DNA of 64,000 nt from Sorghum bicolor (lineage: Eukaryota > Streptophyta > Magnoliopsida > Poales > Poaceae), in assembly GCF_000003195.3 (NCBI RefSeq), contig NC_012871.2:44124434-44188433 (forward strand), written 5' to 3'. Positions 1 through 64,000 of this stretch are shown here, one piece after another. The notes beneath the pieces were generated by a model. That model ran no database searches, had not been told where the DNA came from, and saw only the letters and a list, made by a program, of their open reading frames with translations. Position 1 is the stretch's first letter. Every line of letters begins with the position of its first letter. The translations under genes were made by a program, and so were the position numbers.

Positions 1-2227
1 TTCAGGGAGTAATCCGGATCAAATTGGCCGATTCTTCGAGACTCTGCATGAGGGTTTGGCCAGGGATGAACGACCATGGTTGGCTTATGATGAACCAGAT
101 AGCATGCTCCCTCTGACCTTCAATCCATTTGATGAAGCTCTCGATAGGGATAATGAGGCGATGATGGCAATTGTGACTCCCAGAGCCATTCCAGTGAATA
201 TTTTCGGTAGCACAAAAACTTCTCCCCAGACTTACGAATTTTACAATCCATCGGCATTAGCTCGCCAGTTAGCTTTCGGCCAGTTGCCGATTGCACTTCC
301 TTATGCCGATGTGATAAAACCCAGAGAAACCATCAACAACCTTCTTGAGTGGACTCGAGTAGCCCAACTACCACCAAACGCCGATGTAGATGTAGATCTG
401 TCAGAATGGGTTCCGGCTGCTTTTATCACTCAGGCATACAAGTTATGGTGGGCAGAATGGAAAGAGCATCTATTCTGCAGATCGGCACTTTCATACCGCA
501 GCATGATTGACCCCGAATACGAAGTTCCCGATGACACTGTAAGTAACTCAAACCAACGTTTCATTTTCTCACTATTACTTCCATCGACAGCTTACCCTTG
601 TATTCCTTTTGCAGGCTGACAATATTCCTCCATCGGTTAGCAGGAGTGGCAAGCCGATCGACTTGTTTCCATCAGGCCCGATTTCCTCAATCGGCCACAA
701 TGCTCCCACTCTGGCTTCCATCGTGCATCGGGGTGTGCGCCTCAGGAAAGTTACAACCAGGAGAACCCAGACATCACCAACGGTAGCTGCTCCCACTCTG
801 GCGCGGGCTTTCAAGGCAATTTGTCAAATCTTTATCTTTTACGCTGACTATCTTTATATCGGTTTTATTTATACTTATAAACCTTTGTTCGTTATTGCAG
901 CAAATCAGTGCATCGGCAAAGGTCACACGTCAAGGTGCCGATGCCACCCAGTCCAGCCAGCCAAAGAGGAAGGGTACCACGGGTGCTAAGACTGGAACAA
1001 AGCGCCAGAAGGTAGCAACTCCCCCTCCTCCTCCGGTATCTCCAATTCCGGTGGAGTCTTCTCCTTCTCCAGAAGCCCAGCCACAGCAAGCACCATCTCC
1101 CCAACCTATGCAGGAAGCACCACAGATAGAAGAACCCCAACAGGAAGGATCTCAAACAGAAGGTACATCAGCTGACACGGGTGAACAAACAACTGGCCCG
1201 GTGGGCCCAATTATACCATCGGCAGTTCTCCCGATTCAGACAATTGTTATCCCTCCTCCAGGTAACATACTTTAACAATATCGCTACCGATGAACTTATT
1301 CTCATTTAGTCTCATAACCTTTCTTGTCTTCTTTCAGTCGATATCGTCCCATCGGCAACCTTAGCCGATCAACCTGTAGTTCCATCGGCATCTTTGGCCG
1401 GTCAGCCCGCAGCTCCGTCAGCACCTCCCAGTCCAAGGCAAGAGATCGCCTTGAAGCAAGTAAGTCACTGTTTACCGCCAGCATTATTTGCCGATTCTCT
1501 AAGTATGGGCTAATTTTGCTTTCCCTCCCAGGAACAAGATTCTCCCGATAGCCTGTTCTCCTTCGCCATCGATTTCTCTGAAGAAGAAGGTGAAGAAGCA
1601 AGCACTTCTCAGTCGGTCGGCATCACATCGGCAGAGGTCAGGGTCAGGCTGGAAGAATTGTCAGCTCTCCTTCACCAGGACACAGCGCAATTGGTTGATG
1701 ATTCCGACCCTACCAAGACCCTGTTCAGAACTCTCAGAGGCCAAGTCCCAGCCGATGTTGAAGAAATCCTGTTCCAAGCCGCTCATCTGGAGAGTCGCCA
1801 GCTGCAGTACCAAAGAGCTTCTCGGCGGCTTGCCGATAGAGCCGCTCAGACTCAACTCTCCGATGAAATGAGGAAAGAAAAGCTTTTGACCGATGAGAAG
1901 CACAAGAACATCGGCATCCTGAGATCTTCTGGAGACGCGCTAAAGCAGAAGATATCCGATCTATCGGCAAGAAAAGAGTCCCTATTGGCGGAGCTTAAGG
2001 AAGTAGAGAACGCTCTGTCCCAAGCCCAACAGGAAGAGAGCCAATTGCCAGAGACCATCAGGCTTCTTGAGCGCGATCGAAATGCTCATGGTCGCAAAGC
2101 ACTCCAACTGAAGAAGAAGCTGAAGCCGATAGAAGGTTCTGCTGATGATGACATCAAGGAGATAGAAGCAGCCAACCAAATTCGGCTACGCGCTATATCG
2201 GCAATCCAGACGCTGCTTAACACATAG
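1..2227 (+). CDS. Antisense multi-exon gene of the Tat element: plant mobile domain end plus coiled-coil tail
   Basis: The frame is open from the left edge, so the start is off the window. Proposed exons are <1-539, 615-about 808, 901-1261, 1338-1459 and 1532-2227. Clear GT-AG introns are 540-614, 1262-1337 and 1460-1531. The second intron (about 809-900) has a good acceptor (TTATTGCAG) but its best donor reads AAG/GCAATT, a GC donor, so that boundary is uncertain. The first exon resembles the C-terminal part of the aminotransferase-like plant mobile domain (PMD): PWLAYDEP, YNPSALARQ, then WVPAAFITQAYKLWWAEW. The middle is proline-, serine- and glutamine-rich with a basic KRKGTTGAKTGTKRQK patch, possibly a nuclear signal. 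The last about 190 residues form a charged coiled coil. The gene converges on pol; stops are 153 bp apart. PMD-like extra ORFs are known in Tat elements; their function is not established. Confidence 0.7.
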
Positions 2228-2280
2228 AGTTTCCATCGGCATTGTATCTGCGCTTTCCTGCTTCCTCAGCTTTTAATCTA

Positions 2281-2370
2281 GCCGATAGGACTGTTATCGG
2301 CGCCTAAACTTTTGAAACACCAAGTCTTGTCCCCAAGCATTTGGATCCAGCCGATAGGAGTGTTATCGGC
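2281..2370. terminator. Two copies of a GCCGATA...TATCGGC hairpin between convergent genes
   Basis: At 2281-2301 and again at 2350-2370 the sequence is GCCGATA, seven bases, TATCGGC: a perfect 7-bp inverted repeat. The two copies are 69 bp apart and each is followed by the same CCTAAACTT context (one base varies just before it), so they are a tandem duplication. They lie between the stop of the antisense gene (2227) and the stop of pol (2381), where both transcripts must end. A role in 3' end formation for both strands is inference; the element's ATCGGC motif forms both arms. Confidence 0.5.
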
Positions 2371-2380
2371 ACCTAAACTT

Positions 2381-5300
2381 CTATGCATCGACCCATATAC
2401 TGGGGTAGTACTTCTTTAAATATTTGCCGTTTAATGCTCTGGGAAATTCAATTCCTTCGAGGGTTTCTAGAATGTAGGCATTGCCAGGAGCCGATCGACT
2501 TATCCGATAAGGACCCTCCCAATTAGGAGACCACTTTCCAAACTTCGAGCTTTTTGTCCCAACTGGTAAAATTAATTTCCATACCAAATCCCCATCGGCA
2601 AACTCTTTAGCCTTCACCTTCTTATCGTACCATCTAGCAATTCTTTTCTTATTCTCTTCTATACTCATTAAAGCTTTTAACCGATGCCCTGCTAGATCGT
2701 CCAATTCATCGGTCATCAAAGTGGCATAACCATCGGAAGTTAATTGATCTTGAAAAGATAATCGCCTAGATCCAGCCTTAATTTCCCAAGGCAACACTGC
2801 ATCATGTCCATACACCAATTGATAGGGTGATACCTTGGTCGATCCATGACAAGCCATCCGATAAGACCACAATGCTTCATTTAATAATGTATGCCACCGC
2901 TTAGGATTTTCTTCAATCTTCCGTTTAATAAGCTTGATAATTCCTTTGTTAGACGCTTCGGCCTGCCCATTGGCTTGAGCATAATAAGGAGAAGAATTCA
3001 ACACTTTAATTCCCATACCGATTGCGAATTCATCGAACTCCCCCGATGTGAACATGGTGCCCTGATCGGTAGTAATCGTTTGGGGAATCCCAAATCGGTA
3101 AATAATATGCTCCTTCACAAAATCAATCATATTGGCCGATGTGACTTTCTTCAAAGGAATAGCTTCAACCCATTTAGTGAAATAGTCAGTGGCAACTAGA
3201 ATGAACTTATGCCCTTTGCTAGATGGTGGATAAATCTGGCCGATCAGATCGATGGCCCATCCCCGGAACGGCCAAGGCTTTATTATAGGATTCATAGCCG
3301 ATGCGGGTACTCTCTGGATATTACCAAACTTTTGACAACCTTGACATCCCTTGAAATATTTAAAACAATCTTCAAGTACGGTTGGCCAAAAATATCCATT
3401 CCTTCGAATCATCCACTTCATCTTAAAAGCTGACTGATGCGCTCCACACACTCCCTCATGAATTTCCCCCATCAAACTTCTGGCTTCATCATCACGCAAG
3501 CATCGGAGAAGAATTCTGTCGATAGTTCGATAATACAATCCATTTTCAAGGAGCACATACTTGGTTGCCTGAAATCGAACCCGTCTTTCAACTTTTTTGG
3601 ATGGATCTTTTAGATAATCAATAATTTCTTTCCTCCAATCATCGGCACCGACTACCGATGTCGCATTAATCATTGGCTGATATCCCGAGGCATGCTGAGC
3701 TAACCGATTAGCGTCTTCATTATGCAATCGGGGAACATGCTCCAATCGGAAATCCTTGAATTCCTTTAACAGTTGCATACTTCTCTCGAAATACGTTATG
3801 AGAACTTCACTTCGGCATTCATAGCTTCCGGCCAATTGATTTATAACCAACATAGAATCCCCGAATATTTCAACAGCATCAGCACGAACTTCTCTCAGCA
3901 ACTCCAATCCCTTGATCAGAGCTTGATACTCAGCCTGATTATTTGTCGATGTGGCAACAATCGGCAAGGAAAACTCATACTTCCTCCCCTTAGGGGAAAC
4001 TAATACAATGCCGATTCCTGCCCCTCGGTCACAAGTAGATCCATCAAAGAAGAGCGTCCAGGGTACAATTTCCAAGGTTTCCACTAGACCGCAATGCTGA
4101 GTTACAAAATCGGCCATAATCTGCCCTTTGACTGCCTTAGCCGATTCGTAACGCAAATCGAACTCCGACAGCGCTAAAATCCATTTACCGATCCTACCAC
4201 TCATAATCGGCATAGATAGCATGTATCGGACCACGTCATCTTTGCAAACGACAGTGCATTCGGCCGATAACAGGTAATGTCTCAGCTTGATACATGAAAA
4301 ATATAAGCATAAGCATAGTTTCTCAATGGCCGAATACCTGGTTTCAGCATCAATCAACCTCCTACTCAAATAATAAATTACCCTTTCTTTCCCTTCAAAT
4401 TCTTGAACTAAAGCTGAACCGATAACCGATCCATCGGTAGATAAATACAATCTGAAGGGCTTCCCTTGTTGAGGTGGAACTAGAACTGGAGGATTTACTA
4501 GATACTTCTTGATTTCATCCAGAGCCAACTGCTGTTCTTCTCCCCAAATAAACTCTTGATCGGCTTTCAATTTAAGAAGAGGACTGAAAGCACGAATCCT
4601 ACCAGACAAATTCGATACAAATCTTCTGATAAAATTTACCTTGCCGATCAAGGATTGGAGCTCGGTTTTGTTGGTAGGGGCCACTATTTTATTGATGGCA
4701 TCAATAGATCTTCGACTAATTTCAATACCCCTCTGATGTACCATGAAACCAAGAAACTGCCCTGCCGATACACCAAATGCACACTTGTTGGGATTCATCT
4801 TCAATCCATGCTTCCTTGTGCACTCTAACACTTTTTGTAAATCGGCAAGATGCTTTGAGAAATCTCCAGACTTAACCACCACATCATCAATATAAATCTC
4901 TACGAGCTTGCCGATGAACTCATGAAATATAAAATTCATAGCCCTTTGATAAGTAGCACCAGCATTCTTCAACCCAAAAGTCATGACTATCCATTCAAAT
5001 AGCCCAACATGACCAGGACACCTGAATGCGGTTTTTGGAATATCCTCCTCTGCCATGAATATTTGATTGTAACCTGCATTACCATCCATGAAGCTGATGA
5101 CCCGATGGCCAGCCGCAGCATCAACCAGTAGATCGGCGACAAGCATTGGGTATCCATCCATCGGCGTAGCTTTATTGAGATTCCTGAAATCAATGCACAC
5201 CCGAAGCTTCCCGTTCTTCTTGTAAACCGGAACAACATTGGAAATCCATTCGGCATACCGACACTGCCGAATAAACTTAGCTTCAATAAGTTTAGTGATT

Positions 5301-5473
5301 TCGGCCTTAATATCAGGTAGAATGTTAGGATTACATCGGCGGGCTGGTTGCTGATGTGGCCGAAATCCAGACTTGATGGGTAACCGATGTTCAACAATTG
5401 ATCGGTCTAAACCAGGCATCTCTGTATAGTCCCAAGCAAAGCAATCTTTATATTCCTTTAACAAACTAGTCAA
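2381..5473 (-). CDS. pol: Tat-lineage pol: reverse transcriptase, RNase H, second RNase H, integrase
   Basis: The 1030-residue frame from its first Met makes the enzymes that copy element RNA and insert the DNA. Reverse transcriptase covers roughly residues 40-290, with the catalytic YIDDVVVKS. The first RNase H follows (LYLSTDGS, about residue 350). A second, archaeal-type RNase H starts near residue 475 (LFFDGSTCDRGAG, NNQAEYQALIKGLELL, DANRLAQHAS). Integrase has the H-H-C-C finger near residue 680 (HEGVCGAHQ, CQGCQKFG), then the DDE core: Asp in AIDLIG, Asp in TTDQGT, Glu in GQAEASN. Catalytic residues look intact. The frame is open upstream to about 5590 without a Met. At about 5540 conserved pol N-terminal sequence changes frame by one base, so either a frameshift joins gag-protease to pol or this copy carries an indel. 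I judge an indel more likely. Confidence 0.93.
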   Translation of the reverse strand: MTSLLKEYKDCFAWDYTEMPGLDRSIVEHRLPIKSGFRPHQQPARRCNPNILPDIKAEITKLIEAKFIRQCRYAEWISNVVPVYKKNGKLRVCIDFRNLNKATPMDGYPMLVADLLVDAAAGHRVISFMDGNAGYNQIFMAEEDIPKTAFRCPGHVGLFEWIVMTFGLKNAGATYQRAMNFIFHEFIGKLVEIYIDDVVVKSGDFSKHLADLQKVLECTRKHGLKMNPNKCAFGVSAGQFLGFMVHQRGIEISRRSIDAINKIVAPTNKTELQSLIGKVNFIRRFVSNLSGRIRAFSPLLKLKADQEFIWGEEQQLALDEIKKYLVNPPVLVPPQQGKPFRLYLSTDGSVIGSALVQEFEGKERVIYYLSRRLIDAETRYSAIEKLCLCLYFSCIKLRHYLLSAECTVVCKDDVVRYMLSMPIMSGRIGKWILALSEFDLRYESAKAVKGQIMADFVTQHCGLVETLEIVPWTLFFDGSTCDRGAGIGIVLVSPKGRKYEFSLPIVATSTNNQAEYQALIKGLELLREVRADAVEIFGDSMLVINQLAGSYECRSEVLITYFERSMQLLKEFKDFRLEHVPRLHNEDANRLAQHASGYQPMINATSVVGADDWRKEIIDYLKDPSKKVERRVRFQATKYVLLENGLYYRTIDRILLRCLRDDEARSLMGEIHEGVCGAHQSAFKMKWMIRRNGYFWPTVLEDCFKYFKGCQGCQKFGNIQRVPASAMNPIIKPWPFRGWAIDLIGQIYPPSSKGHKFILVATDYFTKWVEAIPLKKVTSANMIDFVKEHIIYRFGIPQTITTDQGTMFTSGEFDEFAIGMGIKVLNSSPYYAQANGQAEASNKGIIKLIKRKIEENPKRWHTLLNEALWSYRMACHGSTKVSPYQLVYGHDAVLPWEIKAGSRRLSFQDQLTSDGYATLMTDELDDLAGHRLKALMSIEENKKRIARWYDKKVKAKEFADGDLVWKLILPVGTKSSKFGKWSPNWEGPYRISRSAPGNAYILETLEGIEFPRALNGKYLKKYYPSIWVDA

Positions 5474-5612
5474 TTGTCGCTTACACTCAGGATCTAATTT
5501 AGCACTAATAAAAGTAGGCCTAGGCTTATCACCACACCTATATCTACTTCTACCAAATCGTCGGCCGATGTGAATCCCTGGCCTAATTTTCCATCATCGG
5601 CGAATCTATCCA

Positions 5613-8600
5613 TTAAAAATCGTCGTCAGAACCGACTGCTTGGATCGGTGGAATCTCATAATCGGCAACTTTGAGAAAATCTTTCTCCCAAACTTCTCCT
5701 GAAATGCACCTGGTCCTTTCGTAAGTATCCGCTTCTACCGATGCGATAACATAAGAAGAATCTCCTGGGACAATCTCAATCTTGTCACCTACCCACTGAA
5801 CCAAGCACTGATGCATTGTAGATGGGACACAACAATTGGCATGAATCCAATCTCTTCCCAATAATAAGTTGTAGGCACCTTTTCCGCTGATCACGAAAAA
5901 AGTTGTCGGCAAGGTCTTGCTGCCGATGGTCAACTCTGCACATATCGCCCCCTTGACTGGAGACACGTTTCCTTCAAAGTCTTTGAGCATCATATCGGTC
6001 TTGGTCAAATCTTGATCCCCTTTCCCAAGCTTCCGATATACTGCATACGGCATAATATTAATAGCAGCTCCACCATCAACTAGGATCTTGGTCATTGGCT
6101 GCCCATCAACCCTTCCTTTGAGGAACAGAGCTTTAAGATGCTGCCTCTCGTCATCGGCAGGTTTCTCAAAGATAGCCGTCATCGGATCCAGAGCCAACTG
6201 AGCTATCTGATCAGAAAATTCCAACTCATCATCACTGGCTGGTGCAAGAAACTCCATCGGCAACATGAAGACCATGTTGACGCTTGCCAATGGACCTTCC
6301 CTCTTAGTGTCTGACGGCTGCCGACTTCCAGAGTTCTCTCCCTTGTTTAGCTCTTCTTGCCTTTCACGTTGCAATCTCCTTTTCTGTGTTTTGGTTAATC
6401 CTCCAGGGCACCATGGAGGAAGTGGCCTTTGCCTTGCCATCGGGCGTCGGTTCTCCCTTGACTCCATACGATGCGTGTTAGCATCCCTGCAAAATATGAA
6501 TTCATCGGGAACCCGCGCATCAGCCATTCCCTTGAGCTCCTCTTGGTTCCTGGGAAAATACTGGACACGGTCACTAAGTCTGTTGTGCCCACTAAATCTG
6601 CCCCCCAGCCGGTCTTGAACTGACACCCTTCCTCTGATCGGCCCATTAAATCGCCGTTCATCATCATGATAATGCTGATCGATCCTATCGTACCGATCAT
6701 AACCGTTGCACTCAGGGCAGTCTCTGACAGTAGGAAGCTTGATATTTTCCTCCCAACAATGGATGAAGAATGGACAATTCCAATGATCCCTGTGCCGATT
6801 CCACTCCTGTCGGCGTCTTTCTTCTTCCCGTCGATAATCTTCCTGCTGGCGCCGATACCGATCTTCCCGTTGTTGCCATTTTTCTCGAGGCCTTCTATGA
6901 GTTATGACGATACCAGATCGAGGAAGCCTTCCTGAGCTAGTTCCTTCCTGGACCAAGCCCTTACTTCTTGCATCGGCAGTAGTAACTTGATGCTGAGGAT
7001 CTACCGATGCACTCTTCTCAGCTGTCTCCGATGTTAAGACCTTAGCCTTCCCCTTAGCATCCAACATGTTTGTCGGGAAAGGATGTTGGTCTATCTTCAT
7101 CGGCTTCTGGGCTTTGGAATTGTCAAACTTGATTCTCCCTGACTCTATAGCCGATTGCAGCTGCTGTCTGAATACTTTGCAGTCGTTGGTGTCATGGGAC
7201 GTTGCATTATGCCACTTGCAATATCTCATCCTCTTCAACTCTTCTGCCGATGGGATCACATGGTTAGGTGACAGTTTGATCTGACCTTCCTGAAGTAGAA
7301 AGTCAAATATCCTATCAGCCTTAGCGGTGTCAAAAGCAAACTTCTCTGGTTCCTTCTGCCCAAAAGGACAAGACATCGGCTTCTTGTTTTTTACCCACTC
7401 TGCCAAACCGATTACTGGTTCTTCATCAGAATCTGAGCTTGTGGCTTCATCAACAAACGACACTTTCTTATTCCATGCTCTCTTAGGCTCGAAAGACTTG
7501 ATGTCTTGATCAGAAATCCTCTGCACCAAATGACTTAAACTTTCGAACTCCTGAGAGGCATACTTATCCCTGATATGTGGCAACAAACCCTGGAAAGCCA
7601 AATCGGCTAGCTGCCGATCATCCAGAACCAGGCTATAGCATTTATTCTTAACCTCTCGTATCCTCTGCACAAATCCTTCAACCGACTCATCATTACGTTG
7701 CCTCAACTTGACCAAGTCGGTGATCTTCTTCTCATGAACCCCCGAGAAGAAGTATTTGTGGAATTGCTTCTCCAGATCGGCCCAAGTAATTACTGAGTTG
7801 GGAGGTAATGATATGAACCAAGTAAAGGCCGATCCAGACAATGATGACGAAAATAGACGAACCCTCAATTCGTTCCTGTTACCAGCCTCTCCACATTGAA
7901 TAATGAACCTGTTGACATGCTCCATAGTTGACGTGTCGTCCTGTCCGGAAAACTTTGTAAAATCCGGTACCTTGTACCGATGTGGAAGCGGGATCAAATC
8001 ATACGCGGGAGGATACGGTGTCCGATAAGAATAAGTGTTGACTTTGGGTTTTATCCCAAATTGTTCCCTCATTACTTCAGCAATCTTATCGGCCCAATAC
8101 GCATCGGCATCTTGCCGATGAGGCGGCTGCGGATCTGGCACTTGGTGGCGAACCTCCACGTGTCTGTTCGGGACGTGATCTGCATGGAACATTGTATTGA
8201 TCACCTGTCCTCCAATCTGCGGACCACCAAACTGCTGTCCACCGATTGGCTGTCCTCCGAGTTGCTGTCCAAAATTCATTGGCTGGTTGGGAATCCCCTG
8301 ACCTTGGAACCCGGGATAGACCTGCCCTTGCTGGAACCCTGTAGTCTGATAACCCTGCTGGGGCGATTGTGGAAAGGCTTGCTGCCCAAGCCATCCATTA
8401 TTAGCGTTCATCGGCATAGGTGCTGCCGATGATTGGTAATTGGGTACCGTCGTTGAATTGACATACCCCGACTGGGCCATAGGCCTCTGTTGCATCAGCA
8501 TTGACTCTGCCGATGCGTTGGGCATCTGGAACATTGAATCTTGAGGATTCCCAGTGTGAGGCCTTGCAGTAGTAGTTGTGGTATACCGAGGACTCTGGTT

Positions 8601-9251
8601 CACCGGCGCATTGGGAGGTGCCGATGTCATAGGAGTTTGTGATGTTATTTGTGATGTTCCCGGCGTCAACTCTGGAGGCATACCATAACCCCACCAGTTG
8701 GGAGGAAGAGTCAACCCTGACATTGCCGATGCCAACATATCTGTTGTCAGTTTATGCTGCCCAACTGAAATTTGTGGGTTGGTTGCCATCGGCATAGATA
8801 GTGCACCAGTAGTCCCCGATGTACTTGGAGGGACGGCAGGTTGTGCTCTTGCATTCGTCAAGGCAGCCGATGGAGCCGTGACCTCTGGTGCCGTTGGCTG
8901 ATGATGGGAGGGCCCCACATAATCTGGCGGGATTTGTCCTTCCTTGAAAGTTCTTGCCACGGCATTGAAAACCGTATTAGACAGTACACCAGCTTGGTTA
9001 ATCAACGCTCGATTGATGGCATTGTCAACCATATCTTGAAGCTTGCCAGGATTGGCGTCAAAGGTGACCTGCCGTGGTGCCGGCAGTGCATCTTTCTGGA
9101 CCACTTCGCCACTCCTGTTTATGCTGAAAGACCTCAGGCATTGCTGCTTGAACTCTTCCATGGCTTGGGCAATAGCTTGCTTCTGCTCATCCTTGAGGTT
9201 GGCCTCCGTCACAGGGATGACGTTCTCTTGATCGAGGTCAGAGATCGACAT
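5613..9251 (-). CDS. gag: Tat-lineage gag-protease polyprotein
   Basis: The start at 9251 (MSISDLDQEN) is chosen because a further in-frame extension runs back through the primer-binding site into the LTR. The product, about 1212 residues, would form the particle capsid and carry the aspartic protease that matures it. After a glutamine/glycine/proline-rich N-terminal third (repeats like GGQPIGGQQFGG) comes the gag capsid region (KVPDFTKFSGQDD, FISLPPNSVITWADLEKQFHKYF). Two degenerate zinc-knuckle-like clusters follow (CKWHNATSHDTNDC and the HCW...CPECNGYDRYD region), then a very basic Arg-rich stretch. The protease lies near the C-terminus: ILVDGGAAINIMPY holds the active site as D-G-G, usual in this lineage rather than D-T/S-G, and LLLGRDWIHAN is the second conserved block. 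There are no internal stops. It ends 22 bp before pol opens, in another frame. Confidence 0.92.
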   Translation of the reverse strand: MSISDLDQENVIPVTEANLKDEQKQAIAQAMEEFKQQCLRSFSINRSGEVVQKDALPAPRQVTFDANPGKLQDMVDNAINRALINQAGVLSNTVFNAVARTFKEGQIPPDYVGPSHHQPTAPEVTAPSAALTNARAQPAVPPSTSGTTGALSMPMATNPQISVGQHKLTTDMLASAMSGLTLPPNWWGYGMPPELTPGTSQITSQTPMTSAPPNAPVNQSPRYTTTTTARPHTGNPQDSMFQMPNASAESMLMQQRPMAQSGYVNSTTVPNYQSSAAPMPMNANNGWLGQQAFPQSPQQGYQTTGFQQGQVYPGFQGQGIPNQPMNFGQQLGGQPIGGQQFGGPQIGGQVINTMFHADHVPNRHVEVRHQVPDPQPPHRQDADAYWADKIAEVMREQFGIKPKVNTYSYRTPYPPAYDLIPLPHRYKVPDFTKFSGQDDTSTMEHVNRFIIQCGEAGNRNELRVRLFSSSLSGSAFTWFISLPPNSVITWADLEKQFHKYFFSGVHEKKITDLVKLRQRNDESVEGFVQRIREVKNKCYSLVLDDRQLADLAFQGLLPHIRDKYASQEFESLSHLVQRISDQDIKSFEPKRAWNKKVSFVDEATSSDSDEEPVIGLAEWVKNKKPMSCPFGQKEPEKFAFDTAKADRIFDFLLQEGQIKLSPNHVIPSAEELKRMRYCKWHNATSHDTNDCKVFRQQLQSAIESGRIKFDNSKAQKPMKIDQHPFPTNMLDAKGKAKVLTSETAEKSASVDPQHQVTTADARSKGLVQEGTSSGRLPRSGIVITHRRPREKWQQREDRYRRQQEDYRREEERRRQEWNRHRDHWNCPFFIHCWEENIKLPTVRDCPECNGYDRYDRIDQHYHDDERRFNGPIRGRVSVQDRLGGRFSGHNRLSDRVQYFPRNQEELKGMADARVPDEFIFCRDANTHRMESRENRRPMARQRPLPPWCPGGLTKTQKRRLQRERQEELNKGENSGSRQPSDTKREGPLASVNMVFMLPMEFLAPASDDELEFSDQIAQLALDPMTAIFEKPADDERQHLKALFLKGRVDGQPMTKILVDGGAAINIMPYAVYRKLGKGDQDLTKTDMMLKDFEGNVSPVKGAICAELTIGSKTLPTTFFVISGKGAYNLLLGRDWIHANCCVPSTMHQCLVQWVGDKIEIVPGDSSYVIASVEADTYERTRCISGEVWEKDFLKVADYEIPPIQAVGSDDDF

Positions 9252-9276
9252 GTTGATCTTGATCTTGAATCTGTCC

Positions 9277-9294
9277 CACTGGGCGTGCCAAAAG
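9277..9294 (-). other. Primer-binding site of the Tat element
   Basis: Just inside the 5' LTR the minus strand reads TTTTGGCACGCCCAGTGG, starting with the TGG expected opposite a tRNA 3' CCA end and separated from the LTR by three bases. It lies between the LTR and the gag start, the expected place. I do not name the tRNA: the match is not one I can verify by eye. Confidence 0.7.
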
Positions 9295-9297
9295 ATG

Positions 9298-9995
9298 TGT
9301 TGATGCAAAACTGATCTGCAAACACAAAGGGCTAATACCCGATTCAAACGTTAAGGCGTGCCAGCCGATTTGACCTTACTATCGGCAAAGGTGATAACTC
9401 GAATACTTTAGTCCTGACAACAGCGATGCGCCCGGATGTCACGGCTAAGAGGTACTCACGCGGAACTCGAGAACACGCCGAGCTTAAGTCGACGAATTCC
9501 TAAGAACTCGTAATAAAAAGAAAAAAAGTATGACGAAGTCGTCGAAAAGTAGATGCTGGAATATGAGTAAAAACGCGTGTTTGATTGATTTCTTGATTAA
9601 TTATTACAAGGCCCTAGGGTTTATATTTATACCCTGCTCAAAGAGCTACAACCAGACACGATTAGAATTCGAATTCCAAATTACACGGAATCCGTATACA
9701 AAACGATGCAAATAATTAAGGAAACAACAAAACTATCCTTCGTGACAAACCGAAACTCCTCCACATGACAACTGGCAGCTTCCGGACTCCTCCTTTGCAT
9801 CATCGGCAATCCCTTTGCCATAGTCATCGGCAGACCTTTTTATCCAGCCATCGGCACCATATTACTGCCTGTGGACTTAGTCACATTCAACTTCTCCCTC
9901 ATCGGCAACCATCCTCATCGGCAACCCGCTTTGTAAACATCGTACTGCCACCTTATCCTGCCATCCTAGACACGTGCCCAAAAACGGTGTCAACA
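9298..9995 (-). repeat. 5' LTR of the Tat element, 698 bp
   Basis: On the minus strand the LTR opens with TGTTGACACC (9995 leftwards) and closes with GCATCAACA (ending 9298), so its ends form the TGTTGA/TCAACA inverted repeat. The boundary fits the PBS three bases inside. The U3 part (9795-9930) holds five copies of an ATCGGCA-containing octamer in about 130 bp. Confidence 0.85.
9620..9633 (-). promoter_or_regulatory. TATA box of the Tat 5' LTR
   Basis: The minus strand reads GGGTATAAATATAAACCC, a strong plant TATA box, about 365 bp inside the LTR from its U3 end. This is the expected promoter of the genomic RNA. Confidence 0.65.
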
Positions 9996-10205
9996 CCCTC
10001 ACCATGTTCCTCCTAGATTCACTAAGGCTACTGCAGCCATGTCTTCCCCTGGTGCAAACCCTCACCATGTTCCTCCTAGATTCACTAAGGCTAGTGCAGC
10101 CATATATGCAAACCCTCAACATAGTACTCCTAGACAGCCTAGTGCAGCCATCTCTTCTCTTGGAGCAAACACTCAACAAAGTACTCTTAGACCCACTGCC
10201 ATTAT
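9996..10205 (+). repeat. Coding tandem repeat in the Ptta gene, interrupted by the Tat element
   Basis: A unit of about 50-60 bp beginning CAAACCCTCACCATG and ending near GTGCAGCCAT recurs about four times with decreasing identity. The two leftmost copies are nearly identical. It encodes variants of ANPHHVPPRFTKASAA. The Tat LTR ends inside the first visible copy. Confidence 0.75.
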
Positions 10206-12368
10206 ATCTCAGGAACCTACTCCCACAAATAGTGTTACCCAAGCAGCTCATACGGACACCTCGCCAGGGGCGCGGAGTTCTAGGCAAAGCAATGACTTGA
10301 ATGAGTCAGCTGACCACTTTGATGCTGCTACTTCAGAGGGTAATGTGAATGAAGGAGAACCAGATGCTGACTTAATTCCAGGTAAACACTAAATGTTACA
10401 AGCATTGTTGTGTCCATTTAATATGTACATTTGTTATTCCTATATTAACACAATGTTATTATTATTTGTCAATGTAGCGCCCAAAAAGATTGTCCGCAAG
10501 AAAACCATGGGTCATGGTTTGGAGAAGATGCTTAATAGGGGAAATCGGTTGGCTATCCACGTCGCTGAAGGGAAGAAAAGGCCAGAGGTCCCAATTCAAG
10601 CAGCGAAGCTAGCATCAGAAACTGGTGTGGCCCTTAGAGACAAACTACCTATCTACAAATCATGGAAGAGTTATGATAATGAAGCAGGGCAGGCAGAAGT
10701 AGGAAAAGTGCTTGCTAGAGTTGCGGTGAGACAAATATTGAACTCATAATAATTTCTAGCATTAATCTACTACCATATGATATAATTGTTTCTAATAAAT
10801 CATTTGTGTGCCTATAGTCAAGGTTGGATGTCGATACTAAAAATGAGGGGCCAAGCAAAGATGCCTGCACAGATATCATAAAGTGGGGAGTGAGGCAGAT
10901 GAGGTATAACCTGAAAAGGAAGTATTTCGACGAGTCACTAACCAAAGAACAGTTGTTGGCCATCCAACCTCCACCTAAAGTGAAGAAAGAGGATTGGACC
11001 GAGCTGGTAGAGTATTGGTGTGACCCAAAGAATCAGGTCAATAACTACATTTTCTGCTTTTGTTACTATGCAATGCAAACTGATATATAATGCCAACATA
11101 GCATGTGAATGAAAAATCTGTATTGCATTTTTGCTGTAGGAAAACTCTGCCAAGAATAAAGCAAACCGAGCCAATGTACAGCTTCACCAAAGGACTGGAG
11201 CTAGGTCCTATATAGCCCATCGTTACAGCCTGGTATGTATATTACCATGTGCTACTGAAATGTAAACTTACCATGTGCTGCAATTACTTCTGAGATGAGC
11301 TGTTAAGTCAAGAAATTAATAAGTTCAATATCTCTATGGTGTGAATGAGTGTTATTGACTATTGGTTTCAGCAGATACTGAACTTATGCCAATACGAAAG
11401 CTGTGATATGTCATGAAATGAATAACTGCAATATATCTTTGCATTTTATTGAGTATCTGATTCTGAAAATTGCCATCTGATTTCTGAGATTAGCTTTAAT
11501 GTTCATATTTTGTGCCCTGTGCTAAGTGAGGTATATACAATAGGTGCTTATGCTCCATTTCTTTTACTCAAAGCATCTATAACACAAAATAGTAGTACAA
11601 TTGTTTAGTACTTGGGTTTGCTTAGGCCATGTTAAGAGTCTAAACCTGTCCAGGCAGCATTGATGCATGTTCTTGTGTATTCTTTTTTCTTAAACTGTGA
11701 GTCATGTTTTGACTATGTTGTATTGCAGTTGGCATGTAACAATAATACTAGGCAAATCTTATATCCCAAATTTTTTACATGTCTCAGAGGACTAAGTACA
11801 ACAACATGGAGCCAGATGCAGTTGAGTTCTTTGGGGAATGTATGAATAGTCCCCGAAATGGTCGCACTCCACTTGCAAATGAAATATATGTAAGTTACAT
11901 GCACTGCACTCAAGTAAATGCCTGGTTCAACACTTTCTATGGCCTTTTACTAATTACATTCATTTTATGCAGGAACGAATGGTTGCAGAGAAGGATAGAG
12001 AGCTAGAAGAAGGAGAAGCACAAAAGTCACCCTCCAAGATTGTTGCTGATAGTCTCAGCCAGATCAGCCGCTCAAACACCTTCCTTCCAAACATGGGTGT
12101 CCCAAAAACTTCCAAGACTGGTCGGTCCACATCGATGGCTGCACAAGCATGCATGCAAGCTCAGTTTGAGGAAAAACTCCAAGCTGAAAGAGAGGAAGCT
12201 GCTAGGAAGCAAGAAGAGTTGCAAGCACAACTTCAAGCTCAACAGGCTGCACTTGAAGAAAACAAAAGTTTGCTGCGTGAGACCCAAGAGGAAGTGAAGG
12301 GGATGCATAGCAAGTTTGAAGAGACCAATGCGATGCTACGAGCTCTCCTGAAACTTCAAAAAGATTGA
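9996..12368 (+). CDS. Plant transposase, Ptta/En/Spm family (Transposase_24 type), 3' exons
   Basis: Six exons join in one frame through GT-AG introns: <9996-10381, 10478-10725, 10818-11036, 11140-11232, 11788-11889 and 11973-12368 (stop TGA). The 5' part is cut off by the Tat insertion. The conserved family region runs through KKIVRKKTMGHGLEKM, LPIYKSWKSYDNEAG, KEDWTELVEYWCDPKNQ and ENSAKNKANRANVQLHQRTG, as in CACTA-associated Ptta proteins. The C-terminal exon ends in a long coiled coil (FEEKLQAEREEAARKQEELQ onward to KLQKD). I see no stop or frame break in the exons shown, so the interruption looks recent. These proteins are thought to bind DNA or assist transposition; this one has no visible catalytic triad. 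The fourth intron (11233-11787) is the longest at 555 bp; its acceptor could also be 11728, but only 11787 keeps the family-like frame. Confidence 0.85.
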
Positions 12369-12568
12369 GGTAGGGATGCATACCTCAAACTGAGGATGAT
12401 GCCTTTGCTTCATGTTTTCCTACCTTGCTAGAACAAATGTGTGGTTAGAACTTTGTCAGAACTATGTCCAATCTATTTGCATGCTTCAAACCTTTGTGTT
12501 GGAACCTTTGTATGTTTGTACCTCTGTTGTGAAACTTGGAACTATGTGCAATCTGTTTGCAGCAGTCT

Positions 12569-12716
12569 GATGGAACCAGTAGTGTGCTGGATTTGTGTAT
12601 GACTTGTGATGTTATGTGATGCAACCAGAAGTGTGCTACAATTGTGTATGACTTCTTATGATATGTGATGGAACCAGCAGTTGGCTGGAATTGTGAATGA
12701 CTTCTGATGAGAATGT
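12569..12716 (+). repeat. Three tandem 49-bp repeats in the CACTA 3' UTR
   Basis: Copies start at 12569, 12618 and 12667, each beginning GATGGAACCAG or GATGCAACCAG and containing TTGTGTATGACTT or TTGTGAATGACTT. They lie after the transposase stop and before the subterminal block. Confidence 0.7.
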
Positions 12717-12769
12717 TGTGTATGTTGGCTTGCCTATGTATTGTATGATTATGTCAGCCAACATGAGAG

Positions 12770-13265
12770 CTCAGTGTGTCGTCACTGTTTGTGGGAGGCA
12801 CTTTCGTCAAATAAATATTTGACAATATGTGATGCCATAAAATCGTCATAAAAAGTGTACAGTTACCGTATTAAACAAGACAAAACCAAGACGTCACATT
12901 ATCTACGGACTCAAATAAGACGGTTTTTAGACTTATATATGACGGTCCAGAGTCATCACAAAACATACCCAAAACAGCCCCCCACGGCCCATTACAACTT
13001 TATATGACGCGTTGACTAAACAATATGTGACAGGAACCACCGTCATATATAGTAATAACATGTGACACAACAACGAAACCGTCACAAAAGATATTGACAA
13101 TATGTGACGGTGCACTTAAGTATCGTCACAAGGTACATAATGTGACGGTCGTTATATGACGACCCTTATGACGCTGCATTTTCGTCGTAATGCTCTTTTT
13201 ATGACCAAATTTGTACTACACATGACAGTTTCTTTTTGTCATACAAAGCCAAAATTTTTGTAGTG
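12770..13265. repeat. CACTA subterminal repeat block
   Basis: Short motifs around TGTGACGGT, CCGTCATAT and CGTCACA occur in both orientations about every 20-50 bp up to the terminus. In En/Spm-type elements such subterminal arrays are the binding sites of the TnpA-type protein and are needed for excision. Confidence 0.8.
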
Positions 13266-13407
13266 TGATAACCCCCTGCAGAAACAGATAAACAACAAAA
13301 CTCATGGAATTCTGTCAGATCAAACCCTAATTCTAGGTGTTGGTTGCATATTGGTCCTTTCTCTTGTTTATTTGATAATTAAAATTGATACTTAAGAACC
13401 ATCAACA
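13266..13407 (-). repeat. LTR fragment of a C/E-family retrotransposon (element A)
   Basis: This matches the U3 ends of the LTRs at 24219-25451 and 30950-32182: TGATAACCCCCTGCAGAAA at one end, TACTTAAGAACCATCAACA at the other. On the minus strand it begins TGTTGATGG. The rest of the LTR is displaced by the CACTA insertion. The base pairs right of 13407 lack the AAGCTTGGGGGAGT polypurine tract seen in C and E, so A is a relative, not a third copy. Confidence 0.75.
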
Positions 13408-13849
13408 CGGTGTTCTGGTTAGAGAGCTGCCTATTGATGGAGTTAACCGAGGACTGGAGCTCTATGATGATCTTGTCTAGCCTACGAACGTCCTCATCAA
13501 CATCTGCTATAGTCTTGCGGCGCTTAGGAGGTGTCTCGAGAGCGTTGAGGGCGTGCTTTGGTGCTGTCTTCGAAGGGATGAAGCGAACTTTGGCTGCTCT
13601 AACCCTCTCGAAGTAAGGTCTCTCCTCCTCTGTAGTGTAGCGGATGCTGCTGATCTCGCCGCTCCGGTTGGTCTTGACTCCAACGACCCGCTCATTGGGC
13701 CTGGGTGGTAGGATCCTCGTGCCGGCTGGCACCTTGACGGTGGCCTCCTTCTTGGCTGACGGCCCCTTGAGAAGTAGGGGCCGCGGCAGTGTGGTGAGAA
13801 CTGGTTGGGCATAGAAGGATTGGGTGGAGCTGTGCTGGCGTGATGGCAT
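13379..13849 (-). CDS. Unrecognised basic ORF ending inside the LTR of element A
   Basis: A 156-residue frame from ATG (13849) to a stop 29 bp inside the LTR fragment. I do not recognise the family. It is Arg/Lys-rich and Pro-rich at the start (LPRPLLLKGPSAKKEATVKV, RILPPRPNERVVGVKTN), has a basic SKTAPKHALNALETPPKRRK patch and ends in a short heptad-like stretch (DVRRLDKIIIELQSSVNSIN). It is GC-rich compared with its neighbours. The position just upstream of a 3' LTR suggests a 3' accessory ORF of element A; a captured host fragment is the alternative. Its upstream side is cut by element B. Confidence 0.45.
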   Translation of the reverse strand: MPSRQHSSTQSFYAQPVLTTLPRPLLLKGPSAKKEATVKVPAGTRILPPRPNERVVGVKTNRSGEISSIRYTTEEERPYFERVRAAKVRFIPSKTAPKHALNALETPPKRRKTIADVDEDVRRLDKIIIELQSSVNSINRQLSNQNTVLMVLKYQF

Positions 13850-13871
13850 GGCAAAAGCTTCATTACTTTTT

Positions 13872-14712
13872 AATCACAAAAGCTATGAAGGCCCATGAGG
13901 ACTTATTGGAAAGCCTGTCGAGTCTATTTTCCAATGAATCTAGTGGCGACCAATTTGGACACTCCATATTGCCTGCAGAGCAGAATTAGTACAGACTTCT
14001 CAGAAGGTCAACAGTCTGTCGTGACAGAATGTTGGTACAACTTGCCATGCAAAACTGTACCAATCTACAACGTTTCGTGGTGCATGGCATACATTTCTGG
14101 AAAGCTCTTGGAGTCTAGTTTCACATCCAAGAAATGGTTCACCATTTGGACTTCCCAATAAAAAGTTATGGTCAGTTTATTGGAAACTGCTCTGGAGGCC
14201 AACAGTCACGCGAAGCCAGTTCGGGAATCCATTCCGAGGGGACCTTTCACATTGCCTTCCCTCAGAAACTCTATTTCGTTTTCACACCTATCTAGGAGGA
14301 TTGTTGCTAGTATAAATATCCCCTACCTCTAAGCTATCAGCAACCTTTGATCATTTGATAAACTACATGATATTATAGCCGTGCTGCTGAGTGCCTTACT
14401 CAACCTTTGTTCTTCCTTGTTCTTCATGGACTTGTGAAGTGAATCCTCTGGGTTCCCCTACTTCATGCTCTATGGCTTCCATTCGGCTGCGCCGTATTGT
14501 GTGGATTAGTTCCGGATTGTGGTTTTGCGGTCGTTCGGAGATCGAGTCGAAGTCTTCACGGTTTCGGTGCCTCTCTCCCCGTCGCTTGGTCGCGTCCAAC
14601 CTTTGTCAGGTATAAAGCTAGTTATCCGCTGTTCGCAGCAAGTTATCCTTGTTCTTTTGATCTACTATCGTGAAGATCGGGCCACCCTCGTATCGATTAA
14701 TATCGGTAACCT
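13872..14712 (+). repeat. 5' LTR of element B (5'-truncated)
   Basis: It aligns by eye with 17290-18135 through many shared blocks, for example GAGGCCAACAGTCAC, TCATTTGATAAACTACATGA and GTGCCTTACTCAACCTTTGTTC, with frequent point differences and small gaps. A TATA box (TATAAATATC) lies at 14311. The 3' boundary is approximate. Confidence 0.75.
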
Positions 14713-15239
14713 ATCAATTACCATATATGAGTTTATCGCGACGGAGGAGACCGGGGCCGAGGGGAGACAGGGGCTAGGCGCCCGCCCTCATCATCAGGGC
14801 GCCCGCCCTGTGCCTGGCTCCTTTGTGGGGCCGCCTCCTCGAGCATGCTTCTAGATGCAAAATTTGTTCGAAAAATATATACGTGGTCCAAAAACGTCAG
14901 ATTAAAAAGGTCGGGCTCTAATTCTCCATGAGAAGGTAAAAATGGATCACGTCTATTTCTTCTAATTCTTTATTGGGAAGGGAAAGTTCTAAACTACTCT
15001 AAGCACCCTTCAACTCCAAATGGCACTTAGACCTAATCTAGTCTTGACGATGTCCAACAATCCTTTGAAAACCGAAATGATTTCCACCATCAAGTAGGCA
15101 CGAACATACGAGTCCATCGATCACCATTACCACGACCTAACTCAAATCATTTGCCACAACAAAACACACGTTAGTCATTGTAATCAACATTGTCATTAAA
15201 CACCAAAACTCATTAGGGGCCTAGATGCTTTCATGCTCT
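14713..15239. other. Internal leader of element B with a GC-rich repeat pair; no gene
   Basis: At 14780-14830 two copies of a GGCGCCCGCCCT motif are separated by 11-12 bases. The same paired motif occurs in the LTRs of C and E, so this is either a fragment of that family or a shared LTR module. The rest (14870-15239) shows no recognisable coding sequence. Confidence 0.5.
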
Positions 15240-17122
15240 AATCAATGAGTTGACAAAGAAAGAAGTGTCTTTTAAATGGGGAGAAGCATAAGAGAAGGCA
15301 TTTGAAGAATTGAAAATGAAGTTGACAACAACCCCACTTCTTGCACTTTCAATTTTTGGTAAGACATTTGAAATTGAATGTGATGCAAGTGGTGTGGGAA
15401 TTGGTGGCATGCTCATGCAAAAGGAGGCTGATTGCATACTTGAGTGAAAAGCTAAGTGGGCCAACTCTAAATGACTCAATTTATGATAAAGAATTATATG
15501 CTCTTGTTAGGAGTTTGGAAACTTGGCAACACTACCTTTTGCCTCAAGAATTTGTGATACATTCAAACCATGAATCTTTAAAACATATTAAAGGTCAACT
15601 AAAACTGAATTGAAGACATGCAAGATGGAGTGAATTCATTGAGTCTTTTCCTTATGTTGTCAAGTACAAGAAATGGAAGGATAATGTTGTAGTTGATGCT
15701 TTGTCTCGACGTCATACTTTACTTTCACAACTTGATACTAAAATTCTTGGATTAGAAAGTATAAAAGAATTATATGCCATTGATTCATATTTTGCTGAAC
15801 CATATTCCAAGTGTTGTGGTGGTAAGGGATGGGAAAAATTCCATTTACATGATGGTTTTTTTGAGCTAATAAACTCTGCATTCTAGATTGCTCTGTTCGC
15901 ATTTTGCTAGTGTAGGAAGCTCATGTGGGAGGACTTATGGGCCATTTTGGTGCAAAGAAAACAGAACAAGTGCTGGCTGACCATTTCTTTTGGCCTAAGA
16001 TGAGAAGAGATGTGGAGAGGCATGTTCTTTGCTATGAAACCTACCACAAAGCTAAGTCCCATTTGAACCCACATGGTATATATACTCCTCTACCTATTCC
16101 TAGTGTACCTTGGGAAGATATTTCTATGTACATTGTTCTTGGTTTACCTCGAACTAAGAGGGGAAGGGCTTCTGTATTTGTTGTGGTTGACAGGATTAGC
16201 AAAATGGCACACTTTATTCCCTGTCATAAGAGCGATGATGCTTCACACATTGCTAAATTTTTTTAGAGAAATTGTGCGTCTACATGGAGTGCCATGTACC
16301 ATCGTGTCTGATCAAAGACACTAAGTTTTTAAGCTACTTTTGGAAAACCTTGTGGGGAAAACTAGGAACAAGGCTGCTATTCTCCACAACATGTCATCTT
16401 CAAACTGATGGACAAACCAAAGTTGTGAACCGCACACTGTCAACATTACTGCGAGCTGTCTTGAAGAAGAATCTAAAATTGTGGGAATAAAGCTTGCCTC
16501 ATGTGGAGTTTGCATACAACAGGGCGGTTCATTCGACCATAAATTTTTGTCCATTTAAGATTGTCTATGGGTTCAAACCTACTGCTCCCATCATTCTTTT
16601 GCCATTGCCTATGCAAGAATGTGTGAACTTTGATGCAAGCGAGCAGAATTTATCAAGAAGCTTCATGATCGAGCTAAAGCAAACATTGAGAAGATGACCA
16701 AGCTATATGAGAAGTGTGCCAGCAAGGGTCATAGGAAGATGTTATTTGAACCAGGAGACTTGGCTTGGGTGCACTTACACAAGGATCACTTTCCTAAACA
16801 TTGCAAGAGTAAGCTACAACCTCGAGCTGATGGGCCATTCAAAGTGCTTCGCAAGATCAATGACAATGCATATGAAATTGACCTCCCAAGTACATATGGT
16901 GTGAGTACAAGCTTCAATGTCGCCGATTTATCTCCTTTCTTTGGATTGGAAGAGTTGAGGATGACTCCTTTTCAAGAGGGGGAGGATGATGAGGACATCC
17001 CTGCTATGCATGCTCGTTCAAGTCCAAATGCTACAAATCAAGGTCCACTTACAAGAAGCCGTGCTAAGAAGCTACAAGAGCAGGTGAATTCTTTTCTTAC
17101 TAATTGTAATTTTTACACTTGA
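15240..17122 (+). pseudogene. Broken pol of element B: RT end, RNase H, integrase, C-terminal domain
   Basis: Pieces in several frames align in order: RT end and RNase H ([20 protein letters not shown], 15320-15400; [15 protein letters not shown]), integrase finger ([18 protein letters not shown], 15925 on), integrase core ([20 protein letters not shown]) and the C-terminal region (16694-17122). Key residues are lost. The first catalytic Asp of the core is replaced ([10 protein letters not shown]), the Glu of the DDE triad is Lys ([11 protein letters not shown]), and the second finger Cys pair is disturbed (CYETYHKAK). Several frameshifts and a TAA after LKLWE (near 16489) add to this. It cannot be functional. 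Confidence 0.85.
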
Positions 17123-17191
17123 ATGTTATACTACCTAAGTGCTCTACATTGGTTGTACTTAGGAATATACTTGAAGCGAAGGAAGAGAAAC

Positions 17192-18135
17192 TGATATAGA
17201 ATTGCGACATTAGAAAAATAACACGCATGAATGTTTGGACGTCTGAAAGTGGTTACATGAATGTTTGGACATCAGAAAGAAGCAGTTATAACTCTCAACT
17301 CCTTGAAGCTTTGGAGGCCCATGAGGACATTTGGAAAGCTCATCAAGTCCACTTTCCAATGCCACAATCCACACCTCATTTGGACGTCACAATCAAGAGT
17401 TATGTTTGGATTAGTCAAGACTGCTTAGAAGGTTAATAGTGTATTGTGACAGAATGTTAGTTCAACTTGCCGTGCAAAATTGTACCAATCTACAATGTTT
17501 TGTGGTGCAGGGAATATGTTGCAATAAAGCACATAGAGTCTAGTTTCACACCCAAGAAAGGGTTCATCATTAGGACTTTCCAATGAGGAGTTATGGTCAG
17601 TTTATTGGAAACTACTCTGGGAGGCCAACAGTCACACGAAACCACTTCGAGAATCCATTCCGAGGGGGCCCCTTCACACTGCCTTCCTTCAGAAACTCCA
17701 TTTTATTTTCATACCCACCTAGGAGGGTTGTTCCTAGTATAAATATTCCCTATCTCTAAGCTATTAGAAAACCTTTGATCATTTGATAAACTACATGATA
17801 TTGCAGCCGCACTGCTGAGTGCCTTACTCAACCTTTGTTCTTCCTTGTTCTTCTTGGACTTGTGAAGTGAATCCTCTAGGTTCCCCTAGTCTGTGCTATT
17901 TCAATTACCATTTAGCCACACCGTTTTGTGTGGATTAGCTCTAGATTATGGTTCTATTGTTGTTTGATGATTGAGTTAAAGTCTTCATGGTTTTGGTGCC
18001 TCTCTCCTCATCGCTTGGTCGCATCCAACCTTTGTGAGGTATAAATCTAGTAAACCACTATTCGTAGCAAGTTATCTTAGTTCTTTCAATCTACTATCAT
18101 GAAGATCGGACCACCCTCATGCCTATTTATATCGG
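17192..18135 (+). repeat. 3' LTR of element B, cut by element D
   Basis: It begins TGATATAGAATTGCG just after a purine tract (GAAGCGAAGGAAGAGAAA, 17173-17190). Near its start a 29-30 bp unit beginning ATGAATGTTTGGAC is duplicated in tandem (17227-17280). A TATA box (TATAAATATTC) lies at 17738. The end is lost at the D insertion. Confidence 0.72.
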
Positions 18136-18640
18136 TGTTGATGGTCACTATTGCTCATTTTTAACCATAAACTATTGCTTGATATGACATGATATGAACC
18201 ACAAAGCATAGTTATAGGGGTTTATCCTAACGAGTTGCATGAGTTGTGTTATGATCACTTGTCTTGCATGATATTCAATATTTCACCATATAAAAGTATC
18301 TCAAGGGAAGGTCTGAGTACGCCATTGTAGAGAGCTCATCAAAATGATCGAGACATACATATCATTTACTATATTTGGAGAACAGGAGAGCAAGTCTTCG
18401 ATGGATATGACTTGGAAGACTCAAAGACCCTCAAACCATCATCATCAGAAGACCAGGGACTAAACTAATAAGATTCCATAGTTCTGTGAAATAATATTTT
18501 CCAAGGATTTATCCAGAAGTTGGGAAAGGAAAGAATCCATCCACGACACAACTCATTGTGTAAACAGATCGGAACGTGGCACTAGAAGGACGTGGAAGAC
18601 ACTAGAAGGCATAGGAACAAAGCGGAGGCTCAGTGGCTAC

Positions 18641-18666
18641 CATGTGGGGCCGATCGGCCCCACATG
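18641..18666. repeat. 26-bp perfect palindrome in the D LTR
   Basis: The half-site is CATGTGGGGCCGA, followed at once by its exact reverse complement with no spacer. It lies about 135 bp upstream of the TATA box. Confidence 0.9.
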
Positions 18667-18914
18667 CTAGGCCAGCCGGTCTAGGCCCACTACTAGGTGT
18701 GTCCCCCTTCGCATGATGGCCTCTAACCAACCTCTACAATGCATCTCAACCATTGTTTTAAGTTAGTTTGATCTGAGGTCTGTGATTCACCCCACTAGGC
18801 TATATATAGCAGGGCCAGACCACCCTTAGGCATCTCCTTCTGATAATTCATCTCCAGAGCAAAAGCTAGGGTTTCACCCCTCATCCAAGTATAAGTAGAG
18901 GTCCCTCTAGATGA

Positions 18915-18980
18915 TCGTCTAGTTCTAGTTTTTCTAGTTCATCTTCTAGTTCTAGTTCTAGTTCATCTAGTTATAAACTA
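18915..18980 (+). repeat. TTCTAG/TCATCTAG simple repeat in the D LTR
   Basis: About nine hexamer-like units of TTCTAG or close variants in 66 bp, between the TATA box and the U5 blocks, so probably transcribed. Confidence 0.7.
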
Positions 18981-19647
18981 GATAAGAGGAAGAGAGAAGA
19001 GGAGAGATCCGAGGAGCCGGATCTATCGGATCTTCCTCAACATTATACATTTGCAGTAGCCGGTTCATCTTTGGGCAATCTCTAGGTTCTTTAATTTTAT
19101 AATTCTTGAGTTCTTCATTTAATTTTCATAATTTACTTTTAAGTTATTTAATCGATTCCCACTTGCATCAAGTGCTCTAGCTCTTTGATATGCTAAAGTA
19201 GTAATTAATAGGTTAAGCGTGGCGCTTAGTCTTGCAATTACCTAGAATTACACCCAATCCAGTAGATTGTTGTGGTAGCCCCAAGATCATGATAGTCCTG
19301 ACATTCGACGTATCCCACCACATTCAGATCGGTGTTTATACGACCATAGTCAGAACTTCCTAGCCCCCTTCTCATCCCTTTTTGTGGTTTGTGTTCTGAT
19401 GTCCTAAAATAAGTAACCCTAAAGTAAACCCTGATTCCTAGATTAATCTATATGACTCTTAGGAAAATTCCTCTCTCCCTACAAAATCATATATATAGTT
19501 ATCCTTGGGCAATCTAAACCTCAACTAGTACACTTCGTGTTCCTCGTGGAAAACCGATACCTTGGAATACTCCCGGGTGAAAGCTACATCGATATCCATG
19601 CACTTGCGGATTTTTCTGTTTGTGTTTAAAATACCCAATAAGCTTTC

Positions 19648-19666
19648 TGGCATCGTTGCTGGGGAA
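19648..19666 (+). other. Primer-binding site of element D, two mismatches to its relatives
   Basis: The site reads TGGCATCGTTGCTGGGGAA. The same site in C is TGGCGCCGTTGCTGGGGAA. Both changes turn GC into AT at the CpG-containing bases, so D is probably no longer primed efficiently. Confidence 0.7.
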
Positions 19667-19764
19667 TGGTAGCTATTCTAGAATCAAACCAAGTTCATTT
19701 GAGTTTTCTTTTTCATTTATCACCTTTTTATTTTATCATTTTTTCCAACAATAACCCAAATTCC

Positions 19765-20572
19765 ATGCCAATCTATCAATGTGCTACACCCATGAGCACA
19801 AGCTTAGAGCAACCAGAGTCCATGATTCTCATATCTAGCTATGAGTTGCGCCCATGTTTGGTTGCAATAGGTCAAAACCAACCCTTTTCCATAGCCAAGG
19901 TCCTATCTTCTAATCAAGAAGGTAATGAACCCAATGTCCTATCTTCCAATCAAGAAGGTAATGAACTTTTGGCTACACTAAGGGAATCTTACAATCTTCT
20001 TATAAAGTTAGGTTTAGATCTAGCCTCACAAGACCCTGTTCCTCTCTAATATTTTTATACGGGTCTTGATAATATCACCTTTGGAGGAGTTTTACTTTCT
20101 TTGTCCATTAGTAAAGCAAGGTTTGTCCTTATTAGTAGACATAATCCTTGCAGTAGCCTTCATGATGAACTCCTAGAGGTAAAGAAGGAATCATCCCCCA
20201 AACGAGGAGAGGAAGTTTCCATAGTCACATTACAAATATTTTAATTCTATGATTTGGCTATCCATCCCAAACTAGTTGTACTCCAAACTCCTCTAAGGGA
20301 AGAAGAAATTCTACCCTAGCCTTTTTCAATGATGATTTTGGGAGGAGCGTAAACTTCCTGCTTCATAAGAGATATTTTAGTGCATATAGTTTGAATCTTC
20401 TCAAGAAGGGATCTCTTAGAAAGTGTTCCAAATCCAATCGCCTTGAAGGATATTTAGGAAGAGTGAAGGATGGCAAGTCTAGTGATGCCATAGTAGGAGA
20501 GCAGAACTACATAGAAGACAATCCTATCCTCTTCACTTCTAAGCCCACACTAGATGACTTCTACGAACCCAC
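19765..20572 (+). pseudogene. Gag-derived ORF of element D, broken and interrupted by C
   Basis: From ATG at 19765 the frame runs 95 codons (MPIYQCATPMSTSLEQPES) to 20049 and stops. Related sequence continues in other frames to 20572 (GSLRKCSKSNRLEGYLG near 20405). The middle, CLVAIGQNQPFSIAKVLSSN, is nearly the same as in the ORF of element E. An 11-residue unit (VLSSNQEGNE) is duplicated at about 19910-19970. There is no recognisable capsid core. Confidence 0.65.
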
Positions 20573-21940
20573 TATTGACAGTCCTTAAGTACCAAATATA
20601 ATCATCAAATAAATAAAGAAAAGGATCCAAATACAACCAACACCCAAACTTAGGGTTTTATCTGACAGAATTCCACGAGTTTTGGTGTTTGTCTATTTCT
20701 GCAGGGGGTTATCAGGAAATATGGAGGAAAGGCCCACATGTCGGGTTTACATAGAGATATTAACGTGCCGCGCAATTTTCTATCATCTAGAAGACTCCAG
20801 AAGCCACGGGAACAAATGGGAAGGCGATCGGGCCCGGGGGCAGGGCGCCCGCCCTCCCCCCTAGGGCGCCCGCCCTGAGTTGGAGTCCAATGAGGACCCG
20901 TCTCGCGGATTACGCTCCACCGACCTAAAGGATCAAGGATAACCGTTCAATCAATGTCGGTTTGATCCGACGGCCCAAATTCACTTGAGGGGACTATATA
21001 AGCAGACCCCCTGGCCCCTGGAGGAGGAGAAGTTCATTGTAGAGTTGAGAGGTGCCCTCGAAGGATAACCTTTCCTCTACATAGACAGAGCAAAAGCTAG
21101 GGTTTGGAGATGAGAGCTCTCCTCTCATCTCCAAACTAGAGTAGATCTAGATAGTAGCGAGATGGAGAGCGAGGGAGGATTGGAGGAGAGGCTGGCCTGT
21201 CGGTTCTTCCTCCGGTTGTACTTGGCCATGATCAAGTTCTAATCAAGCTTGCTCATGGGATGACTCTGGTAATCTACTTCTATTTCATTATGCAATTACT
21301 ATTCATGTATGTTCTGGTTCACAACTCTTTTGAGTACTTTTAATCTATAGGACCCTATAGGTTAGAGTTGTAGTATAGGTGTAAGCGTGGTGCTTAGACC
21401 TAGATTACTTGTGGATATCCCCTGTCTAGCTGGATCGTGTGGTAGGCCGCGTAGGTGACAGTTACGTTGGTCCCCTGTAGTCCACCTCCTGTTAGCAGGA
21501 TGGGTAGGGTTCATCGGCCTATGGATAAGCATCCTTTGTGGTGTATTCTTATCACGTGGTTCATCCCAGACATAGACATACCCCTTTGAAGTAGAGAAAC
21601 CATAGTTATCATCTCTATTATCCTACCATCGCCCATATACTAGATTGCTCTACTCTCTATTCCCATATTATCACCCATTGTTATATTACCTTTAATATTG
21701 TTCTTATTCAATTCTACCATCTTTCCTATTTACACCTACCTATCTATCTAGGTTAAGTTAGAGTGTAGATCAGTTCTCCCGTTTCCCTGTGGATATGATA
21801 AAACCTTTAACCGGGTAAAAGCTACAACGGTATCCGTGCGCTTGCGGATTTATCTGTGTGCGTATAAATACCATAGTACACTCTAGTGCCATGCTGGGGA
21901 TGACAACCTAGTATTCAAGTGGTGTTAGCAAGTGTCAACA
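20573..21940 (+). repeat. 5' LTR of element C, 1368 bp
   Basis: It starts TATTGACAGTCCTTAAG (the 3' copy has the intact TGTTGACGG) and ends AGTGTCAACA. The TATA box is at 20994 (CTATATAAGC). About 140 bp upstream of it lie two AGGGCGCCCGCCCT-like motifs. U5 carries the blocks GTAAGCGTGGTGCTTAG and GTGCGCTTGCGGATTT shared with D, E and F. Confidence 0.92.
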
Positions 21941-21949
21941 AGCATTTTT

Positions 21950-21968
21950 TGGCGCCGTTGCTGGGGAA
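21950..21968 (+). other. Primer-binding site of element C
   Basis: TGGCGCCGTTGCTGGGGAA begins nine bases after the LTR end. The same site, with small changes, is used by D, E and F. Confidence 0.85.
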
Positions 21969-22100
21969 ACGGTTGCTGAGTTGACTACGAACTAGCTTAA
22001 TCATTTTTCTAAAAAATAATAAAAAAATACTTTTCCTTTTATCTTTTGCCTGATCTCTACTATTCTTTCCTCTTATCTAATCCTTGATTTCTGGTCTATC

Positions 22101-23663
22101 ATGAATGCAAACATGTCTATCTATCAGTTTCATAGACCTACGGGCACACATCTCGAACCACCAAAATCTTCAAAGCCTATCATAGCATCTAATTTTGAGA
22201 TAGACCCCGAATACATACAATTTGTTCGAAAACAACCTTTCTCAGGAGAAGGTGAGGAAAACCCATACACACACTTAAGAGAGTTTTATCAAGTCTGTGA
22301 CCTCCTTCGCATTGAAGGCATGTCCGATGAGACCCTTAAATGGAAGCTCTTTCCGTTCTCTTTATCAGGAAAAGCTAGACATTGGTACAAACTCAAAGTA
22401 GGGAGTGTTCACGGAGATTGGAAGGAGTTATATAATAGTTTTCTTTTTAAATATTTTCCAATCTCCAAAGTGGTGGAACTTCGGTGTGAGATTCTTTCTT
22501 TTAGACAACTGGAAGAAGAATCTCTCAGCAAATCATGGGACCGCTTTATTAACCTTACTCTCACTGGCCCAAAGCTTTCTATTCCAGAAGAAGTTCTTCT
22601 AATTCACTTTTTTGAGGGCCTTAGTAGGGAAAATAAGAAAACCGTGAATACAGCCTCTAGAGGATCCTTCTATCACCTACATGCTAGTGAAGCTAGGGAT
22701 TTAATTGATTCATCGAGTGGGAAGTTTCCTAGCATTTATATCCCTAAGAAAGAGAAAGAACCAGTTCCTAGACAAGAAGAAGTTTTGATAGCCAGATCAC
22801 AACCACTTCAATTCCAAACTTTAGCTATCGATCCTAAACCATCAATATCCCAAAATTCTCCAAGGGAGGAAGGAATTCTCACCTTAAATCTTTCAAATGC
22901 TGATGGTTTAGACTTCTGGTTCCATAAGAGACCTTCAAGCAGGGATAATTCAAATCCTTGCAGTAATGGTTCTCTTAGAAAATGTCCTGGTTCCTATTAT
23001 GAAGAAGTTGAGGATGACATATCAAGTGAAGGAGAGCTAAATCATATAGGAAATTCTATCTGCTCTCCTTCCATGTTCACAAATTCTAAATCCATCCTTG
23101 ACCTTAGAGACCCCTCTTATCCCTCTCCTTTTAAGTCTCATGATGATCCTAGCAATCCATCAAGACGACCAAACCATAGGAGTCATGAAGACCATAAGGA
23201 TGGCATGTCAAGTAATGCCATAGAAGGAGAGCTAAGCCATAGAGAAGATTCTATCAGCTCCCCTATCTTGATCACAAGTTCTATATGGCTGGAATGTGTA
23301 GAATGGATGAACAAGGAAGAAGCCTTAATGGATTCTGACTTTGGCTCAATTTCAAATGGTGAGTTCTTGACTCCCTTTGAAGATGAGATTCATCCAACTA
23401 TAGAAAAGGACATAGGTGAGACCAATCCAGGAGAAACTCCAAACATTCAGATTGGAGATGAAGATAACATTAATGAGCATGGAATTTATTTCATAGCCAC
23501 TTCGTTTACTCCATGCTCATATGTAACATCTTCCCAATCTATTGGTCTCTCTAACATCACCACATTTGAGATCTCCAACCCCCTCTTCTTTTCTATTTAT
23601 AAAAACTTTAAAAGGGCGGTTGTCGATGCATATGTCTATAATAAATATTGTAGATCTCGTTGA
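22101..23663 (+). CDS. gag: Gag protein of element C
   Basis: An intact 520-codon frame. The retrotransposon gag capsid domain lies at about residues 40-190: KQPFSGEGEENPYTHLREFY, LKWKLFPFSLSGKARHWYKL, LFKYFPISKVVELRCEILSF and IHFFEGLSRENKKTVNTASR are the family's characteristic blocks. This kind of gag is typical of Athila-like Ty3/gypsy elements. The second half is acidic and low in complexity, with an internal repeat around DDISSEGELNHIGNSICSPS and SSNAIEGELSHREDSISSPI (both about 20 residues). It ends in a strongly conserved tail, VVDAYVYNKYCRSR, shared with the ORF of element E. No zinc knuckle and no protease follow. Start chosen as the first ATG after the primer site; MSIYQF five codons later is possible. 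Confidence 0.9.
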   Translation: MNANMSIYQFHRPTGTHLEPPKSSKPIIASNFEIDPEYIQFVRKQPFSGEGEENPYTHLREFYQVCDLLRIEGMSDETLKWKLFPFSLSGKARHWYKLKVGSVHGDWKELYNSFLFKYFPISKVVELRCEILSFRQLEEESLSKSWDRFINLTLTGPKLSIPEEVLLIHFFEGLSRENKKTVNTASRGSFYHLHASEARDLIDSSSGKFPSIYIPKKEKEPVPRQEEVLIARSQPLQFQTLAIDPKPSISQNSPREEGILTLNLSNADGLDFWFHKRPSSRDNSNPCSNGSLRKCPGSYYEEVEDDISSEGELNHIGNSICSPSMFTNSKSILDLRDPSYPSPFKSHDDPSNPSRRPNHRSHEDHKDGMSSNAIEGELSHREDSISSPILITSSIWLECVEWMNKEEALMDSDFGSISNGEFLTPFEDEIHPTIEKDIGETNPGETPNIQIGDEDNINEHGIYFIATSFTPCSYVTSSQSIGLSNITTFEISNPLFFSIYKNFKRAVVDAYVYNKYCRSR

Positions 23664-24218
23664 GTTGATCTTGATATAGGTCAGCGTTGGAAGGGAAACC
23701 ACTCCGCCGACATAAATTGATGGTTTCCCAAGGACAAGCTTAGTGTCCTAAAATAAGCACTGATCAGATCGTAACATGAGCTTTTAATTATTTGCAAATT
23801 ACCTTGTGTATTGAGCATATAAGGATAATTGTAAAAATATTCCTTCGGGTATTCTTGTCACTAACCTTTCCAGGATTGGAGCAAGAAGATCGAATGAATG
23901 ACAAGCACAAGGTATGTCCAACCGATCAGCATACAACATTGAATTAAATTCATCCAAACTTAAATTTTACAAAATTCAAGCTTGGGGGAGTACTTTACAT
24001 AAAAACATCCTTTGCCATGTTGCTATGCTGGTTGTCCCTACCTTTGAGACATGCTCAATTTGTTAAATACTAATCACACTACTTCATCTCCACTACCTTT
24101 GTCTATTTACTAGCAAGTGTTGGTTTGGAAGTACTCGACATACTTCCATTGGCATTTAAATTAAGCATGGTGCTTAGGTTAAATAGCCTTCCTTAATCCG
24201 ATTAGACATGGAGTCTAC
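23664..24218 (+). other. C internal sequence between gag and the E insertion; no gene
   Basis: AT-rich sequence with no ORF I can support. It contains TTAAGCATGGTGCTTAGG at 24165 and a short polypurine-like run CAAGCTTGGGGGAGTACTTT near 23975. Parallel sequence occurs in E at 29300-29890. The last five bases, TCTAC, pair with TCTAG at 32183 as the near-perfect duplication made by E. Confidence 0.6.
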
Positions 24219-25451
24219 TGTTGATATTTGGTAACGCAATTAGAAAATGATCCGCAAGCGCATGGATATCGGTGAGCATTTCACCCGGGAGGTTATCCAG
24301 AGTTATCGTATTTATATTTTTACCACTGGGAGAAAGGGTGCATCTGACTAACCAAATCTAGGCTACTATCCCTTTAGGCTACAAAGAATGTCTCTCAATG
24401 TGAGTGATGTATAGAGAAGATTGCAACCTTAGTCTCCTTCTAACCTTGGTAAGGATGATCTACTGTTCTATTGGGGAGGCTCACGGAATCTAGACAACAC
24501 AAAGGATGTTCGACCCGCACCTATAAACCTACCCGTCCTGCTAACGAGATGTGATCTGCAAAGGTAACTCGGAAATGTCACGTTCCTTGCTACTACCACG
24601 GTCCAGCTAGTCAGGGGATATCTATGAGTACCCTAGCCTAAACACCACGTTTACGCTAACAAGTGATTACTCTAATACTCAACCGGAAGAGGATTAAAGT
24701 AAACTCATAAACCAAAGAACAATAAAACAAGAACTTACTAGTATTAGAAGTCGAATTACTGAAGAATCTTAGAAGCAAGCCTCGGGTTAGGAGACTTGAT
24801 CCCGCAGGTACAACTCGGAGTAGACACCGACAGGCCGGCCTTCCTCCGATCCACACCTCCACTCTATCTCTCTCAATCTAGTAGAAACTAGAAGATCTAT
24901 TTCTACCTTACATTGGTTGCTAAGCCTAAAAAGAAATATTATTTAGAGAAGAGGTTTTCCTTCGAGGGCACCCCTCAATCTCTATGATAATTTCTTGTCT
25001 CCTCCAGGGGCCAGAGGGGGTCTCCTTATATAGTCCTCCCCTTCTATGTGTTTTTGGGTCGATAGGCGAGGTGGTACTATGTTATTCTGGATCCAATAGG
25101 TCGGTGGAACGTCGTGTGCGAAGAGAGTCCGGAACGGAGTCCAGAGGTGAGCGGGCGCCCAGGTCCTCAGGGCGGGCGCCCTGGGCCTGGCCCCTTTCGG
25201 CCTCCGCTTCCTTCCCGTGGCTTCTGGAGTCTTCTAGATGGTAGAAAATTGCGCGGTGCGTTGATATCTCTATGTAATCCTGACATGTGGGCCTTTCTTC
25301 CTTATTTCCTGATAACCCCCTGCAGAAATAGACAAACACCAAAACTCGTGGAATTCTGTTTAATAAAACCCTCAGTCTAGATGTTGATTTCATTTGGATC
25401 CTTTTCTTTGTTTATTTGATAATTAAATTTGATACTTAAGGACCGTCAACA
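24219..25451 (-). repeat. 3' LTR of element E, 1233 bp
   Basis: In plus orientation it runs from TGTTGATATTTGG to ACCGTCAACA. On the minus strand a TATA box (CTATATAAGG) lies at 25025-25034, with the GGGCGCCC motif pair upstream of it at 25154-25185. The polypurine tract adjoins at 25452-25466 (AAGCTTGGGGGAGTT on the minus strand). Confidence 0.92.
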
Positions 25452-25466
25452 AACTCCCCCAAGCTT

Positions 25467-27527
25467 ACCTCTTGCTCGTCCCTGAGCAAGGATGAACTCA
25501 AGAGTTTCTGCAGTGGTTTCATTTCTTAGAAGTACACACGCATTTAAGCAAGATCTCATCTCTGAGTTAGAATAAACTGTTAAGACTTAAAACTTACTTA
25601 CTTTACCTACACCATAGGACTTGTAACCGTCACTTCTGTCTTGAGTGGTTAAAAGATAGAACAGTCTAGCCAAGTGTCATGTCTCTTATTCTTGATCAGC
25701 TATAGCTCTGGGGTTTTTTTGCAGATTTTCAAATAAAACTCAGAAATTCCTTGTATGATTCTCTCAGGTCTCTCTTTTGTGGTATTTTTGGATCCTTACC
25801 AAGGCAGTGATGGTATATGCCTTCTCTCAAGATATGTAGTATTTGTGGTATGAAGCATAGTGACATTGTCTTCTCTCTCACCCTACTCTAATAAGGCTTT
25901 AATATCTGGAGCTCATAGGTGGGAGATAAAGTATACATACTTACAAGACATTTATTGCATAGTCAAACCATGGATCCAAAGAAACAAATCAATAAGCCAA
26001 ATCAAGATGTGCATGTGTGGCGAATGAATGGTGTATGGTGATGATGGTGATAACAATGGTGGTGGAAGTCTAATTCTACTTTGCTCTTTGAGGGGATACA
26101 TACCTTCCTTGCTTTTGAAACTTTATGAGGAGAATGAGATGCTCTTCTTTTTTTCTTTTCTTTCGAGGTTCTGAGCACTTGCTCCTTTTTATTTCCTCGT
26201 ATCTTTTATTTTCTTTTTCTCTCTTTTTTTTCAGAGCATTCATCTCTTGAGATAATATAGCAAGTGGTAGTAACAAGATAACTTGAGCATTTATTTCACA
26301 AGGGGAAACAGAAATATTTTTGGTTATTCTCTCCCGGATTAGGAGTAGAATACTTTTGGGTGGTTTTGGAGATGGAAATGAGTGGATATATGTGGATGGT
26401 ACTTCCGGAGTAGAAGTAGCATGTATGAGTGAACGTGCAAGTGAATCTTGATTTAACCACATGACAAGCTCCTAAGGGTCTACACAGCTTGACCACACTC
26501 AATGCTCATAAGCAGTAAATAGTAAATGTGTGGCTCAAGGTCTAGCAAGCATGTATATATGGCTGTGGTAGGAATTCAAACTCTCATCATACAGGAACTC
26601 ATCATGCAAAATTTTAAAGATTTTTAAAGATAAAATTCTCCAGAATTCTAGCATCTCTAGGAACAGATAAACAACAGCTCAACCTTCCCATATCGTATCC
26701 GTTAACAACTTAGACTTCAGATCAAGTTTTCATCCCACAAGTTTAGGTCTAGAGAAAGCCTTAAATTATAACAGTTATACCTAAACTTGAGAGAGAACTT
26801 CAAATTTGCAAATTAGGCAGAGCAACTATTCATCATATCCATGCTTAAGTTTTATTATTAAGATTCAGATTAGCATAGCCACTTTATTAAACACACTAAG
26901 CAAAAGATATATAAGCATAAAATCTTTATTTGGTTTTTCATAGTTATGTATTTTAATATTCTAACATAATATAAGTATAAAGATAGGTAGAAATACTTAG
27001 TGAGATAAATGGGGGTGCTCTCCCCCAAGATAAATTTTGACGTAATTTCTCTTGATGTAGCTAGCAGGTGGCAGAGGTGTGTTTGAAAGTCACCAGTATT
27101 TTGACAGCGATTAGAATGTCCTCCGTCTGCTAGTCTTCTTGATTCTTAAATTCTGTGGAGCTCAAATAGACAACAAAGCTTGTGGAACTGATTAAGTGCT
27201 AGCATAAATATCTAGCCTTTATCATGCTGAGACTCCTTAATAAATATTACTCCCTGTTTTTATATTTTTGTTTTTATAAAGCAGAAAAATATTTATTTTA
27301 TTTTTATGCCACCACAGTGAATGTACTTATGGGTTTTATGCCACTCGTCTACTCACATGGGGCTTACAGTTTTTTTTCACATTTTTATTTTCTTTCTAGG
27401 ATAATACAAACATGATTAACTAAGTAAACTATTTGAAATAATTAAAAGGGAAAGGATAACTACCAAGTTTACCTCTTGGCAAGGCGTTCGGTGTTTTTAA
27501 GTCCTCCGAACGGGACTCTCTGTTTTC
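25467..27527 (-). other. 3' internal region of element E; no gene
   Basis: AT-rich untranslated-looking sequence. It matches element C at about 33480-35260 in inverted order, for example GAGGTTCTGAGCACTTG against CAAGTGCCTAGAACCTC. A frame of 128 codons at 26076-26462 is not conserved in C and is not supported. Confidence 0.6.
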
Positions 27528-27935
27528 TCAGTGGTCCTGGGATTCGCTGGATGGCGTAGTCGGTGGTTCCGGCGGCGCCTCTTCTTCATGTATAACTATC
27601 TTCTCTCTCCACACCTGACTCTGTGCTACGGTCTCCTCAGGACAGTTCTGTTCAAGTTGTATGTCTTCAGACCTTATCACTTCTCTTTCGTAGTCTACCC
27701 ATCCATCCTTGATGATTTGCCTCCTCTGGTTGCGGTTGCGTTGTCTTCTTCTTGTCCTGACCTGCTTAGAATCTTCAACTATATAGTTAGAATCATTAAA
27801 GTAGTGGCGTACCTTCTCAGAGGGGAAGTGCATGTGGACTTCTCCGGTTCCAATATAGATGATGGCTTTGATAGTGTTTGAGGAACGGTCTTTCAAGGAT
27901 GGTGGGTGGATCATACTCGTCTTCTCCCATGTCAA
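27528..27935 (-). pseudogene. Post-protease basic region of element E
   Basis: This frame begins in the protease-to-RT linker typical of Athila-like polyproteins (GEVHMHFPSEKVRHYF), runs through an Arg-rich patch (TRRRQRNRNQRRQ) and ends proline- and acid-rich at the point where a reverse transcriptase would begin. It then stops. A corresponding segment in F sits at 47560-47720. This suggests an old common deletion that removed pol. Confidence 0.55.
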
Positions 27936-28136
27936 TGATCTGAAAGTTATCTAGAGCTGAATATATATTGGTTGTAGGGGCATGGTTCCATGCAGGAGCT
28001 GATAAGTGACTGCGGCCATTATGTTGACGTCAGATCCGGTGTCGTAGAGTGTCTTCTAAAAAGAGTATCTGTTGATTGTGTACTCGATGCTTGGAACACC
28101 AGGGTTGTCCTTCTTGATCAAGAAAGGTGACTTGAG

Positions 28137-28451
28137 TCAACGATCTTGACCTCCTTGAGTTGCAGTGACCCTCTTAGTTGACTTGGTCCACATTTGCTTG
28201 TTCCTGTTCCTCCTGTTGGTCCTCTTCCTTGGTTCATGTCGGGATTGCTCTGAAGTTTGTGTGTAGTCTTGTTCTTGAAGGAAACTCTCCTTCTTCCCCT
28301 TGATGTAGAGACTGATCTTGTAGATGACTGCTCTGGTGTTTAAGAATGGCCTCCCTAAGATGATGGGTGCTCTCTCCTCACTACCAGTCTCTATCACCAC
28401 GAAGTTTGCTGGAGTGTACAAGGTACCAACTCGGACACAAAGGTTCTTCAA
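28137..28451 (-). pseudogene. Aspartic protease remnant of element E
   Basis: The frame holds the distal half of a retroelement aspartic protease: VRVGTLYTPANFVVIETGSE followed by RAPIILGRPFLNTRAVIY. The active-site half upstream (right of 28451) is not in an open frame, so it is broken. After the protease block come basic residues (EPRKRTNRRNRNKQMW). The same segment is absent from element C. Confidence 0.7.
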
Positions 28452-29894
28452 TATTCCTTTTGGAAAAGTTATCGCCTGATCTCCATTGTGTTTGTGCTTG
28501 TAGATCCCGGTTCTTCACTTGATGGAATCTGGGAGTTGTAAAACGCCTTCACGTTTCTCAAAATGTGTCCTGCTCATAGAGACAAGGCAGAGATCAAGTG
28601 CATGGGCCCTGTTGGTGGAAAACACCAACAGAACCAAAAGTGTATTTGTTCTTCTCTAACCTTAAGCATAGTGAGCAAGACAAAGTCGATGGATCATGAG
28701 TGTAGCATTTAAAACATTTGTTAGATCAGATGGCTCAACCTAATGGAAAGATAATATATCTATTTTTTATGTTTTGTTTATATCTTTCAAAGATTGAATG
28801 TGCAATACTTTAGCTTATATGATTAGGAGTGTGGGATCACGATGGTAGTACTAAGAATAAAGATTAAAGGACTAAACATGGTGAATAAATTAGGTTGGTT
28901 AATTTATGTTTGTCTCTTTATTCATGTGAATGCCAGAACCAAGGAGAAGCTTATAAAAGTGATAGTCAAGTACTTTAAAATGTTACCTTACTTGAAGAGT
29001 GACGGTACAGTATCACCTTGTGGAAGCTTTCCTTTCTTAGCGGTTGTGCATCGTGTTTGTGGCACCCTCCATAGATCATCTCTTTATGATGAATGAGCTA
29101 TGTCCTTCTTGTGCAAATTGTTAAACTTCATGTGTCACTTTCTTCATCTCCAATGCGAGTTTATCTCAGGACTTCCCAGGTTGATATTGAAAGTTTTCCT
29201 ACAGGGGTTAGTTCAACAAAATATCCCATATCTACTATAGCATACTATCGGCTCAAAAATCAACCTAGACACCATGTCTAATTTGATTTAGAAGGGCATT
29301 TTAACCTAAGCACCATGCTTCATTTAAAATCCCTTGGAAGTAAGATCATCATTCCTAAACTAAGCACCATGCTTAATTAAGAGATAAATGAAACTATTCC
29401 AAACCTAGACATATACTAAAGCAAATAAAGGTAGCATGAGAGCATTTATAGAGATCTACTTAAGTGGAGATGAAGTAGTGTAATTAGTATTTAACAAATT
29501 TAGCATGTCTCAAAGGTAAGGACAACCAACGTAGCAACATGGCAAAAGATGTTTTTATGTAAAGTACTCCCCCAAGCTTGAATTTTGCAAAATTCAAGAT
29601 TGGATGAATTTAATTCAATGTTGCATGATGATTGGTTGGGCATACCTTGCGCTTGTCATTCCTCCGATCTTCTTGCTCCAATCCTAGAAAGGTTAGTGAC
29701 ACGAATACCCGAAGGAATATTTCTACAATTATCTTTATATGCTTAATACACACGGCAATGTTGTAAATAATTAGAGGTTCATATTACGATCTGATCAGTG
29801 CTTGTTTTAGGACACTAAGCTTGTCTTTGGGAAACCATCAATTTATGTCGGTGAAGTGGTTTCCCCTCCAACACCAACCTATATCAAGATCAAC
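28452..29894 (-). other. E internal region between gag-like ORF and protease; no intact gene
   Basis: No supported coding sequence. Three copies of a TAAGCACCATGCTT-type motif occur at about 29282-29380. Parallel sequence lies in C at 32185-33000, inverted. Confidence 0.55.
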
Positions 29895-30836
29895 TCAACA
29901 AGATCTGCAATATTTATTATAGACATATGCATCGACAACTGCCCTTGTAAAGTTTTCATAAATAGAAAGGAAGAGGGGGTTGGAGATCTCAAATGTGGTA
30001 AGGATGGAGAGACCAATTGATTGGGGAGATGTTTTATATGAGCAAGGACTTGGTAAGGTATTTATGAAATAACTTCCATGCTCACTGTTGTTTCTCTCAT
30101 TCTCAAACTCCAAGGATGATTCTTCATAAATGCTTAAAATTCCTCTAGGATTGTCTCTCAAGTTTGTTTTATCTATCCATTCAATGGTGATAGCACATGG
30201 ATTTTTAATGTCCTCTAGCCATTGATGTTGCTCTTCTCGATCCTCCTTGTGGTCTTGGTGACTCTTATGCATGGGATGTCTAGAGAGATTCACAGGATCA
30301 TTGGGAGGTTCAAGAGAAAGAGCATAGTAGAAATTATTAAGCTCAAGGATGGGTTGGATAGCCGAATTATGGGATTGAAATGTTTGGAAATTGGCTATTG
30401 AAACTTCCTTTCCTCGTCTGGGAGATGATTCCTTCTCTATCTCTAGGATATTTTTATGAAGACTAGTGCAAGAAGGATGTCCACAAATGAAGACATACCT
30501 TCCTTTACTAATAGATAAAGAAAGAAAGACTCTACCAAAGGTTATATGATTAAGACCAATGTGAAAATATCTAGGAAAAACATGGTCTTGTAGGGCTAGG
30601 TCTAAACCAGAATTTATAGAAAGATTAACAGATTCCCTAGGTGTAGCTAAAAGTGCATTATCTTCTTGATTAAAAGATAGGACCTCGGCTATAGAAAAGG
30701 GTTGGTTTTGACCTATTGCAATCAACTCCGGACACAGATCATAATTAGGGGCAGGACGTGTTGACTCCCATGGTCTATGGCTGGTCTCCGAAGGTGCAAA
30801 GAATTCAATAATAGGTATGGAATTTAAGTTATCCAT
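29895..30836 (-). CDS. Gag-derived ORF of element E lacking the capsid core
   Basis: Start chosen at 30836 (MDNLNSIPIIEFF), the first ATG after the primer site; the open frame upstream runs through the primer site into the LTR. The 313-residue product matches the start of C gag loosely (an acidic residue pair, PE.I, then NQPFS) and its end closely (SIGLSILTTFEISNPLFLSI, VVDAYVYNKYCRSC). The central capsid blocks of C gag (WKLFPFSL, ARHWYKL) are absent. In their place is a stretch beginning FHIGLNHITFGRVFLSLSIS that is also partly preserved in D. The frame is intact. It may be a non-capsid protein retained under selection, or simply a deletion derivative with no function. Confidence 0.7.
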   Translation of the reverse strand: MDNLNSIPIIEFFAPSETSHRPWESTRPAPNYDLCPELIAIGQNQPFSIAEVLSFNQEDNALLATPRESVNLSINSGLDLALQDHVFPRYFHIGLNHITFGRVFLSLSISKGRYVFICGHPSCTSLHKNILEIEKESSPRRGKEVSIANFQTFQSHNSAIQPILELNNFYYALSLEPPNDPVNLSRHPMHKSHQDHKEDREEQHQWLEDIKNPCAITIEWIDKTNLRDNPRGILSIYEESSLEFENERNNSEHGSYFINTLPSPCSYKTSPQSIGLSILTTFEISNPLFLSIYENFTRAVVDAYVYNKYCRSC

Positions 30837-30922
30837 AAAAATAAAAAGATAAAAGAATAAAAGTATAAAAGTATAATACAAGATAATAGCAAGACTCAAA
30901 GTTATCTCAGCAAACCGTCTTT

Positions 30923-30942
30923 CTCCCCGGCAACGGCGCCAG
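30923..30942 (-). other. Primer-binding site of element E
   Basis: The minus strand reads CTGGCGCCGTTGCCGGGGAG, seven bases inside the 5' LTR. It is the closest of the group to the canonical form. Confidence 0.82.
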
Positions 30943-30949
30943 AAATGCT

Positions 30950-32182
30950 TGTTGATATTTGGTAACGCAATTAGAAAATGATCCGCAAGCGCACGGATAT
31001 CGGTGAGCATTTCACCCGGGAGGTTATCCAGAGTTATCGTATTTATATTTTTACCACTGGGAGAAAGGGTGCATCTGACTAACCAAATCTAGGCTACTAT
31101 CCCTTTAGGCTACAAAGAATGTCTCTCGATGTGAGTGATGTATAGAGAAGACTGCAACCTTAGTCTCGTTCTAACCTTGGTAAGGATGATCTACTGTTCT
31201 ATTGGGGAGGCTCACGGAATCTAGACAACACAAAGGATGTTCGACCCGCACCTGTAAACCTACCCGTCCTGCTAACGAGATGTGATCTGCAAAGGTAACT
31301 CGGAAATGTCACGTTCCTTGCTACTACCACGGTCCAGCTCGTCAGGGGATATCTATGAGTACCCTAGCCTAAACACCACGTTTACACTAACAAGTGATTA
31401 CTCTAATACTCAACCGGAAGAGGATTAAAGTAAACTCATAAACCAAAGAACAATAAAACAAGAACTTACTAGTATTAGAAGTCGAATTACTGAAGAATCT
31501 TAGAAGCAAGCCTCGGGTTAGGAGACTTGATCCCGCAGGTACAACTCGGAGTAGACACCGATAGGCCGGCCTTCCTCCGATCCACACCTCCACTCTATCT
31601 CTCTCAATCTAGTAGAAACTAGAAGATCTATTTCTACCTTACATTGGTTGCTAAGCCTAAAAAGAAATATTATTTAGAGAAGAGGTTTTCCTTCGAGGGC
31701 ACCCCTCAATCTCTATGATAATTTCTTGTCTCCTCCAGGGGCCAGAGGGGGTCTCCTTATATAGTCCTCCCCTTCTATGTGTTTTTGGGTCGATAGGCGA
31801 GGTGGTACTATGTTATTCTGAATCCAATAGGTCGGTGGAACGTCGTGTGCGAAGAGAGTCCGGAACGGAGTCCAGAGGTGGGCGGGCGCCCAGGTCCTCA
31901 GGGCGGGCGCCCTGGGCCTGGCCCCTTTCGGCCTCCGCTTCCTTCCCGTGGCTTCTGGAGTCTTCTAGATGGTAGAAAATTGCGCGGTGCGTTGATATCT
32001 CTATGTAATCCTGACATGTGGGCCTTTCTTCCTTATTTCCTGATAACCCCCTGCAGAAATAGACAAACACCAAAACTCGTGGAATTCTGTCAGATAAAAC
32101 CCTAAGTCTAGATGTTGATTTCATTTGGATCCTTTTCTTTGTTTATTTGATAATTAAATTTGATACTTAAGGACCGTCAACA
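30950..32182 (-). repeat. 5' LTR of element E, 1233 bp
   Basis: Same length and ends as the copy at 24219. TATA at 31756-31765 on the minus strand drives leftward transcription into the element. Confidence 0.92.
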
Positions 32183-35100
32183 TCTAGTTTGGTTACTGAA
32201 CTAAAAACTGCTTGAGTAGATATTGGTATATTTTGTCGGACTAACCCCTGCAGGAAACCTTTCAATATCAACCTGGGAAGTCCTGAGATAAACTCACATC
32301 GGAGATGAAGAGAGTGACTCACAAAGTTTAACAATTTGCACAAGAAGGACATAGCTCATTCATCATAGAGAGATGATCCATGGAAGGAGACAAAGTACAT
32401 AAACAAGATGCACAACCGCTAAGAAAGAAAAGTTTCCACAAGGTGATACTGTACCATCACTCTTCAAGTAAGGTAACATCTTAAGGCACTTGACTATCAC
32501 TTTTATAAGCTTCTCCTTGCTTCTGGCGTTCATATGAATAAAAGAGACAAACATGTATGATTTACAACTCTAGGTTAACCAACCCAATCGATTCAGCATG
32601 TTTAGTCCTTTAATCTTGTACTACCTCCATAATCCCACACTCCTAATCATATGAGCTAAAATGTTACACATTCAATCTTTGAGAGATATAAAGAAAAAGA
32701 CATATACATAGATAGATTATCTTTCCATAAGGTTGAGCGATCTGATCTGACAAATGTTATAAGTGCTACACTCATGAACTTATCATCCATCAACTTTGCC
32801 TTGCTCACTATGCTTAAGGTTAGAAAAGAATAAATACACTTTTGGTTTTGTTGCTGTTTTTCACCAATAGGACCTATGCACTTGATCTCTGCCTTGTCTC
32901 TTTGAGCAGGACACATTTTGAGAAACATGGAGGATTTTTCAATTCCCAGACTCTACCAAGTGATGGACGTGGATCTACGAGCACAAACACACTGAGCAAG
33001 ATACTGCCAATGCCGCACCTCGAACTACTAGACAAACAAACAACATGGGTGACACCGTATCAAGAGGTGCAGATGTCAAGGTCCACACCTAAATCAAATG
33101 ACGCACCTAAAGAATAAACACAGTGAGAAGTCTTATTTAGAAGACTTAAAACATTGAACCCTCGCCGAAAGGTAAAATCGGTAGTTATCCATATTTATCC
33201 TTTCTGCATTCCATTTTTCCTTAAATTATTTACTTTCCTTAAATGGCTTGTTAGTTAATCATGCTATCTTGAAAAGAAAATAAAAATGTTAAAAACAATA
33301 AGCCCCATGTGATTATGCTCATGGCATAAAACCCATAAGTACATTCACTGTGGTGGCATAAAAATAAAATAAATATATTCCTGTCCTATAAAAATGAAAA
33401 TATAAAAATAAATTTATGATCCTACCAGAGAGAGTAACATTTATTGAGGAGGCTCAACATGATAAAGGCAAGATATTTATGCTAACACTTAACTAGTTCC
33501 ACAAAGCTTTGTTATCTATTTGAGCTCCACAGAATTCAATGATCAAAGAAGACTAGGAGACGGAGGACATCCTAATCACTGTCAGGGTGCTGCCGACATT
33601 CAAATACACCTCCGCCACCTGCTAGCTACATGAGAAGAAATTACGTCAAAATCCAGCTTGGGGGAGAGCACCCCCATTTATCCAGCTAAGTGTTTCTACT
33701 CGTGTTTATACTTTACTCAAATAATAAAAAGATGCATAATCATAAAAACCCAAATAAAGATTTTATGCTTATATATATATATATGCTTAGTTTGCTAAAT
33801 AAATAAAGTTTGCTATGAACCCTCATGATAAGCTCTCACATGGAAATGATGAATAGTTGCTCTGCCATGACTAGTTCTCAAAATTGAATTCTCTCTCAAG
33901 TTTAGGCATGACTGTTATGAATTAAGATTTGCTCTAAACCTGAGCTTGTGGGAAGAGTGCTTGATCTAAAGTCTAAGTCGTTAACGGATATGATATGGGA
34001 AGGTTGAGCTGCTTTTTATCTGTTCCTAGAGATGCTAGAATTCTGGAGAATTTTATCTTTGAAAATCTTTAAAATGTACATGATGAGTTCCTGTATGACG
34101 AGAGTTTAAAATCCTACCACAGCCACATATACATGCTTATTAGACTATGAACCGTACATTTACTACTTATGAGCATTGAGTGTGGTCAAGTTATGTAGAC
34201 CCTTAGGAACTTGTATGCGGTTAAAATCAAGATTCACTTGCACGTTCACTCATACATGCTACTTCTACTCTGGAAGTACGCATCCACATACATCCACTCA
34301 TTCCCATCTCCAGATTCACCTAAAATGATTCTACTCCTATCCGGGAGAGAATAGCCAAAAACATTATCCTATCTCTGTTATTCCCCGTGAAATAAATGCT
34401 CGAGATATTTTGGTTACTACCACTTGCTACATTATTCTAGGAGGGTGAGTGCTCTAAAAAAATACGAGGAAATAAAAAGGGGCAAGTGCCTAGAACCTCG
34501 AAGAAAAGAAAAAGTGAGACGAGAGGTAAAAATAGACAAGTGCCCGACAGTAGAATTAGGGGTACAAGATACCCACCTGAGAGAAAAGAAAAATAAAATA
34601 TAGAGCATCTCATTCCCCTCAAAAAGCTCCAAGTGCAAGAAAGGTATGTATCTCCTCAAAAGAGCAAAAGTAGAATTAGACTTTCACCATTGTTATCACC
34701 ATACACCATTCACTCGCCACACATGCACATCTTGATTTTACTTATTGACTTGTTTCTCTGGATCCATGGTTTGACTATGCAATAAATGTCTTGTAAGTAT
34801 GTATTATCTGTCTCCCACCTATGAGCTCCAGATATCAAAACCTTATTAGAGTAGGGTGAGAGAGAAGGCAATATCACTATGCCTCATACCAAAAATACCA
34901 CGTACTTTGAGAGAAGGCATATACCATTACTACCTTGGAAAGGATCTAGAAATACCACAAAAGAGAGATTTGAGAGAGTCATACAAGGAATCTCTGAGTT
35001 TTATTTGAAAATCTGCAAAAACTCCAGAGCCATAGCTGATCAAGAATAAGAGACATGGCGCTTGACTTGACCGTTCTATCTTTTAACTGCTCAAGACACA

Positions 35101-35269
35101 AGTGACGGTTGCAAGCCCCATGGTGAAAGGTAAAATGAGTAAGTTTTCAGTCTTAACAGTTTACTCTAACTCAGAGATGAGATCTTGCTTGAACACATAT
35201 GTACCTTTAAGGCATGAAACCACTGCAGAAACTCTTGAGTCCATCCTTGCTCAGGGACGAGCAAGAGGT
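32183..35269 (+). other. 3' internal region of element C after the E insertion; no gene
   Basis: Resumes at TCTAG with C sequence that parallels E. The protease segment of E (28137-28451) has no counterpart here: similarity passes from about 33000 to about 33480. A 91-codon frame at 32842-33117 is not supported. An (AT)7 microsatellite is at 33771-33784. Confidence 0.6.
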
Positions 35270-35283
35270 AAGCTTGGGGGAGT
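35270..35283 (+). other. Polypurine tract of element C
   Basis: AAGCTTGGGGGAGT directly abuts the 3' LTR; the same tract abuts the 3' LTR of E on the other strand. Confidence 0.75.
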
Positions 35284-36651
35284 TGTTGACGGTCCTTAAG
35301 TACCAAATATAATCATCACATAAATAAAGAAAAGGATCCAAATACAACCAACACCCAAACTTAGGGTTTTATCTGACAGAATTCCACGAGTTTTGGTGTT
35401 TGTCTATTTCTGCAGGGGGTTATCAGGAAATATGGAGGAAAGGCCCACATGTTGGGTTTACATAGAGATATTAACGTGCCGTGCAATTTTCTATCATCTA
35501 GAAGACTCCAGAAGCCACGGGAACGAACGGGAAGGCAATCGGGCCTGGGGGCAGGGCGCCCGCCCTCCCCCCTAGGGCACCCACCCTGAGTTAGAGTCCA
35601 ATCAGGACCCGTCTCGCGGATTACGCTTCACCGACCTAAAGGATCAAGGATAACCGTTCAATCAATGTCGGTTTGATCCGACGGCCCAAATTTACTTGAG
35701 GGGACTATATAAGCAGACCCCCTGGCCCCTGGAGGAGGAGAAGTTCATTGTAGAGTTGAGAGGTGCCCTCGAAGGATAACCTTTCCTCTACATAGACAGA
35801 GCAAAAACTAGGGTTTGGAGATGAGAGCTCTCCTCTCATCTCTAAACTAGAGTAGATCTAGATAGTAGCGAGATGGAGAGCGAGGGAGGATTGGAGGAGA
35901 GGCCGGCCTGTCAGTTCTTCCTCCGGTTGTACTTGGCCATGATCAAGTTCTAATCAAGCTTGCTCATGGGATGACTCTGGTAGTCTACTTCTATTTCATT
36001 ATGCAATTACTATTCATGTATGTTCTGGTTCACAACTCTTTTGAGTACTTTTAATCTATAGGACCCTATAGGTTAGAGTTGTAGTATAGGTGTAAGCGTG
36101 GTGCTTAGACCTAGATTACTTGTGGATATCCCCTGTCTAGCTGGATCGTGTGGTAGGCCGCGTAGGTGACAGTTACGTTGGTCCCCTGTAGTCCACCTCC
36201 TGTTAGCAGGATGGGTAGGGTTTATCGGCCTATGGATAAGCATCCTTTGTGGTGTATTCTTATCACGTGGTTCATCCCAGACATAGACATACCCCTTTGA
36301 AGTAGAGAAACCATAGTTATCCTCTCTATTCTCCTACCATCACCGATATACTAGATTGCTCTACTCTCTATTCCCATATTATCACCCATTGTTATATTAC
36401 CTTTAATATTGTTCTTATTCAATTCTACCATCTTTCCTATTTACACCTACCTATCTATCTAGGTTAAGTTAGACCATAGATCAGTTCTCCCGTTTCCCTG
36501 TGGATACGATAAAACCTTTAACCGGGTAAAAGCTACAACGGTATCCGTGCGCTTGCGGATTTATCTGTGTGCGTATAAATACCATAGTACACTCTAGTGC
36601 CATGCTAGGGATGACAACCTAGTATTCAAGTGGTGTTAGCAAGTGTCAACA
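35284..36651 (+). repeat. 3' LTR of element C, 1368 bp
   Basis: Starts TGTTGACGGTCCTTAAG, ends AGTGTCAACA. TATA at 35704. The second of the paired AGGGCGCCCGCCCT motifs is mutated here (AGGGCACCCACCCT), both changes being G to A in plus-strand terms. Confidence 0.93.
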
Positions 36652-36656
36652 CCCAC

Positions 36657-37483
36657 CATTGAACTCATCCTTTATAACACTCTAGTGTTAAGCACAGCAT
36701 TAGGGCTTCACGAAACCTACATGAGCATTAGCATAAGCATCAGCATCTCATCTCATAAGCATTTCATGTGCTTGAGTGATATTTCATGTATATCTTTTAA
36801 GTGTAAATTAATTATCATAATTACCATGCTATGTCTAAAAATGTTTGTGATGCCTAAATTAAATTGTTTTATTCTTAAACTTAATTTAGAAATTTTAAGT
36901 AGCATTTTTTGAGCACTAGAATTGAAGAAAGTGATTTAAGTTCAAATTTCACAAAATGGATTTTATTTCAAACCTAGAATTAACTTTACGGTGTAATTCA
37001 AAATCCATTTGAATTCTTGGGTTGCACCCTAAAGAAAAGTTGTAGAGAATTTCATTTTGAGAAACTTTTATTTTTAGGTCAATTTCTAAAAATGTTTTTA
37101 AAGCCCTAGAGTGTTTGAAATCTATTTGGAAAATAATTTTATAAAAAAAGAGAAGGGTGGGGCGCCCTACTGGGCCGAGCACCCCATTTTGGCATGCTAG
37201 CCGAAGTTGGCTCAGCCTTGCCCGACCACCTCCTCCCTGCTCCCGCACATGTGTTTGCCATCGTGGCTGACAGCATCAGGCTATGGATGCCACGTGGACG
37301 GCATGTGGCCGCCACGACGACCACACCGACGGCCGGCCAGGACAACAATTGTCCGCCTCGTCCACTCCCTCCACTTCGCTCTCTCTTACTTCCTCTCTCG
37401 CTCACACCTTGCATAGCAGCACTCGCCAGTGCCACCGCTCGCCATCACCACCGCCGAGCTCCGCCACTGCGGTTCCACTCTAA
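36657..37483. repeat. Unassigned LTR-like sequence
   Basis: The first 480 bp are AT-rich and include ATGAGCATTAGCATAAGCAT and GTTGCACCCTAAAGAAAAG, phrases reminiscent of Del/Tekay-type LTRs in grasses. From 37145 the sequence turns GC-rich. No ORF is supported; apparent frames at 37194-37535 are low-complexity. It could contain the continuation of element D but I cannot show it. Confidence 0.4.
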
Positions 37484-38688
37484 TGGGGATGGGGTTCCCG
37501 ATCTTCCGTCAGGTTCAAGAGAAACAACAATTTAGTCGGAGAGCGACACACCGATCTGGCTTTAGATCACAAAGACCCAAACCCTAAAATCTTAGCACCA
37601 TGTCTCCTCGGGTTATTGACGGGTGCTGCATAGTCAACCTCGCCAAGAAGGCTTATCTTTGCCTGCGAATCGAAGAACACAAGCAAGAACAAGAAAGAAT
37701 GCAACCAAATTTGCAGAGAAATAATTAATCTCACGAGTTGGGGTCTCACGAACTGATAAAACGGCAAAACTATTCTTTACAGAATAATCTAAGCAAAACC
37801 CAAATCCTGACGTAGGTGGTGGCTAAGGTGCCCTAACACGTTATAAGGCCCAACCACCCAAAAGACGGCGATGGAGCGCCCTGATAGATTGTGGACTTCA
37901 ATCTGTTTCAATGATTCCTGTTGACTCCGATGGAATTTGGGCCTCAAAACAAAGCCATTGGTTAGTTTATGAAATTATCTTTCCATCCATATGTTGATCA
38001 TCAAAAACAGAGTCTGGATGTGTTCTGGGCGTCCGTTTTACTATATACTGCTTCTGGAGCCCGAGATAGACTCGAACTTGATATGAATTGGGCCTCTGAC
38101 TTGGCTTGAACGAACTTGCTGACCTTCTAAGGTCGTGTCCAAGGAGGAGGACGTCCAAGGGCTCCCTTTGTGGGTTCTTCTTCTCTTTGGAGCATGCTTT
38201 CACTGGGGCCAGGGTCCCAAGGATAAAAAACATGCCCATGATGATGATGATGTAGCTCTTGGCAGAAATAACGACAAATATCATGATGATTTGGAGGCGT
38301 TTCTGGTGTGATATTGAGGTGGGACCAGATCTATTTGAAAGATTATCAAACAAACTTTCCAACAAGTACTCATTGACCTCAATCTCACTCTAGATGGATG
38401 AGTTATGGACTTCCCAATAAAGCACTATTGGGCCACTAACGAACTGAAAATTCAGCTTTGATGACCTTGCACTTTGAGGCACATTCGTACCTATATGCAA
38501 ATAATAACATATACATGTGGAACCAAGTAAATTATACTAAATATTATTATACAAATGTAGGAATGAGCTCACCATATAGTCGCTGGTCATATCCGAAGGT
38601 GTCATGCCCTTATCATCCTCCCCTTCTTGACAACAAACCATCCTTGGTTTGGGCTTTGTCGGGGGCAGGTTGTAGGTAGTATCCAACA
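37484..38688 (-). repeat. 3' LTR of element J, 1205 bp
   Basis: Bounded by TGGGGATGGGGTTCCC at the left and CCAACA at the right in plus orientation. The left boundary is set by the point where similarity to the 40852 stub begins. Confidence 0.65.
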
Positions 38689-39334
38689 TTGCTCCCCTTA
38701 TTGAAATTTAACTTGTTTCTTTAGAACAAAACTAGAGGATCTTGACATGACAAGATTATAACAATTGCAGCCCTCTAATTGATGATATTGTTGCACAAGA
38801 AAAGGAGATTTTAGATTTAAACAAATATAAACTCGATGTACCATATACTCTTCTTTATAATTGTATTTGCCAATAAAGTGATATGTACATATAGAAAACC
38901 ATGACAATTCAATATATTTAAATTTCTTCTCCAATCTACTCAGAGCACACAAATTATCAAATTCTATGTATCCCAGAGTATTTAAAGAAGACAACAATTT
39001 TATTTCATCTTTTTCATTAGCAATTGGAAGCAAATGTTTATTTTGAGCATAAGTATTTTGTTCTAAAACAAAAGAATCAATCTCTTTTGTAAGTTGGGGC
39101 ATAGAAATAATCATAGCAGTGCTATCACATAACTCCTCTTATCACAAGGGTCAATAGAACATTCATCATGTGCAATGGTAAATCAAGAGAAGGTACTAGT
39201 ATAGCATTGTTAGCATCATTGGCATTACCTCGGCTCTCATTCTTAGGAGTAATAGGTGATGGTTCTGAAATTTCACATGAGGTTGGGAGCACCTCATTTT
39301 CTATCACGTCATCCTCACTCTTTTGTATATTGTC

Positions 39335-39769
39335 CTACAAAAGGTTAGGCATAGCAGGAGGAATAACAAGGGACTGATCTAGTTGATGGACCTCATCACT
39401 TGAATAAATCACAAGAGATGGTTGAACAAAAGTTCCTCTCATAATAATTTTCATATTGTTCCATGTATGAGGTTTATCTGAAGAACTTAAAGACTCCCAC
39501 CATGTTGATGCTAAATGTCGTAAAACACTAGATGCATTCTTAATCTTTCTTTGTTCACACATACGACATTGTGCAAAAATATTATCTATTTTAGTTTCCC
39601 AGTCAATGTACACATCAACACCAATAGCATCATAAGTAGATGAGGAAGAAAGAATAGAACCACCTGCGAGAGGAGGTGTAGCAGCAATAGTGCATGTCTC
39701 ATGCATCATAGATGTCTTATATTGATGAATGTTATAACCTACCATTGTAGATATGAAATACAACAACAA
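39335..39769 (-). pseudogene. Gag fragment of element J
   Basis: A 144-residue frame with a gag-like core: YIDWETKIDNIFAQCRMCEQ, SSVLRHLASTWWESLSSS and TWNNMKIIMRGTF correspond to the W-E-x-K-V, W-W-x-x-L and W-x-x-M-K-x-x-M-R-x-x-F blocks of Ty3/gypsy gag. The rest of gag and all of pol are missing; the frame ends soon after this block. Further frames on the same strand at 39125-39307 and 38698-39114 show no recognisable domain. Confidence 0.6.
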
Positions 39770-40832
39770 ACAGTGAAGATTATCCTAAATAATTCAACTA
39801 CGCAGGTGGAGTGGTGCCTCTCAAGATCACAACAAAGTAAACACCTTATCAAGTGCTTACAAAGTTCATACTATCAAGGCAAAGGATACCTAGAAGGCAT
39901 AGTCCAAGATTGCAAGGATCTTTTTCTGTATCGATCTGAAGTATATGTGAAGCATAGCAGGCACATAAAAGAATAAATATGTATATGTGGCACATAAGTT
40001 AGTAATAGATAGCAATATTGAATAAATATCCAGAACACTTGTCCTAGCTGCTGGTTTATACGTGTTCCTAACACCAGTTGTGATAAACAAAGAAGTAAAA
40101 TAAATATGAATAGAAACAAGTATGAAAGGTAGAAATGGAAATATGGACAAGGCAAATGACACCACAAACAATAGAGCTATTGAGTGTTCCCTGTGTGCTC
40201 CTTTTTTGATCTCTTCTCTTTTCTTTTACTATTTTTTCTTTTCTTTTTTTGTCCAAACTTTTTTCTTGCTTTTGCTCGTTTGATATTTTTTCTTAGCAAG
40301 AAGCACACAAGGACAAACCATAAAAAATTTGAGCTCAACTGGATAAAAGATGCAGCCTATAGAAAATTAGAATTATGCTCCAAAAAGCATACCAAAATTT
40401 GTGGGCCTGGAAACTCAATTTTCCTAATCAAATTTCACAAATCTAATTTTTATGAACCTAGCTTTGCTGAGATAAAATAGATCTAAAATTTTCTAGCATT
40501 CTCCGTAGATATAAAATTCACCCTGTTTCAAGTTATGATAGTTTTTAGGAAACTGGTTGAATCAGGGTTTTAGTGGACACAAGATGCAAACAGATCATGA
40601 CACAGGATGGTGGCGGATGGAATGATTAACACAAACTAGAAAAGAACACAATCTAAACCAGCAACAAGACCTTAACCTAGGATGCAAACTCAATACGATG
40701 GACTCTGAAATTGAAATATGCAAGGCTATGGTGCGGATGGTTGTAGGACGGGAAACAAATATGGCAGTGGACTATGGGATGAAGTAAAATCAACTAAACT
40801 AGGGTAAATATGATCTTGACGGTATACCTGAA
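39770..40832. other. J leader region; no gene
   Basis: Non-coding, AT-rich, with a strongly T-rich stretch at 40200-40275. Nothing further recognised. Confidence 0.5.
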
Positions 40833-40892
40833 GCTTTGAATACCAAATAATTGGGACAGGGGTTCCCGATCTTCCGTCAGGTTCAAGATAAA

Positions 40893-41885
40893 CACTACTA
40901 CACAACTGTTGAACGTGACGGGCACTTTACATTTACCGCAGTGGGCATTGGCGTCCGCCACGAATGAAAGGTCACAGTTAATTGTGGCCTCACCATGGCA
41001 GGCGCCTGTGCCCACTGCGGAAAATGGAATTACCGCAGCGACAACATAAGGTGCCCGCTACGGTTAATCCCATTAACCACAGCGGGCACCTTATGTTACC
41101 CGTCGCGGTTATTGATTTAAAAAAAAACAAAAAACCCCTAGATAGGCCCACCAAGCCCATCTAGGCTATTGTCGTCGCCGCTAGGGAAACCATAGCGCCG
41201 CCGGTCTAGGGTCGTCGCCGTCATCGTCCATGGATCCGCTCTAATCCACCTTCTCACACCGAAACCAATCGGCCCCCACGTAGGAGGGAGAGCCACGACC
41301 CCCGCCGCCACCGAAGATGGGCGTGACCTGCCTCCACCTCCTAGATCTGGCTCGTGGTGGCTCCTTCACCGGATCTAGAAAGAGAGAAGTAAGAACATTG
41401 AGATGAGGAATAAGAGAGGGAGACGGGAGGATGGGAAACCCCTTGAATTTCAGCAGGAACAGAATAGATGGCAAACAAGAGGACTGGGTGTTACTAGGTA
41501 GGGTATGGTTTAGGGTAAAGAGACAGATTGAGAGGGCGTGAGCAGCGGTGACGACTGGGTACGCACCTAGACGTTCATGGCCTTCTTGTTGCTCTCCAAC
41601 TGGCTGCCTGCAAGCAAACATAGAGACGAAATCGATGGACAGAGTCAGATCAGATGGGGATTGGATGATGAGGTGAGCAAGGGAGGAGGGGGAATCAGGG
41701 TAGGGATGGATGGAGATAGACGTGCCTTTGGAGGCCTTGTTCTTCTCGACGTTCCTCTCCCTCGCCATCTTGGACTTCTGGCCGTTGCCACCGCCCATGG
41801 CTGAAGCTCCAAGCTCCTCCTGCTCCTCCTTGGTGCCTGTTGGCAAATCTTAGCAGCACCGCTAGAATAGTGATGTCACTAGAGA
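40893..41885. mobile_element. CACTA-type element K: one terminus plus captured gene fragment
   Basis: The left end reads CACTACTACACAAC. The next 230 bp carry repeats of a CCGCAGCGGGCACC type in both orientations, the subterminal structure expected of a grass CACTA element. At 41043-41096 two such repeats form a long imperfect hairpin (AACATAAGGTGCCCGCT and its complement). A host-gene fragment follows. The other terminus is missing because element F begins at 41886. Non-autonomous CACTA elements carrying gene fragments are well known in grasses. Confidence 0.65.
41567..41798 (-). pseudogene. Captured exons 1-2 of a 4F5/zf-met2-type small zinc-finger gene (At2g23090-like)
   Basis: From ATG at 41798, exon 1 (41726-41798) encodes MGGGNGQKSKMARERNVEKN then KASK. 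After an intron (41608-41725), exon 2 (41567-41607) encodes SQLESNKKAMNV. That is the conserved N-terminal half of the plant family whose C-terminal half is a C2H2 zinc finger. The exons join in frame (73 + 41 nt). Exon 2 should end CAG/GTGCGT, but reads TAG/GTGCGT, giving a stop by one C-to-T change. The intron starts with GC (AAAG/GCACGT) and ends TTGCAG. The zinc-finger exon is not present further left. A fragment with its intron retained points to DNA-level capture by a CACTA element, not to a processed copy. A peptide of 37 residues could still be made. Confidence 0.8.
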
Positions 41886-43505
41886 TGTCAGGTGTGTGGT
41901 AATTCTAGACTAGTGGATAATTCCGCAAGCGCATAGAATGTACCGATGTAGCACTTCACCCGAGAGTATTCCAAGGTATCATAATTTATATTTTCCCAAG
42001 GGAAAGCAAGCTAGGATGTGTAATAAGAGAGAGGAGATATCCTCGTGTTTACTATGGCCTAGGACCAACTAGTGGACTACGAGGTAAACGATAGATAGGA
42101 TAAATGATAATCAAAGTAAAGCTTAAATCCTAATCTAAGGTAACTAGTAGTGATAGCTAGGTGGGAGGACAACGAGTGACTATAGGACTCCTATGATGCT
42201 ATCTTAACTCTAGTGGACTTGATCCTAATAGATAGATTAGATAGATAAGCTGACCCTTACTACTTGTGTGAGGGGAGGAAATGAAACAGAAGGAGACAGA
42301 ACCCCTACTCAAGCGAGACCAAACTTATGTATGCCCTGCACTTAGAAACTAGCCTTGACGTGGTGGGAATCCTAATGCCGAGCCCGAACTGTCACTTCAA
42401 GCCAGTGCACCCACAGACCTTCCGTAAAGACTAGTAGCAACCAACGATAAGACTAAGTATGAACACCACATTCACACTTACTCTTACAACTCTCACTAAT
42501 GATCAAATTAGCTCGAGCTCCTAGATTAACTTAGGACACTGATCTACACACAAGGAGTGGTTCCAGGGACCAATCCACTATAACAACTTTGCTACTAAGA
42601 CTTAGCACACTACAAGACTATAAAGAGACTTGCACAAAGTAGTACTGAAAGTAATACTAAGCAAAGTAAAGAAATACTAATATATTAAAGTAAAGTACTA
42701 AAGGAAAGATACAAGAACAATACTAGACTCCCTAGAAGGCGACTCCGGAGACCCCAAGCTTGCTTGAATCAACTCTAACTCCCACTACTAGACTAACAAC
42801 TACTTGATCTCTCAAGCTTATGAGTATGAAGATGCAAGATGATTTACAAGTGAGGATCTAGTAGCTAGTTATAGAGGGAGATGGAGTAGGGGCTACTCCA
42901 GTGCCACGTCAGCGATCCGTGTGATGTTGCTTGATAGCCCTTGGATGCAACCGACCTTGGAACCACCTCAAATCCAATGGCTAGCATCATTTTAGCATGT
43001 GTGAAATGTGGGGAAGTCAGTGGGAGCAAACCAACCTCGGCTGGCCACTAGGGGGGATCGGCCGATCCCCCTATGATAGGTGGGGCCAGCCTAGGTTTGT
43101 TGGCTGGTGTCCCCACTTGTCATAGAGTCTGATTCTCCATCTTGTTGTACTTTGTCATGCCGGTTTTCTGACATGTGGACCCATGAATCCGTGTGCTCTT
43201 GATTTCAGCCGTTGAGAGAAAGCACAATCCGATCTGAAGGCTGAGAATTGCTTCTAGGAGGTTGCCTTGGATCCTGCCTACGTGGCACCTTGAGGAGGTG
43301 GCACAGGGGGATTGGCCGATCCCCCATGTGGGCCCATCTTGGTTGCTTTTTGTGCCATTTCATGCTACCTACAAATCACAAGCTGAAAGTACAAGGATAA
43401 CTAGTTATTGATAAAATGTGTTCATGAATGTTTAATCTTCCTTGAAATCGAGGCCTGTTGATGGTGTTTTGGATGTGCATTTTGATGCTATAATTACCGT
43501 CAACA
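41886..43505 (-). repeat. 3' LTR of element F, 1620 bp
   Basis: On the minus strand it runs from TGTTGACGGTAATTATAGC to the TGACA end at 41886. It has a 20-bp perfect palindrome at 43052-43071 and a degenerate copy at 43306-43326. The U5 blocks shared with C, D and E are at 41925-41985 (CCGCAAGCGCATAG, CACTTCACCCGAGAGTATTCC). The next bases inward, ATCCCCCAGGCTTG, resemble the polypurine tract of C and E. Confidence 0.82.
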
Positions 43506-45352
43506 AGATCCCCCAGGCTTGACCTTTGCTTGTCTCAAGCAAATAATTAGGGCTTGGCCTCGGTGGATTAGATAAAGTTACTATGCTAACATTTCAAGAG
43601 TACCAGGTGCACAACAAAGTTCTTCTCCTTGAATGAAAAATTTAGCTAAGTAAAACTCACCCATATTACCCTAGTACTCTATGGGGCTTATGGCATTTTC
43701 CTTTGTCTTGAGTGGTTGAAGGATAGAACAGTTCGACCAGAGCACTATTTTTCTTGATCTTTAGCAAGTTTCATACTGGTGGTTTTGTGAAGTTTTCAAA
43801 AGAATTCTAAAGTGTCCCTCAAATGGTTCTCTCAAGTCTCTTAATGGTGTATGATTCCTCACCAAGGTATACAATAAGTTTCCTCGAAAGTTTGATTAGG
43901 CTTATGTGGAGCTTAAGGTATGGATGAAAGAGATGGCATACTTACTTTGCATATGTTGCGCAGTCAAAACTCAGATCCCTGTAGAGAAGTGTCATACTCC
44001 CAGATCAAGATGTGCAAGTGTAAGGAGTGGAGTGGATGGTGGATAGTATATGTGGAATGGATGGTGGATAGGTTGCTCCTCTAATTGATGACTTCTCTTT
44101 TTCTAATGAGGCAAGGCTAGAGTCTAATTGCTTCCTTTCTTTCCCCTCTCTTTTTTTGAGAGAGAGGGTATCTCTGATATCTTGAAAGGAACTAATACTT
44201 ATTCATGCTAGCCTTTAACTATGCCTCATATACCAAGTGCTAATCTTAGAGAGAATGAAATGTTTGACTTTTAAAGCATGGAGCAACCCATATGGTGGAG
44301 ATGGTATGAATGTGCACTTCCAAAGTAGAAGTGGTAGAGGGATATGTATGAATGGAGCTGCGTACTCCCAGAGTGGAAGCAACATGGTGGTGCGGTGTAT
44401 GGGTAAATGCGTACTTCCAAGATGGAGGTAGCAAATGAGTTTGTGGTTGGTTGATTCTTGATCTGAGGAGCATGATAAATCTCTAAACAAGGGTCACAAG
44501 CCTTGACCACACTCAACACAAAGCAAATAGCATATGTAGAAGATTTGCAACATTGTAATGTATATTTGGCTCTGGTAGAAATTTTATAACCATTGAGGAA
44601 CAAATTAGTTTTTGGTCATTTTTAGAAAATAAATCTTTGGTACTCAACAAGCTTAGAACAATATTATAGCAGCTCCTATCATACTATCTCGTATCCCTCA
44701 ATGACTTAGACGCAGTTATTAGCACTCGCAACCCACAAAGTTTTAGGTTCATGATGGTCTAGTGCAGCTAAGTAATTCATACTTGGAGAAGCATTAAGTT
44801 GTAAACTAGGCACTAGAGAAACGTTAACAAAGAACCCACTCATCATTTCCAGAAGAAAGATAACCATTCACGAAAATGAACTAAGGGAATAAGCAAGCTA
44901 AATATTTTTGGTCTTTTTAAATTTAAAATGCAGAAAATAAATGCAGAAAATAAAAGAGTGGATAGCAAGATACTCATCTGAGTGGGAGAGAGGATCTCCC
45001 ACAAGCTGGCTCTTGGCTCATTGTGGTGGATAGAAGTGGTGGAACCAATCAGCTTGGCGTCGAAGTTCTTCTTTGTGGAATGCTTGCGCCATCTGTGCAT
45101 TATGCTGGGCAATCTGTAGAGTCACCTGCTACTCCACGTGATAGTGCCCATGTCGTTGTGAGGTCGTCGATGTTCGTCCTTGGAGGACGTCACCCTCGAG
45201 GCTAAGAGGTGTGCTGATGGGGCGAAGGTATGCCCATGGACTCTGATCTGTCCATAGAGCTTACCTCCTCTCCCCTCTCAACATCGTCTCCTACTATACA
45301 TGAGGGGCCTACTTCATCCATCCAGGCAGCTCGTGACATACCTCTTGTCACC
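43506..45352 (-). other. F 3' untranslated region; no gene
   Basis: AT-rich, no supported ORF. Contains a T/C-rich tract at 44095-44165. Small frames at 44215-44600 are not supported. Confidence 0.55.
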
Positions 45353-46423
45353 CTATGTGTACCTGCAAAATATGGCTCTACCCGAGGGGCCTAGCTTGAT
45401 GGTTAGTGTGCGGAGCCTATACAGCTGACGTTGCTCACAAGGGAGCAAGATCTCAGCTGTATGGCCCAGGTAAACCATGATAAACTCACCATCGGGACCC
45501 TTCTTAAGAACACCCATTCGAACGAAAAACTCTTCCCCCAAAATGTCTCTCAGATGAGAGATGGAAGCACACTCATGGGAATCGAGCAAACCAAAAGATT
45601 CGGCCAAACAGCTGATAAAGGAAGTGAAATAGATTGGCCTATCAAGTGTGGCATAACCTTGCATGTGAAACTTTCCTCTTCTTAACCATGGCAAAAAGCA
45701 TTTTAAGCTCAACATCTTGTAAATGAAAGCCATTGGTTCCAAGAAAAAGAGTGACAAACATCCAATAATGGATAAAGCGCAAAGTTGGGTTATGAATTTC
45801 TCGGGCAGTGGGACAAGAAGAATCACTCGAACCAGAAATTGCCTTCCAAAGTCTAGTCTTATCAAAATCGTGAATGGCAAAATTCAAATCAAGAGAGCAA
45901 TCATGATCACAACCTAGAGCGGTGTTAAGCGCACTCCAAGTCATATCAAAATCCAAATTGAACATTCGAAAAGTTACCCCATTTTGAGAAGTTTTCAAAG
46001 TGCATAAGACCTCTTGGGTAAGCAATTCAATGCTAACTCAGGAATCATCCAAAAACCACCCCAGCCAATTGTGTTAAAAACGGTTTTGAACTCGGAGGTC
46101 ATACCTGAGCGATCTAAGAGATCAGGGTCGATGATGCCGGTGGAGGCGTAGGCGATGTTGCAAAGAGTGTGATACTTTTGCAGCTCCTCGGGACTCAGTA
46201 TGAGGCCACTTTCAGGCTCCATCACTCTTGTAGGGGGTGCATAAGGTACCAAGGAGTGGTGAACCTCTGCATCCACTTGCCTTGAGTGGCTCCCCTGGTC
46301 GGAGCGTTGAGAGCTACGAGAGGAACCATGACCTCGGGCCCAATTGATGTTCTCCATGACCCTCTTCTTCATCTTAGCTGCAGGGGTGAGTCTAGCCAAA
46401 CTCCTACTACCACTACTATGCAA
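45353..46423 (-). pseudogene. ATHILA-type ORF of element F
   Basis: Three overlapping frames (46423-45995, 46025-45642, 45880-45353) read as one protein broken by two frameshifts, near 46020 and 45670. Recognisable features are an N-terminal basic/serine region (WARGHGSSRSSQRSDQGSHS) and the long alpha-helical region seen in the Arabidopsis ATHILA ORF-1 family (NPTLRFIHYWMFVTLFLGTN, DVELKMLFAM, RPIYFTSFISCLAESFGLLD). The position between protease and 3' LTR is where Athila elements carry an envelope-like ORF, but I see no signal peptide or membrane segment with confidence. Function unknown. Confidence 0.65.
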
Positions 46424-47699
46424 CTAAAACTGAATATTTTTGGTGTTTTTGTTTATGAGATACTAGAACTAAACTAAGCTTGAGAAGAGACTTGCAACAA
46501 AGAAGGAAAGAAGGGGACTTGTGAGCTCGAGATGATTCTGGTTGTTTGAGTTGAGGAATGAGCTCACATTGCCCTGGTATTTATAGGGGGAGAAGGACAC
46601 CAGGTGGGCCCATCTACAGGGATCGGCCGATCCCTCCCCTACGGGGTTTGAATTTGAATTTTGCTTTAGGCAAGGAATCTTGCTTTACTGAGACAAGCTT
46701 TGTCGGAATTTTTTGGAAAGCCTCCAAAGAGGGGATCAGCTGAGCCCCTACTTTGGACTTTTCAGCTTTAGCTTTTGTGTCATCAGTTGTCTGATAAAGC
46801 AGATGCTGGATGTGTGACAAGAAATGCTATTGCTTTTCAGAGATTCCCTAGCCCAGTGTTTGGTGAAAGGTAAAAAGATGTTTGGCTAAAGAGGGGACAT
46901 GACTAAAGCTATGACAGTTTTGCATGTGTGTCTCCTCTTTGCAGGAAGTGGAAAGATAGTGGTCCAAAAGCAAAAGATGGAATCTATGCTTAAAGTGAAA
47001 GTGGACCACTACTTTTCAGATTCTGTCTGGGATGCTCTATATGTTTGTGTGTGGCAAAAGGAGACAACAGGGTGCAGAGGGGGACAAGTTGGGGATTGGC
47101 TGATCCCCACTTGAGCTCCTCAGGAGCAACCAAGTGCTGTGTCGGAATCATAGCATCGAGAAGAGTAAAGGCAAACAGGAAAGGATGGCTGTGGGCCTAG
47201 TAAGGGGCTCGGCCCTATGGGAGGTCCCATAGCTCAGATCTTTATTGCAAACTATCCTCAAGATTTTATTCTGAATGACTAAGTTATTTTGCAAAAATAA
47301 AGATGCAAGATAAAAACTTTAAATATGCAAGATTGAAATTAAACATGCAATACAAAATTTAAAATGTAGAATTTAAATATGCAGATAAATACTGACATAC
47401 CTTATCAGCGAGGACTCTGTATTTTAGGTCCACAGAGCGAGGACCTCTCCGTCATGTCCATTCTGTGGAGACATCTGTTGATCCCGGAGATGGGGACCGT
47501 GACTGCACCTCCTTTGCCCTCCATTCTTGTTTGACTTCTATTGGCGTCTCCGTGGGTTCTTGTTCTTTGGCTTCAACCTTTTTGGCTGATGCACTCTTCT
47601 AGCAGTTCTTCCTTCGGTGGTGGTTGCGGCGAGGTTTAGGCTGGGGAGCCTTTTCCTCTTCCTGCATGTCAACTTTAAAACCATTGAAGGGAACTCTTA
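46424..47699 (-). other. F region between protease and ATHILA-type ORF; pol absent
   Basis: Where about 3 kb of reverse transcriptase and integrase would be expected there are only about 1.3 kb with no such motif. Palindromes of the GATCGGCCGATC type lie at 46618-46635 and, degenerate, at 47092-47110. The stretch 47400-47700 carries a basic linker (KPRRNHHRRKN). Confidence 0.55.
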
Positions 47700-48026
47700 C
47701 CCTCCATCCACTGTCGAACTGCATGTGGATCTAGGCAGCCCCCATGTAAATGGTGGCGTCCACCATGCTCAGGAATAGACGTCCCAAGATGATGGGGACG
47801 TCGGTGTTTGACCCCATGTCCAACACAATGAAGTCAACCACGACGTAGTGTTCTTGATCTTGATCAAGATGTCCCTTGCCAGTCCCTCTGGGAACCAGAT
47901 GGTCTGATCGGCCATCTGCAGACGTAAAAATGTGGAGTCCAATGGACCTCCTAACAGGTTATCATAAGTTACCTTGGATATGATGTTGACTCCTAATCCA
48001 AGGTTGTAGAAGGCGTTGTTGAAAAT
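47700..48026 (-). pseudogene. Protease remnant of element F
   Basis: After the gag frame the minus strand holds a protease-like stretch (NLGLGVNIISKVTYDNLLGG) and, in another frame, the distal block DVPIILGRLFLSMVDATIY. A frameshift near 47850 and stops separate the parts. The Asp-Thr/Ser-Gly triad is altered to N-L-G, so this copy lacks a catalytic Asp. Confidence 0.6.
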
Positions 48027-49454
48027 CTATGGTTCGATCTGGCAAGTGATTGTGGGCAGGCCTGGGTTGTCCCTCTTGACTGGGAATGGTGAGTCCAACT
48101 TGTTGACCCAGATGGACTTTGGCCACGAGTTCGTGAACCACATGTTTACCAGCCTGACCCCCTCAATTGGATCTTCAGGCTTCCTAGGAATCTTACCTTG
48201 CTCAGAGGATGGGAAAACTGCTGCTAACTGAGCTAATTGTGTTTCTAGCATTTTATTAAAGCTCAACTTGTTTTTCATAGCAGAGTTAAAGCTATCCATC
48301 TTTTCACTAAGACTTTCAAGAATCTTGTCATTAGCCATCATTTTATTACTTATATTGTCATTGATTTTAGTCTGGCCTAAGACAAGATCTTTTAAGGAAG
48401 GTTGGTTACTAAAACTGTTATTAAAATTATTGCTGTAACCATTACCTTGGCCTTGGTAGAAGGGGCGCGAGTTCCATCCTTGTTGTTGCTGTTGTGCGGG
48501 CCAGTACCCGTTGTTGTTGTGGTTGTTGTTGATGAAGCTCACATCCTCCTTTGTCTCAGGGCAATCATTACCCGAGTGATCGCCTCCTCCGCACACCTCA
48601 CACTAGGTGTCGGCTGTGATGGCTTGTACGGGGGCGTAAGGTTGGATGGCCTCTAGTTCCTTTTAGGAACTTTCCTCAACTTTCTTCATGAGGAGGTCCA
48701 TCTTGGCACAGAGCATGTCCACTTCGCTGAGGGTGTGGACACCTCTTTTCTTGGGCTAGAGGCGTTCCTCATTCCATCCTTGGTTGGTAACCATTTTCTC
48801 AATGTGGTCCTTAGCATCCTTGTCTTTATGTTGCAAGAATACACCTCCTGCTGCTGCATCAAGATGACTACGGGCTGCACCGGTCAGCCCATGGTAGAAA
48901 CCTTGAATGAGGAGCCATTCCTCTATCCCATGATGAGGACATGTGCGAATGTACTCCTGAAGACGTTCGCAAGCTTCGGGAATCATCTCATCAGCCTATT
49001 GCTGGAAGCTCGAGATCTTCCCCTGTAGGGCACTGGTCTTGACTGACAGGAAGAACTTCTTGAGGAACGCATTGGCACACTTGTCCCAGCTTGTGCACTC
49101 CACCTTGTTGGAGTAGAACCATTTCTTCGCCTTTCCCAACAATGAGAACGGGAAGAGGTGGAGACGGATGGCGTCTACTGCAACATTCTTGACGGTGAAT
49201 GTGTCACATAGCTCTAGGAAGTGTTGGAGATGAGCATTGGTGTCCTCATGTGGCTTTCCACAAAACTGCTGAGATTGCACCATGTAGATCATGGCCGGTT
49301 TGATCTCGAAGGTACCATCCCCCAAGTTGAGCTGTGGTCCCGTCGCGACATAATCGGTTGACGGGGCTGAGTACTCAGAGATGGTCTTTTGGGCCATGGC
49401 TTCCTGAACTGGTGATGAAACTGAGCTTCCCTCTAAGAATGGCTCGAGATTCAA
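48027..49454 (-). pseudogene. gag: Gag of element F, single frame with four in-frame stops
   Basis: One frame runs 476 codons without any frameshift. The capsid core is at the start: [30 protein letters not shown] block ([20 protein letters not shown]) and [15 protein letters not shown] zinc knuckle (CEVCGGGDHSGNDCP) is followed by Asn/Gln-rich sequence (NNNHNNNGYWPAQQQQQGW). Stops fall at about 48996 (TAG in a Gln run), 48756 (TAG), within the gap 48700-48600 (TAA after SS) and just before the knuckle (TAG). Each is one C-to-T change from CAG or CAA. Full-length protein cannot be made, but the reading frame is otherwise kept, so inactivation was by transitions only. Confidence 0.85.
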
Positions 49455-49749
49455 GATGAACCTCTATGGTGGGACTAGATGGCGTTTAGCTCTCCTCAAC
49501 AACTACTCAGGATCTTCAATGAAGTTTGATGGCAGTTGGAAACTGTTCATACACTATCTAAATTTTAACGATAACGAGAAACAAGACAAGTGAGGGGTTA
49601 GTCCCTAACACTAGTTGATATCTAAGGTGATAGTAAACTCTGGATTCTCTCTTATTAAAAACTCCTAGGCTAATGCTTTCCCCAGCAAGGGCGCCAGAAA
49701 TGCCACGTGTGTGGTAATTCTAGACTAGTGGATAATTCCGCAAGCGCAC

Positions 49750-50748
49750 TTTCGACGAAATCTAGTCGGCAGTCTACCTTGGGGTATACCCAGTGTTCGC
49801 CTAAACGGCCTAAACGGCCGATTAAACGGTAAACGGTGGCAAACTGTTTTGTTTAGGGGGTAAACGGGAAATTAAACGGTTGACCGTTTAAACGGTCAAA
49901 AAACGGGGAAAACGGTCTAAACGGCCTACACGGAACGGTTGTAAACGGTGTTAAACGGCTGTTTAAATGGCCGTTTAGGCAAACACCAGGTGAATCTAGT
50001 TGAATTTTATATTAACAATTTGTATACTTAAATTTATTATATTTATAAATATATAAAATTGATTTGTTATATGCATAAATATGTATATTTAATTATTCTA
50101 ACATGCATAAACATATATACATAATAAAATAAATGGATTTTAGTTGCATAAATATGTATAAATGATAGAATGATTGATTTTACATTAAAAATATGAACAT
50201 TTTTGTAATATTGTGTAAAACCGTTTAGACCGTTTTAATCCGTTTAAACACCGTCTAAACAGTTTAAACGCTAAACGAAGGGTGACCGACTGTTTACCGT
50301 TTAGCGTTTAGGATAACATTGGGTATACCAACAGTAGTAGTTTATCGATAGGCAGGTGTGCAAGCTACAAACTCGATGGTGACGCAAAACACAGACAAGG
50401 ATTTTATCTAGGTTCGGCCATCGTGTGGGCGTAATACCTACGCCCTGTGTCTGATTGTATTGATCTGAGATGAGTTGAATTGTGTATGACCTAAGGGGGT
50501 CCCTTGCCTCTCCTTATATAGTCCAGAGGGCAGGGTTACATATCTGGAAACTAATCCTAGTTGGTTATAATTGCCATTAATCTAATATCAATCCCTATTC
50601 TAAACGACTAGAATCTTGCTTGATCTCCATGTCTTGTTTCCTTGCGCAAAACTCCAAACTGTTGGATCAAGCTTCAAGCTGCCTTGTAATGGGCCAAATC
50701 TCCTGGCCCAAGTCTAGGCGTAAGGGTATAGGGGTTTATACCCCCACA
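49750..50748 (-). repeat. 3' LTR of element G, interrupted by a hAT element
   Basis: Minus-strand LTR start at 50748. It is contiguous around the hAT insertion (49791-50321) plus one copy of the GGTATACC duplication. The end at 49750 is a break, not a clean CA terminus. Confidence 0.55.
49791..50321. mobile_element. Non-autonomous hAT element (MITE), 531 bp
   Basis: The ends are CAGTGTTCGCCTAAACGGCC and, inverted, CAATGTTATCCTAAACGCTA: imperfect terminal inverted repeats beginning CA(G/A)TG. A perfect 8-bp target duplication, GGTATACC, flanks it (49783-49790, 50322-50329). The first 190 bp hold about 14 copies of AAACGG or its complement, with a weaker set at the other end; the middle is very AT-rich. 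There is no coding capacity. Eight-base duplications and subterminal hexamer arrays are hAT hallmarks. Confidence 0.93.
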
Positions 50749-51908
50749 GCTAGTCCCCGAGCTCCATGTATTATGATGTAACACTCCATCTCGTGCTTCT
50801 TCGACCAGTGAGGCTTGACATTTTCGACAAATAGAAAAATCACCCGAACAACTGGAGCTGTATTTTGACCAACTCTAATGACAGTTGATCAACATTATCA
50901 TCGAAGAAGCAGATTGTTCGAATAATGCATGGTGCTCTAAATCAAAAAATATTTCTTTCCTAATGAAGTGTGCCCACTTTACTTTTCGTAAGAAATATAC
51001 ACTCATAAAAAATAAGCATATTCACCGCAAGGTGAAGTGTGCCCACTTAGTCCCCGAGCCTGGTAGTAGGTGACGTAGGCACGTGGTGCAAGGGTCTAAA
51101 AAGAAAAATCCACGTAGAAATTTTGATGCTAAAATGCATCGCCAGATGCATCTTACTAATGTAGTCCCCGGGCTTGCTGGAAGGCAAAGTATGAACCTTG
51201 TAGCAAGGTCTAAAATTAAAAGTAAAATGACCTCTCACTTGCACATGAATCCAGTTCCTATGTAACTGTACGAGTAGTCCCCAAGCTGTGCTCGGAGAGT
51301 GATTGAGGAGTCCTTGAGCATGGTTGGGGATGTAATCGTGCTCGAGAATCGGCACAGTCCTCTATTTCATAAGCAGACTGGTCGACCAGTCCCCGAGCAT
51401 ACCGTGCTCGGTGGTCGGTGCAGTCCCCAGCTTCATAAACAGACTGGTCGACCAGTTGCCGAGTATACCGTGCTCGGTGGTCGGTGCAGTCTCCAGACAC
51501 TGGACAAGTCCAAACAAACTCTCCATCTCAGTAAACCCTTTGCTTGAGTTTTGAAATCGTCATGCCCCTTCATCCATTAATTTGCGATGTGACAGGGCGT
51601 CCGGCCATCTTGTCAGTCCAGCGCGTGAAAAGGAGTGCAATCTGGCAGCGCAGCCGCTCATCACGTGAACCGAATCAAAAGTAGTTCCAACAATCATTAA
51701 AAAATGTAGCAGATTTACTGCAACAAAAATTGGAAACTAAAACGCCATTCTTGCCGTATAAACCGCACATTTCCCTAAGATTCGGGAAGTGGAAGAGGTG
51801 GTTCCCTTGTTATAAATAGCCAAAGCATCATGGTACTGGATCTTCACCCACCGGTTGCATACACCAGCCTTTCGCCTTTGTCCTCCTTGCCTTCCCCTAG
51901 CCAGTTAG
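50749..51908 (+). repeat. G internal region with recurrent AGTCCCCGAGC motif and promoter of the antisense gene
   Basis: Variants of AGTCCCCGAGC recur at about 50752, 51050, 51163, 51275, 51390 and 51424. From about 51338 to 51495 they sit in a tandem unit of about 60-66 bp (about 2.5 copies) containing CAGACTGGTCGACCAG, itself a palindrome around GGTCGACC. No ORF is supported in 50749-51780. Confidence 0.6.
51811..51820 (+). promoter_or_regulatory. TATA box of the antisense gene in element G
   Basis: TATAAATAGC, followed about 100 bp later by the point where solo LTR H interrupts what would be the 5' UTR. Removing H, the first ATG would be about 125 bp downstream. Confidence 0.5.
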
Positions 51909-52512
51909 TGTCACACCTCAAAATTTCCTACTTTGGAATGTGAAATAGAAAATAGTAAAACAAAGCCAAAGGTTTTATGATTTATAAAATATTCTAACTT
52001 TAGTTATGTTGTCAACATTTTAGATAGTTGAAAAATGTGGGTTTAAAATTTTTGAAATTCAACTTAGTGGTTTGTTGCATTCATGCCGTTGCATAGAGTT
52101 TATGCTTGAAAAATTAATTTATCTGTTTCCAAAATACGCCTAGGGTTTGTTCCCAACTTCTTCTCCCCAAATACCAAATCAATATCTAGAACTCCAACCT
52201 TCCAACATTCTAGAAAATACTGGCCTAAACATCCTCTCATTTATTTTCTTTCTCGAGCTCTTAGTCAATTTGATGACAATATATCTACATGTCAATCTTT
52301 TCTCCTCTCTTATCTTGTCATACAGATGAGTCTCAAATTGGGTTAAAATCTATGCATTCATCTAGCCCATCCTGACAACTCCTACTTCTTCTCTCTTTTC
52401 GCTAATGGATCAATCATCAGTCCACAAATTGAAAATTTCTCCACATCATGGAACAAGCCAATCAAGCCTCTCCATATCTCTTTCACGTGAAAATGTTGCA
52501 GCCCCTACTCTC

Positions 52513-53660
52513 TCCTTCATGCAAAAATAATATTCACATAATGCTCATGCCTAAAATTTTCTGGACCCACTTTACTTCTCCATTTATTTATTTATTTTCA
52601 TCACTTCCAGTGGCATGCAGCCATTCATTCTCCCTGGCTGCACCCCACGCCTGCTCCCTTTCCTCACATGCCTAACAAAAACCATATCTCATTCTTTCTC
52701 CTTTAATTCCCAAGGTAATACCTCCCTTTAATCCTCTCTTTTGCCAACCTTTACTCCATTAGTTTGCATGCATGAACATACAGTAGCACCCCTTCTCTTT
52801 TCCTATGGCGCAACCTCCTCTTCCACATGCAAAATGGCAACATCTAATGCCTACTCTCTTAACTCCCTGGCCTAATTTCTTTTGCATGTCTCTTTCCATC
52901 TCTCTTTACTTCTCTATTTGCAGCAACCATTTTTATTCATTCGATTTTGCTCTCTCTTCAATTACATGCATAACAATATCTCCTCTCCCATCTCTCACCT
53001 AAGAAAATAGCACTCTATATGTGGCACCTCCTCTCTTTCTTCTCATGCAAAAACAGCCCCCAATGCCCACTGGTTCATCCTTAATGCCCTCCTTAATTCA
53101 GATGAGTAAAGTGCAGGCATAATTCTTTGTCTCACATTTTTGCATGCATACATGTACCTATCTTTTCTCCTACCTTTCTCCATCACGCATGCAAGCAGAT
53201 GGACAGCACCACACTGTCGGCATCTTCTCTTATGCCACCCCTTTTCTCTTCCTCCATGCAAGAGTTATGTCTACAACAATTTTCTTCTCTTAATTCCTTG
53301 CCCCATCTCATTTGCATGCCTTCCTTCATTCTATCTTTAATCCTTTCCTAATAACAGCCATATGTGCTCCTACCTTCCCTCATGCACAAGCAGAAGGACA
53401 TGCATCTCCTCCCCCGCTGCCCAAGCCATTCCTTCTCATGCAAAAAAATATATGCACCTCTTCTATACTCCTCTTAATTCCCTAGACAAACTCTCTTTAG
53501 AGTGTTTTATTTACTCCATCAATAAATCTCTTTTCTTCAAATGGTAAACATGCAGCAGCAATATTTCATCAACATGTTGCCCCTCTGCTCTCCTAATTAA
53601 TGCCGACCTTCCCCTTTTCTCCATGCAAAATGGCAGCACTTAATCCCTTGACTCACCTCT
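52513..53660 (+). repeat. Diverged about 200-bp repeats rich in CATGCA within H
   Basis: A CATGCAAAA or CCATGCAA anchor recurs near 52518, 52828, 53046, 53255, 53438 and 53622. It is usually followed about 40-50 bp later by a CTTAATTCC-type block and then TTTGCATG. The strand is extremely pyrimidine-rich. The CATGCA/TGCATG hexamer occurs about twenty times here. Confidence 0.6.
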
Positions 53661-54659
53661 CTTGTGTGCACATTTACTCCATCTTTTAAATGGCATACAT
53701 GCACACAACAAACAACCATTCCTCCTCTCATTTACTCACACATAAAACCAGCAGCCCACACCTCTCATCCTCTCTTAACTTCATTCTTTCACTCACCCAT
53801 TTTAATTCTCATCAAGTGCATGCACCCATGCAGCAAACCCACAGCTATATATACCTCCTTCTCTCTCCCTCACGCCACCACCAGAGAAGAAGCACCCTTA
53901 TCTCCTCCCCTCCCTCCATCAGATGGGCGCCCTCCTCCTCTCCTTTTACCATGGCAGCAGTTCCAACTCCCTCTCCTTCCCCTCCATCAAAACCGAAGGA
54001 AAAACGTGTCTGCAGTTCTGTTTTGCCACTGCACATCTCTTTTCGTTGCCGGATTCCTGGAATTCTTTGCATGGTGTTGCGGTAAGGATCATGGACTTAT
54101 CTATTCTTTACTGAGAAACACATGTTCATCATGTCCCCTCTCTGTTGTGATGTTTTAAGGAAAATCATGGTGATGTAGTGTGCCATGGAGATCACTCCGG
54201 TGTGTGTGTCGCCATCTCTCTGAACCTGCAGTGGAATCCTATCAACCACCATTACCGCTGCTTCTGTACATGACATGGTGATGACGCCCATCCCTTTTTC
54301 CTCTTTGTTCTTGCTGCTCAAACCCCTCTCATTCATCGCTTTGATCTTTCATGTGGCGCAGATCATCTCTGAAGTGAAATTGGCGCCATCTCATTGATCA
54401 CCAACTGTTTGCTGTCCATCATTGGTGTTAGACACCATTGAGGTCTTGTCCAGCAACCATGAACCTCGATGTGAGCCCCTCTCCCCTATCCCCATCTAGT
54501 ATACATGTTATTTTCCATAAATTGTGAGCCACAGTCCAAGTTTGATCGAATTCCGACAAAATTTCCCCTCAATTGTGTTGTTGTCTGTTTTGGACAGCGG
54601 TGCTGTTGGCGATCAGCGTTCATGATCTCCATGGATCCAATAAGCTCTATGATGAATCC

Positions 54660-55480
54660 TTTGACTATAAGATCACTTATATATTTACACACATCTCTGC
54701 AAAATTTCATAGCAAGAGACTTCAAGATGAAAGATATATCATCGTCTTTTTAGTGTTTGCTGTCCCTGCTGTTTCAGCAGGCGTTTGCCTCTATTTGGTA
54801 CTGTTGTTTCCCATAATACATTAGTCAAATCATCAAACCCTTCATACAGCATGTGTCTGTAATTGTTGCACATGCCTCTGCAAAGTTTCATGTCTATAGG
54901 ATCAAATATGCAAGAGATATGATCCTATCTTTTGCTCACTGTCCCTGCAGCCCCGCAGCAAGAGTTCCTACTAATTGGCATGTGCATTCCCATTGTTCAG
55001 TCACTCCAGTGACCATGTCCTTCAACCAAAATGTGTCTCATATCCTTGCACACGTCTCTGAGAAGTTTTTTGGCCATAGGATCAAAGACGAACCATATAT
55101 CTTTCTTTTAGTCCTCGCTGTCCCTGCTACCCTGCAGCCGCGCTGCAGCCGATTGGCGAGTGCGTTCTCGAAAATCCACTACTCTGTTTGTCAAATCCTT
55201 TAACCCACCTATGTATCATGAACTTGAACATGCCTCTGCAAGTTGGTTTTTCCATGGGTGCCATCATGGGCGTGATATAGAGGCCACAGTACTGCTACCG
55301 CTGCTGTCCAGCAGACAGCAGTGGAACTCGTTTTGCAGTCACGTTTTCCAGTCATCCAATGCTTAAAATAACTTCCACTTATGCCATAACATACTACAAA
55401 GTATCCATGAAAGCTTCACAAAATTTATTTCTCATTTTGGTGATACAAACACCATGCCTTTCGTGATCAAAACCTTTGCT
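54660..55480 (+). repeat. 179-bp tandem repeat array within H
   Basis: The block ACATG(C/T)CTCTGCAAA(G/A)TTTC and relatives start at 54691, 54870, 55050, 55228 and 55407: spacings 179, 180, 178 and 179. A second anchor, GCTGTCCCTGC, keeps the same phase, as does an ATGTGTCT-type block just before each unit. Identity between units is moderate, so the array is old. Confidence 0.75.
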
Positions 55481-58439
55481 GCCCACCAAAAAATACGTCT
55501 TGTGTACACTATTCACGATAACCATGTGCCCTGCTGATCCAATATGTGTCTCCATACACTAGTTAACCGTGACGTGTCCTCATATATCCTCTACATATAT
55601 CCAGCAGCACTAACTCATATATTAAAGGAGTGGTTAGAACACAATATATATAATGAACATCCTTGTTAGCCTTGTAATCTTTGTGTTTCGCTCTCCCCAA
55701 ATTCCAACCGTCTCAACCACTACCACTATCACTTAGTCATCACTTTCTATAACTCTGAGTCATCTCATAGTCAAAACCTAACCAAAGCTCCTTTTCCCCA
55801 AAAGTCATGTGGTTATCAAAGCCTCAACCTCTATGTAAGTTTCCTTCTATCAGGATTGCATAATCGTTCCATGATATCTAGCCCTGAAACTCCCTATGCT
55901 TACTCTATTCTTCATAATGTTCGGTCCATCTTGTATACGATCCTTTGATCATTTACCCTCCATCTATAAATCTACATTCTTCCCAAATATTTCAAGTTTT
56001 CCCACCCACATCATGTTTACTCTAATCCTATCATTTATCAAACATTCTAGTCTCTATGTGGCATATCTTTTAATCATCGCTTTTCTGTTAGTTGTTTTTG
56101 TGCTCAACGATCGTAGTTGCAAGTTCTACGTGTTTAAAACATTTATCCTATTTTGTAATGCTTGGTGTACTGGTTTTAGGTTCTTGTGATGCTTGTACCA
56201 GTTGATTGATAACGTTAGAAGAGGGGCTCTACAAGGATGATCAAGAAGTTGGATAGCAAGACTTTGGAAGGCAAGTGTAACATGAGTTCCCTTGTTACCT
56301 AATAACTATTTAATCATCTCTTCATGTGCATGTGTCTAATATGATAAACCCCAAAGGACTTTACCTAGAACTTTTGTTATCCTGAATCCCTTGTTACCAT
56401 GGGTTATGCATATGGGTAGTTTTGCTTAGTCTACAATCACCAAACAATGTAATGTTAATCTTGATTAATGGATTATGTAAGTAATGATAAAATGATGCTT
56501 CTAAGCAACATGGATAGAAGGGGCTAGAGCATTGGGCCTTTTTGGGTGCTCTAGTCTGCCCTCCGTAAGGACTGAATCTTAAAGCGGCCACCCAGGATTT
56601 ACCGTACAACCATGAGAGCTACATGGCTCTGGCTTTAGCTCAGTAAACTGAACTTCTCTAACTTGTTAGTGGTTACCGAATGGTGCAAGAGGGGGGTGCC
56701 TCGTGGTGTATAGTTGTTTTCCTACCTTGGTGTGTATAGTGCCGCGACCACATGTGCCTCTTGGAGAAGGACACCTATGCACACTTGCCATTGAAACCTC
56801 GCGGCTACTAACTTGTTAGGGGGACTTTCGAAAGGCTTCATAGTGAACCCTGCAGACTTACCTTGGAAGTGAGCCAAGAGGCTGATCACCTCGGGCATAT
56901 GGGTAACACGACTCATGGTGATAGTGTACAAGCTCTGCAGAGTGTTTTAAAATTGATATATCAGCCGTGCTCACGGACACGAGCGGCCTGGATCCTTTTC
57001 GAGATAGATGGTTCTATGGATGGTTTGGGCGACCATTAATCTTGATGATAATTATCGTACTTCTCACCTTGGGAGCTTAAGCATAACCTAGCAACATAGG
57101 TTTAATAATAAAATATTACCAACTAAAAATGCTTATCGCAGTCAAAACAAGTCAAGCCTTTTGAGCCTTGCATCCCTCATGTTATACTTGTCGAGTATGG
57201 TGCGCTCACACTTGCTTTACATTTGACAATCAAAAATCCCGGATGGGTACCAGATGGTGTTACAAAGGCAGAGTTCCCTCAAATGTTCCAGGAGTACTAG
57301 GCGAGTGTACCCCCAGTCAACTGTCCGTGTGGGAAATGGATACCCAAAGTGAAGATTAGGATTAGTGTTCGCTATGCTTTGTAATAGATGTAAGCCATGT
57401 TGTAACTATGTTCCGATATATAATAAAGCATTGTTCTTGATATTCTCCATATTTGTCGCTATATGTGGCATGTGGACATCCTGGGCACACATATATTTAG
57501 CGCTTGGTCTTCTTTAGAAAACTGGGTGTGACAGTTAGATCTAGTTCATGTTTACGGGAGCGAAATGGCCAAGAGCGATTCGAAAAAGCGAGCTGAGATG
57601 ATGGCAAAGGAGTGGAAGAAATCCAGGTGCACCACCAAGTCCCTCAACGAGCTCATCAAGATGGGGCTGCTGCACAACCAAGAACTCAACGGCTGGAGGG
57701 TGCCGTCAGGAGAGAGCTTCCCGGACCTGAGAGCTGGTGAGATTGTCATCTTTGAAGACTTCTTTAAGATGGGTTTTGGGGTTCCAGTTCATCCATTTCT
57801 TCAAGGCTTGATTCTCTACTATGAGATTGGATTTGCAATCTGCACCTAAACTTGATTCTTCTTATTGCGACTTTTATCCATCTCTACGAAGCTTTTGTGG
57901 GGATCAAACCACATTTTGACCTATTTCGTTACTTGTTTTTTCTGACGAAGAAGGGTGCAGTTGGGGGCTCCAAGATTGCTGGTGGAGTATACCTCAATCT
58001 TCATGATGGGATGAAAAATCGCTATCTCAACTGCCCCTAGAACACATCTCTATTTGAGTGGTATAAGAGATGGTTTTACATCCGAGAAGAGCCGAACAGC
58101 GCCACGTTTTGTGACGTTGGCTATGTTCCAGAGAAGAGAGTTAGCTAGACAGACCGACTAGAATACTCCGGTCAGGTTGAAGAGTTGATGAACCTGATCG
58201 AATGGTTGCGTTTGGATGAGCCTGGCATGGTGTGGCAGAACCTCCTAAGTGTTTGGGCCCACCGGCACCTGTCATTGTCCCAAAGACCTCTGACGGTGAT
58301 GCCGGGGATCCTCCCACTCTAGAAGTCCGATGAGCATCTCAGGACGCTCATTCCACCGCTACCTGGGGCGATTCAAACAAACTCGTCTTGACCACCAGCC
58401 ATGGTAAGTTACCGAAAATTTCTTCTCCTCGCCCTTACA

Positions 58440-61400
58440 TGATAGCAAGTGGCCACCTTAACACCAGGATCACTCGTTGCGAAGACATTGCAGTATCACA
58501 GACGACACAAGACCAAAATAATATTTCAGAGTAAAACAGCGGAAGTATTACATAACTTAATTTACAAAAGGAGTTCTTCCAAATAGTAGAGTGTTATTAC
58601 AAGCCAGGTCCAGCGGAGCAACTTAAACTTTAGTAAACAGATTACAAATTTACAGACCCTGCCCATGGGTCACGCTCACTCTTCTTCGTCGTCAACCTCG
58701 ACGACGGTCACACAACAGGGTCCGAAACAAGTCGGCTCCTGAACTTCACCTGCAATAGGGGTTATGAAACCCTGAGTACGGGAGTACTCAACAAGACTTA
58801 CCCGGTAGAAAAAGAGGAGAAAATTAGAAATGCAGGCTTAGGGTAGACAAGGGGGTGGCTGAGCAAGGAGCCAAAGTGTTTTGCCAAAAAGCTTACTAAT
58901 AGTGCATCCTTACTTTCAAGTTTTACCCACGAATTCCTCTCCTTAAGAGGTCGAGGAGTTCGAGGACAGTCTATCTAGTTGCCTTTCACAGACAGGTCTG
59001 TGAACTCCTAGTCCTTATTCAAAGTATTATCTATCCAACGGCCATAGCTTCATGTCACTCTGAGTTCGGGAATTGGGATCCGAACCTCATGAGACATTTT
59101 CCCCTTTCTCATTTTATCACTTAGTTGCATAATTAACTACGATGAGGGTCGAAGGAATTGAGTCTCCCAATCGGGGAGCAACGACGATTCGAATCGCTTA
59201 GCAATCCAGCTGGAGTTCCTAACCACCCGACATATGTAGAACCAAATCTTGCATATATCAACCCAAATCAAGTTCTCCCCAAATTTGACCAGGTTCGCGG
59301 CACCCGAGAGCACAGTACTCCACCATCCTACAGCCGATCTAGATATCTCCCGGTCATCTCAGATCCGTAAGGTGGGTACACACTACTCTCGCCATCGCTC
59401 CACACCCAGTGCGCGAGTAGCTGTTCGCGTCGAGGGATCACAAGACCGGGCTTACCGAGGGCAAGTGGCTAGTACTATAAATTCTCAACCCAGCAGGCCA
59501 TCAACGGACCGGTCCTTAACCGACACAGTTGGAGACACTACTTTAAGACTCCATTCTTAAAGCAAGTCCACCGACCGGTCTCAAGTTGAAACATCATTAA
59601 CCATAAGTGTATTCCACAACAACCCTTCAAACTTTCTTAGTTGAAAACCTATCTAATAGCAGGGCTAAGCATCACTACGCAATTTTAAAATAAAATAGGT
59701 GCCAAGGACAAGATAACAAATATCAAGGTAGTAAATGCAGCAAGTAGGTTAACCCAATTCTCGACTACCTAATGCAGCATTTTCAATTTATAAGGGATAA
59801 AAGATTTAAAACATTCAAGGAGGGGTTAATGCATCCGGGGCTTGCCTTGGTTGCAGGGTTGAGAGGGACCCTCGGAGACTTCCCAAGTCTCGGATCCTAC
59901 TTCCTCGAATGGAGCACCGACTTCGGGGTTCGGCTCAACGGTTGCTCCTTCGGTCACGTGCACTACACGTGAAATGATGGATGCTCATGATATGCATATG
60001 ACAAATATTTGAGAAGGACCGAGTCGAGTACAACTTGCCTTCTCGGTGCAACACAGAATAAACAATAATTAAAGTTGTTTAATATCTTAGTGTATTTACC
60101 CAAGAGGTTGCATCTGTAAACCAAAATTCCTCTTAATTCAGAATTATCCTAAATTAACTAATTATTAATCCTTTTACCTTAATTAATTCTTAATTAAGTA
60201 TTAAGGACAGCAATTAAGCATTAATGCCAAACAATAATTAAATGCCAAAGGTCATGAAGGTTAATGACCTCAGGTCATCACACAATCCCAAAATCACTCA
60301 AACCCTAATTGTGAGAATTTAACTAATTATTATCTAATTATTTAGAATTATTATTTTAACTACTAATTAATGGTATAATAATATTTTACTCAAACATTAT
60401 CCAAATGCCACCAAATTTTGTGTGAAGCCAGGAAATAATATTCAGAGGCACTCCACAAATTTTGGTGATTTTTGGACATATCAGTAAATTATTAAAATTC
60501 CTAGAAGTTGTATTTACTAATTAAAAGAGGCAATTTTTATACACATGCAAACTACAAGAAAATAAAACTTAACATTTTTCCTGTGTTCTACTTATTCTAT
60601 GGAACCTATACAAAAATTTTCATAATTTATGGATCAGCACATGATTTATTACACAACATCAAACTTATGTCACAATTTTGAATAAAAGAAAAAAGAAAAA
60701 GCTCACTGCTCCCACGGCCGGCCCGCTTGGCCTTGGCCCAAACCGGCCCGAGCGCTTCCCGCGCCCAGCGCCCTCTCCCCCTCTCTCTCACGCGGTCGCT
60801 GACGGGCGGGTCCCGCCCGTCAGTTCCGTCTTCAAGCTTCGGCCGTGGCTTCGGCGAGCTCAAGCACGCCGTCGGCGAGCTCTCGGCCTTCGCGGTGAGA
60901 CGCATTAGCTTCCCCAGTCTCCCACGCACCCGTAGACACCCTTTGCACCCACTCTCCCCTATCTTAGCCCCCGTGGCCACGGGCACGGCGGATGGCCGCC
61001 TCGGCCGGGCACACACCGGCCGCTTCAGGTGAGTAGAGCGCGAAGTGAAAGGCGTAACAGCATCGGTAGCTCACCGCGACTTCAACGAAGCAAGAAGCAG
61101 CAGCGGAGAGGCGCGGAGTGATGCTGGCCACGGTGGAGGTGCTTGCGGCGGCGCTCTGGCCGAAGTTGGAGAAGAACGGCTCGGGTTGGAGCTACGGTAG
61201 GGTAGAGCTTGCGCTCGGGGGCGCAACCGATGGCGGAGCTCAGGGCGGAGCTGTTGGTGTGCTAAGGTGGCTCGGAAAGGGAGTGGGCACGGCGAATTTT
61301 GGAGGGCAACGAAGCTCACCGGCGTCGGGCGCGATGGAAAAAAAAGAGCATGTTGGCCGGTAGAGAAGCTTATAACGCGAACGGAGGAGACGTCCAGCTT

Positions 61401-62269
61401 CCACGTTGCCTGGCGACGCTAGCAGGCAGGCAGGCTGCGTGCCTGCACGCGTGCACGCGGCGCTGCACGCGCGGCGACCGTGCTGGACAGGGAGCTGGTG
61501 ATCCTCATCGGATCACTGTAGCTGACCCTTATCCCCTCTTTTCTGTCTTTTTGTGAAATTTGGCCAAAACTTGAACTCAAGCCAAATTGCCACCAAAATG
61601 AAAGTTGTGCAAAATTTTATAAGCTACAAATCATATTTTGGTGCCCAAAGCTAGTTTTGAGTGGAACATGGTGAATTTGTCCAAACAGTTTGAAGTTCAA
61701 AAATCCAATTTGGGGAAATTCAAAATTTTGAATTGGGGCAGATCAGGGTTTCCAAAATTACTTTGATTTTTCCAAACAACTTGAAAAACTCCCAACATGA
61801 AAGTTGTTCAACTTTTTGAGCTCTACAACTTTCATGTTGGTCACTTTTCAAAATTCCAAATATATTTTGAATTGGAGGTTCAAATTGGAAAAGGGGACAC
61901 TTTTTGGAAATCTGTATTTTCAAAATTACTTTGAATTTTGTATTGAAACTTCAAAAACAAGATCTACAACTTTGCTTTTCAACTCAACCTCAAATTTTGC
62001 TTGGTTTTTGAATTGCACAAAAGGGGGCAGTTCTAGGGTTCAAAAATCAGGGTTTCCCCCCAATCTTTCGGAAATCTTTCACCCTAGGGTTTTAGCAACC
62101 AACACAAGCATCAATACACAATATAAACACACTTTAATTCCCTAAGCACATTCAACCAAATTAAACTTGTTTTAAGTTAATGCATCAGGGTGTGCTTAAC
62201 AACTATGTTGTGCAATGCTGATGATGACATGATCCAAATTTTAGTAACCGTAACATCAGGGATGTTACA
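58440..62269 (-). repeat. 3' LTR of element I, about 3.8 kb; no gene
   Basis: Starts at 62269 (minus) with an inverted repeat GTAACATC AGG GATGTTAC (62250-62268). A GC-rich island (60710-61500) contains a perfect hairpin GACGGGCGGG T CCCGCCCGTC (60801-60821). Frames in the island (60627-61363) are composition-driven and not supported. Confidence 0.65.
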
Positions 62270-62471
62270 GCCCTTCCCCCTTAAAGAAATCTCGTCCCCG
62301 AGATTTAAAACCTTAGGGTACGTAATGGAAAAGGAAATTTGTCAAACTATTTCACCTTCAACCTTTTTCATAAGACAAGAAGTTGGGGAAGATTACCCAA
62401 TTATAAACATACATGTACACTAAGTACATGATTTTTGCTACTCTTTTCCTTCACTAGAGTACACCTCTTAT

Positions 62472-63339
62472 TTATTGGGTGCTGTCTTGAAGAGATGCAT
62501 GGAACTCGGGAAAATTCTCCAGCAGATAATCTTCAGATTCCCATGTGGCTTCCTCTTCAGAGTGTTGGCTCCACTGTACCTTGTACCACTTGGTAGTTGT
62601 TCTTCGAGTAACTCTATCTCTTTGGTCCAATACTCGGATAGGATACTCCGAATAAGTTAGATCCGGTTCAAGTTCCATACCTTCAATATCTTGAACTTGG
62701 TCTGGTACCCAAAGACACTTTTTCAATTGAGACACATGGAACACATTATGTATCCCGGATAATCATTCGGGCAGTTTAAGGCGGTAAGCTACCTGTCCAC
62801 ATCGGTCAATGATTGGAAATGGACCAAGGTAACGGGGCGCTAACTTGCCTTTAACACCAAAACGATTTACTCCTTTTATTGGAGATACTTTCAAATACAC
62901 ATGATCACCTTTGGCGAACCTTAATGGTCGACGTCTTTTATCGGCATAGCTTTTCTGTCGGGAGTGAGCAACTTTCAAGTTATTTTGGATTTGTCTAACT
63001 TTGTTCTCAGTCTCTTTCACTAAGTCAACCTCGAAGAACCATCTTTCTCCGGGTTCCGACCAGTGTAACGGTGTTCGACATCGATGGCCATATAGTGCCT
63101 CAAAGGGAGCCATCTTGATACTCTCTTGGTAGCTATTGTTGTAAGAAAACTCTGCTAGAGGCAAGCAGTCATCCCACTTATCTGGAAAATTTAGGGCACA
63201 AGATCTCAATAGATCTTCTAGAGTTTGATTCACCCTTTCAGTTTGCCCACCTGTTTGAGGGTGGTAGGCGGTGCTGTATAAAAGTTTGGTGCCCAAAGAT
63301 TCATGTAAGCATTTCCAGAACTGGGAGACAAATTGTGAA
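62472..63339 (-). pseudogene. Element I pol end: integrase and chromodomain
   Basis: Frame 63581-62763 contains, up to the break at about 63339, integrase core and C-terminal region: SQFVSQFWKCLHESLGTKL, HPQTGGQTERVNQTLEDLLR (DDE Glu present; usual Asp of QTDGQ is Gly), EFSYNNSYQESIKMAPFEAL and YLKVSPIKGVNRFGVKGKLA. The frame stops near 62763 and resumes in another frame (62744-62472): FHVSQLKKCL, then a chromodomain-like WYKVQWSQHSEEEATWESED. Chromodomains in this position direct integration to marked chromatin in Tekay-type elements. The first catalytic Asp and finger are deleted. Confidence 0.85.
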
Positions 63340-63384
63340 AGGCTGTTCAACCTTGCAGACAACAATGAGCTGTTCAACCTTGCA
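63340..63384 (+). repeat. 26-bp tandem duplication spanning a splice acceptor in the G gene
   Basis: AGCTGTTCAACCTTGCAGAC occurs twice, 26 bp apart, each containing the acceptor CCTTGCAG. Either copy could be used. It lies directly at the junction with element I. Confidence 0.7.
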
Positions 63385-64000
63385 GACAACAACTTTGTGC
63401 GTAGCGACAACCGGAAGCACGCATACAAATTGGGTCGACCAGCTCCAAAGGTAAGGAGTAAGTTTGCACAACCTGCAATTTTTTTCATTGTTGTTCTCCT
63501 CCTCCGATAATTTATTACCACCATTTCACAGATTGGAGAGATTGACTGAGTGTCGGTGTATGTGTCACTAGCACCCGGCATGGAGCACCCGGTGGGGGTA
63601 GACCCGCCTACGGATAACGCTGCTCGGTGTTATCGATACACCAGCAGCGATGAAGATGACGATTGCGCGGTGCCGACCACCGATGACAGGGTCACCGGCA
63701 AGAGGCCAATGGCTAGAGGGCCATCCCGAGCAGGGGTGGTGGCGACAGAGTCGGCCCAAGGACCCTCGTCCAGCCAGGGCTCGGCCTCGGGTGCCCGAGC
63801 GCCGAAACGTCGATGACTGCTTTGAGTCATTGATGACGACGTGGAGGAAGCGGAGGTAGCCGCCCGGAAGTGCTCCTGGTACCCAGCGCATGACCCGCTG
63901 AAGACCCGCCCACTGCACAATCCCCCGTCGAGGCGCGCCCAGGCCAGGCGCAGCCAATAGTGGCGGCCGGCCGTGCCAAGCGTAGGATCTTCTCAACATT

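What the first reader, a model, noticed from the sequence alone, without database searches (positions are those of the whole stretch)
1..9995. Dense ATCGGC/GCCGAT hexamer lattice across a whole Tat retrotransposon
Seen directly: in positions 1-2400 I count about 27 copies of ATCGGC or its complement GCCGAT, against roughly one expected by chance. Density stays visibly high through pol and gag and in the LTR (five ATCGGCA in 9795-9930), then stops at the element edge. Copies fall in exons, introns, LTR and the convergent intergenic hairpins, in all frames and on both strands, so codon bias cannot explain it. Inference: binding sites for an element-encoded or host protein spread over the element, perhaps for the basic antisense-gene product, or a motif kept by a mutation bias. 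Element-wide seeding of one hexamer is not a known Tat property to me.
Basis: partly seen in the sequence, partly recalled or inferred. Interest (0 to 1): 0.85.

Follow-up and report, generated by a model that had tools for sequence, protein, structure and literature searches.

The report
Selected hexamer lattice across a retrotransposon
A plant jumping gene carries about a hundred copies of one six-letter DNA word, spread through its genes and control regions and protected by selection, most likely as landing sites for a protein that the element itself encodes.

Summary
Window positions 1-9995 hold 82 ATCGGC/GCCGAT where 4.5 are expected; with the part left of the window it is 102 sites in 12.39 kb, none in 3.5 kb of left flank. 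The element is a Tat Ty3/gypsy retrotransposon with an antisense gene of PMD/DUF1409 type. Synonymous shuffles give 10 sites in gag+pol against 46 seen.

Copies from the same genome show a footprint. Over 7 copies core positions differ 66/3368 (2.0%), flanks 824/11175 (7.4%), other CpGs 371/3481 (10.7%); fourfold CpG sites 12/259 inside motifs, 127/700 outside. ATCGGC is the top hexamer in 6 of 6 diverged PMD-bearing relatives. The word read is about ATCGGY.

Tat elements of the same genome with an unrelated antisense gene (Transposase_28) do not share this word; 5 of 6 read carry another, weaker lattice, CGACCA, also conserved. Best reading: each lattice is the binding array of its element's antisense protein, probably for VANC-like anti-silencing. 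Binding and function are inferred, not shown.

The parts
1..9995 (-). Visible part of a Tat Ty3/gypsy element (gag-pol on the minus strand); 82 ATCGGC/GCCGAT sites. The element continues left of the window to about G000:C2:44122039 (12.39 kb in all)
2..2227 (+). Antisense gene, visible part: predicted exons 2-538, 615-815 (or 615-782), 901-1261, 1338-1459, 1532-2227; no internal stop; 22 ATCGGC and 4 ATCGGT sites in 1-2227; homologue P0001 is listed with PMD (PF10536) and DUF1409 (PF07197)
   Evidence: omega against 7 copies 0.14-0.24
2228..2380 (.). Intergenic stretch between convergent genes, 5 sites; two inverted site pairs (2281-2301, 2350-2370) that could form hairpins
   Evidence: core differs 1/204, flanks 68/660 in 7 copies
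2381..5473 (-). pol ORF: RT, RNase H, second RNase H (RVT_3), integrase; 20 ATCGGC and 13 ATCGGT sites
5613..9347 (-). gag-protease ORF (Retrotrans_gag, aspartyl protease) as listed; its first listed codons overlap the LTR, so the true start is further in; 26 ATCGGC sites, 9 ATCGGT in 5613-9301
9298..9995 (-). 5' LTR, 698 bp, TGTTGA...TCAACA; TATA-like box at about LTR position 365 counted from 9995; 7 sites
   Evidence: LTR outer ends and 5-bp target duplications in copies E5, E6, E7
9801..9923 (+). Cluster of five CATCGGCA sites, all in one orientation, in U3 upstream of the TATA-like box
   Evidence: LTR cores differ 2/264, flanks 113/862

Best explanation
The lattice is an array of double-stranded DNA binding sites (ATCGGY, commonest context CATCGGCA) that selection maintains over the whole element, about one per 120 bp, in exons, intergenic DNA and LTR. 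The most likely reader is the element's own antisense PMD/DUF1409 protein. It would enter the nucleus, recognise copies of its own family by site density, multimerise through its coiled coil, and keep them open against host silencing, as VANC proteins do for VANDAL transposons. Shown: the lattice, its edges, its conservation at fourfold-degenerate and noncoding positions, purifying selection on the antisense gene, and a different lattice in most of the Tat elements read that carry an unrelated antisense gene. Inferred: that the protein binds, and that the result is anti-silencing (about 0.55 if it binds) rather than transcriptional control or handling of cDNA.
For: 82 sites against 4.5 expected; 46 against 10.0 in gag+pol under synonymous shuffles, the highest z of the hexamers present; 67 of 129 positions whose residues allow the word carry it, second of 1653 hexamers after the overlapping CATCGG, median 0.065. 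Flanks carry little information beyond -1 and +6, so sites did not spread as pieces of a larger repeat. Footprint over 7 copies: core 66/3368, flank 824/11175, other CpG 371/3481; over 6 diverged relatives: 117/1577, 1070/5201, 488/1507. Site number is stable (A pieces of E2-E7: 59-61) although neutral simulation expects 33-51. Antisense gene omega 0.14-0.24 among copies and 0.06-0.19 against diverged relatives where dS could be computed, dS often near saturation. ATCGGC is the top hexamer in 6 of 6 diverged PMD-bearing relatives. Transposase_28 Tat elements: 2-6 ATCGGC per 8 kb, but 19-36 CGACCA in 5 of 6, with a footprint of its own. Precedents: VANC21 binds a 9-base motif (PMC5735166, passages); Grande GENE23, an antisense product, is nuclear (PMC7264820, passages).
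Against: No binding data. The visible antisense product matches no Pfam family at E 0.001, and most of the PMD part lies left of the window. No relative of P0001 among solved structures by sequence; its AlphaFold model was poor (mean pLDDT 45.5). VANC targets are tandem repeats in noncoding DNA, whereas these sites are single and mostly in coding DNA. The word is unchanged between antisense products only 56-63% identical over the first visible part in 5 of 6 relatives, so the fast co-evolution reported for VANC is not seen. L150, a Transposase_28 element with pol remains, shows no lattice. The scores of the CGACCA lattice (15-44) overlap that of the strongest control stretch (30.2, a local cluster), and L146-L148 are near-copies of each other. 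Intron sites are weakly kept (5 of 7 in copies, 0 of 2 in relatives). The motif linked to Arabidopsis PMD proteins is CATGCAGTTT, unlike this one (PMC9899485, passages).
Confidence: 0.6

Rival explanations
1. A host transcription or chromatin factor binds ATCGGY, and the element exploits it for expression or for protection from silencing.
For: Five same-orientation sites sit upstream of the TATA-like box in U3, as for a transcription factor. Sites are on both strands and conserved.
Against: Conservation extends far from any promoter, throughout gag and pol. Transposase_28 Tat elements of the same genome do not share the word and 5 of 6 read use another, so a second host factor would be needed. 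It is not the top word in any of 12 other 8-kb stretches of the window, whose top scores are 6.1-30.2 against 42-127 in the 13 PMD-family stretches scored.
Confidence: 0.25
2. The lattice marks the element's own cDNA or integrated copies for reverse transcription, nuclear import, packaging or integration by gag, integrase or the antisense protein.
For: It is element-wide and strand-symmetric; the element's proteins are under purifying selection.
Against: Strand symmetry (44 against 38) argues against a function in RNA. The Transposase_28 Tat elements also have pol but use another word.
Confidence: 0.1
3. Mutation bias, methylation pattern, codon usage or gene conversion keeps the word without function.
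For: The word contains a CG, and most sites lie in coding DNA. After insertion, motif CpGs (1/94) do not clearly differ from other CpGs (8/462) in LTR pairs.
Against: Synonymous shuffles; fourfold CpG 12/259 inside against 127/700 outside motifs, Fisher p 1e-8 with copies treated as independent; flat flanks; LTR pairs differ by 0-1.5%, so most divergence between copies predates insertion; neutral simulation.
Confidence: 0.03

Closest known systems
VANC/VANDAL anti-silencing system of Arabidopsis (PMC5735166, PMC10398659; passages seen)
   Same: A mobile element encodes an extra protein and carries many copies of a short motif; VANC21 binds YAGTATTAY with C and T types at the last base, as ATCGGY toggles here at its last base.
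   Different: VANDAL is a DNA transposon; its motifs form tandem repeats in noncoding regions, and VANC21 and VANC6 targets differ. Here sites are single, in coding and LTR DNA, and the word is stable across diverged families. Binding is not shown here.
Ac/Ds AAACGG subterminal repeats (PMC3260210; passages seen)
   Same: Clustered hexamer bound by an element-encoded protein.
   Different: Lies in the terminal 200 bp at either end, for transposase; not element-wide.
Retand antisense ORFs with Transposase_28 (PMC11963269; abstract and passages seen) and Grande GENE23 (PMC7264820; passages seen)
   Same: Tat elements with an antisense gene between pol and 3' LTR; predicted DNA binding, or nuclear product; a regulatory role proposed.
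   Different: No target word or element-wide lattice is described in the passages seen. The gene here is PMD/DUF1409, not Transposase_28.
PMD proteins MAIN/MAIL1 and the DOWN motif (PMC7156037, PMC9899485; passages seen)
   Same: PMD proteins tied to silencing and to a short DNA motif; PMD-A clades are encoded exclusively by Gypsy elements (PMC5418596, passages seen).
   Different: DOWN motif in the MORC1 promoter is CATGCAGTTT, and direct recognition is only one of the models given there.

Membership tests
Tat lineage of Ty3/gypsy | Additional RNase H (aRH) besides RH | tested here: met
   RT_RNaseH 337-438 and RVT_3 476-595 in pol
Tat lineage of Ty3/gypsy | aRH between RH and INT, as in Ogre/Retand of angiosperms (PMC6317226, passages) | tested here: met
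   RVT_3 476-595 lies between RT_RNaseH and integrase 663-831
Retand or Ogre subclade | PBS type, phylogeny | not tested
   No tree was built and no primer tRNA was matched; target duplications of 5 bp were seen in E5, E6, E7
PMD-carrying Gypsy element | PF10536 domain in an extra gene | tested here: inconclusive
   The visible part has no Pfam hit at E 0.001; homologues P0001 and P0003, listed with PF10536, align to it; the N-terminal part is left of the window and was not scanned
VANC/VANDAL | MULE-type DNA transposon | tested here: not met
   LTR retrotransposon
VANC/VANDAL | Target motifs as tandem repeats in noncoding DNA | tested here: not met
   Flat flanks, spacing as random, mostly coding
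VANC/VANDAL | Encoded protein binds the motif and removes methylation | not testable with these tools
   needs EMSA or ChIP and bisulfite data
Ac/Ds-type transposase-binding repeats | Hexamers at the element ends | tested here: not met
   Sites in all regions

The most novel reading that the evidence does not exclude
Tat retrotransposon lineages each write a private hexamer code across their whole DNA, coding sequence included, and encode the antisense nuclear protein that reads it. The retrotransposon would thus carry a distributed self-recognition label, ATCGGY for PMD/DUF1409 elements and CGACCA for Transposase_28 elements.
Probability: 0.5. Interest if true: 0.95.

Novelty: new variant of a known kind. 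Interest (0 to 1): 0.85.

Why it matters
The function of antisense genes in Tat/Retand elements is described as unknown in the papers seen. This gives a concrete candidate target sequence for two such protein classes, testable by one EMSA or DAP-seq experiment. It would extend sequence-specific self-recognition, known from VANDAL DNA transposons, to an abundant class of plant LTR retrotransposons, and would show selection for protein binding acting inside gag and pol coding sequence.

Tried and rejected
Related loci by pol in viral contigs and genome contigs: none. Tat pol in phage records: none. Helical phasing and even spacing of sites: not found. AlphaFold of P0001: too poor to use, so no fold search was run. 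No other copy of the element in the window by blastn.

Protein-only inference of the lattice in other plants: ATCGGC-compatible residues rank 1 of 2080 in own, in 23 close unnamed proteins, in 37 rice and in 2 Miscanthus proteins; 2 in 26 Lolium, 10 in 36 other unnamed, 29 in 3 Saccharum, 153 in 40 of 55 dicot proteins; as contrast against dicots own 3, close 3, rice 9, Lolium 55, other unnamed 152. With windows wholly identical to the own element left out: close (12 proteins) 1, Lolium 3, rice 6, Miscanthus 9, dicots 986. This is suggestive only; neighbouring words score nearly as high in Lolium and rice. Residue-retention test: motif sites kept more than compatible non-motif sites (stratified p 0.0032 and 0.0002), but 2 of 58 control hexamers did as well (one overlaps the motif), and two of six frame classes went the other way.

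A control set of non-Tat retrotransposons was wanted (PF07727 search), but the machine did not complete; only the rest of the window serves as control. A first count of the footprint counted four intergenic sites and the start of the pol stretch twice, because pieces A and B overlap; one search recounts without the overlap and is the one quoted. One search was not recounted. I first took the LTR to begin at 9302; the copies show 9298. Paper search for the bare word ATCGGC listed 15 of 9,556 papers, mostly primers, and was useless. Scripts that failed: (in part); one search joined exons at wrong places, corrected.
Full report
WHAT IS THERE. The window is G000:C2:44124434-44188433 of a 709 Mb assembly. 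Contig lengths and size fit Sorghum bicolor (recalled, not looked up). Positions 1-9995 are the right part of a Tat Ty3/gypsy element on the minus strand: pol with two RNase H domains and integrase, gag-protease, and a 698-bp LTR, 9298-9995, TGTTGA...TCAACA. Copies E5, E6 and E7 show the same LTR ends with 5-bp target duplications (the other four copies could not be read at both ends by that search). The window element's 3' LTR lacks the outer TGTTGA and starts at L139 3540, which would explain why no target duplication is seen there. The element is thus about 12.39 kb. Its LTRs differ at 1 of 692 aligned positions, hence a young insertion. On the plus strand an antisense gene with five predicted visible exons is open to its stop. 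Homologues from Miscanthus, Saccharum and unnamed contigs are listed with PMD (PF10536) and/or DUF1409 (PF07197); a Pfam scan of P0001 here gave PMD only. By eye the product has two lysine/arginine clusters about ten residues apart, as have P0001 and P0002, which look like a bipartite nuclear signal.

THE LATTICE IS NOT CHANCE. 82 sites against 4.5 expected in 1-9995; 102 with the part left of the window and 0 in 3,537 bases of left flank; 18 against 10.2 expected in the other 54 kb of the window. Genome-wide, the pattern GCCGAT-N(0-20)-ATCGGC has 14,494 matches against 393 for the reversed control. In gag+pol, synonymous shuffles give 10.0 against 46 seen. Little strand bias (44/38), no phasing, spacing as random. 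Bases around the sites carry little information except C at -1 and A at +6, so the sites arose one by one and not as parts of a dispersed repeat.

FOOTPRINT. Seven family copies on C1 were compared with the window element in two pieces each, 84-98% identical. All 14 pieces hold 41-63 sites against 2.0-3.6 expected. Counted without the overlap of the pieces: of window sites 498 of 561 are intact in the copies (0.888), against 48704 of 68553 (0.71) for all hexamers and 4329 of 6703 (0.646) for CG hexamers not sharing motif words. The six core positions differ 0.9-2.7%, the 24 flanking positions 3.7-11.7%. By region, core and flank: LTR 2/264 and 113/862; intergenic 1/204 and 68/660; antisense exons 15/854 and 263/2823; pol 23/840 and 161/2800; gag 23/1080 and 177/3610; pol-gag gap 0/84 and 12/280; introns 2/42 and 30/140. 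Other CpGs 371/3481. Fourfold sites in gag and pol: 21/418 inside motifs, 749/6053 outside; CpG only, 12/259 and 127/700; Fisher p 1e-6 and 1e-8, which treat copies as independent although they are not. In the other direction 526 of 615 sites of the copies are intact in the window, rank 31 of 162 hexamers (overlap included). Eight LTR pairs differ by 0-1.5% (three only partly aligned), so most divergence between copies arose in replicating lineages, where selection can act. After insertion, motif CpGs (1/94) and other CpGs (8/462) do not differ clearly. Lost sites mostly become ATCGGT, ATTGGC or ATCAGC, and gains mostly come from the same words; at ATCGGT sites the sixth base toggles (17.5%) while positions 2-5 differ 0.6-1.7% and position 1 5.1%, so the word read is about ATCGGY. 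A context-dependent neutral simulation expects 33-51 sites in the six A pieces that cover all 59 window sites; the copies have 59-61. For E7 A the largest of 300 simulations reached the observed value; in the other 13 pieces none did.

DIVERGED RELATIVES. A search with the Miscanthus antisense protein scored 52 of 10,502 candidates. I took 6 stretches, chosen for divergence. ATCGGC is the top hexamer in 6 of 6 (26-63 against 2.1-3.4). Aligned blocks are 68-89% identical; 170 of 262 window sites are kept against 10672 of 32162 hexamers (0.332) and 644 of 3516 CG hexamers; core 117/1577, flank 1070/5201, other CpG 488/1507; fourfold 28/160 inside, 880/2569 outside; CpG only 17/97 and 118/258. 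L140 keeps least (3 of 7 and 3 of 14), and neither of the two intron cells is kept. pol dS is 0.39-1.05 in these pairs.

A SECOND LATTICE. Transposase_28 (PF04195) gave 150 scored hits of 4,325 candidates. I read 8 stretches. L146, L147, L148 and L152 hold a pol 33-34% identical to the window's and have 2-6 ATCGGC but 25-36 CGACCA/TGGTCG against 4.5-5.0. L151 aligns to L146 and has 19 against 4.0. L150 has pol remains but no lattice (7 CGACCA). L149 and L153 have no pol match and no lattice. In the 912-residue ORF of L146 there are 10 CGACCA against 1.9 in synonymous shuffles; in two shorter ORFs 4 against 0.9 and 5 against 2.3. L146-L148 are 94-95% identical to each other and keep 22-23 of 25 sites against 0.71-0.77 of all hexamers. 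Between L146 and L152 (86.8% identical) 21 of 25 sites are kept against 0.446 of all hexamers, core 5/150 against flank 61/450; in the other direction 21 of 34, core 17/204 against 90/612. The window element has 3 CGACCA. The second lattice is weaker (scores 15-44) and rests on few copies; the strongest control stretch of the window scores 30.2, but there the word sits in 4 half-kb bins against 8-14 here.

THE ANTISENSE GENE IS SELECTED. omega 0.14-0.24 against seven copies (no stop in five, one stop in each of E4 and E5) and 0.06-0.19 against six relatives where dS could be computed (0-3 stops a block, dS often above 1).

MECHANISM. Sites on both strands, in exons, LTR and intergenic DNA, with sharp edges at the element ends, point to a protein that reads double-stranded element DNA. 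Two Tat groups in one genome with unrelated antisense genes mostly use two different words; this favours the element's antisense product over one host factor, though it is a correlation over two lineages with an exception. A host repressor is unlikely as the cause, because an element would not be selected to keep its sites (argument, not data). By analogy with VANC (PMC5735166 and PMC10398659, passages) I hold anti-silencing the likeliest use. Transcriptional activation through U3 is also possible.

LITERATURE. Searches listed no paper whose title or shown start of abstract describes such a lattice in a Tat or other LTR retrotransposon; the library holds only open-licence PMC papers. Vicient 2025 (PMC11963269, abstract and passages) reports antisense coding regions in all recently active Retand clusters, Transposase_28 in 97%, and predicted DNA binding. 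Neumann 2019 (PMC6317226, passages) gives PMD in 57% of Ogre and Transposase_28 in 23% of Retand elements. Vicient and Casacuberta 2020 (PMC7264820, passages) note that Grande GENE23 localises to the nucleus. Passages of PMC9289625 were also seen (PMD as the most frequent extra domain of Gypsy elements).

Noticed in passing
window 49802-50601: Dense cluster of CGTTTA/TAAACG words (CCGTTTA; 20 against 1.8 expected in one 8-kb stretch), like the AAACGG subterminal repeats of Ac/Ds elements; probably a small hAT element.
   Followed up: partly
window 52518-54068: 24 CATGCA/TGCATG words in about 1.6 kb; no tandem array there in the TRF output; not explained.
   Followed up: no
window 51366-51496: Tandem repeat (66-bp unit) containing CTGGTCGACCAG, a palindromic pair of the CGACCA word of the Transposase_28 Tat elements.
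   Followed up: no
L139 3535-3540: The window element's 3' LTR lacks its outer six bases (TGTTGA) that copies E1, E5, E6 and E7 have, and the flanking five bases (CTAAT, CCCTC) do not match; LTRs are otherwise 99.9% identical.
   Followed up: partly
window 2281-2370: Two near-copies of an inverted site pair (GCCGATAGGAnTGTTATCGGC) between the convergent genes; such pairs recur in family copies and could act as terminators or paired binding sites.
   Followed up: partly
G000: The 45 best pol matches scored (of 31,203 candidates) are 98-100% identical to the window's, 34 of them without internal stops, which points to a recently expanded family.
   Followed up: no
P0003 C-terminus: A protein from an unnamed contig reads through intron 1; where the window intron has CATCGACA its residues fit CATCGGCA, a possible site gain or loss.
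   Followed up: no
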